A DNA stretch of 64,000 bases, from the NCBI GenBank assembly GCA_025454835.1, contig JALONQ010000008.1, positions 62,001 through 126,000 on the forward strand, given 5' to 3'. Source of the DNA: Bacteroidota bacterium (GTDB lineage: Bacteria > Bacteroidota > Ignavibacteria > UBA10030). The notes under the pieces are model-generated. The model was not told the origin of the DNA. It saw only the letters and a program-made list of their open reading frames with translations, and did no database searches. The position numbers and the translations under genes are program-made. Every line of letters starts with the position of its first letter. Within the stretch, counting starts at the first letter, position 1. This document shows, piece after piece, positions 1-64,000 of this stretch.

Positions 1-924
1 GCCGTGGGACTCTACGTTCCCGCCGGCTCGGCACCTCTCCCGTCGACCGCGTTGATGCTCGGCATTCCGGCGACCCTGGCCGGATGCGACCGCATAGCGC
101 TCTGTTCTCCGCCGCGAAGGAACGGCACGGTCGACCCGACGGTGCTGGCCGCGGCCCAGCACCTCGGCATCACGGAGATCTACCGGTGCGGCGGCGTCCA
201 AGCCATCGCCGCGCTCGCGTACGGTACAGCATCCGTTCCAAAGGTGGACAAGGTCTTCGGACCGGGGAACGCCTATGTCAGCGCCGCCAAGCGCCTCGTC
301 GCCTCCGACCCGGACGGTTGTGCCATCGACCTGATCGCGGGGCCGTCGGAACTACTCATCATCGCCGATGCCTCGGCCGATCCGCAACGCGTGGCCGCCG
401 ATCTGCTGTCGCAAGCGGAACACGATCCCGCATCGCCCATCGTCCTTATCACGACCGAGGCGGCGCTCGCCGAACGAGTGTCGGCCCTCCTGCCATCGAT
501 GGCAAGGCTGACCCCGCGGTCGTCGATCGTCGAACGGAGCCTGCGGCATGCGTTCGCCCTCGTCACCGAGACGCTCGATGCCGCCGTCGCGTTCTCGAAC
601 GTCTACGCCCCCGAGCATCTCATCATCGACACGGCCGATCCGATGGCGCTCGTGCCCTCGGTCCGAAATGCCGGATCGGTCTTTCTCGGTCCATGGTCCC
701 CCGTGACGGCCGGCGACTACGCGTCGGGCACCAACCACACGCTTCCGACCGGAGGTGAGGCCGCCCGAATGTCGGGACTCTCCGTCGAATCGTTCCAGAC
801 CGTCGTCAGCTTCCAGGCCCTGACCGCCGACGGACTGTCACGGCTGCGTCCGACGCTCAAGGCGCTCGGAACGGCCGAAGGATTGCCAGCACACGTCGCT
901 GCCGTGGAGGCGCGGTTCCTATGA
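1..924 (+). CDS. hisD: Histidinol dehydrogenase, 3' part (5' end outside window)
   Basis: Catalyses the NAD-dependent oxidation of L-histidinol to L-histidine, the last step of the pathway, in the cytoplasm. The frame is open from the first base (AVGLYVPAG), and 307 codons are visible. The family usually has about 430 residues, so roughly 120 N-terminal residues lie upstream and the GTG at position 4 is not a real start. Visible family motifs are KVFGPGNAYVSAAK, IDLIAGPSELL, SQAEHD (Gln and His zinc ligands), GDYASGTNH (Asp ligand) and a C-terminal GLPAHVAAVE (His ligand). The stop overlaps the hisC start by 4 nt (ATGA), so the two are translationally coupled. It is the first visible gene of a seven-gene his operon. 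Confidence 0.97.
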   Translation, partial: AVGLYVPAGSAPLPSTALMLGIPATLAGCDRIALCSPPRRNGTVDPTVLAAAQHLGITEIYRCGGVQAIAALAYGTASVPKVDKVFGPGNAYVSAAKRLVASDPDGCAIDLIAGPSELLIIADASADPQRVAADLLSQAEHDPASPIVLITTEAALAERVSALLPSMARLTPRSSIVERSLRHAFALVTETLDAAVAFSNVYAPEHLIIDTADPMALVPSVRNAGSVFLGPWSPVTAGDYASGTNHTLPTGGEAARMSGLSVESFQTVVSFQALTADGLSRLRPTLKALGTAEGLPAHVAAVEARFL

Positions 925-1979
925 ACCTCGATTCGCTCGTGCGCCCCAACATTCGCTCGCTCGCGCCGTACCGCAGCGCTCGGCAGGACCACCTCGAAGG
1001 CGTGCTCCTCGACGCCAACGAGAACTCACTCGGGAGTGTGCTCCCGTTGGCCGGGGTCGCGCTCAACCGATATCCCGACCCGTTCCAACGCAAGCTGCGG
1101 AACGCGCTGGCCGAGCGCGAGGGCCGCGCGGCCGACGAGATCTTCGTCGGCGTCGGCTCCGACGAGGCCATCGACCTTCTTCTGCGCGTCTATTGCGAGC
1201 CGGGGACCGACCATGTGCTCATCCCCGAGCCGACCTACGGCATGTACCGCGTCGCTGCGTCGATCCAGAACGCCGTCATCGATCGCGTGCTCCTGACCGA
1301 CGACTTTCACCTTGATCGTGCGGCGATCACCGAGGCCCTGCGACCCGACACGAAACTGATCTTCGTGTGCTCGCCCAACAACCCTACGGGCAACCGTCTT
1401 CGCACCGACGACCTGCTCTGGCTGTGCCGCCAAGCGCCGGGCTTGGTCGTCGTCGACGAGGCCTACGTGGAGTTCTCCGAAGCGGCGTCCATGGCGATGC
1501 ACATCCCCTCCGTCGAGAACCTCGTCGTCCTGCGTACGTTGTCGAAGGCTTGGGGATTGGCCGGGATCCGGCTCGGCTACGCCATCGCCCATCCGGCCGT
1601 GGTCCGGTCTCTTCTCAAGGTCAAGTCGCCGTACAATGTCAACGCGCTGACGGCCCGGGCGGCCCTCGAAGGTCTGAGGGCTGCCGACAAGGCCGCCGCA
1701 ATGGTCCGTCGTCTGCGCGAGGAGCGCGAACGATTGCGCGCTTCGCTCGTCGCTTCACCGCTCGTGGTCGACGTACTCCCGTCCGACGCCAATTTTCTGG
1801 CCGTTCGCTTTCACGACCCCACGGTCGTCCGCGAGGCGCTGGCCAATGCAGGGATCATCGTTCGGGACCGTACGCAGGAGCCGAAGCTGCGCGGATGTTT
1901 GCGGATCACCGTCGGCGCGCCCGACGAGAACAACGCTCTGCTCGATGTTATCAGCCGCCTGGCAGAGCAACGGCCCTAG
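921..1979 (+). CDS. hisC: Histidinol-phosphate aminotransferase
   Basis: PLP-dependent class I/II aminotransferase that converts imidazole-acetol phosphate plus glutamate to histidinol phosphate. The 352 residues are the normal family length. Diagnostic segments are SPNNPTGN, VVVDEAYVEFS (Asp contacting the PLP pyridine nitrogen) and TLSKAWGLAGIRLGYA with the Schiff-base Lys. The ATG sits in the ATGA overlap with hisD. It is followed after 46 nt by hisB. The order hisD-hisC-hisB is standard. Confidence 0.97.
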   Translation: MNLDSLVRPNIRSLAPYRSARQDHLEGVLLDANENSLGSVLPLAGVALNRYPDPFQRKLRNALAEREGRAADEIFVGVGSDEAIDLLLRVYCEPGTDHVLIPEPTYGMYRVAASIQNAVIDRVLLTDDFHLDRAAITEALRPDTKLIFVCSPNNPTGNRLRTDDLLWLCRQAPGLVVVDEAYVEFSEAASMAMHIPSVENLVVLRTLSKAWGLAGIRLGYAIAHPAVVRSLLKVKSPYNVNALTARAALEGLRAADKAAAMVRRLREERERLRASLVASPLVVDVLPSDANFLAVRFHDPTVVREALANAGIIVRDRTQEPKLRGCLRITVGAPDENNALLDVISRLAEQRP

Positions 1980-2025
1980 GTCACCCGAGGGATCCACATC
2001 ATCATCTCTGAATCGAGGCCTTGCG

Positions 2026-3120
2026 ATGAAATACCTCTTCCTCGACCGCGACGGAACGATCATTGAGGAACCGCCCGATGAACAGGTCGATGCACTCGAA
2101 AAGCTGAGATTGCGTCCAGGCGTCATCGAGGGGCTGCGCCTGCTTGCCCGGCGGGACTTTCAGCTCGTACTCGTGACGAACCAGGACGGACTCGGCACGC
2201 CCGCGTTTCCTCGAGCGGCCTACGACCTGGTGCACGGCTTCCTGGTCCAACTCCTTGCGGGCGAAGGGATCCGGTTCGCCGAGGTGTTCGTGTGTCCGCA
2301 CACGGCCATCGACGGCTGCAGCTGCCGCAAACCGAAGACGGGTCTTGTGGACCCCTTCCTCACCGGAGCGGACATTGATCGAGAGCACTCGTTCATGATC
2401 GGCGATCGAGAGACTGACGTCGCCTTCGGCAAAGCCATCGGGGTCCGGACGATCCGACTGGCCGACCCGTCAGCGGCAACGGCGGCGGACCATGTCACCC
2501 CCGGTTTCCTCGACGCATGCCGCATCGTGTTCGATCGTGAGCGGTTCGTCCGCGCCCGTCGCACCACGAACGAGACGGATGTCAACGTCGAGCTTTCGCT
2601 CGACGGCACGGGCCAGCACTCGATCTCGACCGGCATCGGCTTCTTCGACCACATGCTCGAACAGCTCGTCAAGCACTCCGCCATGGACGCCACGATCACC
2701 GTCGCCGGCGATCGGCATGTCGACGAACACCACTCGGTGGAGGATGCTGGGCTCGCGATCGGGGCCGCGATCCGTCGGGCGCTCGGCGACAAGCGAGGCA
2801 TCGGGCGATACGGTTTCACCTTGCCGATGGACGAATCGCTGGCGAGCGTGGCCCTCGACCTGAGCGGCCGGCCGTTTCTTGTGTTCAACGCACGCTTCTC
2901 GCGGGATCGCGTCGGTGAACTGCCGACAGAGCTCGTCCAGGAGTTCTTCAGGGGGTTTGCCGACGGAGTTCGGGCGACGCTGCACATTTCCGCGGAAGGT
3001 GCGAACGATCATCACAAGATCGAGGCGATCTTCAAGTCCGTCGCGCGCGCATTGCGCGCCGCCATCCGCCGCGACGAGACCGCGATCGACATCCTGCCGA
3101 CCACCAAGGGTGCGCTGTAG
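2026..3120 (+). CDS. hisB: Bifunctional histidinol-phosphatase / imidazoleglycerol-phosphate dehydratase
   Basis: Fusion enzyme of 364 residues. The N-terminal HAD phosphatase (about residues 1-165) has the nucleophile motif FLDRDGTI and the Cys/His zinc loop CPHTAIDGCSCRKPKTGL. The C-terminal dehydratase (about 170-364) has the metal-binding motifs FFDHMLEQLVKH, DEHHSVEDAG and a late DHHKIEAIFKS. It performs steps 6 and 8 of histidine synthesis. The open frame extends upstream to 1846, but that part overlaps hisC in another frame and has no family similarity. ATG 2026 places MKYLFLDRDGT at the N-terminus as expected. The fused form is typical of Enterobacteria and Bacteroidota-type his operons. 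Confidence 0.96.
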   Translation: MKYLFLDRDGTIIEEPPDEQVDALEKLRLRPGVIEGLRLLARRDFQLVLVTNQDGLGTPAFPRAAYDLVHGFLVQLLAGEGIRFAEVFVCPHTAIDGCSCRKPKTGLVDPFLTGADIDREHSFMIGDRETDVAFGKAIGVRTIRLADPSAATAADHVTPGFLDACRIVFDRERFVRARRTTNETDVNVELSLDGTGQHSISTGIGFFDHMLEQLVKHSAMDATITVAGDRHVDEHHSVEDAGLAIGAAIRRALGDKRGIGRYGFTLPMDESLASVALDLSGRPFLVFNARFSRDRVGELPTELVQEFFRGFADGVRATLHISAEGANDHHKIEAIFKSVARALRAAIRRDETAIDILPTTKGAL

Positions 3121-3158
3121 AGATTCGACAATCTCCAATCGTCAATCGACAATCTCTC

Positions 3159-3758
3159 ATGATATCAAACGGGCCCCTCATCGGCCTCATCCGCTATGGC
3201 TCGGGCAACCTCCGAAGCCTCGAGAATGCCTTGCACCGTCTCAACGTCCCGACGGTCGTCTCCGATGATCCCGCCAAGCTCGGAAGCGTTGAGAAGCTGA
3301 TCTTTCCCGGCGTGGGCGAGGCACGTAGCGCCATGGAACGCCTGACGGATGCCGGCCTGCTCAGCTGGCTCCGCAGCACGACGCAGCCCTTTCTCGGCAT
3401 CTGCCTCGGGATGCAGTTGCTGTTCGACCGGTCGACGGAGCGCGAAACGGACTGCCTCGGCGTCCTGCCGGGCACCATCACCAGGTTCTCCTCCGGCAAA
3501 GTGCCGCACATGGGCTGGAACACGGTCGAACCGACCGGCGATGATCCGTTGTGGTCCGGCCTGCCGCCGAACGCATATTTCTATTTTGTGCATTCGTACT
3601 TCGCGCCGCTGGGCGACTTCACGATCGGGCGGACAGAGTACGGCCAGGGCTTTTCCTCCGCCGTCCGTCACGGATCGCGTTGGGGCGTTCAATTCCATCC
3701 GGAGAAGTCGGGCGCCGATGGCCTGAAGCTCCTCCGCAACTTCGTCGAGCGATGCTGA
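3159..3758 (+). CDS. hisH: Imidazole glycerol phosphate synthase, glutamine amidotransferase subunit
   Basis: Class I glutamine amidotransferase of 199 residues that supplies ammonia to HisF. The nucleophile Cys is in FLGICLGMQLLF, and the His-Glu pair is in VQFHPEKSG near the C-terminus. The N-terminal IRYGSGNLRSLENAL is the usual HisH signature. A 38-nt spacer with short repeated words (GACAATCTC) separates it from hisB. Its last 7 nt overlap hisA. Confidence 0.97.
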   Translation: MISNGPLIGLIRYGSGNLRSLENALHRLNVPTVVSDDPAKLGSVEKLIFPGVGEARSAMERLTDAGLLSWLRSTTQPFLGICLGMQLLFDRSTERETDCLGVLPGTITRFSSGKVPHMGWNTVEPTGDDPLWSGLPPNAYFYFVHSYFAPLGDFTIGRTEYGQGFSSAVRHGSRWGVQFHPEKSGADGLKLLRNFVERC

Positions 3759-4480
3759 TCCTTCCCGCCATCGATCTTCGCAGCGGCGCGGTGGTGCGCC
3801 TTCGCCAGGGCGACTACGACCGGGAAACGGTCTACGAACGCGACGCCGCCCTCGTGGCCGCGACGTTCGCCGACGCCGGCTTTCATCGTCTCCATGTTGT
3901 CGACCTTGACGGGGCCCGCGAGGGTCGTCCGGTGAACGATGCCGCGCTGCGGCAGATCTTTCAGGTGCCGGGTGTTCGCGTCGAGCTGGGCGGCGGTCTG
4001 CGCGACCGGGCGTCCATCGACCGGGCGTTGGAGTTGGGCGCATGGCGGGTCATGATCGGGAGCGCGGCCGTTCGATCGCCGCACATGGTACACGAGGTCG
4101 TTCGATCCATTGGCCCCGAGCACGTGGCGCTGGCTGTCGATGCGCGCAACGGCCGCCTCGCCGTGCAGGGCTGGGCCGACGCGAGCGACGACACTCCTGA
4201 ATCGTTCATCCGAAGCTATCTCGATCACGGCATCCGAACGTTCCATTGCACCGACGTGAGCAAGGATGGTATGCTCCAGGGACCGAACGTCGCGTGGTAC
4301 GATGCGCTCCGAGGCGCATTTCCGGAGGCCGATCTCATTGCGGCGGGCGGCGTCACGACTGTCAACGACCTCGACGCGCTGCGCAGCGCCGGCATCGACG
4401 GCGCCGTCATCGGCCGGGCGCTGTATGAGGGCACGATCACCCTTGCGTCGTTGCGATCATGGACGCGGGGAGGCGACTGA
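3752..4480 (+). CDS. hisA: ProFAR isomerase
   Basis: Amadori isomerase (TIM barrel) converting ProFAR to PRFAR. With the ATG at 3752 it has 242 residues and begins MLILPAIDLRSGAVVRL, the canonical start with the first catalytic Asp. The second catalytic Asp is in CTDVSKDGML, and phosphate-binding GG loops are at VELGGGLRD and AAGGVTTVNDL. The longer open frame from 3551 overlaps hisH and is rejected. It overlaps hisH by 7 nt, and hisF starts 2 nt after its stop. Confidence 0.96.
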   Translation: MLILPAIDLRSGAVVRLRQGDYDRETVYERDAALVAATFADAGFHRLHVVDLDGAREGRPVNDAALRQIFQVPGVRVELGGGLRDRASIDRALELGAWRVMIGSAAVRSPHMVHEVVRSIGPEHVALAVDARNGRLAVQGWADASDDTPESFIRSYLDHGIRTFHCTDVSKDGMLQGPNVAWYDALRGAFPEADLIAAGGVTTVNDLDALRSAGIDGAVIGRALYEGTITLASLRSWTRGGD

Positions 4481-4482
4481 CC

Positions 4483-5238
4483 ATGCTCACGCGACGCATC
4501 ATTCCATGTCTCGACGTCAAGAATGGCCGGACCGTCAAAGGGACGCAATTCGTGGACCTGCGCGACGCTGGCGATCCGGTCGAGTTGGCGGCCCAGTACG
4601 CCGAAGGAGGGGCCGATGAGCTTGTGCTGCTCGACATCAGCGCGACGCTCGAAGGACGATCGACCTTCCTGTCGCTCGTGACGCGCGTGGCCGAGGCCGT
4701 GATGGTCCCCTTTACGGTCGGCGGCGGCATCGCCGCGATCGACGACATCCTCCGGGCCCTCGACGCGGGAGCCGACAAGGTCTCTCTGAACTCCGCCATC
4801 CTCCGCGATCCTTCTCTGCTCGAGGTCTGTGCCCGACGCGTCGGCTCACAGTCGGTGGTCGCCGCGATCGATGTGCGCCGTTCGGGTGCGTCGTGGAACG
4901 TGTGGACGCGCAGCGGAACGACGGCGACAGCGCGTGACGCCGTAACCTGGGCGAGGGAAACCGTGGAGCGGGGCGCGGGCGAGATCCTGCTCACCTCGAT
5001 GGACCGAGACGGCACGAACGACGGCTATGATCTGGACCTGCTGCGGTCGGTGAGCGATGCCGTTTCTGTTCCGGTCATCGCCTCCGGCGGCGCCGGGAAT
5101 GCGGACCACCTGGCCGCCGCGCTGACACAAGGCCGGGCCGACGCCGTGCTCGCCGCCAGCATCTTTCACTACGGACGCCTGACCATTGCGCAGGTCAAGC
5201 ATACACTCGCTGAGAAGGGAATTCCGGTGCGACGATGA
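4483..5238 (+). CDS. hisF: Imidazole glycerol phosphate synthase, cyclase subunit
   Basis: TIM-barrel cyclase that joins PRFAR with HisH-derived ammonia to give IGP and AICAR. It has 251 residues. The ATG at 4483 was chosen because the protein then starts MLTRRIIPCLDVKNGR, as in the family, and a GGGGAGG sequence lies just upstream. An in-frame ATG at 4459 would lie inside hisA. The second catalytic Asp is in LTSMDRDGTNDGYD. It overlaps hisI by ATGA. Confidence 0.97.
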   Translation: MLTRRIIPCLDVKNGRTVKGTQFVDLRDAGDPVELAAQYAEGGADELVLLDISATLEGRSTFLSLVTRVAEAVMVPFTVGGGIAAIDDILRALDAGADKVSLNSAILRDPSLLEVCARRVGSQSVVAAIDVRRSGASWNVWTRSGTTATARDAVTWARETVERGAGEILLTSMDRDGTNDGYDLDLLRSVSDAVSVPVIASGGAGNADHLAAALTQGRADAVLAASIFHYGRLTIAQVKHTLAEKGIPVRR

Positions 5239-5843
5239 TCGACACGCTGCGATATGACAAACTGAACGGGCTCGTGCCCGCCGTCGTGCAGGACGCCGAC
5301 TCCGGCGAGGTGTTGATGGTGGGCTTCATGGACCGCGCGGCGGTCGAGGCCACGCTACGCGACGGGCTCGTGACCTTCTGGAGTCGCAGCCGCCGGACGC
5401 TCTGGAGGAAGGGAGAGACGTCCGGCCACACCCTCGCGGTCGTCGACGTCACTCCCGATTGCGACCGCGATACGCTGCTTGTGCGTGCCCGGCCCAGCGG
5501 GCCGACATGTCACACGGGAGCGCGGTCGTGCTTCACAGAGGCCCCGGCACATCTCTGGTCGGTCTTCGCCGAGTTGGAACGGACCGTCCGCGACCGCCGG
5601 TCTTCGATGCCCGAGGGGTCCTATACGACCTCGCTGTTCAACGCAGGCACGGGACGTATTGCGCAGAAGGTGGGCGAAGAGGCGGTCGAGACCGTCGTCG
5701 CGGCAGTGCAGGGAGACACCAAGGCTCTCGCAAATGAAGCCGCCGATCTCATCTACCATTTGACCGTCCTCCTCGCAGATCGAGGATCGACCTGGAATGA
5801 CGTCGTCGGGGAGTTGCGTAAGCGGTCCGGCCGGAGGTCGTGA
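5235..5843 (+). CDS. hisI: Bifunctional phosphoribosyl-AMP cyclohydrolase / phosphoribosyl-ATP pyrophosphatase
   Basis: HisIE fusion of 202 residues catalysing steps 2 and 3 of histidine synthesis. The HisI half (about 1-115) has MVGFMDRAA, SRSRRTLWRKGETSGH, metal-binding TPDCDRDT and the Cys motif PTCHTGARSCF. The HisE half (about 120-200) has KVGEEAVETVVAA and NEAADLIYHLTVLL, the acidic Mg-binding helices of MazG-like enzymes. The ATG lies in a 4-nt overlap with hisF. It is the last gene of the operon and is followed by a hairpin terminator. Confidence 0.97.
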   Translation: MIDTLRYDKLNGLVPAVVQDADSGEVLMVGFMDRAAVEATLRDGLVTFWSRSRRTLWRKGETSGHTLAVVDVTPDCDRDTLLVRARPSGPTCHTGARSCFTEAPAHLWSVFAELERTVRDRRSSMPEGSYTTSLFNAGTGRIAQKVGEEAVETVVAAVQGDTKALANEAADLIYHLTVLLADRGSTWNDVVGELRKRSGRRS

Positions 5844-5860
5844 AGGGTCGACATCATGAG

Positions 5861-5892
5861 AAAGCCACGGATGCGCTCCCGTGGCTTCTTCT
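5861..5892 (+). terminator. Rho-independent terminator of the his operon
   Basis: GC-rich hairpin with arms AAGCCACGG and CCGTGGCTT followed by CTTCTT, starting 17 nt after the hisI stop. It lies between hisI and the convergent ACT-domain gene, so it may act on both strands (AAG-rich on the other side). Confidence 0.75.
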
Positions 5893-5925
5893 TGAACAAA
5901 GGTCTCGCCCTGTCGGCGGCGCCGT

Positions 5926-6336
5926 TCACTCTTCCTTGTGAACGAACTCATGCCCGGCGTGCTGCAGCGCCTGGACGGCTTGCACCAGCACCTCCTCGGG
6001 TATGAAGATGAAGTCGGTACTGAAGGTAGAGAAGGCAAAGATCGGAATTCCGGCTTCGGCCAGCGGCTTCGTGAGCGAGTACAGAAGTCCGACAGCTTGG
6101 AATGGAAGCTGGCCATTGATGTAGATCCCGCGCCACCCGGGTTCCTGCTGGACATTCGACGGCGCCATGAAGTCGGGCGTGACGACGGTCAGCTCGTCAT
6201 CGGTTCGGACGGCGAAGCAGTATTCGCCGTTCGCGATGATCTGTGGTAACTCCTGGAACACCGGCAGCTTGCTGACGGTGAACTTCTCCTCCAAGAGGTG
6301 CAGCTTCAACTTCTTGATTCCGTCGGACACGGACAT
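5926..6336 (-). CDS. ACT-domain protein (ACT_7 type)
   Basis: A 136-residue cytoplasmic protein resembling the family of short double-ACT proteins (Pfam ACT_7 type). Recognisable stretches are ELTVVTPDF, GWRGIYINGQLPFQAVGLL, PLAEAGIPIFAFSTFSTDFIFI and a final VQALQHAGHEF. Such domains usually bind amino acids, but no ligand can be assigned. The start MSVSDGIKKLKLHLLEEKF was chosen because the family begins about here. The frame continues upstream to 6477 without similarity. It is convergent with hisI and divergent from the caspase gene. Confidence 0.8.
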   Translation of the reverse strand: MSVSDGIKKLKLHLLEEKFTVSKLPVFQELPQIIANGEYCFAVRTDDELTVVTPDFMAPSNVQQEPGWRGIYINGQLPFQAVGLLYSLTKPLAEAGIPIFAFSTFSTDFIFIPEEVLVQAVQALQHAGHEFVHKEE

Positions 6337-6553
6337 TACATCCTTGTGAGCAGGCTGGCTTGCCCGAAAAGGTAGCGTTTCTGGCACATCGGCGCAAGCC
6401 TCGATTCCTTGACTCTCCCTCGAAAAACCCGCAACATTACTATTGGGAGTGACCGGCGTGACCTGCATCTCAGCCACGGGGAATCATGACCGCCGACACT
6501 CCGTACATCCGGTACAATCGGCATCATTCAGTATTGCCGGAGGGAGCTTCAAC

Positions 6554-8953
6554 ATGACCACCATCAAGCGTTTGACCATCCTTCTCCCGTTCCTCTGGGT
6601 TGCCGTCATGGCACAGGAGGTCCTCCCGGAGAGACAACTGTCTGCTCCCGTGACCGGCGGTTCCGCCCTTCGCGCCGTCCTCAATACACGCCTCGGCTCT
6701 GGCATCGTCCTGGCCTCCGATCGGAACGTGAAGCTCGTGGCCACGGACCCCCTGGGCGAGACAGGCCAGCTGCCTCTCGGCACGACGCGCGTGACGGCCG
6801 TCGACCTCACGGCATCCGGACAGACCATCGTGACCGGCGCAGCCGACGGCTCGATTGCCACCTGGACAACGGTCTCAAAGACGCTCAGCAAGACCATCAA
6901 AGTGCATTCCGCCGGCATCGTCGCCCTGGCGGTCCAAGATGAGAATATCGCATTCTCCGTCGGGGCCGACAAGTCGGTCCGCATCACGGACCTCTTAGGA
7001 GGGACGAATCTCGGCTCGCTCTCCACGGCTCCGTACGAGCCGATCGGCATCTTGGCCGTTCCCGGCGGCCGTCAATTCGCCATTCTGACCTCCTCGGGCA
7101 ACATCCTCATCTACAATCTTTCCGGCCTGGCGCTCGCCTCACAACTCAAGGACAACACCTCACGCATCACGGCCGCCGCTTTTTCGAATGACGGCTCCAA
7201 GCTGGCGGTCGGCACCGCCGACGGACAGGTCTTCATCTGGGCAACCTCGTCCGGCCTGCTGAGTGCGAAGCTGGCTCCCCATCGGGGCATCGTGAACAGC
7301 GTCGCGTTCGACGCAACGGGCGCCTGGTTCGTTTCAGCCGGGGCTGATTCGACCGTTCACATCGCCGACGGGACCACGCTCCAGACGGTGCAAACGCGCC
7401 GCACCGAAGGGGCTGCGTGGTCGCAGGTCGCATTCACCGGCGAGCATCTCTTCCTGGCATTTACCGGCACGGGTTCCGTCGAACGCTGGTTCATCCGCAA
7501 GACCCCGCCCGATCTGGAACCGCCTGCCATCGTCATCGTCGATCCGGCACCTCTGCCCGGCGGACTGCCGCACCGCATCTTTGCCACCGAGTTCTCGGTG
7601 CGTGGAGCGGCGTGGGACAACAAGAAGCTGGCGGGTGTGACCGTCGGCGCGAAGCCCGTAACGCTCGCACCGATGGGACCGGCCGATACACTGGCCGTTC
7701 CTCCGGCGGGCTCCTCCTCGGCCGCGTTCTCGTCTACCTTCCGACTCGACACCGTCGGCGTGAACGAGATCACGTTCACCGCCGTGGATGCCGTTGGCCT
7801 GATGTCAACGACCCGAGTGCGCGTGGAGCGCATCGCGCCGAATGACGCCATCGAGGTACTGGCGCCTGCCACGAATGCCGAGATCGAGGGTGTGTCGACG
7901 GTCATACAGTTCCGTTCGTGGTTCGAGGTCTCCTCGTTCTCCCTCAGCGTCAATCTCATCGACCTCGTCCGCGGCCAGAGGCCGAAGCTGCACCGGGCCG
8001 GAGACGTTGTGAGCGCTGAGATCCCGCTGGTGGTCGGGTATAATCAGGTACAGCTCACGGTGCTCGGCACCAAAGGCGAGCGGATGAGCAAAACCATCGG
8101 CGTATCGCGCAAGTACACGCAGACCGTCGTGCAAGCTCCAAAAGGCGCCCCGAAGAAACGAACGGACGCCTCCGGTCCGCAGCGATGGGCGGTCGTCATC
8201 GGCGTTTCGGACTATCAGAATCCCGGCATTCCCTCGTTGAAGTATGCGCACAAGGACGCCGAGGCCTTCGCGAACTTCCTCCGCACGCCGGAAGGAGGCG
8301 GCTACGATAACGAACATATGCGCGTCCTTCTCAACAAGGACGCCACGCTGCCGAACGTGCGCGATGCACTCATCAACTTCCTCAGCAACGCCATCGACAT
8401 CGACCTCGTCGTGCTATACTTTGCCGGCCACGGCGCGCCCGAACCGGCGCGTCCGCAAAACCTGTATCTGTTGACGCATGACAGCGATCCGACCCGGCTC
8501 GGCACGACGGCCTTCCCGATGTGGCAGATCCAGGACGTGCTCGGCCGGTACATCAATTCGAAGCGCATCATCGTCTTCACGGATGCCTGCCATAGCGGCG
8601 GCATCAGCGTCAACTTCGCCACCCGGGGCGTCGGTGTCACAGAGCAGAATCTCGTCAATCAGTACCTGGCGGACCTTTCCCGCTCGAAGGAAGGCACTGT
8701 GGTCTTCACCGCCAGCGCGGCGGGCGAGGTCTCGCAGGAATTCCCCGAGCTCGGCCACGGCGTCTTCACCTACTTCCTGCTCGACGGCTTGAAGGGAAAA
8801 GCCGACTACAACAACGACTATACGATCTCGATCAACGAAGCGATGCAATACACCGAGGAGCAGGTCAAGCGCAAGACCCGCGGGGCGCAGAACCCGACGC
8901 GCAGTCAGACGTCGTACGACAAGGATATGACCGTCTCCCTCATTCAGCATTAA
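6554..8953 (+). CDS. Secreted WD40-repeat caspase-like (C14) peptidase
   Basis: A 799-residue protein with a signal peptide (LTILLPFLWVAVMAQ), a beta-propeller of WD40-like repeats (about residues 30-320; GAADGSIATW, GTADGQVFIW, SAGADSTVHI), an Ig-like middle region, and a C-terminal caspase fold from about residue 544 (RWAVVIGVSDYQ). The catalytic dyad is visible: His626 in YFAGHGAP and Cys679 in FTDACHSGG. Arg/Lys or Asp specificity cannot be read. ATG 6554 is preceded by GGAGGGAG. It is followed after 10 nt by the DUF4384 gene and then the CHASE2 cyclase, a recurring bacterial combination. It is probably periplasmic or outer-membrane exposed, and its role is unknown (inference: envelope stress or regulated proteolysis). 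Confidence 0.9.
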   Translation: MTTIKRLTILLPFLWVAVMAQEVLPERQLSAPVTGGSALRAVLNTRLGSGIVLASDRNVKLVATDPLGETGQLPLGTTRVTAVDLTASGQTIVTGAADGSIATWTTVSKTLSKTIKVHSAGIVALAVQDENIAFSVGADKSVRITDLLGGTNLGSLSTAPYEPIGILAVPGGRQFAILTSSGNILIYNLSGLALASQLKDNTSRITAAAFSNDGSKLAVGTADGQVFIWATSSGLLSAKLAPHRGIVNSVAFDATGAWFVSAGADSTVHIADGTTLQTVQTRRTEGAAWSQVAFTGEHLFLAFTGTGSVERWFIRKTPPDLEPPAIVIVDPAPLPGGLPHRIFATEFSVRGAAWDNKKLAGVTVGAKPVTLAPMGPADTLAVPPAGSSSAAFSSTFRLDTVGVNEITFTAVDAVGLMSTTRVRVERIAPNDAIEVLAPATNAEIEGVSTVIQFRSWFEVSSFSLSVNLIDLVRGQRPKLHRAGDVVSAEIPLVVGYNQVQLTVLGTKGERMSKTIGVSRKYTQTVVQAPKGAPKKRTDASGPQRWAVVIGVSDYQNPGIPSLKYAHKDAEAFANFLRTPEGGGYDNEHMRVLLNKDATLPNVRDALINFLSNAIDIDLVVLYFAGHGAPEPARPQNLYLLTHDSDPTRLGTTAFPMWQIQDVLGRYINSKRIIVFTDACHSGGISVNFATRGVGVTEQNLVNQYLADLSRSKEGTVVFTASAAGEVSQEFPELGHGVFTYFLLDGLKGKADYNNDYTISINEAMQYTEEQVKRKTRGAQNPTRSQTSYDKDMTVSLIQH

Positions 8954-8963
8954 CGGAGCAACT

Positions 8964-9620
8964 ATGAAACGCCTTTCGATCGTCACCCTGCTGTGTGCCG
9001 CCTTCGCCGTCGCCAGCTCCCAGGATGCGGAGAACGTCTCCTTCAAGTGGGCCTTTGGGGCTCTCACTGGCCCGACAAAGGCCTTCGTCCCGATCACTCG
9101 CGACACCTCGCTTCGCAGCGGCGATGAGATCAAGATGTTGGTTGAGCTTGTCCGCGAATGCTATGTCTACGTCGTGTATGAAGGGCCGAACGGCGAGCTT
9201 TCGCTCCTCTTCCCGTACGACCTGAAGCAGTTCGCCACCGACTACGAGACCGGAAAGAACTACTACATTCCGAAGGGGCGGAACTGGCTGACGTTCGACA
9301 AGACAGCCGGCAAGGAGAAGTTCTACGTTCTGGCGTCGAACGAGCGGCTGACACAGCTGGAGGCGCTCATCAGTTCCTACCAGACGGCCGACAAAGCTTC
9401 GAAGCCCGGCGCCGCCGGGAAGGTCGTGGCGGAGATCCGCGACGTCCGCAAGCGCTTCCGCACCTTCACAACGCTCGCTGAGAAGCCGGTGACCATCGGG
9501 GGCAACGTTCGTGGCGTAGGTGAGGCCGCCGCCGCCCGCCGTCCGGACGTCGCCAACATCGCTACGGCGATCACGGCCAGCAATTTCTACGCGAAGACGT
9601 TCACGATCGATCATCGGTGA
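8964..9620 (+). CDS. Secreted DUF4384-domain protein
   Basis: A 218-residue protein with a signal peptide (MKRLSIVTLLCAAFAVASS). It is followed by a DUF4384-like domain: LRSGDEIKMLVELVRECYVYVVY, LSLLFPYD, NYYIPKG and KFYVLASNERL (read in separate segments). DUF4384 commonly occurs beside or fused to caspase-like proteins and secreted kinases. Here it starts 10 nt after the caspase gene, so the two are probably co-expressed and may form a complex in the periplasm. The C-terminal 60 residues are Ala-rich and unassigned. Confidence 0.82.
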   Translation: MKRLSIVTLLCAAFAVASSQDAENVSFKWAFGALTGPTKAFVPITRDTSLRSGDEIKMLVELVRECYVYVVYEGPNGELSLLFPYDLKQFATDYETGKNYYIPKGRNWLTFDKTAGKEKFYVLASNERLTQLEALISSYQTADKASKPGAAGKVVAEIRDVRKRFRTFTTLAEKPVTIGGNVRGVGEAAAARRPDVANIATAITASNFYAKTFTIDHR

Positions 9621-9642
9621 CCCGCGCGATACTGAAGCAATA

Positions 9643-9762
9643 ACCGCCAAGACCGCCAAGGCACGTTCATGTGCAGATCCGAACGCACGTGCCGAGGCTG
9701 GTGGAGTTCATTCGACCGCCAAGGTGACCAAGCAAAGCATTTGACTTGGCGTCTTGGCGGTT
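9643..9762. repeat. Intergenic inverted repeat (CCGCCAAG/CTTGGCG words)
   Basis: The gap between the DUF4384 and CHASE2-cyclase genes holds an imperfect palindrome. The left arm (9643-9661) and right arm (9745-9762, CTTGGCGTCTTGGCGGTT) are reverse complements apart from one inserted base. The roughly 80-nt loop has a second copy of ACCGCCAAGG. Each arm is a double of an 8-9 nt word. It belongs to the gene-less hairpin group found throughout the window. Confidence 0.8.
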
Positions 9763-9787
9763 CCTCGTTTCTCGTAGGTGATTAACC

Positions 9788-11761
9788 ATGCGCATCGGAC
9801 CGAAGACCCGCAATCTCCGCATGACGGCCCTCCTTGCCCTCGGAGCATGGGCGGTGGCGCATCTCTTGACGTGGCTGCTTCCCAATGTGCTCGAACCATG
9901 GAACTCGAAGGCGATCGACCGGATGTTCGTCTACCGGTCCGAGTCGGAGACCTTCCGACCGGCCTACGATTCCACCGTTCTTCACGTCGACCTGAGCGAC
10001 CGCAGCCTCGACAAGTTGGGCTCGTTCTATCCCTCCCGAGCGCACTTCGGCGACGTCGCCCGTGCCCTCGGCATCATGGGAACTGCCGCCCAGACGTGGG
10101 ACTTCATTTTTCCCGCCCATTCCTCCGATCCGAACGATGATCAAGCGTTCGTCAGCGGTGTGGCCGATGCCGGCAACGTCTATATCGGCATGGCGTTCGT
10201 GTTGGCCAGCAAGGGAGACGACGTGCCTGCCCGCGAGCTCACTCCCGAACATCAGGAGTATCTCGACCAGACTGCCTGGCAGGTGCGCGTGGAGGGCTCG
10301 CCGGCCGACCTGCTCGAAGGGCGCAATCCACTCATCAACTTCATCGAGCTCTCGCGCGCGACAAAAGGCCTTGGGTACCTGAGCCTTCGCTTCGACGCCG
10401 ACGGCGTGTTCCGGCGCGCGCCGCTCGTCGTACGCATCGGCGACGCGGTCTACCCGAGCATGCCGTTCCGCGCCGTCTGCGACCACCTTGGCGTCACACC
10501 CGATCGCATTGTCGTGCGTCCGGGTCGGACCGTCACGCTCCTCGGAGCTCAGAAGCCCGGCCAAGAGCCTCGCGATCTCGTCATTCCCGTGAACGATCAT
10601 GGCGAGATGGTCGTCAACTTCATCGGCCATTGGGACCGCATGAAGCACATCGACTTCGCCGACATTCTGCAGTACGCCGGTTCGAGCGATGATCTGGAGA
10701 TGCTCGCCGAAGAACTGCACACGCAAGGCGCGCTGGTCGTCGTGTCGCAGGTCTCCACCGGCTCCTCCGATATCGCCCCCGTCCCGACCGACAACAATTT
10801 TCCGCTGAGCGGTTTGCATGCCAGCGTGATGCACACGATCCTCTCCGGTCGATTCCTCGACGAGTGGGGCACGGGACGCATGCTCATCATCGAGGCGGCG
10901 CTGCTGCTCCTTATCGTGGCGATCGGTTCGGTGCGATCGTCGAGTCTTCTATGGGTCATGGCCGTTGGGCTCATCCTCGGCTACCTCGGCGCTGCGGCCC
11001 TCCTCTTCCTCGCGACCGACACGATCGTCCACATCATCCGCCCATCGATGATGATGGTGTTCGGCTTCGTCGGCATCTCCGCCTGGCGGTTCATCGGCGA
11101 GCAGAAGACGAAGGAGGCGCTCAAGCGGTCCTTCGAATCGTACTTCCCCTCGTCCGTCGTTCGGCGCATCATGGCGAACCCGGAAATGATCATGGTCGGC
11201 GGACAGAAGAAAGAGCTGTCGATCATGTTCACCGACATCAAGTCGTTCACGTCGTATTCGTCGGTGATGGACCCCGACACGATCCAGAAGATGCTGAACG
11301 AGTACTTTGAAGCGATGGTCGACATCGTCTTCAAGTACGAAGGGACGGTCGATAAGTTCATCGGGGACGGACTCATGGTCTTCTTCGGCGACCCCGAGCC
11401 GCAGCAGGACCATGCGCTTCGCTGTGTCAAGGCGGGCATCGAGATGCAGAAGAGGTGCCGCGAGATGAAGGTGGAATGGGAACGGAAGGGCCTCTTCCCG
11501 CTGAAGATCCGCGTCGGCATCAATACCGGCGACGTTATCGTCGGCAACATGGGCTCGGCCCGCCGTCTCTCCTATACGGTGCTCGGTGCGCCCGTCAATA
11601 TGGCGCAACGTCTGGAGTCTAACGCTCCCGTCGAAGGCATCATGATCTCGCAGCGAACGTGGGAGCTGGTGAAGGACCACGTCAAGACCCGCCCCCTCGA
11701 CCCGATCCAGCCCAAGGGCATCGCGGAACCGATCCAAGTGTACGAGGTCATCGTCGAGTAG
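9788..11761 (+). CDS. CHASE2 sensor adenylate/guanylate cyclase
   Basis: A 657-residue membrane cyclase: N-terminal membrane segment (about 12-31), extracytoplasmic CHASE2 domain (about 45-350), two or three membrane helices (about 362-430), and a class III cyclase domain (about 475-655). Metal-binding Asp residues are in MFTDIKSFTSY and DKFIGDGLMVFFGDP. The transition-state Asn and Arg are in VNMAQRLE. The purine-specifying position carries Lys (VDKFIGD) and, in YTVLGAPVN, a Thr where many adenylate cyclases have Asp, as in class IIIb enzymes. It makes cAMP (or possibly cGMP) in response to an extracytoplasmic signal. It follows the caspase and DUF4384 genes. Confidence 0.92.
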   Translation: MRIGPKTRNLRMTALLALGAWAVAHLLTWLLPNVLEPWNSKAIDRMFVYRSESETFRPAYDSTVLHVDLSDRSLDKLGSFYPSRAHFGDVARALGIMGTAAQTWDFIFPAHSSDPNDDQAFVSGVADAGNVYIGMAFVLASKGDDVPARELTPEHQEYLDQTAWQVRVEGSPADLLEGRNPLINFIELSRATKGLGYLSLRFDADGVFRRAPLVVRIGDAVYPSMPFRAVCDHLGVTPDRIVVRPGRTVTLLGAQKPGQEPRDLVIPVNDHGEMVVNFIGHWDRMKHIDFADILQYAGSSDDLEMLAEELHTQGALVVVSQVSTGSSDIAPVPTDNNFPLSGLHASVMHTILSGRFLDEWGTGRMLIIEAALLLLIVAIGSVRSSSLLWVMAVGLILGYLGAAALLFLATDTIVHIIRPSMMMVFGFVGISAWRFIGEQKTKEALKRSFESYFPSSVVRRIMANPEMIMVGGQKKELSIMFTDIKSFTSYSSVMDPDTIQKMLNEYFEAMVDIVFKYEGTVDKFIGDGLMVFFGDPEPQQDHALRCVKAGIEMQKRCREMKVEWERKGLFPLKIRVGINTGDVIVGNMGSARRLSYTVLGAPVNMAQRLESNAPVEGIMISQRTWELVKDHVKTRPLDPIQPKGIAEPIQVYEVIVE

Positions 11762-11768
11762 AACGATC

Positions 11769-11832
11769 CACCGCGGAGACGCTGAGACGCAAGTCAAGCA
11801 TGGTTTCTTTGCGCCTTGGCGTCTTTGCGGTT
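11769..11832. repeat. Intergenic inverted repeat (GACGC/GCGTC words)
   Basis: Short hairpin of about 64 nt. The left arm reads CACCGCGGAGACGCTGAG and the right arm ends GGCGTCTTTGCGGTT, complementary with a few mismatches. The word GAGACGC is repeated in the left arm. It fills the gap between the cyclase and hpnC and could end transcription or be a mobile hairpin. Confidence 0.75.
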
Positions 11833-11843
11833 ATCTTTCTTCC

Positions 11844-12728
11844 TTGCACACCGATCTCCTTCAACCCTCCCCCCGTTCGTGGTCGCTGGCTGAGGCCTAC
11901 GCATGGTGCCTTCGACTGGCATCGACGCACTACGAGAATTTTCCTGTGGCGTCGCGACTGTTGCCGAAGCGTGTGCGGCCGCACGTCGCTGCCGTGTATG
12001 CCTTCGCTCGCATCGCGGACGACATCGCCGACGAACCGGGGATGGACGAGCATGAACGGATCGCGTGGTTGGAGAAGTGGAGTGAACGAGTGCAGATGGC
12101 CTACCGTGGCGAGGCGGACCATCCGGCGTTCATCGCCCTCTCCGATACCGTCATCCGCCACAACATCCCGACGCATCTCCTGCTTGATCTCCTCTCAGCG
12201 TTCCGGCAGGATGTGACCGTCCATCGGTATGAGACGTTCGGCGATCTGCTTGAGTATTGCCGGCGCTCAGCGAACCCGGTGGGGCGGATCGTACTGCGAT
12301 TGTTCGGCTACGACGATCCCGACCTCGACCGCGACTCTGATGCCATCTGCACGGCACTGCAGCTGACCAACTTCTGGCAGGATGTGCGCGTGGACGCGCG
12401 GCGAGGGCGCATCTATGTGCCTCGGGAGGACCTGCGAAAGTTCGATTGCCGCGAGGACCTCATCGTCCGGGGCATTATGACGGAACCTTTGCGCTTGGCG
12501 CTGGCGTTTGAGGTGGAACGTACGCGCGCCATCTTCCGACGCGGGGCGCTTCTGCCCGACTCCGTTCGACATCCATTGCGCATCGAATTGCGCCTGACCT
12601 GGCTGGGCGGAATGCGCATTCTGGACAAAATCGAACGTTCTGGTTATACTGTGCTTGAGGATCGGCCGACGTTGACATGGATGGACGCGGCAGGAATGCT
12701 TGCCAGGTCCCTCCGCCGCCTCGTCTGA
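11844..12728 (+). CDS. hpnC: Hydroxysqualene synthase HpnC
   Basis: Trans-isoprenyl diphosphate synthase-like protein of 294 residues. In the HpnCDE route HpnC converts presqualene diphosphate to hydroxysqualene. The first Asp-rich motif is FARIADDIADE and the second is LTNFWQDVRVD. The segment HYENFPVASRLLPKRVRPHV is characteristic of HpnC rather than HpnD. The start is TTG 11844, with no clear ribosome binding site. No ATG lies nearby before the conserved region. It heads the hpnC-hpnD-hpnE cluster. No squalene-hopene cyclase is in the window. Confidence 0.92.
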   Translation: MHTDLLQPSPRSWSLAEAYAWCLRLASTHYENFPVASRLLPKRVRPHVAAVYAFARIADDIADEPGMDEHERIAWLEKWSERVQMAYRGEADHPAFIALSDTVIRHNIPTHLLLDLLSAFRQDVTVHRYETFGDLLEYCRRSANPVGRIVLRLFGYDDPDLDRDSDAICTALQLTNFWQDVRVDARRGRIYVPREDLRKFDCREDLIVRGIMTEPLRLALAFEVERTRAIFRRGALLPDSVRHPLRIELRLTWLGGMRILDKIERSGYTVLEDRPTLTWMDAAGMLARSLRRLV

Positions 12729-12761
12729 CAACTGACTGCTGGCTTCTGATCTCTGTTCCTC

Positions 12762-13652
12762 TTGTCTTCCACCGCCCTCCATATTGACTCCCTTGACAGC
12801 TCGCAGAATCGGCGGAGCAACTTCTATCTGTCGTTCCTGACGCTGCCACCTCCGAAGCGTGAGGCGATTGAAACGATCTACGCGTTTTGCCGCGTGACCG
12901 ACGACATCGTCGACGAATCGGGCGACGACCGGTCGAAGCATCAACGACTGAGGCTGTGGACGGAAGAGATCCATCGCGCCATCAACGGCTCGTCGCGCTT
13001 CCAGGTGCTGAATCGCATGAGCGCCATCATGGCCCGTTTCAATATTCCGCTCCACCACGTGGACGGATTGTTGGAGGGGATGGAGATGGACCTGACGAAG
13101 AAGCGGTACGAGACATTCGAGGAGCTGCAGGAGTATTGCTACCGGGCGGCGTCGACCGTCGGGCTGATGTGCGCCGAGGTGTTCGGCTACCGGAACGCCC
13201 GGACGCGCGACTATGCCGTGAACCTCGGCATTGCGCTCCAGCTCACGAACATTTTGCGCGACCTGAAGCAGGATGGCAAGCGGGGCCGGATCTACCTGCC
13301 GCTGGAGGATCTCCGGCGCTTTGGCTACACAGAGGAGGAGCTGCTGGCGGGCGTGCATAATGAGCGCTTCGTGGCGTTGATGAAGTTCCAGTGTGACCGG
13401 GCGCGTTCGTATTTCCGCACGGCCAAGGCGGCGCTCGCCGAGGAAGACAAGCCCCTCTTCACCGCGGCGCGGATCATGGGGAACATCTATTTCTTGCTCC
13501 TCCGCCGCATCGAACAGGCCGACTACAATGTTTTCGATCGCAAGATCCGGGTCGGCGGGGCCGTCAAGGTCATGGTCGTGATGATGCTGCGATTGAGGAC
13601 GTTCTTCCCGCGGGATCTTCATCGGTATGTGAGGACGGAGCTGCCGGCGTGA
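12762..13652 (+). CDS. hpnD: Presqualene diphosphate synthase HpnD
   Basis: A 296-residue enzyme that condenses two farnesyl diphosphates to presqualene diphosphate. Asp-rich motifs are FCRVTDDIVDE (first) and LTNILRDLKQD (second). YRAASTVGLMCAEVFGY is a typical HpnD block. The start is a TTG (MSSTALHIDS) 33 nt after hpnC. The C-terminus ends in a basic, hydrophobic stretch (VKVMVVMMLRLRTFFPRD) that may associate with the membrane. Confidence 0.93.
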   Translation: MSSTALHIDSLDSSQNRRSNFYLSFLTLPPPKREAIETIYAFCRVTDDIVDESGDDRSKHQRLRLWTEEIHRAINGSSRFQVLNRMSAIMARFNIPLHHVDGLLEGMEMDLTKKRYETFEELQEYCYRAASTVGLMCAEVFGYRNARTRDYAVNLGIALQLTNILRDLKQDGKRGRIYLPLEDLRRFGYTEEELLAGVHNERFVALMKFQCDRARSYFRTAKAALAEEDKPLFTAARIMGNIYFLLLRRIEQADYNVFDRKIRVGGAVKVMVVMMLRLRTFFPRDLHRYVRTELPA

Positions 13653-13848
13653 CGAGAAGTTCGAAGGTAGAAGTGAGACGTGGTAAGGACGTCGTATACA
13701 AGGAGCGCGGTCGGCCATTGTAGGCCTTCTGCGCTCTTCGTGCTTTGATCGTGGCGTTTGTGACACATCGCTCGTGCTTCGGGCTCAGCGTGACCTCATC
13801 GCATAGCGCGAACTTCTTCCGTATCTTCGGCTTATACCTGCTCGCACC

Positions 13849-15177
13849 GTGAAAGATCCCATCATCATCGTCGGCGGCGGTGTCGCCGGACTCTCAGCTG
13901 CCGTCCATCTTTCAGCCGCGGGACACGCCGTTCATCTCATCGACCGCCGACAGCACCTCGGCGGACGCACATACTCGTGGCGCGACGAGGTCACGGGCGA
14001 CATCGTCGACAATGGACAACATCTGTTGATGGGATGCTATGCCGAAACGATGAGGTATCTCGACCTCATCGGCAGCCGGCATCTCGCAAAGCTCCAGCCA
14101 TCGCTGCACATCGACTTTGCCGACGTCGCCACTGGACAGCGGGCTTCATTGCACGCCGGATGGCTTCCTGCCCCGCTTCATGTCTTTGCCGGCCTGCTCG
14201 GACTGAACACGCTCTCGTTCGCAGACAAGCTGCGACTGATCCCGCTCGGCGTCGAACTGCTCTGGTCGGCCCCGTGGAAGGAATACGCGCTGCAGCACAT
14301 GTCGGTAGAGTATTGGCTGCAAGAGCTGCGGCAATCGGAGACGGCGCGGCGTCACCTGTGGGACGTCATCGCCATCGGGAGTCTGAACGACCATCCGAGC
14401 CGCGTCTCCGCTCTCCCCTTCTTTCGCGTCCTCCGGACCGCCTTCTTCGGCAAACGGTCCAACGCCTCGCTCCTGATCCCTACGGCGGGCCTCTCCGAGA
14501 TCCTCGTCCATCCTGCCAGGAAGTTCGTCGAATCTCAAGGCGGAACGCTGACGACGGGATCTGCGGTGTCGGGTGTGATCGTGAAGGACGGCCGTGCGGC
14601 CGGCGTCATGGTCGGAAACAGGGCGGTGTCGGCGTCGCGCGTCATCCTCGCTGTCCCGCACTATGCCGTCACTTCCTTGCTCCCTCGCGCCTCTGCACCA
14701 CTGGCGGCATCCAGCTTTTCTTCCTCCCCCATCATCACCGTGAATCTTTGGTTCGACCGCCGCGTGATGGAACAGGAGTTCGTCGCGCTCCTGAACGGCC
14801 GGATACAGTGGGCTTTCGATCGCGGCCGCATCGTCGGGCATTCGGGAGACGGACAGTACCTTGCCTGCGTCATCAGCGGTGCAGCAGACCATGTTGACGA
14901 AGAGAAGGAGGCGCTCGTACGGATGGCGGTAGACGATCTGGCGGCGGTGTTTCCGGCGGTGCGGAGCGTTTCGATCCGTCACAGTTTGGTGGTGAAAGAA
15001 ATGAAGGCCACGTTCACCCCCGTTCCCGGTTCTGAGTCATGGCGGCCGGAGGCGAAGACGGAAACGCCGGGGCTGTTCCTCGCCGGGGATTGGACGAACA
15101 CCGGATTTCCGGCGACGATTGAGGGAGCGGTCCTGAGCGGGCGAAAGGCGGCGGAGGAGGTCCTCAAAGCATCCTAG
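13849..15177 (+). CDS. hpnE: Hydroxysqualene dehydroxylase HpnE (FAD-dependent)
   Basis: A 442-residue flavoprotein that reduces hydroxysqualene to squalene. The N-terminal Rossmann motif is IIVGGGVAGLSAAVHL with the downstream RRQHLGGRTYS, and the C-terminal FAD-binding segment is LFLAGDWTNTGFPATIEGA. The start is GTG 13849 (MKDPIIIVGGG). A 196-nt spacer separates it from hpnD. No ORF in that spacer is supported. Together with hpnC and hpnD it makes squalene for hopanoids or other triterpenes. Confidence 0.93.
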   Translation: MKDPIIIVGGGVAGLSAAVHLSAAGHAVHLIDRRQHLGGRTYSWRDEVTGDIVDNGQHLLMGCYAETMRYLDLIGSRHLAKLQPSLHIDFADVATGQRASLHAGWLPAPLHVFAGLLGLNTLSFADKLRLIPLGVELLWSAPWKEYALQHMSVEYWLQELRQSETARRHLWDVIAIGSLNDHPSRVSALPFFRVLRTAFFGKRSNASLLIPTAGLSEILVHPARKFVESQGGTLTTGSAVSGVIVKDGRAAGVMVGNRAVSASRVILAVPHYAVTSLLPRASAPLAASSFSSSPIITVNLWFDRRVMEQEFVALLNGRIQWAFDRGRIVGHSGDGQYLACVISGAADHVDEEKEALVRMAVDDLAAVFPAVRSVSIRHSLVVKEMKATFTPVPGSESWRPEAKTETPGLFLAGDWTNTGFPATIEGAVLSGRKAAEEVLKAS

Positions 15178-15272
15178 CCGCATAGAACGCAGACATCGCA
15201 AAGAGAGGTTGGAAAGATCGACAGCCACGCGTGTTTCGGAATAGTCTCTTCGCTCTTTGCGTTCTTTGCGGC
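15178..15272. repeat. Intergenic inverted repeat (CGCAAAG/CTTTGCG words)
   Basis: The left arm (15178-15206) contains GAACGCAGACATCGCAAAGA and the right arm (15245-15272) contains TCGCTCTTTGCGTTC. They are reverse complements with few mismatches around a 38-nt loop. It has the same word style as the hairpins at 11769, 38229 and around the GxxExxY gene. Confidence 0.8.
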
Positions 15273-15319
15273 ATTATTTCTAACTTGGGATGTTCAATCT
15301 CTCACTCGCCTTTTCCATC

Positions 15320-15820
15320 ATGGAACGTCTCTTCTCTCCCTGGCGCTCGCAATACATCGCTTCGTTCAAGCGCGAACAGAAACACGGCGACGAATGCCTC
15401 TTCTGCGCCGTCGAGGCCAGCCGCAAGGACGCCCGGAACCTTGTCATCCATCGCGGTAAGACCTGCCTGATCATGATGAACCTGTACCCGTACAACAGCG
15501 GGCACATCATGGTGGTCCCGTACCGTCACACCGCCGAGATCAGCGATCTGTCCCCGAAGGAGAACGCCGAGGTGATGGCGCTGCTCGCCCGCATGACACG
15601 CGCCATGACGAAGGTGATGAACCCGCACGGGTTCAATCTGGGCGCCAACCTCGGCCGCCCGGCGGGGGCCGGTCTGGACCAGCACATCCATTTCCATCTC
15701 GTCCCCCGCTGGAATGGCGACACGAACTTCATGCCCACGCTGGCCGATACGAAGCTGATCTCTGAAGACATCGACCGGACCTACGCCAAGCTGCGAAAAG
15801 CGCTGAAGTCGACCCGATGA
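15320..15820 (+). CDS. HIT family hydrolase/adenylyltransferase
   Basis: A 166-residue histidine-triad protein. The catalytic triad motif is DQHIHFHLVPRW. An N-terminal MERLFSPWRSQYI followed by CLFC is typical of the bacterial HIT branch annotated as Ap4A phosphorylase or HIT hydrolase. It acts on nucleotide phosphates, but the exact substrate is unknown. ATG 15320 was preferred to ATG 15290 because the family starts at MERL-SPWR. No ribosome binding site is evident. Confidence 0.88.
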   Translation: MERLFSPWRSQYIASFKREQKHGDECLFCAVEASRKDARNLVIHRGKTCLIMMNLYPYNSGHIMVVPYRHTAEISDLSPKENAEVMALLARMTRAMTKVMNPHGFNLGANLGRPAGAGLDQHIHFHLVPRWNGDTNFMPTLADTKLISEDIDRTYAKLRKALKSTR

Positions 15821-15841
15821 CGCGGGCTCTCTGCCGGTAGA

Positions 15842-15874
15842 AACGGGGAAGGGCTACCATCGCCTTTCCCCGTT
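15842..15874 (+). terminator. Hairpin terminator after the HIT gene
   Basis: Arms AACGGGGAAGG and CCTTTCCCCGTT (one-base bulge) followed by GCCATTTTC, 22 nt after the HIT stop codon. Confidence 0.7.
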
Positions 15875-15960
15875 GCCATTTTCGGCCCGGTGATTCGGCG
15901 GCGATTCCGTCTGATTATCGATATCTTCCTGCGTGGACTTTACATTCGCCCGAGGAGATC

Positions 15961-17394
15961 ATGCCAGCCACCTTCCGTTCGTCCCTCTTGTCGTTCGTCG
16001 TCGTTTGCGGCCTCACAGCCCAGGACCGAGTGTATCTGCAGAGCGACTTCCCAAAGGAGGAATTCATCCAGCGGCGGGCGCTCATCATGGACGCGGTGGG
16101 GTCGAAAGCGATCGCCGTCCTCCAGGGCGCTCCCAATGTCGACGGCTTCAAGGTCTTCCGGCAAACAAACGAGTTCTACTATTGCACCGGCCTTGAGGTC
16201 CCGCACGCATTGCTGGTGATCGACGGCCGCACACGCCGGTCGACGCTCTACCTTCCCCATCGGGATGGACCGCGCGATGCCAACGAGGGCAAGACCCTGT
16301 CGGCTGAGGACGTCGATCTGGTCATGGCCAGTACAGGCGTCGATGCCGTGAAAGGGGTCGACATGTTTGCGCGCGACCTGACTGGAGCGCTTGTTCGCAT
16401 GCCAGCTCCCTCGATCTACACGCCGCTGAGCCCCGCCGAACGTGGCACGGACAGCCGCGATGTTCTCCTCGGCTATCAGGCAGAGGTCTCCGCCGATCCG
16501 TGGGACGGACGTCCGTCACGCGAAGGGCGCTTCGTCCAGCTTCTGCGCGAACGGTATCCGCAGTTTGACGTCCGCGACCTTTCGCCGACGCTGGACGATC
16601 TCCGAAGCGTCAAGAGTGCGCGCGAGATCGCATTGATCCGAACGGCCTCCCGCATCGCGGGCTGGGCCCTGGTCGAAGCGATGCGCAGCACGAAGCCGGA
16701 TGTGACCGAGTACCAGATCGACGCCGTGGCGCGCTATATCTACCAGATCCACGGGGCTCGCCGTGAAGGCTACAACTCGATCACCGCGGGCGGGACCAAC
16801 GCGTGGATGGGCCATTACTTCCGGAACCTCGACACGCTGCGCGCGGGCGACATGGTGCTGATGGACTACGCGCCGGATTATCGATACTACACATCGGACG
16901 TCACGCGGATGTGGCCCGTCTTGGGTGTCTATACCAAGGCCCAGCGTCAGATGGCCGACTTCATTCTGGCGTATCGCAACGCCCTTCTCAAGCGCATCGC
17001 GCCAGGGCTGACGCCCGATTCAATTCAGAACGACGCCGCCCGTGAGATGCGAGCCTACCTCGCGAAGGTCACGTTTGAGAAGGACATCTATCGAAAGGCT
17101 GCCGAAGGGGCTCTCACGTTCCGCGGTCATCTGTCGCACCCCGTTGGGCTTGCCGTGCATGACGTCGGTCCGTACCGGCCAGGACCTCTCAAGCCCGGCC
17201 ACGTCTTCTCCATTGATCCGATGATCTGGGTGCCGGAAGAGAAGCTCTATGTGCGGATGGAGGACGTTATCGTCGTCACCGCCACGGGCGTCGAGAATTT
17301 CACCGACTTCCTCCCCTCGACGCCGGATGAGATCCAGCGGACCATGAAGGAACCCGGGGTGCTGCAGTTCCGTCCTCCGACGGTGATACGTTGA
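15961..17394 (+). CDS. Secreted Xaa-Pro aminopeptidase (M24B)
   Basis: A 477-residue protein with a signal peptide (SSLLSFVVVCGLTAQ), an N-terminal creatinase-like domain and a C-terminal pita-bread fold. Metal ligands are Asp in LMDYAPDYRYYTSDVTRMW (two Asp), His in SHPVGLAVHDVG, and Glu in VRMEDVIVVT. The ligand usually seen as Glu (IEPG) is Asp here (VFSIDPMIW), a variant I recall in related secreted enzymes. It releases N-terminal residues before proline, probably in the periplasm. It is the first of three secreted peptidases in the window. Confidence 0.9.
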   Translation: MPATFRSSLLSFVVVCGLTAQDRVYLQSDFPKEEFIQRRALIMDAVGSKAIAVLQGAPNVDGFKVFRQTNEFYYCTGLEVPHALLVIDGRTRRSTLYLPHRDGPRDANEGKTLSAEDVDLVMASTGVDAVKGVDMFARDLTGALVRMPAPSIYTPLSPAERGTDSRDVLLGYQAEVSADPWDGRPSREGRFVQLLRERYPQFDVRDLSPTLDDLRSVKSAREIALIRTASRIAGWALVEAMRSTKPDVTEYQIDAVARYIYQIHGARREGYNSITAGGTNAWMGHYFRNLDTLRAGDMVLMDYAPDYRYYTSDVTRMWPVLGVYTKAQRQMADFILAYRNALLKRIAPGLTPDSIQNDAAREMRAYLAKVTFEKDIYRKAAEGALTFRGHLSHPVGLAVHDVGPYRPGPLKPGHVFSIDPMIWVPEEKLYVRMEDVIVVTATGVENFTDFLPSTPDEIQRTMKEPGVLQFRPPTVIR

Positions 17395-17412
17395 GGTTTG
17401 CGTGAGCGTTCG

Positions 17413-17676
17413 CTTGAAGGGCAGATCACGCAGAGCCGATTTGATCTCGACAGTCACACTGCTTTCCACGACTGGGTCGGCTCGGAAGGCGGTTCGGAGC
17501 ATCAAGAATTCGTGACGCAATAGTCCGACCACCTGCCGCTCGCGCGTCAGGCCAAGTTACGCTGGTTCGTACGACAGAGCTTCTTCGTAAGCCGATTCCA
17601 GCAGACCTGGTCCGAACGTTCGATGAGGAAAGAGGGCGCGATCCAGAAGCGCGACTGAGATCTGGTTGGCGTCCAC
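17413..17676 (-). pseudogene. GxxExxY protein (PD-(D/E)XK nuclease-like) pseudogene
   Basis: Translating the minus strand from GTG 17676 gives VDANQISVALLDRAL, then FGPGLLESAYEEALSYE, a TAA stop in frame, and then RTAFRADPVVESSV and TVEIKSALRDLPF in the same frame. This matches the intact GxxExxY gene at 35856-36233 throughout: GLLESVY against GLLESAY, and the Asp-x9-Glu-x-Lys core with identical spacing. One internal stop, a few missing codons after it, and loss of about the last 40 residues against the downstream peptidase gene mark it as decayed. GGGGAG precedes the GTG. A CGCAGAG-type repeat arm lies upstream at 17743-17777, at about the same distance as in the intact copy. Confidence 0.85.
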
Positions 17677-17742
17677 AGTCTCCCCTACGTTGAAAAGGTC
17701 AGACGAACGGAGCGACTCGACTCCATGCGAGTCAATGCAGCT

Positions 17743-17777
17743 TCTCTCCGTGCTCTCTGCGAACTCTGCGTTTCCCT
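17743..17777 (-). repeat. CGCAGAG-type repeat arm next to the GxxExxY pseudogene
   Basis: On the minus strand this reads GGGAAACGCAGAGTTCGCAG followed by AGAGCACGGAGAG, the same vocabulary as the arm at 35752-35790 before the intact gene. About 66 nt separate it from the pseudogene start (65 nt in the intact copy). No matching second arm is left on the other side. Confidence 0.7.
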
Positions 17778-17789
17778 GCCTGACTGCAG

Positions 17790-17825
17790 ACCTGCCTGCC
17801 GAGGGCGGTCAGTCGGCAGGCAGGT
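17790..17825. repeat. Perfect palindromic hairpin (CCTGCC family)
   Basis: A 13-bp perfect stem (ACCTGCCTGCCGA / TCGGCAGGCAGGT) with a 10-nt loop, lying 30 nt before the S9 peptidase start. Related palindromes are at 20415, 21276 (inside priA) and 43651. It may be a REP-like mobile hairpin, and it may also affect translation of the downstream gene. Confidence 0.75.
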
Positions 17826-17854
17826 GCGTGCAAGTCCATCTCCTTGGAGGAGTC

Positions 17855-20242
17855 ATGATCCGAAGCCTGTGGTTTGCAGCGATCATCACGACGTGTTTCG
17901 CTATCTCTCCGGCGCAATACAAGCTCCCCCCACAAGAGATCGTCGACATCGTTGACGCTCCGCCGACACCGTTCGTTTCCGTCAGCCCTGAGGGCCGATC
18001 GATGCTCCTCGTGGAGTCGCAGTCGCATCCGTCCGTGGCCTTGCTCGCCCGGCCCATTCACCGGATCGCCGGTCTGCGCATCGACGCCCAGCGGCATTCG
18101 CGCCAGCACCTCACCGTCCTGACCGGGCTGCAAGTGGTCTCGCTGGCCCAGGGAACAACCAAGCGCATCGCCCTGCCGACGGGCGGCTCGCTGGGATATC
18201 CTGTATGGTCGAACGACGGATCGAGGATCGCCTTCACGCGCGATGCGGATGCCGGCGTCCAGCTCTGGTGGGCCGACATCTCGACCGGCATGGCCAAACA
18301 GATCAAAGGCTTGCGCGTCAACGACGTCCTCGGGAATCCGGTCCAGTGGATGGCCGACCATCGCCGCCTGCTCGTTCGCTCTGTTCCCACAGGAACGGGC
18401 GAACCACCCGCGATGCCGAAGCTCCCCGAGGGTCCCAACGTCGACGAGACCGCCGGCCGCGTGTCTCGCACGGCCACGTTTCAGGATCTTCTTCGGAGTC
18501 CTCACGACGAGGCTCTCTTCGTCCACTACGGCGCCACGCAGTTGGTCGTCGTCGATGTCGTCAGCGGAACGTCACGCCCGCTCGGCTCGTCCGGGCTGAT
18601 CATGTCGGCGTCCTTTTCTCCCGATGAGAAGCACTTGCTGGCAACGGCCCTGAAGCGCCCGTTCTCGTACCGCGTTCCGTATCCTTCGTTCGCCAGGTCG
18701 ATCGAGCTATGGTCGGCCGATGGAAGGCGCGTTCGGACGCTGGCCGACCTGCCGGTGTCGGACGACGTGCCAACGCAGGGGGTGCCCAAGGGGATGCGCT
18801 CCGTCGAGTGGCAGGCACTACGCTCCGCGACCCTCATCTGGGTCGAGGCGCTCGACGATGGCGACCCCCTGAAGAAGGTGCCTTTTCGCGACAAGCTGAT
18901 GCGCCTCCCCGCTCCGTTCTCCGACGAAGCGACCGAGGTCTTGAAGGTCCAGCACCGATATTCAGGCGTCACCTGGACCGGAGTGGAAGACGAGGCCCTG
19001 TTGTCCGAATACGACCGCGATCGGCGTTGGCGGACCACATCGCGGTTGTCCTTTGCCGATCCGACGGGAACGCGTTCCGTCATCTTCGACCTGTCGGTCA
19101 ATGACGCATACAACGACCCGGGCTCGCCGGTCGAACGAACGCTCCCGAACGGCGACCGGGTGACCGTGCGGGACGGCGACGCCATCTTCTTGTCCGGGCG
19201 AGGCGCCAGCGACCGTGGCGACCGTCCGTTCCTCGACCGGTTCGACCTCAAGAGCATGTCGAAGACGCGGCTCTTCCAGAGCGCCGAAGGTAGAATGGAA
19301 CAGTTCGTCGCCTTCGCCGGCAAGGACCGGGCATCGTTTATCGTTCGGTCCGAATCAGCGTCGGAGGTCCCGAACTATTTCCTCCGGAAGTCCGGGACGG
19401 GCGCGTCGACGCGTCTGACGGCATTTCGCGATCCCGCGCCGCAGCTGACGGGTATGTCGAAGCAACTGCTCAAGTACCGGCGTTTCGACGGTGTGCCGTT
19501 ATCGGCAACGCTGTATCTGCCGAAGGGCTACGTGGCGGGGACGAAGCTGCCGCTGCTCGTCTGGGCCTATCCGCTCGAGTATTCCGACCCCGGCACGGCC
19601 GGACAGGTACGCATGTCGCCGCACCAGTTCACCTTCTTCCGCGGTACGACACCCCTCTTCTTCGTGACGCAGGGCTATGCGGTGTTGATGGATGCCACGA
19701 TGCCGGTGGTGGGCGATCCGGAGACGATGAACAACACGTTCGTCGAACAGATCGTGGGGGCGGCCAAGGCGGCGATCGATACGCTCGATGCCATGGGCGT
19801 CATCGACCCGAAGCGGGTGGTGGTGTCAGGTCACTCGTATGGTGCGTTCATGACGGCCAACTTGCTGGCGCATTCCGACCTGTTCGCGGCGGGCATTGCG
19901 CGCAGTGGGGCCTACAACCGTACGCTCACGCCGTTCGGTTTCCAGAGCGAGCGGCGTTCATATTGGGAGGCGAAGGAAGTGTACGAGAAGGTCTCGCCGT
20001 TCATGTACGCCGACAAGATCAACGAGCCGATCTTGCTCATCCACGGCGAGGCGGACAACAACACAGGCACGTTCCCGATCCAATCAGAACGGCTGTTCCA
20101 GGCGATCAGGGGAAATGGCGGGACGGCGAGGTTGGTGATGTTGCCGTACGAAAGCCACGGCTATTCCGGCCGCGAGTCGGTGCTTCACACGCTGGCGGAG
20201 ATGCTGGAGTGGGGAGAGAGGTTCGTGAAGGGAAAGCGGTAA
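17855..20242 (+). CDS. Secreted S9 family peptidase (prolyl oligopeptidase fold)
   Basis: A 795-residue protein with a signal peptide (SLWFAAIITTCFAISPA), a long beta-propeller (about 30-540) and a C-terminal alpha/beta-hydrolase domain. The catalytic Ser is in VVSGHSYGAFMTANLLAH, the Asp in LLIHGEADNNTGTFPIQ, and the His in PYESHGYSGRES. Overall it resembles the glutamyl endopeptidase-like S9 group. ATG 17855 follows TTGGAGGAGTC, a good ribosome binding site. The frame upstream to 17666 is repeat sequence. It probably digests peptides in the periplasm. Confidence 0.9.
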   Translation: MIRSLWFAAIITTCFAISPAQYKLPPQEIVDIVDAPPTPFVSVSPEGRSMLLVESQSHPSVALLARPIHRIAGLRIDAQRHSRQHLTVLTGLQVVSLAQGTTKRIALPTGGSLGYPVWSNDGSRIAFTRDADAGVQLWWADISTGMAKQIKGLRVNDVLGNPVQWMADHRRLLVRSVPTGTGEPPAMPKLPEGPNVDETAGRVSRTATFQDLLRSPHDEALFVHYGATQLVVVDVVSGTSRPLGSSGLIMSASFSPDEKHLLATALKRPFSYRVPYPSFARSIELWSADGRRVRTLADLPVSDDVPTQGVPKGMRSVEWQALRSATLIWVEALDDGDPLKKVPFRDKLMRLPAPFSDEATEVLKVQHRYSGVTWTGVEDEALLSEYDRDRRWRTTSRLSFADPTGTRSVIFDLSVNDAYNDPGSPVERTLPNGDRVTVRDGDAIFLSGRGASDRGDRPFLDRFDLKSMSKTRLFQSAEGRMEQFVAFAGKDRASFIVRSESASEVPNYFLRKSGTGASTRLTAFRDPAPQLTGMSKQLLKYRRFDGVPLSATLYLPKGYVAGTKLPLLVWAYPLEYSDPGTAGQVRMSPHQFTFFRGTTPLFFVTQGYAVLMDATMPVVGDPETMNNTFVEQIVGAAKAAIDTLDAMGVIDPKRVVVSGHSYGAFMTANLLAHSDLFAAGIARSGAYNRTLTPFGFQSERRSYWEAKEVYEKVSPFMYADKINEPILLIHGEADNNTGTFPIQSERLFQAIRGNGGTARLVMLPYESHGYSGRESVLHTLAEMLEWGERFVKGKR

Positions 20243-20334
20243 GGCAGACGCCAGATTCCAGATCTGCAGACTCCAAGCAGAGTCCAAAGGGCAGACCGGT
20301 AGACGACAGACATACGATCAGAACAGAAATCGCC

Positions 20335-20376
20335 GAACCCCGGGTAGAAGGTCTCAAGACTTCTTCTCGGGGTTTG
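20335..20376. terminator. Bidirectional terminator between the S9 peptidase and priA
   Basis: Long hairpin: AACCCCG on the left and CGGGGTT on the right enclose a second stem AGAAG/CTTCT around GTCTCAAGAC. It lies between two convergent genes. Around it, words such as CAGACGCCAGA (20246) and their complement GGCGTCTGGCATCTG (20457) form an outer imperfect palindrome spanning the whole gap. Confidence 0.7.
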
Positions 20377-20414
20377 GTATTTAGATCTTAGGCATTTTGC
20401 CGTCTGTTTGGCCT

Positions 20415-20444
20415 GCCCGCCTTGTTCGATTCTTCGAGGCGGGC
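20415..20444. repeat. Palindromic hairpin (GCCCGCC family)
   Basis: Arms GCCCGCC and GGCGGGC with an inner TCGA/TCGA pair. It is preceded by GGCCT, giving the same CCTGCCCG start as the hairpin at 43662. Confidence 0.6.
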
Positions 20445-20473
20445 ATCTGACTATTTGGCGTCTGGCATCTGCT

Positions 20474-23026
20474 TCACATCATCCCATATGGGTCCACATC
20501 CACGCTCACCCGCACGTCACCTGTTCCCTTCTCTTGTCGTTCGCCGACCAACGCCACGATCAGCTCGCGCAACGCGCCCGACATGGCGTCGAGGCGGCGG
20601 TCGCGTTTGATCAGAATGTGGCGGCGATACAGGTTCCGCAACCGCGCGATCGGGGGCTCCGCGGGACCGAGCACTTCTTCGCCCTGAGACACGGCCTGTC
20701 GAAGCATCTTCGCCACATCCTGAGATCGACGTTCGACGGCCGATTCCTGGAGGCCCGTGAATTCGATGAGCACCAGTCGTGTCATCGGTGGATAGCGCAG
20801 TTCTGTCCGGAACCGGATCTCTTCCGCGAAGAACGAATTGAAGTCGTGAGACGACGCGTGAATGAGGCTATAATGCTGTGGCTGGACCGTCTGGATGAGC
20901 ACTTCGCCCCGCAGGGTGCTGCGTCCTGAACGACCGGCGACCTGCGTCAGGAGCTGAAAGGTCGTCTCCGCCGACCGGAAATCGGGGAGCAGCAACTGCG
21001 TCTCGGCCGAGACCACACCCACCAGCGTCACGTGCGGAAAATCCAGCCCCTTGGCGACCATCTGCGTGCCCAGGAGGATCTGCCCCTCGCCGCTGCCGAA
21101 ACGCCGCAAGATGGACTCGTGCGAGCCCTTCCGGCGCGTCGTGTCCCGGTCCATCCGGAGGATCTTCGCCTGAGGGAACAGCGCTTGCAGCTCTTCGTGA
21201 ACTTGCTGTGTCCCGAACGACAGCTGCTTCATCTCGCCGACCCGGCACGACGGACATGCCTGCGCAGCGGCCGTACCCGCCGAAGCCTTCGCGGAAGCGG
21301 GACGTCGCGCTCCGCAGTAGTGACAACGCAGATCGTGTGTTTTCAGGTGGTAGGTCATCGTCACGTCGCAGTTCTTGCACCGCTCGGTGTGTCCGCATTC
21401 AAGACACTCGAGCACGTGCGCGAAGCCACGACGGTTCTGCAGCAGGATCACTCCTTCCTTCTTCTCCAGTCGCTTCGTGATCTCATCTCTCATCGTCAGA
21501 GAGATCGACATGGGGCCGAGCGTCTTCGGGAACGCTCCCCCCTTCTCTTTCACCTGCTTCTTGACTTCCTCGAACCGGCGCTTCCGCTCGAGGACCATGT
21601 CGACCAGCTTCACTTCGGGCATCGTGGCGTGGTCGATACGGTCGGGCAGTTCGATCAGACGGAACTTCCCCGCCTTCGCATTGGCGTAACTCTCCATCGA
21701 CGGGGTTGCCGACCCAAGTAGAACGACGGCGTGGTTCAGCTTTGCGCGGACGATCGCCGTGTCGCGGCCCTGGTAACGGGGAACCGCGTCATACTGCTTG
21801 TAGGAACTGTCGTGCTCCTCGTCCACGACGATGAGGCCGAGGTGTTCGAGCGGGGCGAACACCGCACTGCGCGGACCGATGACGATCTTCGCCCGGCCGT
21901 CTCGGGCGCGCCTCCAAGCGTCGTACCGTTCTCCCACCGACAACTGGCTGTGCATCACGGCCACGTCATCGCCAAAGTGCGACCTGAATCGACGGACCGT
22001 CTGGGGCGTCAGCGAGATCTCCGGCACCAGCACGATCGCCGTGCGGCCGAGTTCGAGCGCCCGACGCAACGCTTCGATGTACACCTGGGTCTTGCCGCTT
22101 CCCGTCACCCCATGCAAGAGGAAGGGCTGGAACGCCCGTTCCGACAGTGCCGATTGCAGAACCTCGACGGCCGCGCGCTGTCGGTCCGTCAGCGTCAGCG
22201 AGGGAGGAACCTCGTCGGAGCCGGCGTACGGGTCGCGGATCTCCTCACGCTGATCCAGTTCCAGATGTCCGCGCTTCACCAACGTCCGAAGGGACGCGAC
22301 CGAGATCTCGGTCTGCTCGGCGGCGTCCCGGAGCGACACGGTTCCAGCATCCGCAAGGACGTCAGCATACTTCCGCAGCGTTTTCAGCCCTCGCGGCGTC
22401 CTCTCCGGCGCAGACCTTTCCAGCGCTTGTCGTCCGGCGTCGGAAAGCCTTACATACGGAACAGCTCGCACTGACACTGTGGGCCGCTTCAGCGTGTCCT
22501 GGACTTTCACCCATCCGCGGGCTTCGAGCGATGCGACGGACGATGCCACGCTGGCAACGTGCAGTTTGTTCTGGATCGTCAGAAAGGAAATGGTCGATCC
22601 GTCCCGCAGGAGTTCGAGCAGGGCCCGTTGCGTCTTCCCCAGCCGCTCGGCAAGGGCGGTGGCGAGGACCGCCCGGTCCTTCAGGCAAACGGTGCGGTGC
22701 CCTTCGATCGAGAGTCCTTGCGGAGTTGCGGCGCGCAGGACGTCGCCCCATGGGGCGAGGTAATAGTCGGAGATCCAGCGGGTGAGGCCGAGCAGATCGT
22801 CGGTGAAGGTCGCCTGCCGGTCGAGGAGGTCCCTGAGCGGTTTGATACCCCGCACTTCGGAGCGATCGGTCAGTCCGACGACGACTCCGCTCAGGGTGCT
22901 GCGTCCGAACGGGACCAGAACGCGCATGCCGGGGGCGATGCGGTCGCGGAACTCCTCCGGAACTCCGTAGGTGAATGTGCGGAAGAGGGGAACTGGAAGG
23001 GCGACATCAGCGAAGAGGACGGCCAC
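20474..23026 (-). CDS. priA: Primosomal protein N' (replication restart helicase)
   Basis: An 850-residue superfamily 2 helicase that reloads the replisome at stalled forks. The N-terminal 3'-DNA-binding domain starts MAVLFADVALPVPLFRTFTY. Walker A is LLHGVTGSGKTQVY, Walker B is VVDEEHDSSYKQ, and motif III is LLGSATPS. The zinc region has CLECGHTERCKNC and CHYC...CPSC. The family usually has about 9 residues between the last two Cys pairs. Here there are 19, and the extra residues (PASAKASAG) are encoded by a palindromic repeat. The gene starts 4 nt after the larC stop, so larC and priA are probably co-transcribed. Confidence 0.96.
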   Translation of the reverse strand: MAVLFADVALPVPLFRTFTYGVPEEFRDRIAPGMRVLVPFGRSTLSGVVVGLTDRSEVRGIKPLRDLLDRQATFTDDLLGLTRWISDYYLAPWGDVLRAATPQGLSIEGHRTVCLKDRAVLATALAERLGKTQRALLELLRDGSTISFLTIQNKLHVASVASSVASLEARGWVKVQDTLKRPTVSVRAVPYVRLSDAGRQALERSAPERTPRGLKTLRKYADVLADAGTVSLRDAAEQTEISVASLRTLVKRGHLELDQREEIRDPYAGSDEVPPSLTLTDRQRAAVEVLQSALSERAFQPFLLHGVTGSGKTQVYIEALRRALELGRTAIVLVPEISLTPQTVRRFRSHFGDDVAVMHSQLSVGERYDAWRRARDGRAKIVIGPRSAVFAPLEHLGLIVVDEEHDSSYKQYDAVPRYQGRDTAIVRAKLNHAVVLLGSATPSMESYANAKAGKFRLIELPDRIDHATMPEVKLVDMVLERKRRFEEVKKQVKEKGGAFPKTLGPMSISLTMRDEITKRLEKKEGVILLQNRRGFAHVLECLECGHTERCKNCDVTMTYHLKTHDLRCHYCGARRPASAKASAGTAAAQACPSCRVGEMKQLSFGTQQVHEELQALFPQAKILRMDRDTTRRKGSHESILRRFGSGEGQILLGTQMVAKGLDFPHVTLVGVVSAETQLLLPDFRSAETTFQLLTQVAGRSGRSTLRGEVLIQTVQPQHYSLIHASSHDFNSFFAEEIRFRTELRYPPMTRLVLIEFTGLQESAVERRSQDVAKMLRQAVSQGEEVLGPAEPPIARLRNLYRRHILIKRDRRLDAMSGALRELIVALVGERQEKGTGDVRVSVDVDPYGMM
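21276..21301 (-). repeat. Palindromic element inserted in frame in priA
   Basis: A 26-nt GC-rich imperfect palindrome, outer arms CCCGC/GCGGG with an inner CGAA/TTCG pair. It encodes PASAKASAG between the third and fourth zinc Cys pairs of PriA (about residue 576). It resembles the intergenic hairpins at 17790, 20415 and 43651. The insertion keeps the frame. Confidence 0.75.
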
Positions 23027-23030
23027 CCGT

Positions 23031-24197
23031 TCAACCTATGAGTTCGCGCTCAAGCTGCCGGTACACGTCTTTGAGCGGAAGGCTGCGTTCCGCGGCGATC
23101 CGGCGGCACTCATCGTGTTCGGGGACGAGCCGTTCTTCCCCGTCGTAGATCACCGCTTTGACGCGCGTCGGGCCGAACGATGTCGTTACCGTACGCGACT
23201 CGCGGCGCACCTTGCGCCGCTCCGTCGGCTGGATGCGTACGCCCAACGTGGTCGTCTCGCGGAAGACCACTTCGAGCACGGGCTCGAGGACGCGACGTTC
23301 TGTGAGGATCGAGAGCAACATCCCCGGACGTCCCTTCTTCATCAGGATCGGGGTGCAGTAGGCGTCGTGGGCGCCCACGGCCAGCAGGCGCTCGATCACG
23401 TACGGCATGATCTCGGGGTTCATGTCGTCGATATTCGTCTCGACCGAGACGATCTCATCCTGATCGAGCGCGGGCTCCAACTCCCCCACGAACACGCGCA
23501 ACAGGTTGGGAACCTGCGGGATCTCCTTCGTTCCGGCGCCGTATCCGACCGATTCCACGCGCATGCGCTCCAGCGTGATGACCCCGGATGACAACGCTTT
23601 AAGGATGGCGGCGCCCGTCGGCGTCGTCAGCTCCACGGGAATGTCGGTCAGGACCGTCGGATATCCCCGCAAGATCTCGATCGTCGCGGGCGCCGGGATC
23701 GGCATGACGCCGTGCTGCGTCCTTACCGTGCCGCCGCTGCCGGTTCGGACGGGGGATGAATAGACCCGTTCGATGCCAAGGTGCTCGAGGCAGATCGACG
23801 CTCCGACGATGTCGACAATGGAATCGATCGCTCCGACCTCGTGGAAGTGGACCTTCTCCAACGTCGACCCATGCACCTTCGCCTCGGCCACGGCGATCTC
23901 GCGAAAGATCTTCTTGGCTGTCGTCTTGACCCGGTCCGAGCAGGAACCGCCGTCAATGAGGGCTTCAATGTCCTTGAGATGTCGGTGATACTTCGGTTGG
24001 TCGGTGATCACCACGTCGAGCTTCACGGCATCGATGCCGTTGCGCGTGATGTGCTTCGCCTCGAGTTCGAAGCCGGGAACGCCGAGCTTCTGCAGTTCAG
24101 CGACGAGCGTGTCGAACGGCATGCCGGCATGGACCAGCGCGCCGAGCGTCATATCGCCGCTGATCCCGGAGAACGTATCGAAATAGGCGATCTTCAT
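23031..24197 (-). CDS. larC: Nickel-pincer cofactor nickel insertase LarC
   Basis: A 388-residue protein that inserts nickel into the pyridinium-3,5-bisthiocarboxylate mononucleotide cofactor of lactate racemase-type enzymes (CTP-dependent in characterised members). Family motifs are YFDTFSGISGDM, KVHFHEVGAIDSIVDI, TPTGAAIL and TNIDDMNPEI. The two halves that are separate reading frames joined by frameshifting in Lactobacillus are one continuous frame here. The start MKIAYFDTF (24197) was chosen over 24251, whose extra residues come from a repeat. No larA, larB or larE is nearby. Confidence 0.93.
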   Translation of the reverse strand: MKIAYFDTFSGISGDMTLGALVHAGMPFDTLVAELQKLGVPGFELEAKHITRNGIDAVKLDVVITDQPKYHRHLKDIEALIDGGSCSDRVKTTAKKIFREIAVAEAKVHGSTLEKVHFHEVGAIDSIVDIVGASICLEHLGIERVYSSPVRTGSGGTVRTQHGVMPIPAPATIEILRGYPTVLTDIPVELTTPTGAAILKALSSGVITLERMRVESVGYGAGTKEIPQVPNLLRVFVGELEPALDQDEIVSVETNIDDMNPEIMPYVIERLLAVGAHDAYCTPILMKKGRPGMLLSILTERRVLEPVLEVVFRETTTLGVRIQPTERRKVRRESRTVTTSFGPTRVKAVIYDGEERLVPEHDECRRIAAERSLPLKDVYRQLERELIG

Positions 24198-24212
24198 CGG
24201 AGTTTGAATAAT

Positions 24213-24284
24213 GGCCACAGAGAGCACAAAGACCGCGAAGAATCCACACATAACACTCTTTGTGTTCTATGTGCTCTTTGTGGT
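24213..24284. repeat. Intergenic inverted repeat (CACAGAG/CTTTGTG words)
   Basis: The left arm GCCACAGAGAGCACAAAGAC (24213-24232) and the right arm GTTCTATGTGCTCTTTGTGG (24264-24283) are near-complementary. It sits between larC and waaA, both on the minus strand. Confidence 0.8.
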
Positions 24285-24305
24285 AAATGCATAACGGGAC
24301 TGTTC

Positions 24306-25613
24306 CTACCTCGTACGCTTCTTGTTGACCACCGGCCAGAGCACCGGCTCGAGATAACCAAGGAACCTCTCGGTCGCTCCGGCGTTCTTTTCGACCAGCT
24401 TCAGGGACGCGGCACCGGCCGCTGCGCGCTCCTTCTGGTCGGACAACAATGTCCGCAACAGGCGGTACAGGTCCGTCGAGCCTTCGACGATGAATCCTCC
24501 CTCCAGCTCCGCCAGCGTGACCGCCTCTTGCGAGTTCCGGCACTTCGGCCCGTAAATGACCGGTATGCCATAGACCGCCGGCTCGAGCACGTTGTGCACA
24601 TTCTGCTTGAACGATCCGCCGACGTAGGCCACATGTGCATACTGATACAGCGCCATCAGGATCCCAACGCTGTCGACGATGATCACCTGCTCGTTGCGGT
24701 AGTCGTTCAGGTCGGAGAAGCGGATCGAGGTCACGCCGTTCCCGAAGGCGCGTTCGATCTGGTCCAACGCCGGCTCCGACGGCTCGTGCGGCACGACGAT
24801 CAAAAGGACTCCCGGATCGTACTCGAGCAGCTTCTTCACGGTCGGCAGAAGTACTTCTTCATCCTCCGGCCACGTGCTTCCGGCGACGATCACCCGCTTC
24901 TTCTTCACGACGGACGGCGGGATGAGGTGCCGTTTCTTCGCCTCGGCGCTGCGTTGCAGCACCTGGTCGTAGCGCGTTTCGCCGACCGGCGCGATGACCA
25001 CGCGGCTGGTCCCGAATCGCGCGAAGTTCTCGGCATCGCCGGCCGACACGGTCAGGATGGCCGTCAGTTGATCGTAGAGATGACGGTGGAACGATCGCCA
25101 TGGGCGCCGCAGTCGAGGCGACGTCGCCCGCATCGTCGCATTCGCCAGAAAGACGGGGATGCTGCGCCGGGCGCATTCGTGAATATGGTTCGGCCAGACG
25201 TCGTATCGGACCATCACCGCCGCGTCGGGCCTGACCAGGTCGAGGAAGCGCCGCGCGTTCGCGGCCGTGTCGAATGGGATGTAGGTGATGATGTCGGCCA
25301 ACTTGTACGACTTGGAATGATCAAATCCCGACGGAGAGAAGAAGCTGACGATGATCTGCACGTCGGGATGCCGCTGCTTGAGCGCGGCGATGATCGGCTT
25401 GGCCTGTTCGAACTCTCCCATCGAGGACGAGTGCACCCAGATGCGCTTGCCCGGCTTCAGCCGCGCCGCTGCCTCTTCCAATGATGCAAAGAGCCCGCGC
25501 CGCCCGCGGAGTCCGCGACGGATCTTGGCATTCCCCAGCGCGGCCAGACGCAGAGCGCTTCCGAACGCGGGGATGAGAACGACATCGTAGATGATCTGCC
25601 AGACGGTTCGCAT
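24306..25613 (-). CDS. waaA: 3-deoxy-D-manno-octulosonic acid (Kdo) transferase
   Basis: A 435-residue GT30 glycosyltransferase that adds Kdo to the lipid A precursor at the inner membrane. An N-terminal hydrophobic anchor (about 1-20) is followed by VHSSSMGEFEQAKPII with the catalytic-base Glu. Donor-binding segments in the C-terminal domain are VIVAGSTWPEDEEVLL and VGGSFKQNVHNVLEPAVYG. MRTVWQIIYD (25613) was chosen as start because the preceding seven residues are proline-rich and atypical. It implies an LPS-bearing outer membrane. Confidence 0.93.
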   Translation of the reverse strand: MRTVWQIIYDVVLIPAFGSALRLAALGNAKIRRGLRGRRGLFASLEEAAARLKPGKRIWVHSSSMGEFEQAKPIIAALKQRHPDVQIIVSFFSPSGFDHSKSYKLADIITYIPFDTAANARRFLDLVRPDAAVMVRYDVWPNHIHECARRSIPVFLANATMRATSPRLRRPWRSFHRHLYDQLTAILTVSAGDAENFARFGTSRVVIAPVGETRYDQVLQRSAEAKKRHLIPPSVVKKKRVIVAGSTWPEDEEVLLPTVKKLLEYDPGVLLIVVPHEPSEPALDQIERAFGNGVTSIRFSDLNDYRNEQVIIVDSVGILMALYQYAHVAYVGGSFKQNVHNVLEPAVYGIPVIYGPKCRNSQEAVTLAELEGGFIVEGSTDLYRLLRTLLSDQKERAAAGAASLKLVEKNAGATERFLGYLEPVLWPVVNKKRTR

Positions 25614-25712
25614 GAAGGATGGCGGGGGGGGCACTCAAGATACCCGGTCATTGAGGGAAATGCAATGCGTCGGCATTGACCTTCGGTGCATTTCGGACTA
25701 CTTTGGCCTCTG

Positions 25713-27779
25713 ATGAAAGCCGACGACCCACGTTCGAAGGACGACCGCTCGGGACGACGTTTGGCAGCCATCATGTTCACCGACATGGTGGGCTACAGTT
25801 CGCTGTCCCAGCGGAATGAGGCCCTCGCGCTCCGTCTGTTGGAAGAGCATCGCTCGATCGTCCGTCCCCTCGTCTCGAGCCATCTCGGACGCGAGATCAA
25901 GACGATCGGCGACGCCTTCCTTGTGGAGTTCGAAAGCGCGCTCGACGCGGTCCGATGCGCCGTCGACATCCAGCGTGCGTTCCATCGCCTCAACGTATCG
26001 CGTCCGGATGCTGAGAGAATTCAGCTGCGGATCGGCCTGCACGTGGGCGACGTGGAGCATCGCGAACACGACGTCTACGGAGACGGAGTCAACATCGCTG
26101 CCCGCCTTGAGCCCCTCGCACGTCCCGGAGGGATCTGTCTCTCTGAGGATGTCGCCCGCCAGGTTCAGAACAAGATCGATCACAGGATGGTCCCGCTCGG
26201 GACCGGGGACCTCAAGAACATCAGCCTGCCCGTTCGCCTGTATTCTCTACAGCTTCCCTGGGAAAAGGGACCAGGCTGGCTGAGCAGGACGCCCAGGAGA
26301 ATGGTTCGCCGCTCGATGCTTGTCCTGTCGGCTTTTCTTCTGACGGCGGCCGCGATCTGGTTCATGCTCGATCCTAATGGCACGACGTCCTCCATCCGCC
26401 GTATCGCCGTATTGCCCCTCGAAGACCTCAGCCCTGGCAGCACGGAGGCCTACTTCACTGACGGCATCACCGAGGAGCTGATCTCCAAACTCGCCCATAT
26501 CAGCGGACTCGATGTCATCGCTCATACATCGTCGATGCGCTACCGTCAAGCAGCTCTCGATGTCGGAATCGTCCGCCGGGAGTTGAACGCCGGTACGGTC
26601 CTCGGTGGCAGCGTGCGCCCGGCCGGCAACCGCGCGCGCATCGTCGTCCATCTCATCGACGCCACAAGCGGACAGGTCGTCTGGACCGACGAGTACGACC
26701 GGGAATTGCGGGACATTCTCGCCGTGCAGAATGACGTCGCCCTGCGGGTGTCGGAGGCGCTTAAAGTTCAGCTGCTCGACGCCGAGCGCGTCCGGCTTGA
26801 GCACCGCGGAACGGAATCGCCGGCAGCGCACCGCCTCGTGCTCCTCGCTCGTCATCATCTCCATCGGCGAACGACCGAGGACGTTCAGAAGGCCGGCGCA
26901 TATTTCGCCCAGGCGACCGAGGTCGATCCGCGGTATGTTGACGCATGGGTCGGCTTGGCTGAGTGCCACATCCTGTTCGCCGGAGCGGGATACGGCAATG
27001 TTCCCCGAGAGCGCGCCGTCGCCGAAGCCCGCGCAGCCGTTAAGAAGGCGCTCGAGCTCCATCCGCACTCTCCGGATGCGCTCGCCGTCCTCGCCTGCTT
27101 GCAGTACCGGTTGGACTGGAACTGGGCCGCCGCCGATACCTCCTTTGCAACCGCCGTCTCCTGGAAACCGGGCGATGCCCGTCTCCATGAATGGCGGGGT
27201 TTGTTCCTGGCGCTTCGGGGCGACACACGTGCCGGCGTCGTCGAGATGGAGCGGGCGTTGGCGCTTGACCCGCGGTCTCCGAGCATGGGCACCGGGCTCG
27301 GTCGCTTGCTCTCCTTCGACGGACAGGATGAACGGGCGATCAGGCACCTCCAGCAGGTCGTCAGGGAGCATCCTCAATACGCCGAGGCCCATTGTGCTCT
27401 CGGTCTGGCCTACGGCTACGCGGGCCGGACGGCCGAATCGATCGCCTCGCTCGAACGCGCGGTGTCATTGTCCGATCGCCGGCCCGTGATCCTCGCCAAC
27501 CTCGGCTATACGCTCGCCCGCGCCGGCCGACGACCCGAGGCGCTCGCCATTCTGAGTGAGCTCGACAGTCTTTCCCGCATTCGTCCCATCTCTCCATGGG
27601 TGCGCAGTATGGTGCATTTCGGACTCGGCGAGATCGATCGCGGACTCGATCTGATGCAGGAATCGCTCGATCAGGGTGAGGGTCTGCTTGCCTATGTCAA
27701 GGTCGAGCCGATGCCGCCCGAGGTTCGCAGCCACCCGAGATTTCAGGAGATGATCCGTCAGATCGGACTCCAGCCATGA
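25713..27779 (+). CDS. Adenylate cyclase with TolB-like and TPR domains
   Basis: A 688-residue protein. The N-terminal class III cyclase domain (about 15-175) has metal Asp residues in MFTDMVGYSSL and the loop EIKTIGDAFLVEF, plus YGDGVNIAARLEP with the purine-specifying Asp and the catalytic Asn and Arg, as in true adenylate cyclases. One membrane helix follows (about 200-220, VLSAFLLTAAAIWFML). Next comes an AcyC/TolB-like domain (IRRIAVLPLEDLS, YFTDGITEELISKL), then TPR-type repeats to the C-terminus. ATG 25713 was chosen over GTG 25686. Its stop overlaps the next gene by ATGA. Confidence 0.9.
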   Translation: MKADDPRSKDDRSGRRLAAIMFTDMVGYSSLSQRNEALALRLLEEHRSIVRPLVSSHLGREIKTIGDAFLVEFESALDAVRCAVDIQRAFHRLNVSRPDAERIQLRIGLHVGDVEHREHDVYGDGVNIAARLEPLARPGGICLSEDVARQVQNKIDHRMVPLGTGDLKNISLPVRLYSLQLPWEKGPGWLSRTPRRMVRRSMLVLSAFLLTAAAIWFMLDPNGTTSSIRRIAVLPLEDLSPGSTEAYFTDGITEELISKLAHISGLDVIAHTSSMRYRQAALDVGIVRRELNAGTVLGGSVRPAGNRARIVVHLIDATSGQVVWTDEYDRELRDILAVQNDVALRVSEALKVQLLDAERVRLEHRGTESPAAHRLVLLARHHLHRRTTEDVQKAGAYFAQATEVDPRYVDAWVGLAECHILFAGAGYGNVPRERAVAEARAAVKKALELHPHSPDALAVLACLQYRLDWNWAAADTSFATAVSWKPGDARLHEWRGLFLALRGDTRAGVVEMERALALDPRSPSMGTGLGRLLSFDGQDERAIRHLQQVVREHPQYAEAHCALGLAYGYAGRTAESIASLERAVSLSDRRPVILANLGYTLARAGRRPEALAILSELDSLSRIRPISPWVRSMVHFGLGEIDRGLDLMQESLDQGEGLLAYVKVEPMPPEVRSHPRFQEMIRQIGLQP

Positions 27780-28693
27780 ACATGACCCGCTCCTGGTGGT
27801 TCCCCGTCGTCTGCGGCCTCGCATTTGTTCCCTCATTGCTGGCCGCTCAAAGTGAACTTGCATCATCGTTGCGCGAAGCATCTCACAAGGTGCGTGGCAC
27901 CGTCGGCATCTACGTTCGCCACCTCCGCACGGGCGAGACGTTCGCCATCAACGCCGACACGCTCTTCCCCACCGCCAGCATGGTCAAGGTGCCGATCTTG
28001 TGCGGCGTGTTCGACAAGATCGAAAAGGAAGAACTCGACTATCATGCCGAGATGATCTACCGCGATTCTCTTCTCTACGCGGGCGTCGACATCCTCGGGT
28101 CGTTTAGCGACAGCTCGAAGATCACCCTGAGCAAGTTGGCGATGCTCATGATCGCCACCAGCGACAACACGGCGAGTCTCTGGCTGCAGTTCCTGGCGGG
28201 TACGGGCACGACGATCAACTCGTGGATGGAACGGAACGGCTACATGCACACGCGCGTCAATTCACGCACGCCCGGGCGCGAGGCGATGCGGTCGCGCTTC
28301 GGCTGGGGCGTTACGACACCGCGGGAGATGGCCAATCTGCTCGTTCAGATCCGCGAGGGGCGCGCCGTCAGCCCCGGAGCCAGCGACGAGATGTACCGCG
28401 TGCTCAGCAATATTTACTGGAGCGGCGAAGCGCTGTCCGAGATCCCGCCCACGATCAACGTAGCCTCGAAGCAGGGTGCCGTGGACCGTTCACGATCCGA
28501 AGTCGTGCTCGTGAACGCCCCGCACGGCGACTACGTTTTCTGCGTCATCACGAAGGACCAGGATGATACCAGCTGGGTCCACGACAACGAAGGCTACGTC
28601 CTGATCAGGACCGTTTCCCGGCTCTTATGGAACCACTTTGAGCCCGATTTCGGCTGGAAACCCGTTCACGGGCACGAGAAATGGGCGAAGTAG
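27776..28693 (+). CDS. Secreted beta-lactamase-fold serine hydrolase
   Basis: A 305-residue protein with a signal peptide (WWFPVVCGLAFVPSLLAA). The active-site elements of the class A beta-lactamase/PBP fold are present: SxxK in TASMVKVPI, SDN in TSDNTASLW, and KxG as SKQGAVD. The omega-loop Glu may be in TPGREAM, but the usual ExxLN is not seen. It is therefore a penicillin-recognising-fold hydrolase of unknown substrate rather than a proven resistance gene. It overlaps the cyclase gene by 4 nt, so the two are translationally coupled. Confidence 0.85.
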   Translation: MNMTRSWWFPVVCGLAFVPSLLAAQSELASSLREASHKVRGTVGIYVRHLRTGETFAINADTLFPTASMVKVPILCGVFDKIEKEELDYHAEMIYRDSLLYAGVDILGSFSDSSKITLSKLAMLMIATSDNTASLWLQFLAGTGTTINSWMERNGYMHTRVNSRTPGREAMRSRFGWGVTTPREMANLLVQIREGRAVSPGASDEMYRVLSNIYWSGEALSEIPPTINVASKQGAVDRSRSEVVLVNAPHGDYVFCVITKDQDDTSWVHDNEGYVLIRTVSRLLWNHFEPDFGWKPVHGHEKWAK

Positions 28694-28719
28694 CCGGGGA
28701 CGACGAGAAAGCAAGGACA

Positions 28720-28802
28720 TTAACCACAGAGATCACAAAGAACACAAAGACCCTGGAAAACGTCGTTTCCCGATCTCTGTGTTCTTTGTGCTCTTTGTGG
28801 CC
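28720..28802. repeat. Intergenic inverted repeat (CACAGAG/CTTTGTG words)
   Basis: The left arm (28720-28750) has AACCACAGAGATCACAAAGA and the right arm (28774-28802) has GTTCTTTGTGCTCTTTGTGG. Loop about 23 nt. It is nearly the same text as the repeat at 24213. Confidence 0.85.
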
Positions 28803-28858
28803 ACCACAATCCTTAGTACATTGAACCGCTTCCATCACCCCATTCCAAAGGGAATCTC

Positions 28859-31015
28859 ATGAAACGCTTCTCGCATGTGTTCATCGTCCTGCTGATGGCT
28901 TCGCTGGTCCTGGCCGGATGTGCCACCCAGCAAGCGGTCAAGCAGGAGGTCGCCCAAGCCGTCGACGTCTCCAACGTCAAGGCCGGCAAGTTCGACGCCG
29001 GTCGGATGTGGACCTTCGACTGGCCCCCGGTCGACTATTTTGCCCAAACGTACAAGTTCAACCCCACCAAAGAGTGGTTCGAGAAGGCCCGCTTGGCCTC
29101 CCTCCGCCTCCCGGGTTGCACGGCGTCGTTCGTGTCTGAGGACGGCCTCGTGATGACGAATCACCATTGCGCCCGCGGCTCGCTGGATGCCGTCAACAAA
29201 GAAGGCGAAGACCTCGGCACGAACGGCTTCTGGGCACCCACGCTCGCCGACGAGCGGAAGATCCCGAACTACTACATCGACCAGCTCATCGTCATCGACG
29301 ACGTGACGGCCGAAGTGCAGCAGGCGTTCGACAGCGGCGCGACCGACGATGAGAAGGTCCAGAAGCGCAGCGCCAAGATGATGGAGATCCAGCAGCGCTT
29401 TGCCGCGAAATACAGGGAATCGACGAAGGATTCGATGGTGTTCAGCGTCGTGACGTTCTTCAACGGCGGACGGTACTCGCTCTATGGGTACAAGCGCTAC
29501 ACCGACATCCGAATGGTCTTCGCGCCCGAGACACAGATCGCGTTCTTCGGCGGTGACCCGGACAATTTCACCTACCCGAGGTACGATGTCGACGTGTCGT
29601 TCTATCGCGTGTACGAGAGCGACAAGCCGCTGAAGACGACGAACTTCTTCAAGTGGTCGGTCGAAGGAGCGAAGGAAGGGAACGCCGTGTTCGTCATCGG
29701 CAACCCCGGAACGACGAACCGTCTGCTCACCGTGTCGCAGCTGGAATTCAACCGCGACTACCGGTACGCCTACCAGCTCGACTTCCTGAACGCGATGGTG
29801 CCGATCTACGCCGCCTACATCGAACAGCACCCCGACAAGCGGATGCAGTATCAGACGCAGCTGTTCGGTCTCCAGAATTCACAAAAGGCGATCGGTGGCT
29901 ACCTCAGCGGCCACAAGGACCCCGTCATCATGGCCAAGAAGAAGGACTTCGAGAAGACCTTCCGCACGGCCGTCATGGCACGACCGGAGCTTGCGACGAA
30001 GTACGGCATGGTGTGGGATGAGATCGCATCATACCAGCCGACCAAGTCAGCAATGTTCTACGAATTGAATGCGTACCAGTGGCGTGGACGATCGGCCTAC
30101 TTCGCCATCGCCGCCGATCTGGTGGACTACGCCACGCAGATGAAGCTTCCGGAGGCTGAGCGTTCGCCGCGGTTCCGTGGGCCCGGACTCGCGCGCTTCA
30201 AGGCAGGCGCCGTTCCTGCGTCCGTCGATGCCAGCCTCCAGAAGGAACTGCTCGCCTATCAGCTCGGCATCATTGGCCGTGACCTCTCGGGCAAGAACCC
30301 GACCGTGGCCGGCCTCATGAACGGTGAGACGCCTGCCGTCGCAGCCGCCCGCCTGAGCGGAGCCACGATCGTCACCGACAAGGAAAAGGTCTCTGCGCTG
30401 CTCGCCGGTTCGCCCGACGATATCCTCGGCTCGGCCGACCCGATCCTCGGCTTCGTGGCCAAGAACGCCGATGCGGTGTCGAAGCTGCAGAAGCAGTGGA
30501 CCGACATCAATGCGAAGGAAGGCGCCCGGGTTCAGCTGCTCGGCAAGGCGTTATATGAAGTGTATGGAACGACGATCCCGCCCGATGCGAACTTCAACCT
30601 GCGCATCGCCGACGGCGTCGTGAAGGGCTACAACTACAACGGCACCATCGCGCCTCCGACGACGACGTTCTACGGGATGTACGACCGGTACTACTCGCAT
30701 CGGAAGCCCGACTGGGACCTCCCGGCCAAGTGGCTCAACCCGCCCCCGTCGTTCGACATGAGCACACCGCTGAACTTTGTGTCGACGAACGACATTATCG
30801 GCGGCAACTCGGGTTCGGCCGTCATCAACTTGAATCATGAAGTGGTCGGGCTCGTTTTCGACGGCAACATCGAGAGCCTGCCGGGCAACATCATCTTCGA
30901 TGAAGTGGTGAACCGCGCGGTGTCCGTGCAGTCCGCCGGCATCCTCGAGGCGGTCGAGGACATCTACAAAGCCGATCGCCTGGCGAAGGAACTCCGGACA
31001 TCGAAGGTGCCGTAG
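28859..31015 (+). CDS. S46 family dipeptidyl-peptidase lipoprotein (DPP7-type)
   Basis: A 718-residue trypsin-fold peptidase that removes N-terminal dipeptides. The N-terminus is a lipoprotein signal (VLLMASLVLAGC), so it is probably anchored to the outer membrane. The catalytic His is in VMTNHHCARG, the Asp in GGDPDNFTYPRYDVD and the Ser (about residue 651) in IIGGNSGSAVIN. The S1-pocket position in LVFDGNIESL is Gly, as in DPP7 (hydrophobic P1), not the Arg of DPP11. S46 enzymes are characteristic of asaccharolytic Bacteroidota relatives. A 25-bp tandem repeat and a terminator follow. Confidence 0.94.
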   Translation: MKRFSHVFIVLLMASLVLAGCATQQAVKQEVAQAVDVSNVKAGKFDAGRMWTFDWPPVDYFAQTYKFNPTKEWFEKARLASLRLPGCTASFVSEDGLVMTNHHCARGSLDAVNKEGEDLGTNGFWAPTLADERKIPNYYIDQLIVIDDVTAEVQQAFDSGATDDEKVQKRSAKMMEIQQRFAAKYRESTKDSMVFSVVTFFNGGRYSLYGYKRYTDIRMVFAPETQIAFFGGDPDNFTYPRYDVDVSFYRVYESDKPLKTTNFFKWSVEGAKEGNAVFVIGNPGTTNRLLTVSQLEFNRDYRYAYQLDFLNAMVPIYAAYIEQHPDKRMQYQTQLFGLQNSQKAIGGYLSGHKDPVIMAKKKDFEKTFRTAVMARPELATKYGMVWDEIASYQPTKSAMFYELNAYQWRGRSAYFAIAADLVDYATQMKLPEAERSPRFRGPGLARFKAGAVPASVDASLQKELLAYQLGIIGRDLSGKNPTVAGLMNGETPAVAAARLSGATIVTDKEKVSALLAGSPDDILGSADPILGFVAKNADAVSKLQKQWTDINAKEGARVQLLGKALYEVYGTTIPPDANFNLRIADGVVKGYNYNGTIAPPTTTFYGMYDRYYSHRKPDWDLPAKWLNPPPSFDMSTPLNFVSTNDIIGGNSGSAVINLNHEVVGLVFDGNIESLPGNIIFDEVVNRAVSVQSAGILEAVEDIYKADRLAKELRTSKVP

Positions 31016-31020
31016 GTCCA

Positions 31021-31086
31021 GTCCTCGACCGGACCATCAGGGGTAGTCCTCGACCGGACCATCAGGGGTAGTCCTCGACCGGACCG
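31021..31086. repeat. 25-bp tandem repeat, 2.6 copies
   Basis: Units at 31021-31045 and 31046-31070 are identical (GTCCTCGACCGGACC followed by ATCAGGGGTA). A third partial unit runs to 31086. Each unit contains GGTCC/GGACC-type short inverted words. It sits directly after the S46 stop codon. Confidence 0.9.
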
Positions 31087-31148
31087 AGCTTGGGGGTCCT
31101 TGACCCAATGATCGAAGACGATCGAAGGAAGTGAAGACAGAAACGCGA

Positions 31149-31175
31149 GAGCCACAGGGGTTGTCCCTGTGGCTC
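31149..31175 (+). terminator. Rho-independent terminator after the S46 peptidase
   Basis: An 11-bp perfect stem GAGCCACAGGG / CCCTGTGGCTC with a 5-nt loop, followed by TTGTG. It lies between the S46 gene and the convergent VOC gene. Confidence 0.8.
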
Positions 31176-31304
31176 TTGTGCGTACAGCGGGAACGCTGAT
31201 CAACGCCGAAAAGGGGGATGGTCGCTGATTTGAATGATCTTGTGATCAGTGATCATCTGTGCATTTCAGTGTCATCTGTGTTCCCGCTTCTGGAGGTTCC
31301 AACC

Positions 31305-31664
31305 TCACCCCTCCGACCAAACCGCCAGTTCATTCCCTCCCGGGTCGGTGAAGTGGAACCTCTTGCCTCCGGGAAACTCGAAGATATCGCGAGTGATGAC
31401 GCCTCCCGCCTTGAGCACAGCCGTCTTCGCCTCCTCCACGTTCTTCACATGCACCACCGGCAACGGATGGCGTGAATTGTGATCCGTACCCGCCGTGATG
31501 CCGCTCGCGATGCCGCTGTCATGCGTGTCGCTGTAATCCGGCCCCCATTCCCGATACTCCCACCCGAAGACCCCGAAGTAGAACACCCGCATCGCTCCGT
31601 AGGCGCTCATATCTGGTGCCGGAAGCTCGACATAATCGATGACAGACTTCTGGTTCTCGGACAT
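31305..31664 (-). CDS. VOC (glyoxalase/bleomycin-resistance fold) family protein
   Basis: A 119-residue single VOC domain: VIDYVELPAPDM, VFYFGVFGWEYREWG, HPLPVVHVKNVEEAKTAVL and a C-terminal FHFTDPGGNELAVWSE, the usual beta-alpha-beta-beta-beta repeats with a terminal metal-type Glu. The function is unassigned; enzymes or binding proteins of this fold act on small molecules. MSENQKSVIDYV (31664) was chosen as start. The longer frame to 31793 is repeat-derived. Confidence 0.85.
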   Translation of the reverse strand: MSENQKSVIDYVELPAPDMSAYGAMRVFYFGVFGWEYREWGPDYSDTHDSGIASGITAGTDHNSRHPLPVVHVKNVEEAKTAVLKAGGVITRDIFEFPGGKRFHFTDPGGNELAVWSEG

Positions 31665-31789
31665 GGCGGTTCCTGCTGATGTTCTTGTCTGACATTTCGA
31701 AATCGACAATCTTGCCCCGAGCGGAGCCGCGAGCGAGGTCCTTCTTGGCCGAGTCGAGCGGCGAAGTCGAGGGGCCGAGATCCGCAATC

Positions 31790-32740
31790 TCATTTGTTCT
31801 CCCTCACGACCTTCTCCAACACCTCCACCTCACCCTTGTCTCCGTCCACCCGCACGCGCACCCCGAGCGGCAGCGTGAACTTCTGCGGAATGTGCCCGAA
31901 CATCATGTCCTTGAGGACCGGTCCATGAATGGCCGAAACGTAGTCTTCCAGCACCTGGTCGATGCTCAGGAAGGGCTTCGTCGGGTCGCTCGGGACGCAG
32001 TCGGTGAATTGCCCGTAGAGGACGGCCGCCGCGTCGTGTAACGCACCGGCATTCTTCAGTTGTGCCAGCATGCGATCGACCCGATGGGGCGCTTCATCCA
32101 CGTCTTCAATCGCCATCACCGTTCCGTGTAGCGCCGGTAAGTATTGCGTACCGATGAGACATTGCAGCAACGACAAGTTGCCCCCGATAAGCGTTCCTTC
32201 CGCCGTCCCACCACGCAGCACCCGGACCGGATGGTCCGTCGGGTTCCGGAGAACGATGCGTTCGGAGATCCCTTCCACCATGTCCCAGAAGTGGCTCTCC
32301 GTAAAGGGATCGATCTCTTTCCACATCTCCACGCCTGCCATCGGTCCAGAGAACGTCACCATCGTTGTCCGGGCAAAGATCGCGAGCTGCAACGCGGTCA
32401 GGTCTGAGTAGCCGACGAAGACCTTGGGATCACGTCTCAGGGCGCCGTAGTCGACGCCGTCGAGGATCCGCGGCGTGCCGTAACCTCCGCGGATGGCGAA
32501 GATGCCGCGCACATCCGGGTTGCGGATGAATTCGTTCAGGTCCTCGAGCCGCGCGTCATCAGTACCGGCCAGGTAGCCGTGCACGTCGGTCACATGCTTG
32601 CCGACGACGACGCGGTATCCTCGTCGTTCGAGATACGCGACGCCACCGTTGATGCGTTCCTGGTTGGGCGGCGTCGAAGCCGGAGCGATGAGGGCGATCA
32701 GGTCGCCGGGACGCAAGCGGGGAGGAAGGATGGGATGCAT
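31790..32740 (-). CDS. LD-carboxypeptidase (S66 family)
   Basis: A 316-residue muropeptide LD-carboxypeptidase. The nucleophile Ser is in FVGYSDLTALQ, the Glu in MAIEDVDEAPHR and the His in FGHIPQKFTLPLG. The N-terminal RPGDLIALIAPAS is a family hallmark. It has no signal peptide, so it is probably cytoplasmic and acts in murein tetrapeptide recycling (LdcA-like). The start MHPILPPRLRPGD (32740) was chosen because upstream codons derive from a repeat. Confidence 0.92.
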   Translation of the reverse strand: MHPILPPRLRPGDLIALIAPASTPPNQERINGGVAYLERRGYRVVVGKHVTDVHGYLAGTDDARLEDLNEFIRNPDVRGIFAIRGGYGTPRILDGVDYGALRRDPKVFVGYSDLTALQLAIFARTTMVTFSGPMAGVEMWKEIDPFTESHFWDMVEGISERIVLRNPTDHPVRVLRGGTAEGTLIGGNLSLLQCLIGTQYLPALHGTVMAIEDVDEAPHRVDRMLAQLKNAGALHDAAAVLYGQFTDCVPSDPTKPFLSIDQVLEDYVSAIHGPVLKDMMFGHIPQKFTLPLGVRVRVDGDKGEVEVLEKVVRENK

Positions 32741-32788
32741 GGCGGTGCGGGAGTTCTTGTGTGGATCTGCGTGCACGAGTTCTCGGCT

Positions 32789-32952
32789 GCAAACATTCCA
32801 AATGTCCAAACATTCCAGATTCCAAACAAATGGCAAGACCGCCAGATCTCCCAATGGGGTGGCTCGCAGTGAGGATCTCTGTCAGCGGTTTGGATGTCTG
32901 GCGGTTTGGAGCTCTGTTTGGAGTTTTGAATGTCTGGACATTTGGCATGTTT
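32789..32952. repeat. Imperfect palindrome of CCAAAC/GTTTGG words overlapping the polB 3' end
   Basis: The left arm has AACATTCCAAATGTCCAAAC (32790-32809) and GACCGCCAGATC. The right arm has GATGTCTGGCGGTTTGGAG and AATGTCTGGACATTTGG. The arms are complementary in stretches. The last 20 or so codons of the PolB gene are translated from the right arm, so the repeat supplies the C-terminus and stop. Confidence 0.75.
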
Positions 32953-35302
32953 CCTCCCACAATTCTCCCTGGATCTCCACCTTCTTCGGCTTCTCTGTCT
33001 TCTTCTTCGTCACGGCAAATTCCTCCTTGAGTCTCTCATAATCCCAGCCCAGCGGCGCTAGCAGCGTCTCCGCCGCCTTCAGGGCGAACTCGGTGTACTG
33101 GTCGATGTCGTAGCCGTCCTCGAACGCATAGAGGGCCAGCGGCTTCGCCTTCTCCGGCCGCTTCTTGCCCGTCCGGTCGACGATGATGAACTCCACCATC
33201 TCCCCCGCCGCCACCCGGATGCCCGTCTCGTGCAACATCTTGCTCACAACGGCGCTGACGGTGTTCGTCGTGTACTCCTCGGCCTCGCGCGTCAGATGCC
33301 GGCGCAGAACGAGGTCCATCGGGTTGGCCCGACCGCTCCGCAGGATCGCCAGATGATCGCGCAGCACTTCGAGCATCGCCGGAACCCGCTCGCGCACCTC
33401 TTCGACGTTCTTCGCGTCCTCGAGCAGCCTCAGCATCGACGCCTGCAGGTGCTTCACGAACGGAGGCGTATCGCGCCTACGCGCTTCGATGCCGCGCATC
33501 TTGATCTCGTCGTGGTGGTACCACCCCACATACCGATTGGCCGTCGTGATGGCCGGGTCCTGCTTCGACGCCGGGAAGAGGATCCAACGGTAGATCCCCT
33601 CGAGCGAGATGTCGATGTTCACCGCGCGGCTGATGACGCGGCCGAGATCCTCGTAGTCCTGCTCCGTCGCCCCCGGTTTCTTGAGCCACACGCAGTCGAT
33701 GATGGCGTGGAGCATCTGATAGCCGGCCCGTTCGGCGATCTCTTTGGCCGTTAGGATGGCGTCGCGCGAAAAGGCGTTGACCGATTCGTGCGCCTCGATG
33801 CGGCCGAACCGCGCGTTCTTGTAGCCGAGGTAGCCAAAGCACGACACGAGCATCCACTTGAGCGCCGTCTGCCGGTGGTCGTACATCTGAAAGAGCCGCT
33901 CATTGTGCTTCTTGTATTTAGCCTTTTGCCTTTTGTAGTACGAGCGCTTCTTCACCACATCCGCCAGCGTGGCCGCCACGATCCCTTCACGCTTTTCGCA
34001 CACCGTGTACCCGAGCTCCGGCACCCGCTCGTTGTGGCAGCACCGGCAGTTGATCGTCTCGGGCGAGACGTTCTGGCGCACCATGATCGTCGGATACATC
34101 GACACGAAATCCATCTCGGCGATGTCCTCGTGGTAGCCAAGGGGCGGATTGAAGATAAGCCCGCCCCGGTCGGCCAGCAGGAGCGTCGCCGCAGACTTGA
34201 ATTCCTCCGGTTCACGCTTCTTGGCCGGGATGAGGATACCGTGGCGGTAGGCCCACGACAGCTGCAGCGACGACATGCTCGTGCCGATGCTGGCGCGTGA
34301 TTGCCGCTGGCCGGGCATCTGCGTCAGCCGGACCATCTCGTACAGGCCGTCAAGGTTGGCCTCGGCCACGGTGAACGAGTTCGCCTGGTCGACGTGCCAC
34401 CGGCCGGAGAACTCGAAGGCCCCGTCCTTGTGGACGATCTTGCCGTACTGGAAGAAAGATGATTCCTTCGTCGTCCGGTACGACATGGCCGTATCGCGGT
34501 TGAAGAGCAACGGCACGCGGAGCTTGCGTGCGACCTCGGTGATGCGCGGCATCAGCGTGCCGTCGCCGTACTCCGTCAGGACGATGTCAGGGTCGGCGCG
34601 ATGGAGATGCCAATTGAGCGACTCGACGACCGATGCGGGGTCATCTTGCTCCAGCGCGTACGTTTGACCGTCGTACGCTACTTCGAGCTGCAGCGTGCGC
34701 TGATATTTTGGAGGGACGAGGTCGTTGGCGTTGCGCAGGCGCAGAATGCTGAGCGGCGGCAGTTCGTAGTCGACCGCGTTCCGGTCGTCCTGAAGAGACC
34801 AACCGACGAGTTTATCCACCAGCCGGGGGCCCATATTGTGTCGCGAAGCGACATCCACATCTTCCTCGGCGGAGGCGGGCTTGTTGTTGTCGTCGATGAG
34901 GTATTCTCCAAACCCCAGCGGAAAGAGCTGCGTGGCGTACAAAAAGAGCTGCGGGACGAGCAGGTCGGAGTTGTAGAAGGCGTGGTGGGGAAAGAACCGT
35001 TCGAAGAACCGCACCGCCCCGGCAAAGCGGGTCGCGTCGTGGACGAACACTTCGAACACGTCCACCGTGTCGCCGGAGAAGATCTCCGTACGGGTGGTAG
35101 GGACGAGATCGACCCGCACCGGACACCGGGGCGCCAGGGCGGCCGCCCGGCGCGCGTCGCTCCCCCGCAGGTGCAGGTAGAACGACGGCCGGAACGGATG
35201 CCAGCACTTGCGGCGGCGTCCGTCGGGCTCAATGAGCCAGATGGCGAGCCCCTCGGGGATCGGGTAGAGATCGAAGAGCCAAGCGGGAACGGGAGAGATC
35301 AT
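32882..35302 (-). CDS. Family B DNA polymerase, PolB2-like, with altered motif C
   Basis: An 806-residue family B polymerase in a bacterium. Motif A is EMDFVSMYPTIM, motif B is KWMLVSCFGYLGYKNARFG, and a Cys-rich palm insert reads INCRCCHNERVPELGY. Motif C, normally YGDTDS, is AIIDCVWLKK, so the second catalytic Asp is absent. This pattern is known for the PolB2 group, which was long called inactivated. An obvious exonuclease DxE is not seen. Near the natural C-terminus VEIQGELWEE resembles a beta-clamp-binding motif (QxxLW). The last residues (MSRHSKLQTELQ) come from a repeat. MISPVPAWLFDLYP (35302) was chosen as start. It lies downstream of the 88-aa and RecA-like genes, suggesting a repair cassette. 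Confidence 0.85.
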   Translation of the reverse strand: MISPVPAWLFDLYPIPEGLAIWLIEPDGRRRKCWHPFRPSFYLHLRGSDARRAAALAPRCPVRVDLVPTTRTEIFSGDTVDVFEVFVHDATRFAGAVRFFERFFPHHAFYNSDLLVPQLFLYATQLFPLGFGEYLIDDNNKPASAEEDVDVASRHNMGPRLVDKLVGWSLQDDRNAVDYELPPLSILRLRNANDLVPPKYQRTLQLEVAYDGQTYALEQDDPASVVESLNWHLHRADPDIVLTEYGDGTLMPRITEVARKLRVPLLFNRDTAMSYRTTKESSFFQYGKIVHKDGAFEFSGRWHVDQANSFTVAEANLDGLYEMVRLTQMPGQRQSRASIGTSMSSLQLSWAYRHGILIPAKKREPEEFKSAATLLLADRGGLIFNPPLGYHEDIAEMDFVSMYPTIMVRQNVSPETINCRCCHNERVPELGYTVCEKREGIVAATLADVVKKRSYYKRQKAKYKKHNERLFQMYDHRQTALKWMLVSCFGYLGYKNARFGRIEAHESVNAFSRDAILTAKEIAERAGYQMLHAIIDCVWLKKPGATEQDYEDLGRVISRAVNIDISLEGIYRWILFPASKQDPAITTANRYVGWYHHDEIKMRGIEARRRDTPPFVKHLQASMLRLLEDAKNVEEVRERVPAMLEVLRDHLAILRSGRANPMDLVLRRHLTREAEEYTTNTVSAVVSKMLHETGIRVAAGEMVEFIIVDRTGKKRPEKAKPLALYAFEDGYDIDQYTEFALKAAETLLAPLGWDYERLKEEFAVTKKKTEKPKKVEIQGELWEETCQMSRHSKLQTELQTARHPNR

Positions 35303-35312
35303 GGTGATGACC

Positions 35313-35475
35313 AAAAAGCAAACGGCAACGTACAAAGAGCAAGAAAACGGCAAGAAGGAAGGAACCAAAGGACAAGTCGTGATGGATCCTGAGGCGCATG
35401 AATTCAGCCGCCTTGCCTTTTCTCTCTTTGCAGTTTTCTGTTTTTTTGAAAGTTGCTGTTTCTCATTTGCTGTTT
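35313..35475. repeat. Imperfect palindrome of AAACGGCAA words
   Basis: Left arm AAGCAAACGGCAACG and GAAAACGGCAAG (35316-35352); right arm TTGCCTTTTCTCTC and AGTTGCTGTTTCTCATTTGC (35414-35470). Overall complementarity is patchy. It fills the gap between polB2 and the 88-aa gene and touches the latter's 3' end. Confidence 0.55.
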
Positions 35476-35729
35476 ATGGTCTCCAGCCTCTCGATCCGAT
35501 CCTGCAGCCGCCGGATCAGCTTCCGCTGCTCGAGCGCGATCGACATCATGATGCTCTCGAACGGGATCGTCCGCATGGCGTAGAAGTTCTCCGCCAGGTG
35601 GATCTTCGCCGCGCGGAAGACCTCGTCGAAGAGTTCCTGGTCTTCTTTATGAAGACCGCGGCGGAATTTCGACCATGACGACACCTCGGCGTCGATGATG
35701 TTGGTGAACGTTGGAACGGTCCTGCCCAT
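35463..35729 (-). CDS. Small helical protein of the PolB2 cassette (88 aa)
   Basis: An 88-residue soluble protein with no family I can name. It starts MGRTVPTFTNIIDAEVSSW. A mid part AENFYAMRTIPFESIMMS follows, and the C-terminus is a probable coiled coil (LIRRLQDRIERLETIN). The ATG is preceded by AGGAGATCATT, a clear ribosome binding site. It lies between the RecA-like gene and polB2 on the same strand, which suggests it is a partner of the polymerase (inference from context only). Confidence 0.75.
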   Translation of the reverse strand: MGRTVPTFTNIIDAEVSSWSKFRRGLHKEDQELFDEVFRAAKIHLAENFYAMRTIPFESIMMSIALEQRKLIRRLQDRIERLETINSK

Positions 35730-35751
35730 AATGATCTCCTAGAAAAAGATG

Positions 35752-36296
35752 GCACGCGGAGTCGCGAAGGACGCAGAGAGCGCAGAGGAAGCGGTGGTTG
35801 GAATATGATTTGGCAACCGTCTATATTTGCAAAGCCATTCATACGAGGGGGTTGTATGATTGAGAATGACATCTCTGGCACCGTCTTGGACTGTGCCATA
35901 TCCTTACACCGTCGCCTTGGACCCGGCCTTCTCGAATCTGTCTACGAAGAGGTCCTGACGTATGAATTGCGGAAACGGGGATTGCGCTGTTCTCGTCAAG
36001 AAGCCATCCCACTTGTCTATGACTCACTGCGCCTTGAGACGGCCTTTCGCGCCGATATCGTGGTTGAGCACGCTGTCATCCTCGAACTCAAATCGATCGA
36101 GTCGCTGCTTCCGGTTCACAAGAAACAGTTGCTGACCTACCTCCGTCTTTCTGGCTTCCATCTGGGCATTCTGATCAATTTTAATGTTCCTCTGATCCGG
36201 GACGGGTTTGTGTGCATTGTCAATCGCCTGTAATTTTATCATTCTCTCTGTGACCTTTGCGGTCTCTGCGCCTCTGCGCGATACCTCTTTTCCTCC
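35752..36296. mobile_element. Putative GxxExxY mobile element with inverted CGCAGAG-type ends
   Basis: Left end 35752-35790 contains GACGCAGAGAGCGCAGAGG. The right end 36243-36290, read on the minus strand, contains CGCGCAGAGGCGCAGAGACC and GGTCACAGAGAG. The two ends are inverted copies of the same short words and enclose the GxxExxY gene (35856-36233) with nothing else. It interrupts the spacing between the RecA-like gene and the 88-aa gene, and the RecA-like frame runs into its right end. A decayed second copy with the same left-arm spacing is at 17413-17777. No target-site duplication could be identified by eye. Confidence 0.65.
35856..36233 (+). CDS. GxxExxY protein, PD-(D/E)XK nuclease-like
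   Basis: A 125-residue protein of the family named for its GxxExxY motif, here G24-LL-E27-SV-Y30. The PD-(D/E)XK-like core is Asp67 in FRADIVV, then Glu77-Leu-Lys79 in VILELKS, and a helix with KKQLLTYLRLSG follows. The length equals the family norm (about 120-130). ATG 35856 follows GAGGGGGTTGT, and the upstream ATG 35805 adds 17 unrelated residues. It is opposite in strand to its neighbours, flanked by inverted repeats, and antisense to the false C-terminal extension of the RecA-like frame. Its biochemical activity is not known to me. Nuclease activity is inferred from the fold. Confidence 0.88.
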   Translation: MIENDISGTVLDCAISLHRRLGPGLLESVYEEVLTYELRKRGLRCSRQEAIPLVYDSLRLETAFRADIVVEHAVILELKSIESLLPVHKKQLLTYLRLSGFHLGILINFNVPLIRDGFVCIVNRL

Positions 36297-36848
36297 CGTC
36301 AATTGATAACTCACATCCACGCTCCGCTGCAGCGTCGTGAACAACCGGTTCCGCTCTTCGGGGGCCACCCGCTGCTCACGGCAGACGACGAGAATGGACA
36401 TGCCGTCATTCTTCATGCCGGTCAACGCCATCCGGACGCGCGCAAGGATCTGCTGCACCTCGCGAAGCGGCGCCTGCTCGTCGTAGAACGTGTCGAGCAG
36501 TCCGAACACCATGCCGACCGTCGACCCGATGCGCTTCAGGAACGCCGGCAGGCGGCCGACGATGGCCTGTTCCATCTGATAGCAGGTGAACCCTCGCGAG
36601 ATGTAGATCTGCTGCAGGAACGCGTCCGGGTTCATCCGCCGTTCACGCGCGAACCGGGCCAGCAGATGCACGTCGAACCGGTTGGCTCCGTCCACCACGG
36701 CGATCGGCATCCCCTTCCGCATCGCCTGCGCCGCCATCGTCAGCGCGAACGGAAAAATGTCACGGTCACCATGGAGTAACACCACCTTCCCCGGCGGTTG
36801 GGGGAAGGAATGGACGATGGAGTCGGCAGAGGAGGCGGTGGAGAGCAT
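36024..36848 (-). CDS. RecA/ImuA-like ATPase-fold protein with 3' end altered by an element
   Basis: The first roughly 186 residues form a RecA-like domain: GKVVLLHGDRDIFPFALTMA takes the place of Walker A but lacks the GxxxxGKT consensus. A hydrophobic strand VGMVFGLLDTFYDE resembles Walker B, and SILVVCREQRV follows. From SRRGAETAKVTER on, the frame translates the repeat end and then the antisense of the GxxExxY gene, so the natural C-terminus and stop are lost or replaced and the last 85 or so residues are probably not native. It heads a minus-strand group with the 88-aa protein and polB2, comparable to ImuA in ImuA-ImuB-DnaE2 mutagenesis cassettes (analogy, inference). Confidence 0.7.
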   Translation of the reverse strand: MLSTASSADSIVHSFPQPPGKVVLLHGDRDIFPFALTMAAQAMRKGMPIAVVDGANRFDVHLLARFARERRMNPDAFLQQIYISRGFTCYQMEQAIVGRLPAFLKRIGSTVGMVFGLLDTFYDEQAPLREVQQILARVRMALTGMKNDGMSILVVCREQRVAPEERNRLFTTLQRSVDVSYQLTGGKEVSRRGAETAKVTERMIKLQAIDNAHKPVPDQRNIKIDQNAQMEARKTEVGQQLFLVNRKQRLDRFEFEDDSVLNHDIGAKGRLKAQ

Positions 36849-36987
36849 TGGTAGAGATCAGCGGCCAGAGGACAGAGATCAGTTCTGAGAAAGTCGTCAA
36901 CCATGCAGACTCGAAGGATCAGCGGTTACATCTCAGGCCTCCGCCTTCCCATTCACCATTTACCATTTACCCTTCTTGTTCTCCTCA

Positions 36988-37016
36988 GTACTACGACATT
37001 TATGTCGCATTGTCAA
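36988..37016 (-). promoter_or_regulatory. Probable promoter with palindromic operator for the RecA-like/PolB2 cassette
   Basis: On the minus strand a perfect -35 TTGACA (37016-37011) and a weak -10 TAGTAC (36993-36988) are 17 nt apart. The spacer contains the palindrome CGACATAAATGTCG (36994-37007), a good position for a repressor such as LexA. It lies between the ychF stop and the RecA-like start, leaving a leader of about 130 nt. The LexA identity is inference. Confidence 0.55.
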
Positions 37017-37099
37017 GACAGAAAAACGCCAAAAATGGCGCTCTCGGCGACACCGCTTCAGTCTTGTGTCTTTCGTCTTACATCTTCTATCTCATTAGT

Positions 37100-38197
37100 T
37101 CAAACGTTGAACCGAAAATACGTAACGTCCCCATCCTTCACCTCATACTCCTTTCCCTCCACCCGCATCAGGCCCGCTTCTTTGACCGCCGCTTCCGAAC
37201 CCAGCCGATCGAGGTCCGCGAACGACATGATCTCAGCCCGGATGAAGCCCTTCTGAAAATCGGTATGGATTGCGCCGGCCGCTTCGGGAGCCGTCGCGCC
37301 CCGACGCACTGTCCACGCGTGCACCTCCTTCGGCCCGGCCGTGAAGAAGGTGATGAGGTGCAACAGGTCGTAGCCTTCGTGGATGACCTGGCTCAGGCCC
37401 GATTCCTTCAGGCCGAGACCCTCGAGGAAGTGCTGACGCTCAGATTCGGGCAGCTCCGCCACCTCCGCTTCGACCGCCGCGCTCACGACCACCACCTTCG
37501 CTCCTTCCTTCGCCGCGATCTCGCGGACCCGTTGCACATGAGCATTCTCTCGCCCGAGATCCTTCTCATGCACGTTGCAGACATACATCACAGGCTTGTC
37601 GGTCAGCAGATGTGCGTCGCGAATCCAAACCCGTTCGTCGTCGTTCGCCAGCGGCATGTAGCGAGCCAGACGGCCGCCGGCCAGGTGAGCCTTCAGACGT
37701 CCAAAGAACTCCTCTTCTTCCTTCGGCTTCTTGTCGGCGGTGCGAGAACGACGCTCGGCGTCGGCTTGCTTCCTTTCGACCGTATCGAGATCCTTGAGCA
37801 CGAGCTCTGTCTCGATGACCTCGATGTCGTACGTCGGATCGATAGCCCCGTCGACATGGACGATGTTCTCATCCTCGAAGCACCGGACGACGTGCGCGAT
37901 GGCGTCCACCATCCGGATATGGCCCAGGAATTGGTTGCCCAACCCTTCGCCCTTGCTGGCCCCCTTGACGAGGCCGGCGATATCCAGGAATTCCAGCGTG
38001 GTGGGAACAACCTTCCCCGGCTTGTAGAGCGCCGTCAGGCGGTCGAGACGCCGGTCCGGGACCGCCACGACCCCCACGTTGGGCTCGATCGTGCAGAACG
38101 GATAATTGGCCACGTCCGCTCCGGCGGCCGTGATGGCGTTGAACAGGGTGGATTTGCCGACGTTGGGGAGTCCGACGATGCCGCAGGTGAAGCCCAT
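37100..38197 (-). CDS. ychF: Redox-regulated ATPase/GTPase YchF (Obg family)
   Basis: A 365-residue P-loop NTPase (OLA1/YchF) that binds ribosomes and prefers ATP. G1 is GIVGLPNVGKSTLF, G3 is FLDIAGLVKGASKGEGLG, and the ATP-specifying NKxD variant is in MYVCNVHEKD. A C-terminal TGS domain follows (HAWTVRRGATAPEAAGAIH, GFIRAEIMSFAD). MGFTCGIVGLPNV (38197) was chosen as start; the ten codons before it come from the adjacent repeat. It is a housekeeping gene. Confidence 0.95.
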   Translation of the reverse strand: MGFTCGIVGLPNVGKSTLFNAITAAGADVANYPFCTIEPNVGVVAVPDRRLDRLTALYKPGKVVPTTLEFLDIAGLVKGASKGEGLGNQFLGHIRMVDAIAHVVRCFEDENIVHVDGAIDPTYDIEVIETELVLKDLDTVERKQADAERRSRTADKKPKEEEEFFGRLKAHLAGGRLARYMPLANDDERVWIRDAHLLTDKPVMYVCNVHEKDLGRENAHVQRVREIAAKEGAKVVVVSAAVEAEVAELPESERQHFLEGLGLKESGLSQVIHEGYDLLHLITFFTAGPKEVHAWTVRRGATAPEAAGAIHTDFQKGFIRAEIMSFADLDRLGSEAAVKEAGLMRVEGKEYEVKDGDVTYFRFNV

Positions 38198-38228
38198 AAG
38201 GTCCTTCGCTGGTTGGTCCAAAAACACT

Positions 38229-38315
38229 CACGCAGAGACGCAGGGGACGCAGAGGCCGCAGAGAGAATAGATCGTATTCGCTCTGCGTTCTCCGCGCTCT
38301 CTGCGCCTCTGCGCG
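38229..38315. repeat. Gene-less hairpin of CGCAGAG words
   Basis: Left arm 38229-38263 (CACGCAGAGACGCAGGGGAC and GCAGAGGCCGCAGAG). Right arm 38281-38315 (CTCTGCGTTCTCCGC and CTCTGCGCCTCTGCGCG). The two are inverted with an 17-nt loop. Its words match the ends of the GxxExxY element at 35752-36296, which makes it the best candidate for a gene-less derivative. Confidence 0.85.
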
Positions 38316-38415
38316 ATCGCCCTTCGTCGAGAAGCGCATCTACGGTAGTAAGATACGGATTTTTCTCCGGGCACCCAAAGCGGCCAACGATGAAAAGATC
38401 CTCATGACATTGCGT

Positions 38416-38451
38416 TTGCATATTTATGCACATCTATGTATAATTATACAT
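38416..38451 (+). promoter_or_regulatory. Sigma-70 promoter overlapped by two ArgR-type palindromes
   Basis: A -35 TTGCAT (38416-38421) and a perfect -10 TATAAT (38439-38444) are separated by 17 nt. Two AT-rich palindromes lie over them: TGCATATTTATGCA (38417-38430) and ATGTATAATTATACAT (38436-38451), with centres 20 bp apart. This is the geometry of tandem ARG boxes bound by an ArgR hexamer. The argR gene is 3.4 kb downstream. The predicted transcription start coincides with the argC ATG. Confidence 0.8.
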
Positions 38452-39490
38452 GGACAATTATCACGCTCCGTCACGACGCACCGCGGCCATCATCGGCGCC
38501 TCCGGCTATTCCGGCGCCGAGCTGCTGCGGATCCTGCTCCGCCATCCGGGAGTGACCGTCGGACGCCTGTACGCCAGCACCTCCGCCGGTAAGCGCGTCG
38601 CCGACGTCTATCCGGCCTTCCGGGGCCGAACGGAAGCGACCTACGAGACCTATTCGGCCGAAAGCGCGGCCGGTCACGATGTCGTATTCATCGCTCTTCC
38701 GTCCGGCGAAGCCATGCGGCTCGTGCCGGGCCTCCTGGAGCGCGGAACCCGCGTCATCGACCTCGGCGGCGATTTCCGCCTGCAGGATCCGGCCCTGTAT
38801 CAGCAGTACTACGAGCGCGAGCATCTGGCCACGAGCGTTCTGCCGACCGCCGTGTACGGGTTCCCCGAGTGGCACGCCGATCGCATCCGAACGGCGACGC
38901 TGTTGTCCAATCCCGGTTGCTACCCGACGGGCGCCATCCTTCCGCTTGCCCCCCTTTTGAAAGAAGGTCTGATCGAACCAGACAGGATCGTGATCAGCTC
39001 CCTCTCGGGCGTCTCGGGAGCCGGTCGCGCATCGTCCGTCGAGATGTCCTTTGCCGAGGTCAATGAAAGCGTGCGGGCGTACAAGGTCGGCGTACACCAG
39101 CACATACCCGAGATCCAGTCGGCCCTCTCGGACCTGAGCGGCCGGGCCGTGACGGTCACGTTCGTACCGCACCTGATCCCGATCGCCCGGGGCATCTATA
39201 CGAGCATGTACGCCGTTCCGACGCGACCGCTGACAGACGAAGACATCAAGGGTGCGTACGCCACAGCCTACAGCTCGGCACCGTTCGTTCGCGTGCTCGG
39301 CCAGGCCGTTCCGGAGATCAAGAGCGTCACCGGCACGAATTGTATCGATATCGGCTGGCGGCGATATCCGGAGAATGGCCATTTGATCGTCCTCTCGACG
39401 ATCGACAATCTCGTCAAAGGAGCGGCCGGCCAAGCCGTGCAGAGCATGAACCTGATGTTCGGTTTGCGGGAAACGGAGGCGCTCTGGTGA
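38450..39490 (+). CDS. argC: N-acetyl-gamma-glutamyl-phosphate reductase
   Basis: A 346-residue NADPH-dependent reductase, third step of arginine synthesis. The Rossmann motif is AAIIGASGYSGAELLRILL, the catalytic Cys is in LLSNPGCYPTGAILPL, and a conserved His is in VYGFPEWH. The ATG at 38450 is inside the operator and at the predicted transcription start, with no room for a Shine-Dalgarno site. No other start codon lies before the Rossmann motif, so a leaderless mRNA is likely. It overlaps argJ by GTGA. Confidence 0.95.
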   Translation: MDNYHAPSRRTAAIIGASGYSGAELLRILLRHPGVTVGRLYASTSAGKRVADVYPAFRGRTEATYETYSAESAAGHDVVFIALPSGEAMRLVPGLLERGTRVIDLGGDFRLQDPALYQQYYEREHLATSVLPTAVYGFPEWHADRIRTATLLSNPGCYPTGAILPLAPLLKEGLIEPDRIVISSLSGVSGAGRASSVEMSFAEVNESVRAYKVGVHQHIPEIQSALSDLSGRAVTVTFVPHLIPIARGIYTSMYAVPTRPLTDEDIKGAYATAYSSAPFVRVLGQAVPEIKSVTGTNCIDIGWRRYPENGHLIVLSTIDNLVKGAAGQAVQSMNLMFGLRETEALW

Positions 39491-40701
39491 GCAACGCATT
39501 TCAGGAAGTGGACGGCGGCGTTACGGCCGCCGCCGGTTTCGTCGCCGGAGGGCTGTACTGCGGCATCCGGAAGGTCAAGAAGGACATCGCCATCATCCGG
39601 TCAGATCGGCCGGCATCCGCGGCCGGCGTCTTCACGCGGAATCGCACCGTCGCCGCGTGCGTGACCGTCGATCGGGACCAGCTGGCATCGTCGCCCGTGG
39701 CATCCGCCATCGTCGTCAACAGCGGCAACGCTAACGCTTGCACGGGCGAACGGGGGGTCAACGATACATGGACGATGATCGATGCGACCGCCCAAGCCCT
39801 GGGCGTTCCCCGCGGTCAGGTCCTGGTCTCTTCCACCGGCGTCATCGGCCAGTATCTTCCGATCGACAAGATCGTGACCGGCATCGGCACGCTGGCGACG
39901 CAGCTTCTGCGCGACGGCCACGCGGACGCGGCCGAAGCGATCATGACGACCGATACCTACATGAAGGAAGCGGCGGTCCAATTCTCCGTCGACGGGAGGA
40001 CGACCACGGTGGGGGGCATGGCGAAAGGCTCGGGCATGATCGCGCCGAATATGGCCACGATGCTGGCCTTCATCACCACCGACGCCACACTCGCCCCCGA
40101 CGCACTTCAACTGGCGCTCCGGAGGGCCAACGACCGGTCGTTCAATCGCATCACGGTCGACGGCGACATGAGCACGAACGACATGGCCATCATCCTGGCA
40201 AACGGCGCGGCGGGAGGCGCTCCGATCGCCCCGGGCACACCGGCCTTCGAGACATTCTGCGAAGCGCTCGAAGTGGTGATGGTGAAGCTCGCCAAGATGA
40301 TCGCGCGGGATGGCGAAGGGGCGACGAAATTGGTGGAGATTGCGGTGACTGGCGCGCGCACGGAGGCCGAGGCCGCCCAAGCCGCCGAGGCAGTGGCAAA
40401 CTCGAACCTCGTCAAAACGGCCATCCACGGCGCCGACGCCAACTGGGGACGCATCCTCGCGGCCGTGGGATATTCCGGCATCGATTTCAACCCGGACCTC
40501 GTGGCCATCTCGTTCAACGGATTGCCGATCCTGAAGCCGAACTACCAGATCGTCATCGACGAGGCAAAGGCCAAGGACGTGCTTCAGCAAGAGAGTATCG
40601 TCGTGCAGATCGACTTGGCGCAGGGAAATGCACAGGCGAAGTTCTGGACGTGCGATCTGAGCAAAGAATACGTCCACATCAATGCCAGCTATAGATCATA
40701 A
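39487..40701 (+). CDS. argJ: Glutamate N-acetyltransferase / ornithine acetyltransferase
   Basis: A 404-residue enzyme of the acetyl-recycling arginine pathway. It is cleaved autocatalytically before the Thr of PNMATMLAFITTDA. GGMAKGSGMIAPNMATML and VNSGNANACTG are family signatures. GTG 39487 overlaps the argC stop, and the open frame from 39340 lies inside argC. Whether it is bifunctional cannot be told from sequence. Recycling makes a separate argA unnecessary if priming occurs here. Confidence 0.95.
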   Translation: MSNAFQEVDGGVTAAAGFVAGGLYCGIRKVKKDIAIIRSDRPASAAGVFTRNRTVAACVTVDRDQLASSPVASAIVVNSGNANACTGERGVNDTWTMIDATAQALGVPRGQVLVSSTGVIGQYLPIDKIVTGIGTLATQLLRDGHADAAEAIMTTDTYMKEAAVQFSVDGRTTTVGGMAKGSGMIAPNMATMLAFITTDATLAPDALQLALRRANDRSFNRITVDGDMSTNDMAIILANGAAGGAPIAPGTPAFETFCEALEVVMVKLAKMIARDGEGATKLVEIAVTGARTEAEAAQAAEAVANSNLVKTAIHGADANWGRILAAVGYSGIDFNPDLVAISFNGLPILKPNYQIVIDEAKAKDVLQQESIVVQIDLAQGNAQAKFWTCDLSKEYVHINASYRS

Positions 40702-40705
40702 GACG

Positions 40706-40815
40706 AAACATTCCAAACGGTCAAAACTTCCAAACGTTCCAAACGAACGGTCCACACTTCCAACCGTTCCAATCGAACGGTCCATACGTCCAAACGTTCC
40801 AGACAAACGTCCAAG
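40706..40815. repeat. 30-bp tandem repeat between argJ and argB
   Basis: Three adjacent units of about 30 bp (40727-40756, 40757-40786, 40787-40815) share CCAAACGTTCCA and GAACGGTCCA with a few changes. A partial unit precedes them. The unit itself contains AACGTT. There are no spacers, so it is not a CRISPR. It lies inside the arg operon. Confidence 0.85.
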
Positions 40816-40839
40816 CCCCAAAAGGTTCGCACTGTGGTG

Positions 40840-41691
40840 ATGCTCGATAATCAGACCAAAGAACAGGTGCTCGTCGAAGCGCTCCCCTACATCCAGCGCT
40901 ACGAGGGGTCGACGTTCGTCATCAAGTATGGCGGCGCGGCAATGACCGAGGAGGAGCTGAAGCAGACCTTTGCGAAGGATGTCACGATCCTTCGGAAGAT
41001 CGGCATCAACATCGTCATCGTGCACGGGGGCGGCAAGGAGATCACGGCGTTGGCGGACCAGCTGCAGATCCCGACCCGGTTCGTCGACGGTCATCGCTAC
41101 ACCGACGAACAGATGATCGACGTCGTCACGATGGTCCTCGGGGGCAAGCTGAACAAGCAGATCGTTAACCTCATCAATTCCAACGGTGGAAACGCGATCG
41201 GATTGACGGGAGCCGACAACCTCCTGCTTCGGGCAAAGCGACTCACCCCCAATGGCAAGGACCTGGGCCTGGTGGGCGAAGTGACGAACGTGAACACGGC
41301 GTTCATCGAACTGCTCCTGAAGAACTCGATGATGCCCGTGATCGCCCCATTATCCGTGGGCGAGAGCGGAGAGGTCTACAACGTGAATGCCGATCTGGCC
41401 GCCGGCGCCATCGCCGCTGCCCTCAGGGCCGAGAAACTGGTCTATCTGAGCGATATCGAAGGCATCTCTGTCAAGGGTGAACGGGTTTCGACCCTTACGC
41501 GCACTTCGGCCGCCAGGCTGATCAACGAGGGTTCCATTTTCGGCGGCATGATCCCGAAGGTCACGTCGGCGTTCGACACGCTTGACGCGGGGGTGAATAA
41601 GGTGCACATCATCGACGGGCGCGTGAGACACTCGCTTCTGCTCGAGATCTTCACCGACGCCGGGATCGGGACACAGATGGTGCATGAGTGA
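40840..41691 (+). CDS. argB: Acetylglutamate kinase
   Basis: A 283-residue amino acid kinase that phosphorylates N-acetylglutamate. FVIKYGGAAM (ATP-binding Lys), IVIVHGGGKEI (substrate-binding Gly loop), LTGADNLLL and the Lys in GGMIPKVTSAF are all present. Three possible starts are stacked (GTG 40834, GTG 40837, ATG 40840), and ATG was preferred. The N-terminal helix is short and does not give the long extension of arginine-inhibited hexameric enzymes with certainty. Confidence 0.95.
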   Translation: MLDNQTKEQVLVEALPYIQRYEGSTFVIKYGGAAMTEEELKQTFAKDVTILRKIGINIVIVHGGGKEITALADQLQIPTRFVDGHRYTDEQMIDVVTMVLGGKLNKQIVNLINSNGGNAIGLTGADNLLLRAKRLTPNGKDLGLVGEVTNVNTAFIELLLKNSMMPVIAPLSVGESGEVYNVNADLAAGAIAAALRAEKLVYLSDIEGISVKGERVSTLTRTSAARLINEGSIFGGMIPKVTSAFDTLDAGVNKVHIIDGRVRHSLLLEIFTDAGIGTQMVHE

Positions 41692-41711
41692 GCACTGATT
41701 CATATGTCCAC

Positions 41712-41759
41712 AACCCCTCGACTCGTCCCGACAAACAGCGTCGTGACGCGCTCGGGGTT
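41712..41759 (+). terminator. Hairpin between argB and argR
   Basis: AACCCC and GGGGTT form the base of a long imperfect stem (inner CGTC/GACG pairs), followed by TATCTCG. It probably terminates or attenuates argCJB transcription before argR. Confidence 0.55.
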
Positions 41760-41794
41760 TATCTCGTGAAGCGTGCAGAGAACCGAGTTGGCCG

Positions 41795-42250
41795 ATGAAT
41801 AAGAACGAACGACATCTTGCGCTCAAAGAGGTCATTACCGCCCGGCACATCGGCACGCAGGACGAACTCGTCCGAGCCTTGAAACAGGCCGGATTTCCAG
41901 TCACGCAGGCGACGCTGTCGCGCGACATGAAGGAGCTTCGCATTGCGCGCGTGAACGGTCCCGAAGGGCCCCGCTACGCGCTCACACCCGAAGCCGAAGA
42001 GAAGCGCCTCCAGCCGTACCTGGCATTCGAGATCGAGTCGATCTCTTTCAACGAGTCGCTGATCGTGGTCAAGACCCTGCCGGGCCGCGCCCAGGGCGTC
42101 GCCGAGATCCTCGATAGCTTCCACCATCCGGATATCCTCGGCACCCTGGCGGGCGACAATACGGTGTTCGTGACGCCGCGGTCGACAAAGAAGATCCCCA
42201 AGCTGGTCAAAGAACTGAGGGGGATGGCAGTGGAAGTACGTATGAAGTAG
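41795..42250 (+). CDS. argR: Arginine repressor ArgR
   Basis: A 151-residue regulator. The N-terminal winged helix has the recognition segment VTQATLSRDMKELRIARV. The C-terminal arginine-binding, hexamerisation domain has GRAQGVAEILDSF and GTLAGDNTVFV. It binds ARG boxes when arginine is plentiful, and the double palindrome at the argC promoter is its likely target. It lies between argB and argG, as in several arg clusters. Confidence 0.95.
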   Translation: MNKNERHLALKEVITARHIGTQDELVRALKQAGFPVTQATLSRDMKELRIARVNGPEGPRYALTPEAEEKRLQPYLAFEIESISFNESLIVVKTLPGRAQGVAEILDSFHHPDILGTLAGDNTVFVTPRSTKKIPKLVKELRGMAVEVRMK

Positions 42251-42261
42251 GAAGTGGCGAG

Positions 42262-42316
42262 ATGGAAGACTGAAGCACAAACGAAGACCGATTCAGTCTT
42301 TCATCTTTCGTCTTAC
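42262..42316. repeat. Short imperfect palindrome (GAAGAC/GTCTTTC words)
   Basis: GGAAGACTGAAGC and ACGAAGAC on the left pair with GTCTTTCATC and TTCGTCTTACC on the right. It lies between argR and argG. The same right-arm words recur at 37060-37085 upstream of the RecA-like promoter. Confidence 0.6.
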
Positions 42317-42372
42317 CTCTCTCATCCCTTACGACATTCACGCGTCTTTCATCAGATACCACAGGAACCACA

Positions 42373-43632
42373 ATGAAAAAACTCCGCATCGCCGTCGCGT
42401 ATTCAGGCGGCCTCGACACCTCGGTCATGGTCAAATGGCTGCAGGAGAAGTACAACGCCGAGATCATCACGGTCACCGGCAACCTCGGACAGAAGAAGGA
42501 ACTCGTCGGCCTGGCCGACAAGGCCTACAAGTCCGGCGCGAAGAAGGTCTATATCCAGGACCTCCAGAAGGAATTCGTCGAAGAGTACCTCTGGCGTTCG
42601 CTCAAAATGGGGGCGCTCTACGAACACAACTACCCCATGGCCACGTCCATCGGACGTCCGCTCCTGGCGAAGGCGCTCGTCGACGTCGCCAAGCGCGAGC
42701 GCTGCACACACATCGCCCACGGATGCACGGGCAAGGGGAATGACCAAGTGCGCTTCGAGATCGCCGCCGCCGCCCTCGCTCCGGAGATCAAGGTGCTGGC
42801 CCCGCTCCGCGACTGGGAATTCAAGTCCCGCGAAGAGGAGATCGACTACTGCCAGAAGCACCACATCCCCGTGGCGGTGACGAAGGAGAGCCCCTACTCG
42901 ATCGACGAGAACATCTGGGGAACGAGCATCGAGTGCGGCATCCTGGAAGATCCGATGGCCGAACCGCCGGCGGATGCGTACCAGCGCACCGTCGACCCAC
43001 GGCACGCACCCGACAAGCCGACCTACGTGACGATCGGCTTCAAAGAAGGCATTCCCGTGTCCCTCAATGGCAAGCCGATGGACGGCGTGAGCCTGCTCCA
43101 CGAGCTCAATGCCATCGCCGGTGCGAACGGCGTGGGCCGCCTCGATCTCGTCGAAAACCGGCTCGTCGGTATCAAGTCGCGCGAGGTGTACGAAGCCCCC
43201 GCCGCCACCGTGCTCCATTTCGCCCACCGCGAGCTGGAACGCCTCGTGCTCGACAAGGAGACCTTTCAGTACAAATTGAAGATGGCGCAGGACTACGCCA
43301 CGATCATCTACAACGGCCTCTGGTTCACGCCGATGCGGATGGCCATGGACGCCTTCGTGGACTCGACGCAGAGGGTGGTCAATGGCCTTGTGAAGGTGAG
43401 GCTCTACAAGGGGAACGTGGATATCTCCGGCCGGACCTCGCCGAATTCACTGTATGACATGAAGCTGGCGACGTACACGAACGAGGATACGTTCGACCAC
43501 AAGGCGAGCGTCGGGTTCATCCAGATCTATGGACTCCCGGTGCGGACGTTCTTCCGGGTGAACAAACATCTGCTGATGAAGCCGAAGCTGGTGAAGAAGA
43601 TGGTGAAGAAGATGGTGAAGAGGAAGAAATAG
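42373..43632 (+). CDS. argG: Argininosuccinate synthase
   Basis: A 419-residue ATP-dependent ligase joining citrulline and aspartate. The PP-loop is [14 protein letters not shown]. Citrulline and aspartate-binding motifs include [14 protein letters not shown] and [11 protein letters not shown]. The C-terminus ends in a Lys-rich tail ([12 protein letters not shown]) encoded by tandem copies of GTGAAGAAGATG, longer than usual and probably made by slippage. It follows argR by 122 nt. Confidence 0.95.
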
Positions 43633-43650
43633 CCGGAGGCCCAGCACAAC

Positions 43651-43704
43651 TGCCGCGCCCGCCTGCCCGACGCTTCGCTACGAAGCGGCGGGCAGGAAGC
43701 GGCA
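43651..43704. repeat. Palindromic hairpin (CCTGCCCG family)
   Basis: Nested arms: TGCCGC/GCGGCA outside, CCTGCCCG/CGGGCAGG in the middle, CGCTTCG/CGAAGCG inside, with a 3-nt loop. It is 18 nt after argG. Same family as 17790, 20415 and the copy within priA. Confidence 0.8.
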
Positions 43705-43841
43705 ATCCCCTTTTCAGAGCGCCGACGACTGGTAATTGGGGATCGGTGACCGGGTATCGGATGGGGGCGCACGTCCGCTATGTCGTCCCCTTCCGGTCAG
43801 CTCACACCCTTCACCTGACATCTGATTCTCCGATGAACAGC

Positions 43842-43866
43842 GAACCCCGGATGACCTCCGGGGTTC
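43842..43866 (+). terminator. Hairpin terminator downstream of argG
   Basis: Ten-base stem GAACCCCGGA / TCCGGGGTTC with a 5-nt loop followed by TCTGTTGT. Confidence 0.7.
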
Positions 43867-44106
43867 TCTGTTGTGGTCTACGATGAACGTGCCAAGCGTC
43901 AGAAGTCGCTTTTGTCTCTCGACTCGCATCCTAACGACCCACGCCCGTTTCGGCGGCGGGTTGTTGCGAATCCTTGCTGCCGTGAGCAGGGGAGCGGGTG
44001 ATTCAGTGCTTGAGTCACTCGTCTTCGTGAAAGTTGCTCGGCATCTGGTGCCTGCTGCGGCCAGTCTCCTCGCACGAAAAGATGTCCCCCCCAATAGAAG
44101 CACAAA
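43867..44106. other. Unassigned 240-nt stretch between two similar hairpins
   Basis: No coding frame here is convincing: one plus-strand frame of 82 codons and several minus-strand frames have no recognisable motif or ribosome binding site. The stretch is bounded by two hairpins sharing the ACCCCGG/CCGGGGT stem. It marks the left boundary of the lower-GC defence island. It could hold a small RNA or an integration remnant, but nothing is proven. Confidence 0.4.
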
Positions 44107-44127
44107 ACCCCGGCTATGATCCGGGGT
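44107..44127. terminator. Hairpin terminator at the left edge of the defence island
   Basis: Stem ACCCCGG / CCGGGGT with a 7-nt loop, flanked by AAAA on the left (T-rich tail for minus-strand transcripts) and CTTGCC on the right. It is well placed to end the long minus-strand operon after the 66-aa gene. Confidence 0.65.
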
Positions 44128-44201
44128 CTTGCCTCATTGCATTAAGCTTGCGGCTTAGACGGGCAGCGCCAAACCATGCGGCCCGGTCCATACGCAGAAG
44201 A

Positions 44202-44402
44202 TCATGAGGTAAGCACAATCTTCGACGCCTCGATTTGTGATTCATTTGCCTTCTTCTCGAAATCCCTACGAAAAGTTTCCATTTCGGAGTCAATGCTGTC
44301 GTACATCTCCGAGCTCTCTTCTTGTGAAACGATTCGCACTCTGCCTTCTTGTCGGGCTTTCTCGACGATTTCCTCATACCTATTGCGAATCTCGGCTGGC
44401 AT
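44202..44402 (-). CDS. Small acidic helical protein (66 aa), last gene of the defence operon
   Basis: A charged, probably helical protein (MPAEIRNRYEEIVEKARQ, SEEMETFRRDFEKK-like middle) with no family I recognise. The ATG has a strong AGGAGG site inside the end of the peptidase gene and starts 2 nt after its stop, so translation is coupled. Its size, charge and position suggest an inhibitor, adaptor or antitoxin for the peptidase (inference only). Confidence 0.7.
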   Translation of the reverse strand: MPAEIRNRYEEIVEKARQEGRVRIVSQEESSEMYDSIDSEMETFRRDFEKKANESQIEASKIVLTS

Positions 44403-44404
44403 GA

Positions 44405-45898
44405 TTAGAAACCTCCTTGGTGATTACTTGAATACATCTCAAACGGATTCAATGGAATCTTGATCTCGCGAGCTTCGTGCTTTTCGACGGTAACAAACGT
44501 CTCCGGTAGCGCAACAAACAACAATGCATCCGATGATCTGCCGTCGTTCTCCGTCGCATCAAGAACTACGAGACCTCGAGATCGCCTGTTGCATGCAGAC
44601 TGCTTGTCGGTAAGTTCCACGACCCAAACGAATTTGGGCATCAGGGTCTGGAGAATAAGCTCTTTCGAGTCGTTGCCAAGGTGTCGATCGTAGGCAATCT
44701 TTGACTTGAAGGAACGACTCGAGGTCAGAAACGGTCGTAATACGACCTCGGGGAAGGCTTCCAATTCTGAACTGTTAACAATTTGCGATTTTAGCACGTT
44801 AACCGCAAGGTGCTTAGCCTCCAATGCTTCAAGGTAGATCTTCGAATATAGGGGCACGATTGCGCTTGTTAGCCTGCAATTTGCCCAGTCTGGGTGAGGA
44901 TAGTGCGCGGTAGGGCTGGAGAAGTCACACGAAACGTATGGAGCATGGTTGTCGTCAACGGCAATGAACCGGCGATCGATTGCTGACCAATCGATCAGCT
45001 CCACTTCTCCGCTTGAAGTCCTAATTCGATCGAACGCCCTAGCGGACATGATGTTCGTCGACGATGGGTCCTCCTGACCTGCGACAATGACTGCGTGGCC
45101 AATCTTGGGATTCTCCAGCGTTGCCACGAAGGGGATTCCAGAGTCGATATACTGGTTGAACAGTCCTGGAAATGCCGAACCGAACTTCCTTTCGTGATAC
45201 AGCCTGACGCCAAATCCAAACTCACGTAGGGCAAAGGATATTTGAGTAGCCGTCAGACCGTGCGAAGGTAACTGTCGCTCGTATGTCTGAGTGGTGAGTG
45301 CATTCACAATGGATGAGGGCAGCGCAGGCTTGTATTCTGCATACTTGTTGCCGAAGTATTCCATGACGCCCCACACTGTGGTTTCGGCACACTTAATTGT
45401 CTCAGAGTCTTGCGAGGATGAAGGAAAGGACGAGACTTTCAGCTTCGCGCCATTTATCGCGGCCTCGGTTTCGACGGTGCAACAATGGAACTGTCTGAGC
45501 TTCATAGCGCTCGGGGAGACGTTTGAACGGCCAATGATGCCGGGCAATGTTGGCCGCAAAGTAAAATACCCAAGAAAGCCTTTGGCGAGCGTCTCACGGA
45601 GGGCCGCGTCCCTGAAATGAGGTTCTGTTATCTCAAAGTCGAACAGAGAGACTCTGATAGAATCTCGTGCGTACTGGCGGTGCTTCGTGGAAAAGTACGT
45701 GTAGTAGCTGTTTCGATATACGCGATCAACGTATGGATACTCGACATACGCCCAGAGATCATCGCGAAAGGAATGTAGATACCTTTGTAACCTGAGATCG
45801 GTCTGGCTGTCCGGAAAACCGTATTCGTCCTGCAGCAATTTGATGAGAACATCCCTCAGCCCACCGAGTGACACGTACGAACTCTTCAATTTACTCAT
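44405..45898 (-). CDS. Papain-like/C39-like cysteine peptidase candidate (497 aa)
   Basis: I do not recognise the family. The middle of the protein (about 165-280) has the layout of a C39/papain-like peptidase: Cys in ETIKCAETTVWGVMEYFGN, then a HGLTATQISFALREFGF helix typical of C39-like domains, His in NPKIGHAVIVAGQED and a possible third residue in FIAVDDNHAPY. The N-terminal 160 residues and C-terminal 200 are unassigned. There is no signal peptide, so it is cytoplasmic. A GGGAG site precedes the ATG. It lies 42 nt after hsdR in the same operon. A peptidase in this position suggests an effector, but this is inference. Confidence 0.65.
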   Translation of the reverse strand: MSKLKSSYVSLGGLRDVLIKLLQDEYGFPDSQTDLRLQRYLHSFRDDLWAYVEYPYVDRVYRNSYYTYFSTKHRQYARDSIRVSLFDFEITEPHFRDAALRETLAKGFLGYFTLRPTLPGIIGRSNVSPSAMKLRQFHCCTVETEAAINGAKLKVSSFPSSSQDSETIKCAETTVWGVMEYFGNKYAEYKPALPSSIVNALTTQTYERQLPSHGLTATQISFALREFGFGVRLYHERKFGSAFPGLFNQYIDSGIPFVATLENPKIGHAVIVAGQEDPSSTNIMSARAFDRIRTSSGEVELIDWSAIDRRFIAVDDNHAPYVSCDFSSPTAHYPHPDWANCRLTSAIVPLYSKIYLEALEAKHLAVNVLKSQIVNSSELEAFPEVVLRPFLTSSRSFKSKIAYDRHLGNDSKELILQTLMPKFVWVVELTDKQSACNRRSRGLVVLDATENDGRSSDALLFVALPETFVTVEKHEAREIKIPLNPFEMYSSNHQGGF

Positions 45899-45940
45899 TT
45901 CAACTCCCTCGTTTACTTACATCAGTTACACAGAGCGCCG

Positions 45941-48900
45941 TCACGCAGCCTCCATCGTCCCCTGCGGATATTGTCCATACACAAACTGGTAGGCCGAGTC
46001 AGATTTGATTTCTACGTCGTCGGGCGAGTAACTCGGTGTTGGCAAGCCAGTTTCTTCATTCCATAAGAAGTCGTGGATAAAGCTCTTGACGCCCGACCGG
46101 GTTTGTTCCTTTTCGCGCCAGTCTTGTACCCGCAGATATTCCTTCTTCAGCCTATCGAGCAGATCACGCGCAACCCCCTTTAATCGTTCTCGCTCGCGTT
46201 TGCTCAAATTTGGCTTCTCCAAGATGTCAAAGAGTGAGAGTGATTCTTCGTCAAGACCCTCGCGAACGGCTCTTCGCTCCTCCGCATCAAGTTGATCCAC
46301 GAACCTCAACAGCGTGGCAAATGTCTGCTCGGTCGTAACGCGGTCCTTCTCCAGGTTGTACTGCGCGATGATCTCCTGATACCGCTTATCAAAGTCGGTC
46401 CGCAATGGATTCCGTTCAATCATCCGCCGCAGCCGTTCTTCTATGACGTCCTTAAGTTGGCTCGTTATCGTGTTCTTCCGGGGGTGCTTTGCGAATTCCT
46501 TCCGAAGCCGATCGAAATCGATCTTGCTGATGTCGTAAAGCGTTCCCTTCTCAACGGAGGTGGGGGTCGGCAATGGCACGACCGCCTCGTCGACGATCTT
46601 GTGCAGTTCCCGTATGATGCTGGTGATGTTTGCGTCGTCGCGGTCCTTCTGGAGCGATCGGTAAACCGCATTGACGGCGTCGTACTCAAACCGGTACTTC
46701 TTCACTCCTTCGATCGTAATGGCCGCTTTGAACTTCACGAAGAATTGGCGTGCCAATACTTCGAACCGCTTTCGTGATTCCCCCGATGCGTTGACGATCT
46801 CTTTGGCGGTGCCAACCTCGGCAATTCGGCCGTACCCTCGGTTGTCTCTGATCCGGCCGAAATCGTATCCACGTTCCTGGAAATACTCACCGACAGCCGT
46901 ACAGGTTTCTGCAAGCTCGCCAAGCAGTTGCTCTTGAGGCTTGACTGGATCCACAGATGCTTCTGCAGTACCGGTGCCTTCGCCACCCGCAAATATGGCC
47001 AATGCCTCTCGCAACTGCTTCAGGATGCCGCAGTAGTCCACCACAAGTCCGTTGGGCTTCCCTTCGTTCACCCGGTTCGCCCGTGCGATCGCTTGCATCA
47101 GCGTGTGCGCCTGGAGCGGTTTGTCGAGATAGAGGGTGGCTAAGCTCGGCACGTCGAACCCTGTCATCCACATGGCGCAGACGATTGCCAACCGGAACGG
47201 ATGGTTGGGGTCCTTGAAGGCCATGTCGATCTCGACCGTCTTGCCTCCTTGGGATTCGTACCCGTCTTTGATCTTCTTCCGATGAGGCTCGATGTCCAGA
47301 TCCCATTCCCGGAACCGCTGAACCTCCCCTTGTTCTTCACTGATGACGACCGCGATTTCCGTCGATTCAAGCCAAGCCTGCTTTGCGTTCAGGAACACCA
47401 ACTCTTGCTCATCCGGGCTCTCCCTGATCGCCCGTACCGTGTTCGCAATGGCCATTTCCCAATATTTGCGGACCAGATTGTACATCCGCACGGTCGTGAT
47501 CTTGTCGATGCAAACCAGCATCGCCTTCCCCGACTCCCAGCGTTCGGTATAGTGCTCCACCATGTCTCGCGCCACGGCATCGAGTCTTGATTCTGCCGTC
47601 ATGATCTGGTAGTCGCGTCCCAGTTCACGTTCAAGACGGGCTTCCTGATCGACATCCAGTTGGAGGTCCTGCAGTTTCTCCGCGAAACGGGCGTTGATGT
47701 CCGGATGCGTGAGTTTTAGCTTCTCGCCGCGGTTGTCGTAGTAGAGCGGAACGGTCGCATTGTCATCCACAGCCCTCTGGAAATCGAATGTGGAGACATA
47801 GTCGCCAAATACCATGCGCGTGATCTCGTCACTCTTAAAGAGCGGCGTGCCGGTGAAACCGATGTAGTGCGCGTTCGGCAGGGCGCTTCTCATGTTAACG
47901 GCCAGGCGGCCGTATTGCGTACGATGCGCCTCGTCAGAGATCACGACGACGTCGGCGCGGGTGGAGTAGGGTTCGGCCGGGTCGACGTCTTTGTTGAACT
48001 TCTGGATCAGTGTGAACAGATACGGCCGATGCTCTTTGAGGAGCGACTGCAATTGGGCCCCCGAGTTGGCCCGGACCTTCTCCCGCTTGTTGTCCACGAT
48101 GCCACAGCCGGCAAATGTGCGGTAGATCTGTTTATCCAGATCGTCGCGGTCGGTGACCACAAGAAACGTGAACCCAGAAGAGATCTTACGATGGATCTTC
48201 TGCGTGAAGAAGACCATCGAGTACGATTTGCCTGCCCCTTGCGTGTGCCAAAAGACGCCCAGTTTGCCTCCGAGCTCTTCCCGGCGCCGTACGGCATCGA
48301 TGGCACGATTGACACCCAGCACCTGGTGATTTCGGCCAAGAATTTTGATCAGTCCAGCCGGTGTGCTGTCGTCGAAGAGGATGAAGTTTTCGAAGATGTC
48401 CATGAAGCGGGACTTCTCGCAGACCCCTTTTTGCAGAGTCTCCATGTCCACGATGCCGGCATCTTCCTCCGCCAATCGCTTCCACTCGTGGAAGTGCTCG
48501 AACTTGCTGGTGACCGAGCCCACCTTGGCAGTAAGTCCGTTGCTGAGCACGATGACAGAGTTGAACGTGAGCAGGTGTGGAATGGTGTCCTTGTAGTCGC
48601 TCAGGTTCTTCTCGTAGGCCTGCCGAATATCTTTGTGGACCGCTTTGAGCTCGATAAATAGGAGTGGGATACCGTTGACGAACCCCACTATATCGGGTCT
48701 GCGACGATAGATGGAGCCCTGGACCCACAATTCGCGAACCACCAAAAAATGGTTGGTGGTTGGGTCGTCGAAGTTGAAGACTCGCAGTCGGATGACCTCG
48801 ACTTCTCCCTTGGGATTCCGGATCGAAACCGGAACTCCCTTCTTGAACAGCTCGTATTTCGTCCGGTTGGCCTGTGCGAGCGACTGCGCGGCGCTGATCT

Positions 48901-49144
48901 CGGTGATCTGCGTGACAGCCGAGTCGTACGCTTCAGCGGGCAGAGACGGATTTAATTGTTCCAGTGCTGCGCGGAGATAGCGTGTCAGCACGACCTCCCG
49001 CTCCGACTCCCTGCCCAATGTTCCGTTCCGGCCCAGGACTTCGTCGTTGAACGCGTACACACTCTCCCACTTCAACTCGTGGTGGAAGTAGTTGGCAACG
49101 GTTTGCTGGATGAGTTGGTCTTCGGAGAGTTCGTTGGTACTCAT
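45941..49144 (-). CDS. hsdR: Type I restriction enzyme, R (motor/nuclease) subunit
   Basis: A 1067-residue translocase-endonuclease. The N-terminal PD-(D/E)XK nuclease core is RRRPDIVGFVNGIPLLFIELKAVH. The SF2 motor has Walker A in FWHTQGAGKSYSMVFF, Walker B in VVISDEAHRTQYGRLA, motif III in YIGFTGTPL and motif VI in QAIARANRVNEGKPNG. A C-terminal helical region follows. It cuts unmodified DNA with HsdM and HsdS. It is separated from hsdS by the kinase and TPR genes, which is unusual. Confidence 0.96.
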   Translation of the reverse strand: MSTNELSEDQLIQQTVANYFHHELKWESVYAFNDEVLGRNGTLGRESEREVVLTRYLRAALEQLNPSLPAEAYDSAVTQITEISAAQSLAQANRTKYELFKKGVPVSIRNPKGEVEVIRLRVFNFDDPTTNHFLVVRELWVQGSIYRRRPDIVGFVNGIPLLFIELKAVHKDIRQAYEKNLSDYKDTIPHLLTFNSVIVLSNGLTAKVGSVTSKFEHFHEWKRLAEEDAGIVDMETLQKGVCEKSRFMDIFENFILFDDSTPAGLIKILGRNHQVLGVNRAIDAVRRREELGGKLGVFWHTQGAGKSYSMVFFTQKIHRKISSGFTFLVVTDRDDLDKQIYRTFAGCGIVDNKREKVRANSGAQLQSLLKEHRPYLFTLIQKFNKDVDPAEPYSTRADVVVISDEAHRTQYGRLAVNMRSALPNAHYIGFTGTPLFKSDEITRMVFGDYVSTFDFQRAVDDNATVPLYYDNRGEKLKLTHPDINARFAEKLQDLQLDVDQEARLERELGRDYQIMTAESRLDAVARDMVEHYTERWESGKAMLVCIDKITTVRMYNLVRKYWEMAIANTVRAIRESPDEQELVFLNAKQAWLESTEIAVVISEEQGEVQRFREWDLDIEPHRKKIKDGYESQGGKTVEIDMAFKDPNHPFRLAIVCAMWMTGFDVPSLATLYLDKPLQAHTLMQAIARANRVNEGKPNGLVVDYCGILKQLREALAIFAGGEGTGTAEASVDPVKPQEQLLGELAETCTAVGEYFQERGYDFGRIRDNRGYGRIAEVGTAKEIVNASGESRKRFEVLARQFFVKFKAAITIEGVKKYRFEYDAVNAVYRSLQKDRDDANITSIIRELHKIVDEAVVPLPTPTSVEKGTLYDISKIDFDRLRKEFAKHPRKNTITSQLKDVIEERLRRMIERNPLRTDFDKRYQEIIAQYNLEKDRVTTEQTFATLLRFVDQLDAEERRAVREGLDEESLSLFDILEKPNLSKRERERLKGVARDLLDRLKKEYLRVQDWREKEQTRSGVKSFIHDFLWNEETGLPTPSYSPDDVEIKSDSAYQFVYGQYPQGTMEAA

Positions 49145-49190
49145 GGACGCGCGAAGTCAACGTTGAATATACATGTCTGATTGTGATGGT

Positions 49191-50723
49191 CTAATGTCGC
49201 GTCTTTGCATACAGCTGATTCACTCGCTCGAGAAGTATGGCAGCGCCAGGCTCCTTCGGGGTTGCTTTGATCTTCGCCACCCTGCTCATGAGAGCTTCGA
49301 TGTCAGGACTCGCAACGCGAATCTCTTCTCTTACATAGTTGAGGAATGCAACCTTTGCATATGTGGCATTCTGAAGTTCTCTAGCCTCCTCAATGGCTTC
49401 CAAGTACTGGAATCTGCCTAATAACAGTTGTCCTGTTCGGAAACTCACCAGTCCAGCGGTTGCTTTCAGACATACTTGTGCAGCTTGATCCTCTACTTGG
49501 TCGACGTTAATGCGGTCAAGCCACCCTTGTGCCTCTGAAGCCTTTCCATTTAACGCCAAAGAATATGCAAGGTTGTTTATCAATTGGGAATCATTGGGAT
49601 TCGATTCTAACGCAGCCCGACAAAATGTCTCCGCGGCATCATGATTGTCTAGCATTACCGCCAACACATAGGAGCCAAGCATTGCAGGCCTTCGGGCGAA
49701 GGGCATATCAAGGAACCAATTCTCTGCATGTGTAACAGAATCCATCCACCTGTTTTCGTTGAATGAGTTCAGCGCAAGTGCTTCGTGATTCTTCTTCAAA
49801 TCGAATTCACTCGGGTCACAGTAGAACAGGGGGTCTTTTCCCAGAGCCCACTCGACCTGCGCGAGAGCGTTGTCGTTCGGGTCCTGTATGGCTCTCCGCA
49901 AGAGATCGCGACTGCGGCGCCTATTGCCATCAAGCAGTTCGATTGAACCTAGCGCGCTTGCAAGTTCAGCTGTGCTAAAGTCCGAGTGTTGACCTGATTC
50001 CAATAGACGTTTTGCAGTCTTGATGTTTCGAGAGTGGTGTCCGAGTGTCGACGAAAGCGCAATCTCGGTGGAGAGTAGCCACGGATCGGTGGTCGTAAGC
50101 GGCAGATTCCTGAATAGGTTCAGGGCTCTTTCAGGTTCGTCGTAATGCGCGCAAATCCTGGCAAATGACCTCAAGACGAATCGATTCTCCGGTGCGATTG
50201 CTAACGCGAGACGAATACTCTTTTCTGCTTGAGAGCGCTGACCTAGTATGGAGTACAATCTCGCGAGTTCGACATAGATGAGCGCGTCGCTTGGAAAGCG
50301 GCATGCTGCAACGCGGAGCTGGTGAATTCGTTTGCGAATGCCCTGTTGATTGACCAATCCCTGGAAATCACTCAACTTCAAAGTGCTAGGTTCGGTCCCA
50401 TTCGCCTGGCCCCCGCCTAACACGCGTTCTGCCAAATCACGTTGGAGCGGAGTAGTTACTCGAGGGTGCCGGAGAAGAAACTCCGCAGCATTCCTTGCCT
50501 CGTCGGGGGCCATTCCACCTGCCACTACGGCGGCACTCACAAGATCGGCCGCTGATCCAATGGACTTGTTATCTGTCCATCGCAGAAGTGAATCCGGAAT
50601 TCCAAGTATACTACTACCACCAGTGCGATTAGTCGTGCCCAACTCGCCTAGCGACACTGTATCCGAAAACTTTCGAAAGTTAGGAATCGTGACTCGATTC
50701 CGGAGATTAAGTATTTGAGCCAT
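49191..50723 (-). CDS. TPR-repeat protein embedded in the hsd operon
   Basis: A 510-residue protein of mostly helical TPR-like repeats, for example ALIYVELARLYSILGQRSQ, ALAIAPENRFVLRSFARI, ALESNPNDSQLINNLAYSL and AQGWLDRI. The N-terminus (about 1-110) is not repeat-like. No catalytic motif is visible. It starts 7 nt after the kinase stop, so the pair is probably a unit in which the TPR protein is a scaffold, sensor or substrate of the kinase (inference). By eye its base composition is more AT-rich than the hsd genes. Confidence 0.75.
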   Translation of the reverse strand: MAQILNLRNRVTIPNFRKFSDTVSLGELGTTNRTGGSSILGIPDSLLRWTDNKSIGSAADLVSAAVVAGGMAPDEARNAAEFLLRHPRVTTPLQRDLAERVLGGGQANGTEPSTLKLSDFQGLVNQQGIRKRIHQLRVAACRFPSDALIYVELARLYSILGQRSQAEKSIRLALAIAPENRFVLRSFARICAHYDEPERALNLFRNLPLTTTDPWLLSTEIALSSTLGHHSRNIKTAKRLLESGQHSDFSTAELASALGSIELLDGNRRRSRDLLRRAIQDPNDNALAQVEWALGKDPLFYCDPSEFDLKKNHEALALNSFNENRWMDSVTHAENWFLDMPFARRPAMLGSYVLAVMLDNHDAAETFCRAALESNPNDSQLINNLAYSLALNGKASEAQGWLDRINVDQVEDQAAQVCLKATAGLVSFRTGQLLLGRFQYLEAIEEARELQNATYAKVAFLNYVREEIRVASPDIEALMSRVAKIKATPKEPGAAILLERVNQLYAKTRH

Positions 50724-50730
50724 AGGACAG

Positions 50731-51786
50731 CTATCGGTTGATGTGAAGTCTAGCTTTGTAGTGAAGCAAATCCAAACTCGAAATCACGCGATCAAAGTCG
50801 TATTGATTAGGAGGTGAACCAATCGACTTCGGATGACCTCTTTTCTCTGGCAACGGATGACAGAGGTATTCGACCATTTCCTTCAGACTTGATTTGATCT
50901 CATCCGTCTCACAAAGTGATGCATCAAACTCGTCGAGGGCCTTTCGGAATGCCCCTACTACATATGGCGCTACGTCTCGATAATTGCCAGAGTATCGCTC
51001 CCAACTCACATCGTCGGCAAGGTGTTTGCGAAGCAGGCTGTTCATGGTGACACCTGCGAAGTAGAACACTAGAAGGCTTCCGAAAAGATAGCAGTCTGCT
51101 GCGAACGAGCGAATTTTCCAATCAGAATCCGATCCCGCGTATAGTTCTTCAGGAGGGGCGTAGTTCATATCTCCAGCAAATCTCAAATTCGAATGTGGGC
51201 CGTTGAGGCTTGCGCATGTTGATCTGCCGATATCCCCAATCTTGGTTTCTTCTTTGAAGAGAAGAACATTTGACGGCTTCAAATCTTGATGAGACACATT
51301 CGCGGCATGAAGCTGTCTAAGCCCCGTTGCAACGCTGTGTAGAGATTTCAATTTCCACGCGCTATCAAGTCGGTCTGTATACGTCAGTTTACTGCGCACA
51401 TCGCCGTCGGCCAAATCGAATACAAGGTAGGGTACCACTGTAATTGGATATCCAGTTACGTTCTGCTCTCCTGCGTCCTTGACCAAGAGAATTTTTGTAA
51501 CATGCTTGCCCGCGCAGAGTCTTGACAAATCTCTCTCGTACTTGTAGGCATCAAGCATGTCCGAAATGACGTCGACGACAGGTTTGCCCGAGCCATCAGT
51601 CAGCATTAGGAACCTGGCAAAATTGAACGCCTTGAGAAAGCATATCTGACCCTCCTTCTCGACCTTATAGCACACGGAAAAGAATGCTCCCGTCGATCCA
51701 GGCGGGCGTTCGATGCGCTCCAGTACTTTCCAGCCGGATTCGAGTACTAGTCCTTGGAGGTTCTCTGCTGCATTGACTTCGCTCAT
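50731..51786 (-). CDS. Hanks-type Ser/Thr protein kinase embedded in the hsd operon
   Basis: A 351-residue cytoplasmic kinase without a transmembrane segment. The likely ATP-anchoring Lys is in ICFLKAFNFARF. The catalytic loop is HAANVSHQDLKPSNVLLF (HQD for HRD), the magnesium loop is KIGDIGRST (DIG for DFG) and the activation segment ends GDMNYAPPEELY. The glycine loop (PPGSTGAFFS) is degenerate. These variants are compatible with activity. An AGGAG site precedes the ATG, 14 nt after hsdS. The gene lies between hsdS and hsdR, and bacterial kinases in such loci are usually tied to phage defence. Confidence 0.88.
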   Translation of the reverse strand: MSEVNAAENLQGLVLESGWKVLERIERPPGSTGAFFSVCYKVEKEGQICFLKAFNFARFLMLTDGSGKPVVDVISDMLDAYKYERDLSRLCAGKHVTKILLVKDAGEQNVTGYPITVVPYLVFDLADGDVRSKLTYTDRLDSAWKLKSLHSVATGLRQLHAANVSHQDLKPSNVLLFKEETKIGDIGRSTCASLNGPHSNLRFAGDMNYAPPEELYAGSDSDWKIRSFAADCYLFGSLLVFYFAGVTMNSLLRKHLADDVSWERYSGNYRDVAPYVVGAFRKALDEFDASLCETDEIKSSLKEMVEYLCHPLPEKRGHPKSIGSPPNQYDFDRVISSLDLLHYKARLHINR

Positions 51787-51800
51787 TGCGGCTTCTCCTG

Positions 51801-53006
51801 TCAGATTGTCACTTTTCCACTCATCAACCTCGGCAACAACAGGTCGCGCGCCATCTTCAGTCTCTCGGACTGTTGCAATAGATTCAGAATTTGGTTGAAC
51901 ATGGGGCTGACCTTTGCCTCGAACAGGTCGAACAGTTGATTTGTCGGCATAAGGATTCGAGCTGCCTTGAATGCGTCCAGTACGATCGCGTCGAATACCG
52001 CCCCCACCGCGTGCTGTTTGAACTGTTCCGTGTTCGCCTGAAGCGCCGAATAGAGGAAATAGGTCCCGATGCCGTCATTCCCTTTCAGCGCAAAACTCGA
52101 CTGACTCATCGCCATGGGCACGGCGGCAATGTTGAGCGCCCCAACAGTACCGCGCGCGGTGATGAAGATCGTTCCCGGCTCGAAAAGAGCGCTGTTACAG
52201 TTCCTGAGCCCATCCTCGGTGATCGTACGTTCCGTACGGAGCACGAACGTATGGTCGACAATGTCTTTGGGCGTGAAGAACGGAATCTCGCCGTCCCAGT
52301 ATTCACCCTTGGTGGTCCGCGGAGTTCCTCCGCTCATGATTTTGGCGATCTGATTTACGGGCTTCCTCTCCCACCCCCGCGGAATTCCGTCTTCAATCTT
52401 CAGCTTCTCGTACCCCGGGAACCGGAGCCGGACGAACCACTCTTTGTAGATCTGCCGGGCGGCGTCTTCGAGAAGTGCGATTCGTTCTGAATTGTTGGCA
52501 ATAAGATCATCGACCTTCGCCAAGAACTGACCGATCTTGTGCTGAACCTTTAGCTCGGGGAGGTTGTCCACCTTGAGCTTTCGGATGTCGGCCATGTTGA
52601 CATGTCGAGCAGTAGCTCCAGTCTCTCCCGCAAGGAGTCGTCCTTGTTGTCCCGGCGCAAGAAGGTAATAGCACAAATAGTCAGGATCGACATGCTTTTT
52701 GTTCGGCCTCAAATGAACGGTTCGTTGACCCAAACATACTTGTTGATCTTCACGTACAATTGCCACATTTCCTGCCGGCGCTTCGCGAGCCAGAATCAAA
52801 TCCCCCGGTTTCGGCGTGGCTCTTCGAATTCGTTGTTGGTAGATGTCTTCTGATACCCGGTGAACGTCTTTCAAAATGAGCCTGCCTCTTCCAACGTTTG
52901 GCGTCCGAATGAGGGGATATCCTTCCTCTTCCGCCTTAGCCGTCGTGTGAAGGCAGTCCACTATGAATTCGCAAACATCGTTGAGTGTACGCGACATCGT
53001 CGTCAT
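51801..53006 (-). CDS. hsdS: Type I restriction-modification specificity subunit
   Basis: A 401-residue protein with two target recognition domains (about 1-150 and 200-360) separated and followed by conserved helices (LPELKVQHKIGQFLAKVDDL and the C-terminal LQQSERLKMARDLLLPRLM). It recognises a bipartite DNA target that cannot be predicted here. It overlaps hsdM by ATGA. Confidence 0.95.
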   Translation of the reverse strand: MTTMSRTLNDVCEFIVDCLHTTAKAEEEGYPLIRTPNVGRGRLILKDVHRVSEDIYQQRIRRATPKPGDLILAREAPAGNVAIVREDQQVCLGQRTVHLRPNKKHVDPDYLCYYLLAPGQQGRLLAGETGATARHVNMADIRKLKVDNLPELKVQHKIGQFLAKVDDLIANNSERIALLEDAARQIYKEWFVRLRFPGYEKLKIEDGIPRGWERKPVNQIAKIMSGGTPRTTKGEYWDGEIPFFTPKDIVDHTFVLRTERTITEDGLRNCNSALFEPGTIFITARGTVGALNIAAVPMAMSQSSFALKGNDGIGTYFLYSALQANTEQFKQHAVGAVFDAIVLDAFKAARILMPTNQLFDLFEAKVSPMFNQILNLLQQSERLKMARDLLLPRLMSGKVTI

Positions 53007-55153
53007 TCCACGATCTGATTGAGTCCTGCCTCAACATCCTTTGCCAACTCAGCGGCCTTCATGTTTAGCCTGTTTAGTTCTGATAAGGTGCCCCTGATGG
53101 CATCTTCGAAGTCAAATTCTTCGTCATCCTCAACCTGAGCTACCCCCACATACCTCCCCGGCGTGAGACTCCAGTCGTTGGCCTTGATCTCCTTCCGGTC
53201 GACCAGCTTCACGAGTCCCTCCACGTCCGCAAGCTTCGCGTCGGGGAACCGCGTCTGCAGCCAGTGGGCTTGGTGATGGAAATAGACAGGACGGCGCAAC
53301 TGGGCGACCGCTTCGTCTCTTACTGCCTCAAGGTCCTTGAGCATCCGCTTGACCGCCCGAGTGTCCCAGTTGAGCGCCTTCTTGTCGTTGTCGTTTCCCT
53401 TTTCGCTGTTTAAGCCAGAGCCATTCTTCGCGTCGTTTACGATAGTGTCGGCTGCATCCACCGCCTTTCCGGCGAGCTTCACGACGTGCTCCAGTAGCTT
53501 CACCTGTTGCTTCAGTTTCTCCGCAACGGAGGCGAACGACTCCTGAACCTTGATCTGAACCCCGTTCTTCTCCGGGATCTTGCGAGCGTGCGCTTCCAAG
53601 AAGTCCCGAATCGCCTTCAACACGCTTTTCTTGCCGGTCGAATACTCCGCCATCGCGGCAGTCCATTCTGCCACGGTTGCCTCAAAAGGCTCCTTGGCCG
53701 ACTTTTCAACCTTGGCACTCTTCAATGCCTCGGAGAGGTCATCGACGGCTTTGCTGACTGGCTCCAATGAAGTCTCGAACGCCGCCAGACGCTCCGCCAC
53801 CGGTCCGCATTCATCGCACATCGACATGAGATACTCTTTAACGAGCCCCAGATACCGGTCCGATTCCCCTCGGTAGAGCCACACAATGGCCGTGAGATTC
53901 TGCTCCTGCTCGGGCGAAAAGTCGTTCACCTTGCGCGACACCTTGTGGTATAAGTTGCGTGCGTCGATCATGAGCACCTTGTTGAGCCGTTCCTTCGGCT
54001 TCCCCTTGTCGAAGAACCAGAGTTCACACGGAACAGTGCGGGTGTAGAAGAAGTTGGACCGAATGGCAATCATCACGTCCGCATGCCCGGTCTCGACGAT
54101 CTTGCGCCGAACCTCTTTTTCGCCATGACCGGCACTCGATGCCTGCGACGACATGACAAACCCCGCCCGGCCCTTGGAATTCAAGTAAGCGTAGAAGTAG
54201 GAGATCCAGATGTAGTTCCCGTTCGAGACGGTTTTTTTCTTTTTGTTGACCCCCGGCAGGCCGAACGGTAAACGACCTGAGTTTTTTACCTTTTCCGCAT
54301 CGATCTCGTCCACGTTGAACGGCGGATTGGCCATGACAAAGTCGGCCTTGCCCCCCAATGCATGTGCGTCCGTGTAGTATGAGTTTCCTTCGATGATCTT
54401 CCCTTCCAGCCCGTGCACCGCCAGGTTCATCTTGGCGAACCGGATGGTCGTGGCAGACTTCTCCTGTCCGTAAAACGTCACTGCCTTGTGAGCCTTCTTC
54501 CCCACTTTCTCCATGAAATGGCTGGACTGGACCAGCATGCCGGCCGAGCCGCAGGCGGGGTCGAAGACAATGCCGTGGTCGGGCTCGATGACGTTGACGA
54601 TGGTCTGGACGAGCGAAACCGGTGTGTAGAACTCGCCCCCGTCGTGCGCCTTCTCGGCGGCAAACTTCATCAGGAAGTACTCATAGATCCGTCCGAAGAG
54701 GTCCCCGTTCGTCGTGTTGAGCGCGGAGTCGTCAAAGGTGCGGAGGAGTCCGCGGATCACCTCGGGTTCCAGCTTGGAGTAGTCCTTGGGCAGAATACCG
54801 GAAAGGAGTTCGCTGTTGTCCTTTTCGATGCTTTCCATCGCAAAGGCGAGCGCCTTTCCGGGGTCCTCCTCTTCCGGCAGGTTGACGAGCACATCCCAAC
54901 GGGCTTCCTCTCTCAAAAAGAGGGCTGCTTCCCGGTTGAAATGCTCTTTTGTCAACGGCGCGGATACACCTCCGCGCTTGACGAGGGTCGGCTCCACCTT
55001 GGCCTTCACCTTCAGGAAGCGATTGTAGGCGTGGCGCAGGAAGATGAGGCCCATGACAGGCAGGAAATACTCGTTGGAGCCAAGCCCGGAATTGGCCCGC
55101 ATTTGGTCCGCCGAGTTCCAGAGGCGTTTCTCAAGCTGTTCGATGTTTTCCAT
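53003..55153 (-). CDS. hsdM: Type I restriction-modification DNA methyltransferase subunit
   Basis: A 716-residue N6-adenine methyltransferase. An N-terminal helical domain starts ENIEQLEKRLWNSADQMR. The SAM-binding motif is FDPACGSAGMLVQSSHF and the catalytic motif IV is VMANPPFNVDEID. The C-terminal 250 residues are helical and longer than in short HsdM proteins. It methylates host DNA with HsdS. Its first 23 nt overlap the end of the AbiEii-like gene, tying it to the toxin-antitoxin pair. Confidence 0.95.
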   Translation of the reverse strand: MENIEQLEKRLWNSADQMRANSGLGSNEYFLPVMGLIFLRHAYNRFLKVKAKVEPTLVKRGGVSAPLTKEHFNREAALFLREEARWDVLVNLPEEEDPGKALAFAMESIEKDNSELLSGILPKDYSKLEPEVIRGLLRTFDDSALNTTNGDLFGRIYEYFLMKFAAEKAHDGGEFYTPVSLVQTIVNVIEPDHGIVFDPACGSAGMLVQSSHFMEKVGKKAHKAVTFYGQEKSATTIRFAKMNLAVHGLEGKIIEGNSYYTDAHALGGKADFVMANPPFNVDEIDAEKVKNSGRLPFGLPGVNKKKKTVSNGNYIWISYFYAYLNSKGRAGFVMSSQASSAGHGEKEVRRKIVETGHADVMIAIRSNFFYTRTVPCELWFFDKGKPKERLNKVLMIDARNLYHKVSRKVNDFSPEQEQNLTAIVWLYRGESDRYLGLVKEYLMSMCDECGPVAERLAAFETSLEPVSKAVDDLSEALKSAKVEKSAKEPFEATVAEWTAAMAEYSTGKKSVLKAIRDFLEAHARKIPEKNGVQIKVQESFASVAEKLKQQVKLLEHVVKLAGKAVDAADTIVNDAKNGSGLNSEKGNDNDKKALNWDTRAVKRMLKDLEAVRDEAVAQLRRPVYFHHQAHWLQTRFPDAKLADVEGLVKLVDRKEIKANDWSLTPGRYVGVAQVEDDEEFDFEDAIRGTLSELNRLNMKAAELAKDVEAGLNQIVE

Positions 55154-55994
55154 CTAAGATCCCAAGCCGAAGTTGATTGATCATATCCAGTTGCATCGCT
55201 CGTTCGCGATCGACATCGAAACGATGTTCCATCATCGCGTACGCCAGAGCACCGCCCTTTTCTCCCAATTCTCTTTCAAGCAGAGGTAGAATCCAGGCCA
55301 GGCTCTCGGCAGAGGCAATTTGGGCAATGTCGCGTCCGAGCAGCCTGGGGCCGATATTGCCATAGTCAAAGCCGTCCTCCTCCACCAAATCCGCATCGCG
55401 CCCGTAGATGCGGTCTTCTTGCCCTGCGTCAGCGTAGTGCATCATAATATAGGCGATATCCTTGGCGTCATTGTCCCGGCTTCGGTCTTCATCCCAGGCA
55501 ATTAGCTTGAGGATCACCAAGCCGGGCGCCGTGCAGACTCGAATCGTGAGTTCATCCGATGCACGGACGGCAATGGCAGCCTTGTACGCTTCCTCGAAAC
55601 CCACCATGGTCATGATTCGATCAGACTGTGGCCACTGGATCTTCCCCTTGGGGACCTCTATGTCCCCAAAGGGCAGTACATCGACGATCATGCCCGATTC
55701 ATGTATCAGTCTGTACCCGTGTGTTCGGCTACGGTGGAAACGCGTATAAGAGGCCAATGTGCCAACCACAGATTGGAACTCCTCCCAACTCGCGACACGC
55801 AATCCGACGTCAACGTCATTTGTGGCCGCTCTTGCTGCAATGCCGAAGATCAATTCGAACAGAATATCTCGGGCTCTTGCTCCAACAAAGAAGAATTCCG
55901 TTTGGGTCTCGTCGAGAACCCGGACTAGATCCCCGATGACCACTCGTAATTGTGGATCAATCTTGTTCGAAATATCGGCGTAGATACTGATCAT
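55131..55994 (-). CDS. AbiEii-like nucleotidyltransferase (putative toxin)
   Basis: A 287-residue protein with the minimal nucleotidyltransferase fold. FFFVGARARDILFELIFG, then the paired Asp in ATNDVDVGLRV, are the catalytic GG/GS and DxD equivalents. IVDVLPFGD supplies the third acidic residue. It resembles the predicted nucleotidyltransferases paired with AbiEi-like regulators in type IV-like toxin-antitoxin systems. It overlaps the regulator by 38 nt and hsdM by 23 nt. Confidence 0.82.
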   Translation of the reverse strand: MISIYADISNKIDPQLRVVIGDLVRVLDETQTEFFFVGARARDILFELIFGIAARAATNDVDVGLRVASWEEFQSVVGTLASYTRFHRSRTHGYRLIHESGMIVDVLPFGDIEVPKGKIQWPQSDRIMTMVGFEEAYKAAIAVRASDELTIRVCTAPGLVILKLIAWDEDRSRDNDAKDIAYIMMHYADAGQEDRIYGRDADLVEEDGFDYGNIGPRLLGRDIAQIASAESLAWILPLLERELGEKGGALAYAMMEHRFDVDRERAMQLDMINQLRLGILDGKHRTA

Positions 55995-56985
55995 ACACCA
56001 TTTGGGCGGTTTGAATATTGCGAGCTTCGTTGGTCGCCATCAGATCGGCATATACCAGAAGCGGAGGTGCGACGTTCGGGTTGGGCTCTTGTGTGTCGAA
56101 TCTCCAGAACCTGTCTCTGATCTCGACCATGCCGTATTCATCTTTTCGAAGCTTCAGATCCAGCATCAGTTCGTTGGTCGGACGGTGAACATACATTGTG
56201 ATGACCTCCGGCTTCAGAAATCGGGTGAGAAAGTGCCCTCCCACTTCTCCACCCCATTGCGCTCTGTGCCGCGTTAGGTCCGCCTTCTGCCAGAAATCTG
56301 GTTGCTTGGCGGCAAATCTTCCAATGAGTTTCTTCGGACGAAGACGGTTGGTGTACGCTTGCGTCCAGAGATTCAGGAGGTCCTTACGGCGAGTCAGGGT
56401 ACGTCGATTGTTGGGGTGTTCAATTAAGTAGCCTTTTTGTGCGAGCTGTTTCATAACTCCGGCAACAGTGCCCAGTGCCACCTGTGCTGCTTGCGTGATC
56501 TCCCGATAGTTCGCGTTCAACAGTTCCGGCTTGCACATAAGCGCAAACGCGACGCGAATACCCGCCACGCCAAAAAGCTCCTCGCGTGCCTTCCATGTAT
56601 CCCGCGCACGACGATGGGCCTGGATGTGAATGTAGGTCTGTTGCCCTCGGAGGAATGCGTTGCCCGTGGCGTCAAGGAATTGAACGCCAAGTTCTCGCAT
56701 CGCATTGGCGAGCTGCGGATACGCGTATCGAGTAACGAGAATCCAGTGCTCCTTCGCTTGTCCGAGCCGTTCGGCCAGTTGACCGATCGTAGCTCCCGTC
56801 AGCGTTTGCTTGACCTCGATGTCGTATTCCCTCATTCCTTCTGGAAATTCAATCAGCACACGCTCATCCGCTCGCAAGAACAACTGGTCTTGTGGCGGTG
56901 GCCCCAGACGTCTGATTTCAATGCCGGTCTGATTCTCGAAGGCCAGGAGCGTCTTTGCCAGTGTATCTTCGACTGGTGTTTTCAT
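55957..56985 (-). CDS. AbiEi-like antitoxin/transcriptional regulator
   Basis: A 342-residue protein of the AbiEi-like group. A N-terminal region with IEVKQTLTGATIGQLAERL and WILVTRYAYPQLANAMREL precedes a winged-helix segment (ITQAAQVALGTVAGVMKQLAQKG, then LIEHPNNRRTLTRRKDLLN). The C-terminal half is the conserved domain that pairs with the nucleotidyltransferase. It is the first gene of the defence operon and directly follows the TTGAAC operator cluster, as expected for an autoregulating antitoxin. Confidence 0.82.
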   Translation of the reverse strand: MKTPVEDTLAKTLLAFENQTGIEIRRLGPPPQDQLFLRADERVLIEFPEGMREYDIEVKQTLTGATIGQLAERLGQAKEHWILVTRYAYPQLANAMRELGVQFLDATGNAFLRGQQTYIHIQAHRRARDTWKAREELFGVAGIRVAFALMCKPELLNANYREITQAAQVALGTVAGVMKQLAQKGYLIEHPNNRRTLTRRKDLLNLWTQAYTNRLRPKKLIGRFAAKQPDFWQKADLTRHRAQWGGEVGGHFLTRFLKPEVITMYVHRPTNELMLDLKLRKDEYGMVEIRDRFWRFDTQEPNPNVAPPLLVYADLMATNEARNIQTAQMVYDQYLRRYFEQD

Positions 56986-56989
56986 TTGC

Positions 56990-57094
56990 GTTCAATAGAA
57001 TCATTAGTTCAGTCGAATTGAACATATATAAATATTGAACGCAATTCAACTTATATTGTTGTTCATTTCGATTGAACATCAAGCAAATATGAAC
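56990..57094 (-). promoter_or_regulatory. Operator/promoter of the defence operon: TTGAAC palindrome cluster
   Basis: An AT-rich 105-nt region contains GTTCAGTCGAATTGAAC (57007-57023), TTGAACGCAATTCAA (57035-57049) and GTTCATTTCGATTGAAC (57061-57077), plus single GTTCA at 56990 and TGAAC at 57090. The first and third are almost identical palindromes 54 bp apart. It lies immediately upstream of the AbiEi-like gene, with TATATA-like -10 candidates between the sites. Confidence 0.75.
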
Positions 57095-57111
57095 AAATTG
57101 CGAAAACCATC

Positions 57112-57137
57112 AAAAAAAGCCCCCAGATCGTGGGGGC
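57112..57137 (-). terminator. Rho-independent terminator of the fucosidase/HypD transcript
   Basis: On the minus strand, GCCCCC / GGGGGC with a 7-nt loop is followed by TTTTTTTG. It lies 25 nt after the GH29 stop and insulates the defence operon promoter. Confidence 0.88.
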
Positions 57138-57161
57138 AACTGCATAAATTCTGAAGCAACG

Positions 57162-58592
57162 CTATGGCCGAAACTGCACAACCCAGGCCCAACGAGATGG
57201 CGGATGTCGCCGAGCAACCTCGGGAACCTGCACCACGCATCCCTTCCCCCTCTTCTCCCATCGTAAGGGCTCCTGCACACCCAGCATCCGCACCTCGCTC
57301 CCGTTCGCCGGAATGAATGAGGGGATCGTGATCGACTCCGGCGGGCTTGATTCATCCTCACGGGCCAGATAGATCGCGTTCACCACGCCGTTCACGCCAC
57401 GCGTGTACGCCACCTGTCCATCCTTATACGGCGGGATCGTTCGCGTTCCGTAGATCGCACCCCCGTTCACCTTCATCCAATCCCCCAGGTCGCGCAGCCG
57501 GGCATAGGCCGTATCGTCCAACGTGCCGTCAGGGCCGGGACCGACGTTCAGCAGGAAGTTGCCTCCCTTCGCAACGATGTCCACGAGCAGATGTACGAGC
57601 GTACGTGACGGTCGATAAATGTCGCTCGGCACATAGCTCCACGACGTCGCCATCGGCATGCAGGTCTCCCACGGAACACCGAGCGCGCTGTCGGGCACCT
57701 GGTGCTCGGGCGTGATGTAGTTCTGGTACGGTCCCTCGACCGCCCGATCGACGATGATAAGCCCGGGCTGGTGCGACCGTGCCATCGCTGCGATCGTTGG
57801 CATGTCGATGTCCTGATGCGTCGGCACTTTTCCCCAGCGCGGTGACGTGGCGGTCATCGGCTGCACCCATCCTCCGTCGAGCCAGAGAATGTCGATCGAC
57901 CCGTACTCCGTCATCAGTTCCCGGATCTGGTTGGATGTAAAACGCTTGAACGATTCCCATCGCTCCGGATACTTCGTGATATCATAGTTCACGTTGCGGT
58001 CGAACGGCGGGAATCTTCTCCACCAGTAGTCGTCCGAGTGCCAGTCGGGTTTGGAGAAATACGCCCCGATCCCGAGGCCCCGTTCACGAAACGCACCGAA
58101 GAGTTCTTTGGCGATGTTTGCCTTCGGATGTGCGCTGAAGGCACATCCCGCATCCGTCGCTTTGTAGTCTGTTTCTTTCGTGTCGAACATGCAGAATCCG
58201 TCGTGATGCTTCGTCGTAAAGACGACGTACCGCATGCCCGCATCGTGTGCCGCGGCCGCCCAACGAACGGGGTCGAACTTCACCGGGTAGAATGAGGTCT
58301 TAAGACCTTCATATGCTTTGACGTACGCCGCATAGTCGTCTGCAAATGGCCCTTTCCGTTCACACCAGCCTTCGTCCTCCGGGCACAGACTCCAACTCTC
58401 GACGATCCCCCATTGGCTGTACGTTCCCCAGTGGAGCATGAGGCCGAATTTCCAGTCCTGAAACCGTTCGAGCTTGACGCGAACCAGCGGGTCTTCAACC
58501 GGGACATAACCGGCGGGCGATTGTGCCTGGGCGAGGGAGATCATCGCCCCCAAGGCTGACCACGCAAGGTGTTGGGGCATGCGAGCGTTCAT
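57162..58592 (-). CDS. Secreted alpha-L-fucosidase (GH29)
   Basis: A 476-residue glycosidase with a signal peptide (LAWSALGAMISLAQA). GH29 motifs are FGLMLHWGTYSQWG, VFTTKHHDGFCMFDTKETD, GAYFSKPDWHSDDYW and the nucleophile Asp in IDILWLDGGWV. A C-terminal beta domain follows (about 390-476). It removes terminal L-fucose from glycans in the periplasm. It lies 9 nt after a second GH29 gene. Two starts are possible (58592, 58580) and neither has a clear ribosome binding site. Confidence 0.93.
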   Translation of the reverse strand: MNARMPQHLAWSALGAMISLAQAQSPAGYVPVEDPLVRVKLERFQDWKFGLMLHWGTYSQWGIVESWSLCPEDEGWCERKGPFADDYAAYVKAYEGLKTSFYPVKFDPVRWAAAAHDAGMRYVVFTTKHHDGFCMFDTKETDYKATDAGCAFSAHPKANIAKELFGAFRERGLGIGAYFSKPDWHSDDYWWRRFPPFDRNVNYDITKYPERWESFKRFTSNQIRELMTEYGSIDILWLDGGWVQPMTATSPRWGKVPTHQDIDMPTIAAMARSHQPGLIIVDRAVEGPYQNYITPEHQVPDSALGVPWETCMPMATSWSYVPSDIYRPSRTLVHLLVDIVAKGGNFLLNVGPGPDGTLDDTAYARLRDLGDWMKVNGGAIYGTRTIPPYKDGQVAYTRGVNGVVNAIYLAREDESSPPESITIPSFIPANGSEVRMLGVQEPLRWEKRGKGCVVQVPEVARRHPPSRWAWVVQFRP

Positions 58593-58601
58593 CGAATGGC
58601 T

Positions 58602-60002
58602 CTATGGTTCAACGACGAGCAGATCGTGGAGGTCGTACGGGATCCGGAGCAGTCGCATCGGCCGCAGGTGAGAAGTCCCGAACGATCGCCCGACGACGAC
58701 ACGGATCTGCGCCGCCATGCGCGATGGCACGAGGATGATCCGTTTCCGGCCAATGGTCGTGCCGGACGCGACCGTCGTCCACACTCCGTCTGCCCACGCC
58801 TCCACCCGGAATTCTCCCACGCGCTGCCCAAAGCGGATGTCCTCGGATAGCTCGACGCCGTTGAATCCCGACGGCTGATCGAACGCCGACGTCCAGACGG
58901 AATCGATACCCGGCTCCGGGTGTAGTGCGATCTCCGAGGACCTTTCGTAGCATTCTGCGAGCATCCATCGGAACCCCATCAGCGCAGCGCTATCCGGCGA
59001 CGCCACGAGGCCTCGACGGTCGAGGGGGACATTTAACAAGAGGGCGGCATTCCGTCCGACCGACCGAAGATACAGCTGCATCAGGTCGAGTGGGATCTTC
59101 ACCAACGGATCTTCCGCCGCATGATAGAACCAGCCCGGACGGATGGACACATCACATTCGGCCGGGATCCATGCGGCGCCGTCGCGGTGCCCTTCCGTGC
59201 CTTCGAGATATCGGGTGTGTCCGGGCGCCGGCGCGCCACCGTCGGGTCCGACTGGTGAGTACGTTGACCAATTCGTCTCGCCGGCATATCCCTGTTCATT
59301 GCCCACCCATCGGACATCCGGGCCGACGTCGCTGAAGATGACCGCCTGGGGCTGCAGCTCCCGCACGAGCGCCCAGATGGACGGCCACGGATAGTACGTC
59401 CGGCGATCGATGGTGCGGGTCTTGCGTGCTCCGCCGTAGTAGCCGTCACCGCCGTTTGCGCCGTCGAACCAGACCTCCGAGATCTCTCCGTAGTTCGTGA
59501 GGAGTTCACGCAATTGTGCCCGGTAGTATTCCAGGTATTCCGGACGACCGTACTCGCTGTGATGGCGGTCCCACGGCGAGAGGTAGACGCCGAACTTCAA
59601 CCCGTGGCGACGGCAGGCATCGGCGAACTCGCGCACCATGTCACCGCTTCCGCCTCTCCAAGGACTCTTCCTCACCGAATGCTCGGTCAAAGGCGACGGC
59701 CAGAGGCAGAACCCGTCGTGATGCTTGGCCGTGAGAATGACCGACCGCATTCCGGCATCGCGGAAGAGCCGCACGACTCGATCAGCGTCAGACTCGACCG
59801 GGTTGAACAGTGCGGGCGATTCGTCTCCGTAGCCCCATTCACGGTCGGTGTACGTATTCAGGCCGAAGTGTACAAATGCGGAATATTCGAGCTCGTGCCA
59901 GGCGAGTTGGCGGTCAGAAGGAGCGGGGAGTGCGGGTTGTGCCTGCGCCGCGGCGGCGCACCACAGCAGGATCGCTGTTCTGATCGTCGGCGGGATCGTC
60001 AT
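58602..60002 (-). CDS. Secreted alpha-L-fucosidase (GH29), second copy
   Basis: A 466-residue protein with a signal peptide (RTAILLWCAAAAQAQ). Motifs are YSAFVHFGLNTYTDREWG, ILTAKHHDGFCLWPS, GVYLSPWDRHHSEYG and the nucleophile Asp in ISEVWFDGANGG. A C-terminal F5/8-type beta-sandwich-like segment is likely (about 350-466). It differs strongly from the neighbouring GH29, so the pair probably acts on different fucosyl linkages (inference). MTIPPTIRTAIL (60002) was chosen as start. Confidence 0.92.
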   Translation of the reverse strand: MTIPPTIRTAILLWCAAAAQAQPALPAPSDRQLAWHELEYSAFVHFGLNTYTDREWGYGDESPALFNPVESDADRVVRLFRDAGMRSVILTAKHHDGFCLWPSPLTEHSVRKSPWRGGSGDMVREFADACRRHGLKFGVYLSPWDRHHSEYGRPEYLEYYRAQLRELLTNYGEISEVWFDGANGGDGYYGGARKTRTIDRRTYYPWPSIWALVRELQPQAVIFSDVGPDVRWVGNEQGYAGETNWSTYSPVGPDGGAPAPGHTRYLEGTEGHRDGAAWIPAECDVSIRPGWFYHAAEDPLVKIPLDLMQLYLRSVGRNAALLLNVPLDRRGLVASPDSAALMGFRWMLAECYERSSEIALHPEPGIDSVWTSAFDQPSGFNGVELSEDIRFGQRVGEFRVEAWADGVWTTVASGTTIGRKRIILVPSRMAAQIRVVVGRSFGTSHLRPMRLLRIPYDLHDLLVVEP

Positions 60003-60012
60003 GAACGAATGT

Positions 60013-60117
60013 AGCCACAAAGACCACATGGAACACAGAGAGCAATGAGGATCCTCATGGAGATCTTGAGGTGCTTCACCCTCTCTTTGTGTTCCTTCGT
60101 TGTGATCTCTGTGGCCA
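60013..60117. repeat. Intergenic inverted repeat (CACAAAG/CTTTGTG words)
   Basis: Left arm GCCACAAAGACCACATGGAA and CACAGAGAG; right arm CTCTCTTTGTGTTCC and TGATCTCTGTGGCC. Complementary with several mismatches. The loop is about 38 nt and contains an ATGAGGATCCTCAT palindrome. Located between the 175-aa and fucosidase genes. Confidence 0.75.
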
Positions 60118-60125
60118 TCAGAGCT

Positions 60126-60653
60126 TTAATCCACCCTGAACCGCTTCTTCGGCGCCGGCGCCTGGGGATCGGATCCCTTGGGGACGAGGTCGAAGACCGT
60201 GGTCTTGATCGTTCCTTCCTGGATGCGTATCACCTGGGCCCGCGTGTTGGCTCCGATCTTGTCGGTCTCGAACCGGAAGACCGTACGATACGTGCCTCCT
60301 TTGCCGGCAAGATTCAGCGTGTCGACCATCTTCATCAATCCGCCACGCGGCATGAACTCGTACTTCTTCGAGGAAACGACCGCACCGGTGCGCTCGTTCA
60401 TCACTTCGACCAGGAATCCCAGGAACCAATCGGGCGACGGCTTGAGGTCGTTCGTGACATTCGCGGCGATCGGGTTCGCAGCGGCTGCGATCTCTAGCAG
60501 GATCCCCGTTTCGGGCGCCCGCCCGGCGATCGACCACTCCTTACCACGCCCCCCCATCTCTCCGGTCTTGATCCTGATCTCATCGACGACGGATTGCGAC
60601 ATCAGCATTCCGGAAGTCACGCACAGCAACGCCACCACCCACGGGGTTTTCAT
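60126..60653 (-). CDS. Secreted protein of unknown function (175 aa)
   Basis: Signal peptide (TPWVVALLCVTSGMLMSQS) followed by about 155 residues with no motif I recognise. VVDEIRIKTGEMGGRGKEW and TYRTVFRFETDKIGAN suggest a beta-rich fold, and the C-terminus is basic and proline-rich (APAPKKRFRVD). It lies between the glycyl-radical enzyme and the fucosidases on the same strand. MKTPWVVALL (60653) was chosen as start. Confidence 0.7.
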   Translation of the reverse strand: MKTPWVVALLCVTSGMLMSQSVVDEIRIKTGEMGGRGKEWSIAGRAPETGILLEIAAAANPIAANVTNDLKPSPDWFLGFLVEVMNERTGAVVSSKKYEFMPRGGLMKMVDTLNLAGKGGTYRTVFRFETDKIGANTRAQVIRIQEGTIKTTVFDLVPKGSDPQAPAPKKRFRVD

Positions 60654-60700
60654 ACGTTGGTATCCTTTCGACATGATGCACTATGAAAGAGCCCGCGGGG

Positions 60701-63061
60701 TCAGAACTCCCCGTGCTCCGTCCGTCGGATGATCTCGTCCTGCAACGCTTCCGACAGGTCGCAGAAGTAGTCGCTGTATCCCGCTACCCGGACGATCAGG
60801 TCGCGGTGTGCAGAAGGGTTCTGCTGCGCTTCGCGAAGCGTGTCGGCCGTGACGACGTTGAATTGTACGTGGTGACCGTCGAGCTTGAAGTAGGCCCGGA
60901 CCAAGCCTTTGAGGTGCTCCACACCGCTCTCGCCCGCAAGAAGACGCGGCGTGAATTTCATGTTCAGCAGTGTACCGCCGGTCTTGATGTGGTCCATCTT
61001 CGCTGCGGACTTCAGCACGGCCGTCGGTCCTTGACGGTCCGCCCCCTGAACCGGGCTGATCCCTTCCGACAGCGGCTGTCCCTTGCGGCGCCCGTCGGGC
61101 GAAGCGAGACAGACCTCGCCGAAATACACGTGCGACGTGGTCGGGAGCATCTCGAGCCGGTAGGCGCCCCCTTTTCCATTCGGACGGCCGTCGATGGCTT
61201 CGAATAGCATTCGGAAGGTCTGCGTCATGAGGGCGTCGGCTGCGTCGTCGTCGTTGCCGTATTTGTGCGTCTTGTGCACCAAGCGCTGGCGGAACGTCTC
61301 GTGCCCCGCGAAGTCTGCATCCAGGATCCCGACGAACGGCCCGACGGGTACCTCGGCCTTCTCAAACGCGACCTCTTTCAGGGCCGAGAGACTGTCCGTG
61401 ATGCTGCCGATCCCAACGGCCTGGATGAATGTGTTGTTGTATCTCGCTCCTCCGGCGTTGTAGTCGCGGCCCGTCGTGATGCAGTCATCGGTGATGACGG
61501 ACAGGAACGTGTGGGGCATGCGCGTGGCATACAAGCGCTCGATGAGCTGGTTCCCCCGGATCTTGATGTCCAGAACGTGCCTGACTTGCGCGGAAAAGGC
61601 GGCGAAGACCTCATCGTACGTCGTGAACGCGGCCGCGTCACCCGTGTGCAGGCCAATCTGCTTGCCGGTTCGATGGTTAAAACCGTCGTGCAAGGCCAAT
61701 TCCAACATCTTCATCAGGTTGAAGTAGCCCGTCAGGATGTAGGCCTCTTTTCCGAAGGCCCCTACTTCGACGCAACCCGAACAGCCCCCCTCCCGCGCAT
61801 CTTCTATCGTCTTCCCCTGGCGCAACTGCTCCTCCACGACGGCATCGGCGTTGAAGAGCGACGGGAAGCCGTAGCCCTTGCGGATCACGCGCAGGGCGTG
61901 TTTGAGGACGGCGTCGGGTGTCCGGCGCGACACCTGCATGTTGCTGCTGGGTTGCAAGAGGTGCATCTCGTCGATGATCTCGAGCAGAAGATGCGTCACC
62001 TCGTTCGACCCGTCGCTGCCGTCGCGCAACAGTCCGGCGAGGTTGATGTTCGCGAAGTCGGTGTACGTGCCGCTCTCCGCCGCCGTCACGCCGACCTTGG
62101 GCGGAGCCGTATGGTTGTTGAACTTGACGAAGAAGCACTCCAGTAATTCCTTTGCCGACTCGCGGGAGAGCGTGCCGTCCGACAATCCCCGCTGATAGAA
62201 CGGCCAGAGGTGCTGGTCGAGATGGCCCGGACTGAAGGCATCCCAGCCGTTTAATTCGGTGATGACGGCCAGGTGACAGAACCAATAGTACTGCAGCGCC
62301 TCATGGAAGTTCCCCGGCGCGTGTGCCGGAACTCGCCGGCACACCTCGGCAATGTCCTTGAGTTCCCTGATGCGCGTCGGGTCGGCCGTCCGCGCGATCT
62401 CGCGCTCGGCCAGTTCGGCATGGCGCTCGGCGAACCGGACCACGGCGTCGCACGCCACCGACATCGCCCGCAGTTGTTCCCGCTTGTCGAGCGCTTCGGG
62501 GTCCCGTTCGAAGTCAAGCGCGGATACCGCGACGGCGATCTCTGCCTGGAAGTCCCGCATGCCCTTCCGGTAGATCTTCCCGTCGGCGACGGTATGGCCC
62601 GGCGCGCGTTGTTCCATGAATTCGGTGAAGCAGCCGGCGGCGTAGGCATCGTGCCATTCCGGCGGCAATTGCTCGAACATCTGGTCCCGAAGCGAGCGGC
62701 CCTTCCAGAAGGGGATGATGGTCCGTTCGTATTCGTCGATCACCGCGGGCTCCACGGCGTACGAGGTCTTTGGCCTCGAATTCAGGATCCGCAGGTCCTC
62801 GACGCTGTGGCAGGTCAGCTCAGGGTAGGTCGGTACGGCCTTGGGACGGGGTCCCCGCTCGCCGACGATCAGCTCGCCCTCGCCCATCCACAGGCTCTTC
62901 TGCTCGCAGAGAGCGAGGAAGTTCAGGGCCCGCATCATCGGAGGGCTGTACCGGCCCTGGTGTTGCCGGTAGAAGTCCGTCGTGATGCGCGCCCGTTCAA
63001 CACTGATCGACGGAACGGCCTCGAGACTCTCCTGGCGCAGGCGCTGGGTCCGGGCGTTCAC
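60701..63061 (-). CDS. hypD: trans-4-hydroxy-L-proline dehydratase (glycyl radical enzyme)
   Basis: A 786-residue glycyl radical enzyme. The radical Gly is in LIVRVAGYSDYF near the C-terminus. The thiyl Cys and base Glu are in GGCSGCVEVGAFGKEAY, the HypD form of the GCVE motif. APGHTV, WDAFSPGHLDQHL and APPKVGVT also match HypD as I remember the Clostridioides enzyme, including overall length. It dehydrates hydroxyproline to pyrroline-5-carboxylate under anaerobic conditions. It overlaps its activase by 4 nt (ATGA). No proline reductase or P5C reductase is in view. Confidence 0.92.
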   Translation of the reverse strand: MNARTQRLRQESLEAVPSISVERARITTDFYRQHQGRYSPPMMRALNFLALCEQKSLWMGEGELIVGERGPRPKAVPTYPELTCHSVEDLRILNSRPKTSYAVEPAVIDEYERTIIPFWKGRSLRDQMFEQLPPEWHDAYAAGCFTEFMEQRAPGHTVADGKIYRKGMRDFQAEIAVAVSALDFERDPEALDKREQLRAMSVACDAVVRFAERHAELAEREIARTADPTRIRELKDIAEVCRRVPAHAPGNFHEALQYYWFCHLAVITELNGWDAFSPGHLDQHLWPFYQRGLSDGTLSRESAKELLECFFVKFNNHTAPPKVGVTAAESGTYTDFANINLAGLLRDGSDGSNEVTHLLLEIIDEMHLLQPSSNMQVSRRTPDAVLKHALRVIRKGYGFPSLFNADAVVEEQLRQGKTIEDAREGGCSGCVEVGAFGKEAYILTGYFNLMKMLELALHDGFNHRTGKQIGLHTGDAAAFTTYDEVFAAFSAQVRHVLDIKIRGNQLIERLYATRMPHTFLSVITDDCITTGRDYNAGGARYNNTFIQAVGIGSITDSLSALKEVAFEKAEVPVGPFVGILDADFAGHETFRQRLVHKTHKYGNDDDAADALMTQTFRMLFEAIDGRPNGKGGAYRLEMLPTTSHVYFGEVCLASPDGRRKGQPLSEGISPVQGADRQGPTAVLKSAAKMDHIKTGGTLLNMKFTPRLLAGESGVEHLKGLVRAYFKLDGHHVQFNVVTADTLREAQQNPSAHRDLIVRVAGYSDYFCDLSEALQDEIIRRTEHGEF

Positions 63062-63933
63062 GTGCCGCCCCCCATCGAGATCGCCAGATCCCGAAGCCGA
63101 AAGGGCTCCGCAAGTTCCTCGAGCCGTGCTTCGGACGGCGACGGCGTTCCATGCAGGGCATACTCCTTCCCGACGCGCGCAAATTTCGCTTCACCGGTCG
63201 GATGGTACGGAAGCAGGTCCACCTTCCGAAGGCCCGGAAATGACGCAACGAAGGCGGCCGTCGCTTCGAGATTCTGGGCGTCGTCGTTGAAGCCGGGAAT
63301 GACCGGTATGCGGACCCGGATATTGGAGTGGATCTCCGACAATGAGGCGAGATTCTGGAGAATGAGCTGATTCGAAACGCCCGTTGTCGCTTTGTGCCGG
63401 GCGTCGTCGATGAGCTTGAGGTCGTACAAGATCAGGTCGGCGTTCGCGGCCGCAGCAAGCAGGTCCGGCCAGCGGGCGAATCCGCATGTGTCGAGGGCGG
63501 TATGGATGCCGTCGGCGCGGAGGAGCCGCATCGTCTCGGTCACGAAGGCCGCCTGGAGAAGCGGTTCACCGCCTGAGAAGGTGACGCCGCCGCCGGATTC
63601 ATCGAAGAAGACCCTGTCGCGCGCAGCCTCAGCCGCCAGTTCCGCGGCATCGCACTCCCTTCCGACGGACTGCAACGCCCCGGTCGGACACTGCTCGACA
63701 TCGGTCTCATCCCGGCCCCTGACCATCGGGTCCGATAATTCTTCTTCGTTGCAGCGGCCGCAGCGGATACAACGGTTCATGAGACGGACGAGTTCAGGCT
63801 GGGGGAGCTGACTCTCGGGATTGTGGCACCAGGCACAGTTGAGTGCACATCCCTTGAGAAACACCGTCGTGCGGATGCCCGGGCCGTCGTGGAGGGAGAA
63901 GCGTTGAATGTTGAAGACGAGACCGGTCGGCAT
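63058..63933 (-). CDS. Glycyl radical enzyme activase for HypD
   Basis: A 291-residue radical SAM enzyme that installs the glycyl radical on HypD. The CX3CX2C cluster motif is FLKGCALNCAWCHNPES. Additional Cys groups for a ferredoxin-like insert are CIRCGRC and VEQCPTGAL. FSGGEPLLQ is the SAM-binding GGE motif. ATG 63933 (MPTGLVFNIQRFSLHDGPG) was chosen because the family starts here. A GTG at 63990 would add 19 atypical residues. Confidence 0.93.
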   Translation of the reverse strand: MPTGLVFNIQRFSLHDGPGIRTTVFLKGCALNCAWCHNPESQLPQPELVRLMNRCIRCGRCNEEELSDPMVRGRDETDVEQCPTGALQSVGRECDAAELAAEAARDRVFFDESGGGVTFSGGEPLLQAAFVTETMRLLRADGIHTALDTCGFARWPDLLAAAANADLILYDLKLIDDARHKATTGVSNQLILQNLASLSEIHSNIRVRIPVIPGFNDDAQNLEATAAFVASFPGLRKVDLLPYHPTGEAKFARVGKEYALHGTPSPSEARLEELAEPFRLRDLAISMGGGT

Positions 63934-64000
63934 GCGGATCAGCGGCGATGGGGGAGCGTGGAGCCTGGTCACGACTGCTGCTGAAGCCACGACAGCGCTT

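Follow-up and report, generated by a model that had tools for sequence, protein, structure and literature searches.

A lone GxxExxY gene, encoding a predicted PD-(D/E)XK nuclease of 125 amino acids, occupies positions 35856 to 36233 on the plus strand of the window, the 64,000-nucleotide stretch of DNA that was analysed. Profile matches, conserved residues and a structure model support the assignment, and the protein falls in the GPGLLE subclade, subclades being named by the residues around GxxExxY. A G-rich, Shine-Dalgarno-like GAGGGGG (35845–35851, plus strand) is of a type common to the flanks of GxxExxY and four-helix-bundle genes in this genome. Two inverted repeats enclose the gene; read on the plus strand, the left arm CGCGAAGGACGCAGAGAGCGCAGAGG (35763–35790) consists of CRCNRAG-type words and the right arm CTCTCTGTGACCTTTGCGGTCTCTGCGCCTCTGCGCG (36244–36281) of their complement, and the pair aligns with a score of 28. 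The neighbouring genes are on the minus strand, with a family B DNA polymerase (PF00136) and an 88-residue open reading frame (ORF) to one side and, to the other, an ORF with no Pfam match that is taken to be RecA/ImuA-like from its position and sequence. The initial annotation had described a single gene between inverted arms, running against its minus-strand neighbours, and the coordinates, profiles and orientation all confirm this.

The protein gives whole-domain matches to TIGR04256 (136 bits, cut-off 35) and to PF13366 (PDDEXK_3, 131 bits, cut-off 22). PDDEXK_3 is the sole Pfam domain found and the HUH/Y1 transposase domain (PF01797) is absent. In an alignment of 34 GxxExxY proteins, G22, G24, E27, D67, K79, G104, N108 and F109 are invariant, with E77 and Q91 nearly so. 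The combination of D67 and K79 with E77 and Q91 is the signature of an active PD-(D/E)XK nuclease. Among the matches listed for the structure model (pLDDT 95), the nearest solved folds are SSO0001 (Z 8.8), which we take to be a Cas4-type nuclease, AF1548 (Z 8.2) and the archaeal Hjc (Z 6.6), and these are of the PD-(D/E)XK type. All have Z values below 9 and show, for the modelled protein, a PD-(D/E)XK fold rather than a substrate or a specific nuclease relative. A sequence search of solved structures returned nothing at E ≤ 1, no PADLOC (anti-phage defence) or PHROGs (phage) model matched the protein at E ≤ 0.001, and a search of phage records for the family found none. Eight plasmid records carry GxxExxY genes, all less than 60% identical, and provide no occupied/empty pair.

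The 3.2 Mb genome contains nine GxxExxY copies. Decayed copies are numerous, with several per genome, and one of them lies in the window at 17428–17628 on the minus strand, where a single internal stop interrupts a 43-bit match to positions 13–79 of the TIGR04256 profile. Remnant arms are present on both sides at 17424–17437 (CACGCAGAG) and 17753–17773 (CTCTCTGCGAACTCTGCG), in agreement with the second, degenerate copy first reported from this stretch. Hairpins of such words with no gene, likewise reported as common, number four in the window: one of CGCCAAG words with a 78-nucleotide loop (9642–9762), one of CACAGAG/CACAAAG (28724–28800), one of CGCAGAG (38228–38316) and one of CACAAAG/CACAGAG (60015–60114). 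Their words have diverged and they are not near-identical recent copies. Across the genome a three-word arm pattern finds 97 matches, compared with one for the reversed control pattern. The hairpin at 38228–38316 lies between a ychF-like and an argC-like gene whose starts diverge and is missing from the related genome G014; a terminator was considered here and rejected on account of that position. The spacer orthologous to 28724–28800 in the one congener, G001, carries a hairpin of CGCGAAT words. Since the words differ at a shared site, either both arms have been rewritten together whilst remaining complementary or the site has been re-used. A long imperfect hairpin of approximately 165 nucleotides at 32791–32952, built of CATTCCAAA-type words and with relatives elsewhere in the genome, represents another word class for which no gene is known.

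Does the unit come and go as a whole? A concatenated-flank query identified orthologous flanks for some elements only. At the site of the 35856–36233 gene, G001 also has a GxxExxY gene, whose arms are both made of different words (CGCAATG). Between the same anchors the spacer measures 715 bp here and 196–350 bp, with the gene absent, in eight other genera (G014, G008, G012, G033, G003, G006, G005 and G009). The site is therefore not generally conserved, in line with the reading of the initial annotation. A second site (L001) spans 552 bp with its element and an empty 49 bp in G012; a third (L007) approximately 610 bp with its element and, when empty, approximately 50 bp in G003 and 39 bp in G006; a fourth (L006) covers 620 bp when occupied and its flanking genes are adjacent in G014. 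At these four sites, compared between genera, arms and gene are present or absent as a discrete unit. The element has inverted arms of no fixed sequence at its ends, and the intergenic DNA is too diverged between genera to show a target-site duplication.

Other occupants of these sites were noted. In G007 the spacer of the 35856–36233 gene holds a DUF559 gene (PF04480, 106 bits; L100, G007:C44:28500-31000) flanked by its own C-rich, self-palindromic repeats. The spacer in G008, empty of the gene (L097), contains a hairpin of a different type, GGGTCATTCTGAATTCCGCTTCAGCGG.../...CTCAGAATGAC, which suggests that this spacer is a hot spot. At the G001 orthologue of the L001 site (L332, G001:C58:1900-5000) a GxxExxY gene has no upstream arm and a complete word hairpin lies directly downstream.

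The arms of the 35856–36233 copy are imperfect (17–18 nucleotides, 83–88% complementarity) and their score of 28 is matched by 0.4% of 1,000 random flank pairs. Taken singly they are weak, and certainty comes from the GxxExxY family as a whole. Arms were assessed by aligning the 300 bp upstream of a gene to the reverse complement of the 300 bp downstream. A loose scoring scheme (+2/-2, gap -4/-1) was driven by length and gave no contrast to random window pairs; it was dropped in favour of a stricter one. The first set comprised 49 elements, the GxxExxY genes of the order together with the four-helix-bundle genes of this genome. Own pairs score 31.6 on average, as opposed to 18.5 (s.d. 3.6) for mismatched pairs; 1,000 random spots in the window also average 18.5, with a maximum of 28. 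The true partner arm ranks first for 27 of the 49 elements and in the top five for 40, and the own-pair total was reached by none of 20,000 permutations. A pan-phylum set was then drawn from one subclade, 80 loci being fetched from an all-phyla collection and 76 proving usable; the contigs were scanned with the GPGLLE alignment, the alignment of all subclades having no sufficiently conserved stretch. Here own pairs average 39.3 and mismatched pairs 20.7, again unmatched in 20,000 permutations. The set covers Bacteroidota, Cyanobacteria, Acidobacteria, Planctomycetes, Verrucomicrobia, Chloroflexi, Proteobacteria and one Methanosarcinales archaeon, whose arm reads AACCACAGAGGACACAGAGGGCACAGAG.

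A typical arm starts with TTAAC followed by two to four words spaced at 8–11 nucleotides, mostly 9. In a set of 76 copies distinct from the pan-phylum loci, scores of at least 25 are seen for 54, so that most GxxExxY genes do have inverted flanks, and about a quarter have no clear arms; the pan-phylum loci give the same picture. The two arms of each copy match each other, not the arms of other copies.

The words are characteristic of the nuclease subclade. GPGLLE genes have CRCNRAG words, FLEKVYE genes CRCNGAT and FLEAVY genes CRCGAA(G/T), and the arms of FQEVIY genes start with GTCTGAA and contain GATT words. Tandem CRCNRAG, present twice on both sides, occurs at 60% of GPGLLE genes and in 55% of the pan-phylum set. 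It was seen at 1% of random spots and at no FLEKVYE, FQEVIY, four-helix-bundle or DUF559 locus (0%). When the 54 clear-armed copies are compared across genomes, those with more similar proteins also tend to have more similar arms (Mantel rho 0.27, 0/2,000), and arm-nearest neighbours share 58% protein identity compared with 40% overall. Because the word patterns had been read off the first set, held-out genomes were tested. CRCNGAT was present at 76% of 25 FLEKVYE loci and GTCTGAA at 69% of 29 FQEVIY loci, with CRCNRAG in none of either, and in both subclades the two arms of a copy once more resembled each other (0/10,000 permutations each). Different subclades keep their own words within one genome (G032, for example), so the pattern is not one of genome composition. 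Across phyla, the nuclease subclade and the type of word go together. The CGCAGAG-type words of the initial annotation are found at the 35856–36233 copy, but they are not fixed and vary between copies within the grammar of the subclade.

Gene-less hairpins of matching words track the presence of the gene, which 34 of 41 relatives carry, frequently as multiple copies. In a comparison of 41 genomes there are 9.4 arms per Mb where a GxxExxY gene is present and 0.5 where it is not. Genomes denser in GxxExxY genes are also denser in arms (Spearman 0.72, p 9e-8, a raw value that ignores kinship). The same holds, kinship likewise ignored, after controlling for four-helix-bundle genes (0.68) and after subtracting two arms per gene (0.49, p 0.001). 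In the same genomes arm density shows no link to DUF559 density (-0.18), and a weak link to four-helix-bundle genes vanishes once GxxExxY is controlled for. The 149 genomes of the class average 12.2 arms with the gene and 0.96 without (rho 0.65, kinship ignored). It had been expected that genomes with more GxxExxY genes would have more hairpins, and both samples support this. For the CRCNGAT pattern the partial correlation is 0.38 with FLEKVYE genes and 0.29 with others, a modest difference that also ignores kinship. One genome of the survey, G084, carries 206 three-word CRCNGAT arms and the FLEKVYE nuclease only as fragments; this expansion has apparently persisted beyond the loss of its nuclease, or is spread by MITEs.

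Two other gene families are similarly arranged. The genome contains 15 four-helix-bundle genes of TIGR02436, which we take to be the S23/IVP family of rRNA intervening sequences. These genes (L010–L024 in this genome; L054–L082) are flanked by inverted arms in which each copy has its own 7-mer. The arms have a strict 7-nucleotide period (z 19.8 at lag 7, 16.0 at lag 14); in GxxExxY arms the strongest signal is at lag 9 (z 7.5) and lag 7 shows none. DUF559 genes carry a third class of repeat, self-palindromic CCCCTCTC...GAGAGGGG with a AGGGGTGTG tail.

How does the element compare with known systems? By analogy it would work most like REP/RAYT, in which TnpA_REP is thought to spread REPs (PMC8266576). 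TnpA_REP (RAYT) with its REP, BIME and REPIN sequences likewise consists of one small nuclease-type gene beside palindromes at intergenic sites, with many gene-less, family-specific palindromes that track the gene in the same genomes. In contrast, GxxExxY is a PD-(D/E)XK protein with no HUH/Y1 domain, the arms are about three quasi-periodic words that vary between copies, and the gene is usually inside the inverted pair. MITEs are also short, gene-less inverted-repeat elements alongside an autonomous form, but the GxxExxY hairpins have no fixed terminal inverted repeat (TIR) or known transposase, and some are themselves nested in MITE-like repeats. PD-(D/E)XK homing endonucleases such as I-Bth0305I provide a precedent for a lone nuclease of this superfamily as a selfish gene, but GxxExxY has no intron and no fixed long target site, and has arms at its ends. 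The enzyme class and the code of variable-word hairpins fit no definition of REP/RAYT, IS, MITE or intervening sequence (IVS). In the openly licensed literature GxxExxY is named in two papers, neither of which appears to address its function, and open-licence papers gave neither a link between GxxExxY and hairpins nor a RAYT-like system with another nuclease.

We propose a minimal mobile element of approximately 0.5 kb, a GxxExxY nuclease gene and two inverted arms of about three short words that would insert together between genes. The nuclease would recognise words of its own class in hairpin form, in an extruded cruciform or in single-stranded lagging-strand DNA, and nick it, and host replication or repair would copy the hairpin into a new intergenic site. 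The protein would move its own copy and, in trans, gene-less hairpins, using metal-dependent PD-(D/E)XK chemistry where TnpA_REP uses its HUH tyrosine. On balance we regard such a REP/RAYT-like element, acting in trans on gene-less hairpins, as somewhat probable. The initial annotation had likewise seen an autonomous element with non-autonomous derivatives, and this reading holds up: most GxxExxY genes have inverted flanks, the site is not generally conserved, and hairpins are scarcer in genomes that lack the gene. That the element moves, and that its protein is the agent, we infer from sequence comparisons. The link between subclade and word, the parallels with four-helix-bundle and DUF559 genes, and hitch-hiking on MITEs go beyond that annotation.

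The arms are copy-specific yet always matched, which suggests that fold-back copying or conversion regenerates them. A broader proposal, which we advance tentatively and hold at a little under even, is that GxxExxY represents a class of mobile element spanning both domains, with a word code for each subclade read as a hairpin of about three words and arms rewritten in concert by fold-back copying. The S23/IVP four-helix-bundle genes (7-nucleotide words) and DUF559 genes (self-palindromic C-rich hairpins) would join it in a wider guild of hairpin elements with a single gene each. If true, the guild would also explain the origin of rRNA intervening sequences, a long-standing puzzle, and would tie three little-understood protein families to the low-complexity hairpins that abound between the genes of many genomes. 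For the GxxExxY family itself the data suggest a role open to testing, a probable substrate and a code linking protein to DNA word, and a nuclease that changes its target grammar as its own sequence changes would be a useful model of structure-specific recognition.

An unlikely alternative, though the best of those considered, is a domesticated nuclease that cuts or maintains hairpins serving the host as regulatory or genome-architecture elements, the arms beside the gene being autoregulatory. It would account for the dose relation between genes and hairpins, and the specificity of subclade for word is equally expected of site-specific processing. The closest prior description of such arrays, in Geobacter metallireducens, concerns multicopy intergenic octa- and heptanucleotides, tandem and paired on opposite strands, and reads them as predicted 'global regulator binding sites' with no protein link (PMC2700814). 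Against this, presence or absence at single sites, the multiple decayed copies per genome and the recurrence of one word class beside one subclade in many phyla and in archaea all indicate a travelling unit, and the divergent starts around 38228–38316 are a poor place for a terminator.

Might the nuclease be a mere passenger, with unrelated MITE-like transposases moving hairpins with or without the gene? TIR-bounded, MITE-like repeats (GTAACTACTCAGC, AGAGGTTGTCTCATAAGT and others) at several different sites of G094 and G084 (L333–L350) enclose word hairpins that have multiplied recently, and other transposases may therefore spread some of these hairpins. As a general account we consider this improbable, since a passenger leaves unexplained both the link of word class to subclade and that of arm density to the gene; moreover, the gene-less hairpins of the window vary in their words, and none was noticed to have such a TIR alongside.

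Slightly less probable again is an RNA element in which the arms form an RNA stem and spread proceeds through RNA and reverse transcription. The model is the intervening sequence of 23S rRNA in Leptospira and Coxiella, where an S23/IVP ORF sits in the loop between complementary arms; the armed four-helix-bundle genes of this genome belong to the same family (TIGR02436). The ends of an intervening sequence pair into a 28-bp stem that RNase III cuts, and an origin of such sequences as relics of mobile elements has been suggested (PMC4990558). The GxxExxY element, however, lies outside rRNA, between protein genes and in opposite orientation to them, its protein is unrelated to S23 and its words are spaced at 8–10 nucleotides. 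RNA folding of the whole copy is no better than that of shuffled sequences (z 0.23), and there is no Rfam match in the window. Finally, chance low-complexity sequence around ordinary genes, for which the 0.4% tail reached by the 35856–36233 copy singly might be cited, can be dismissed for practical purposes, being refuted by the permutations in the two large sets and in the two held-out subclades.
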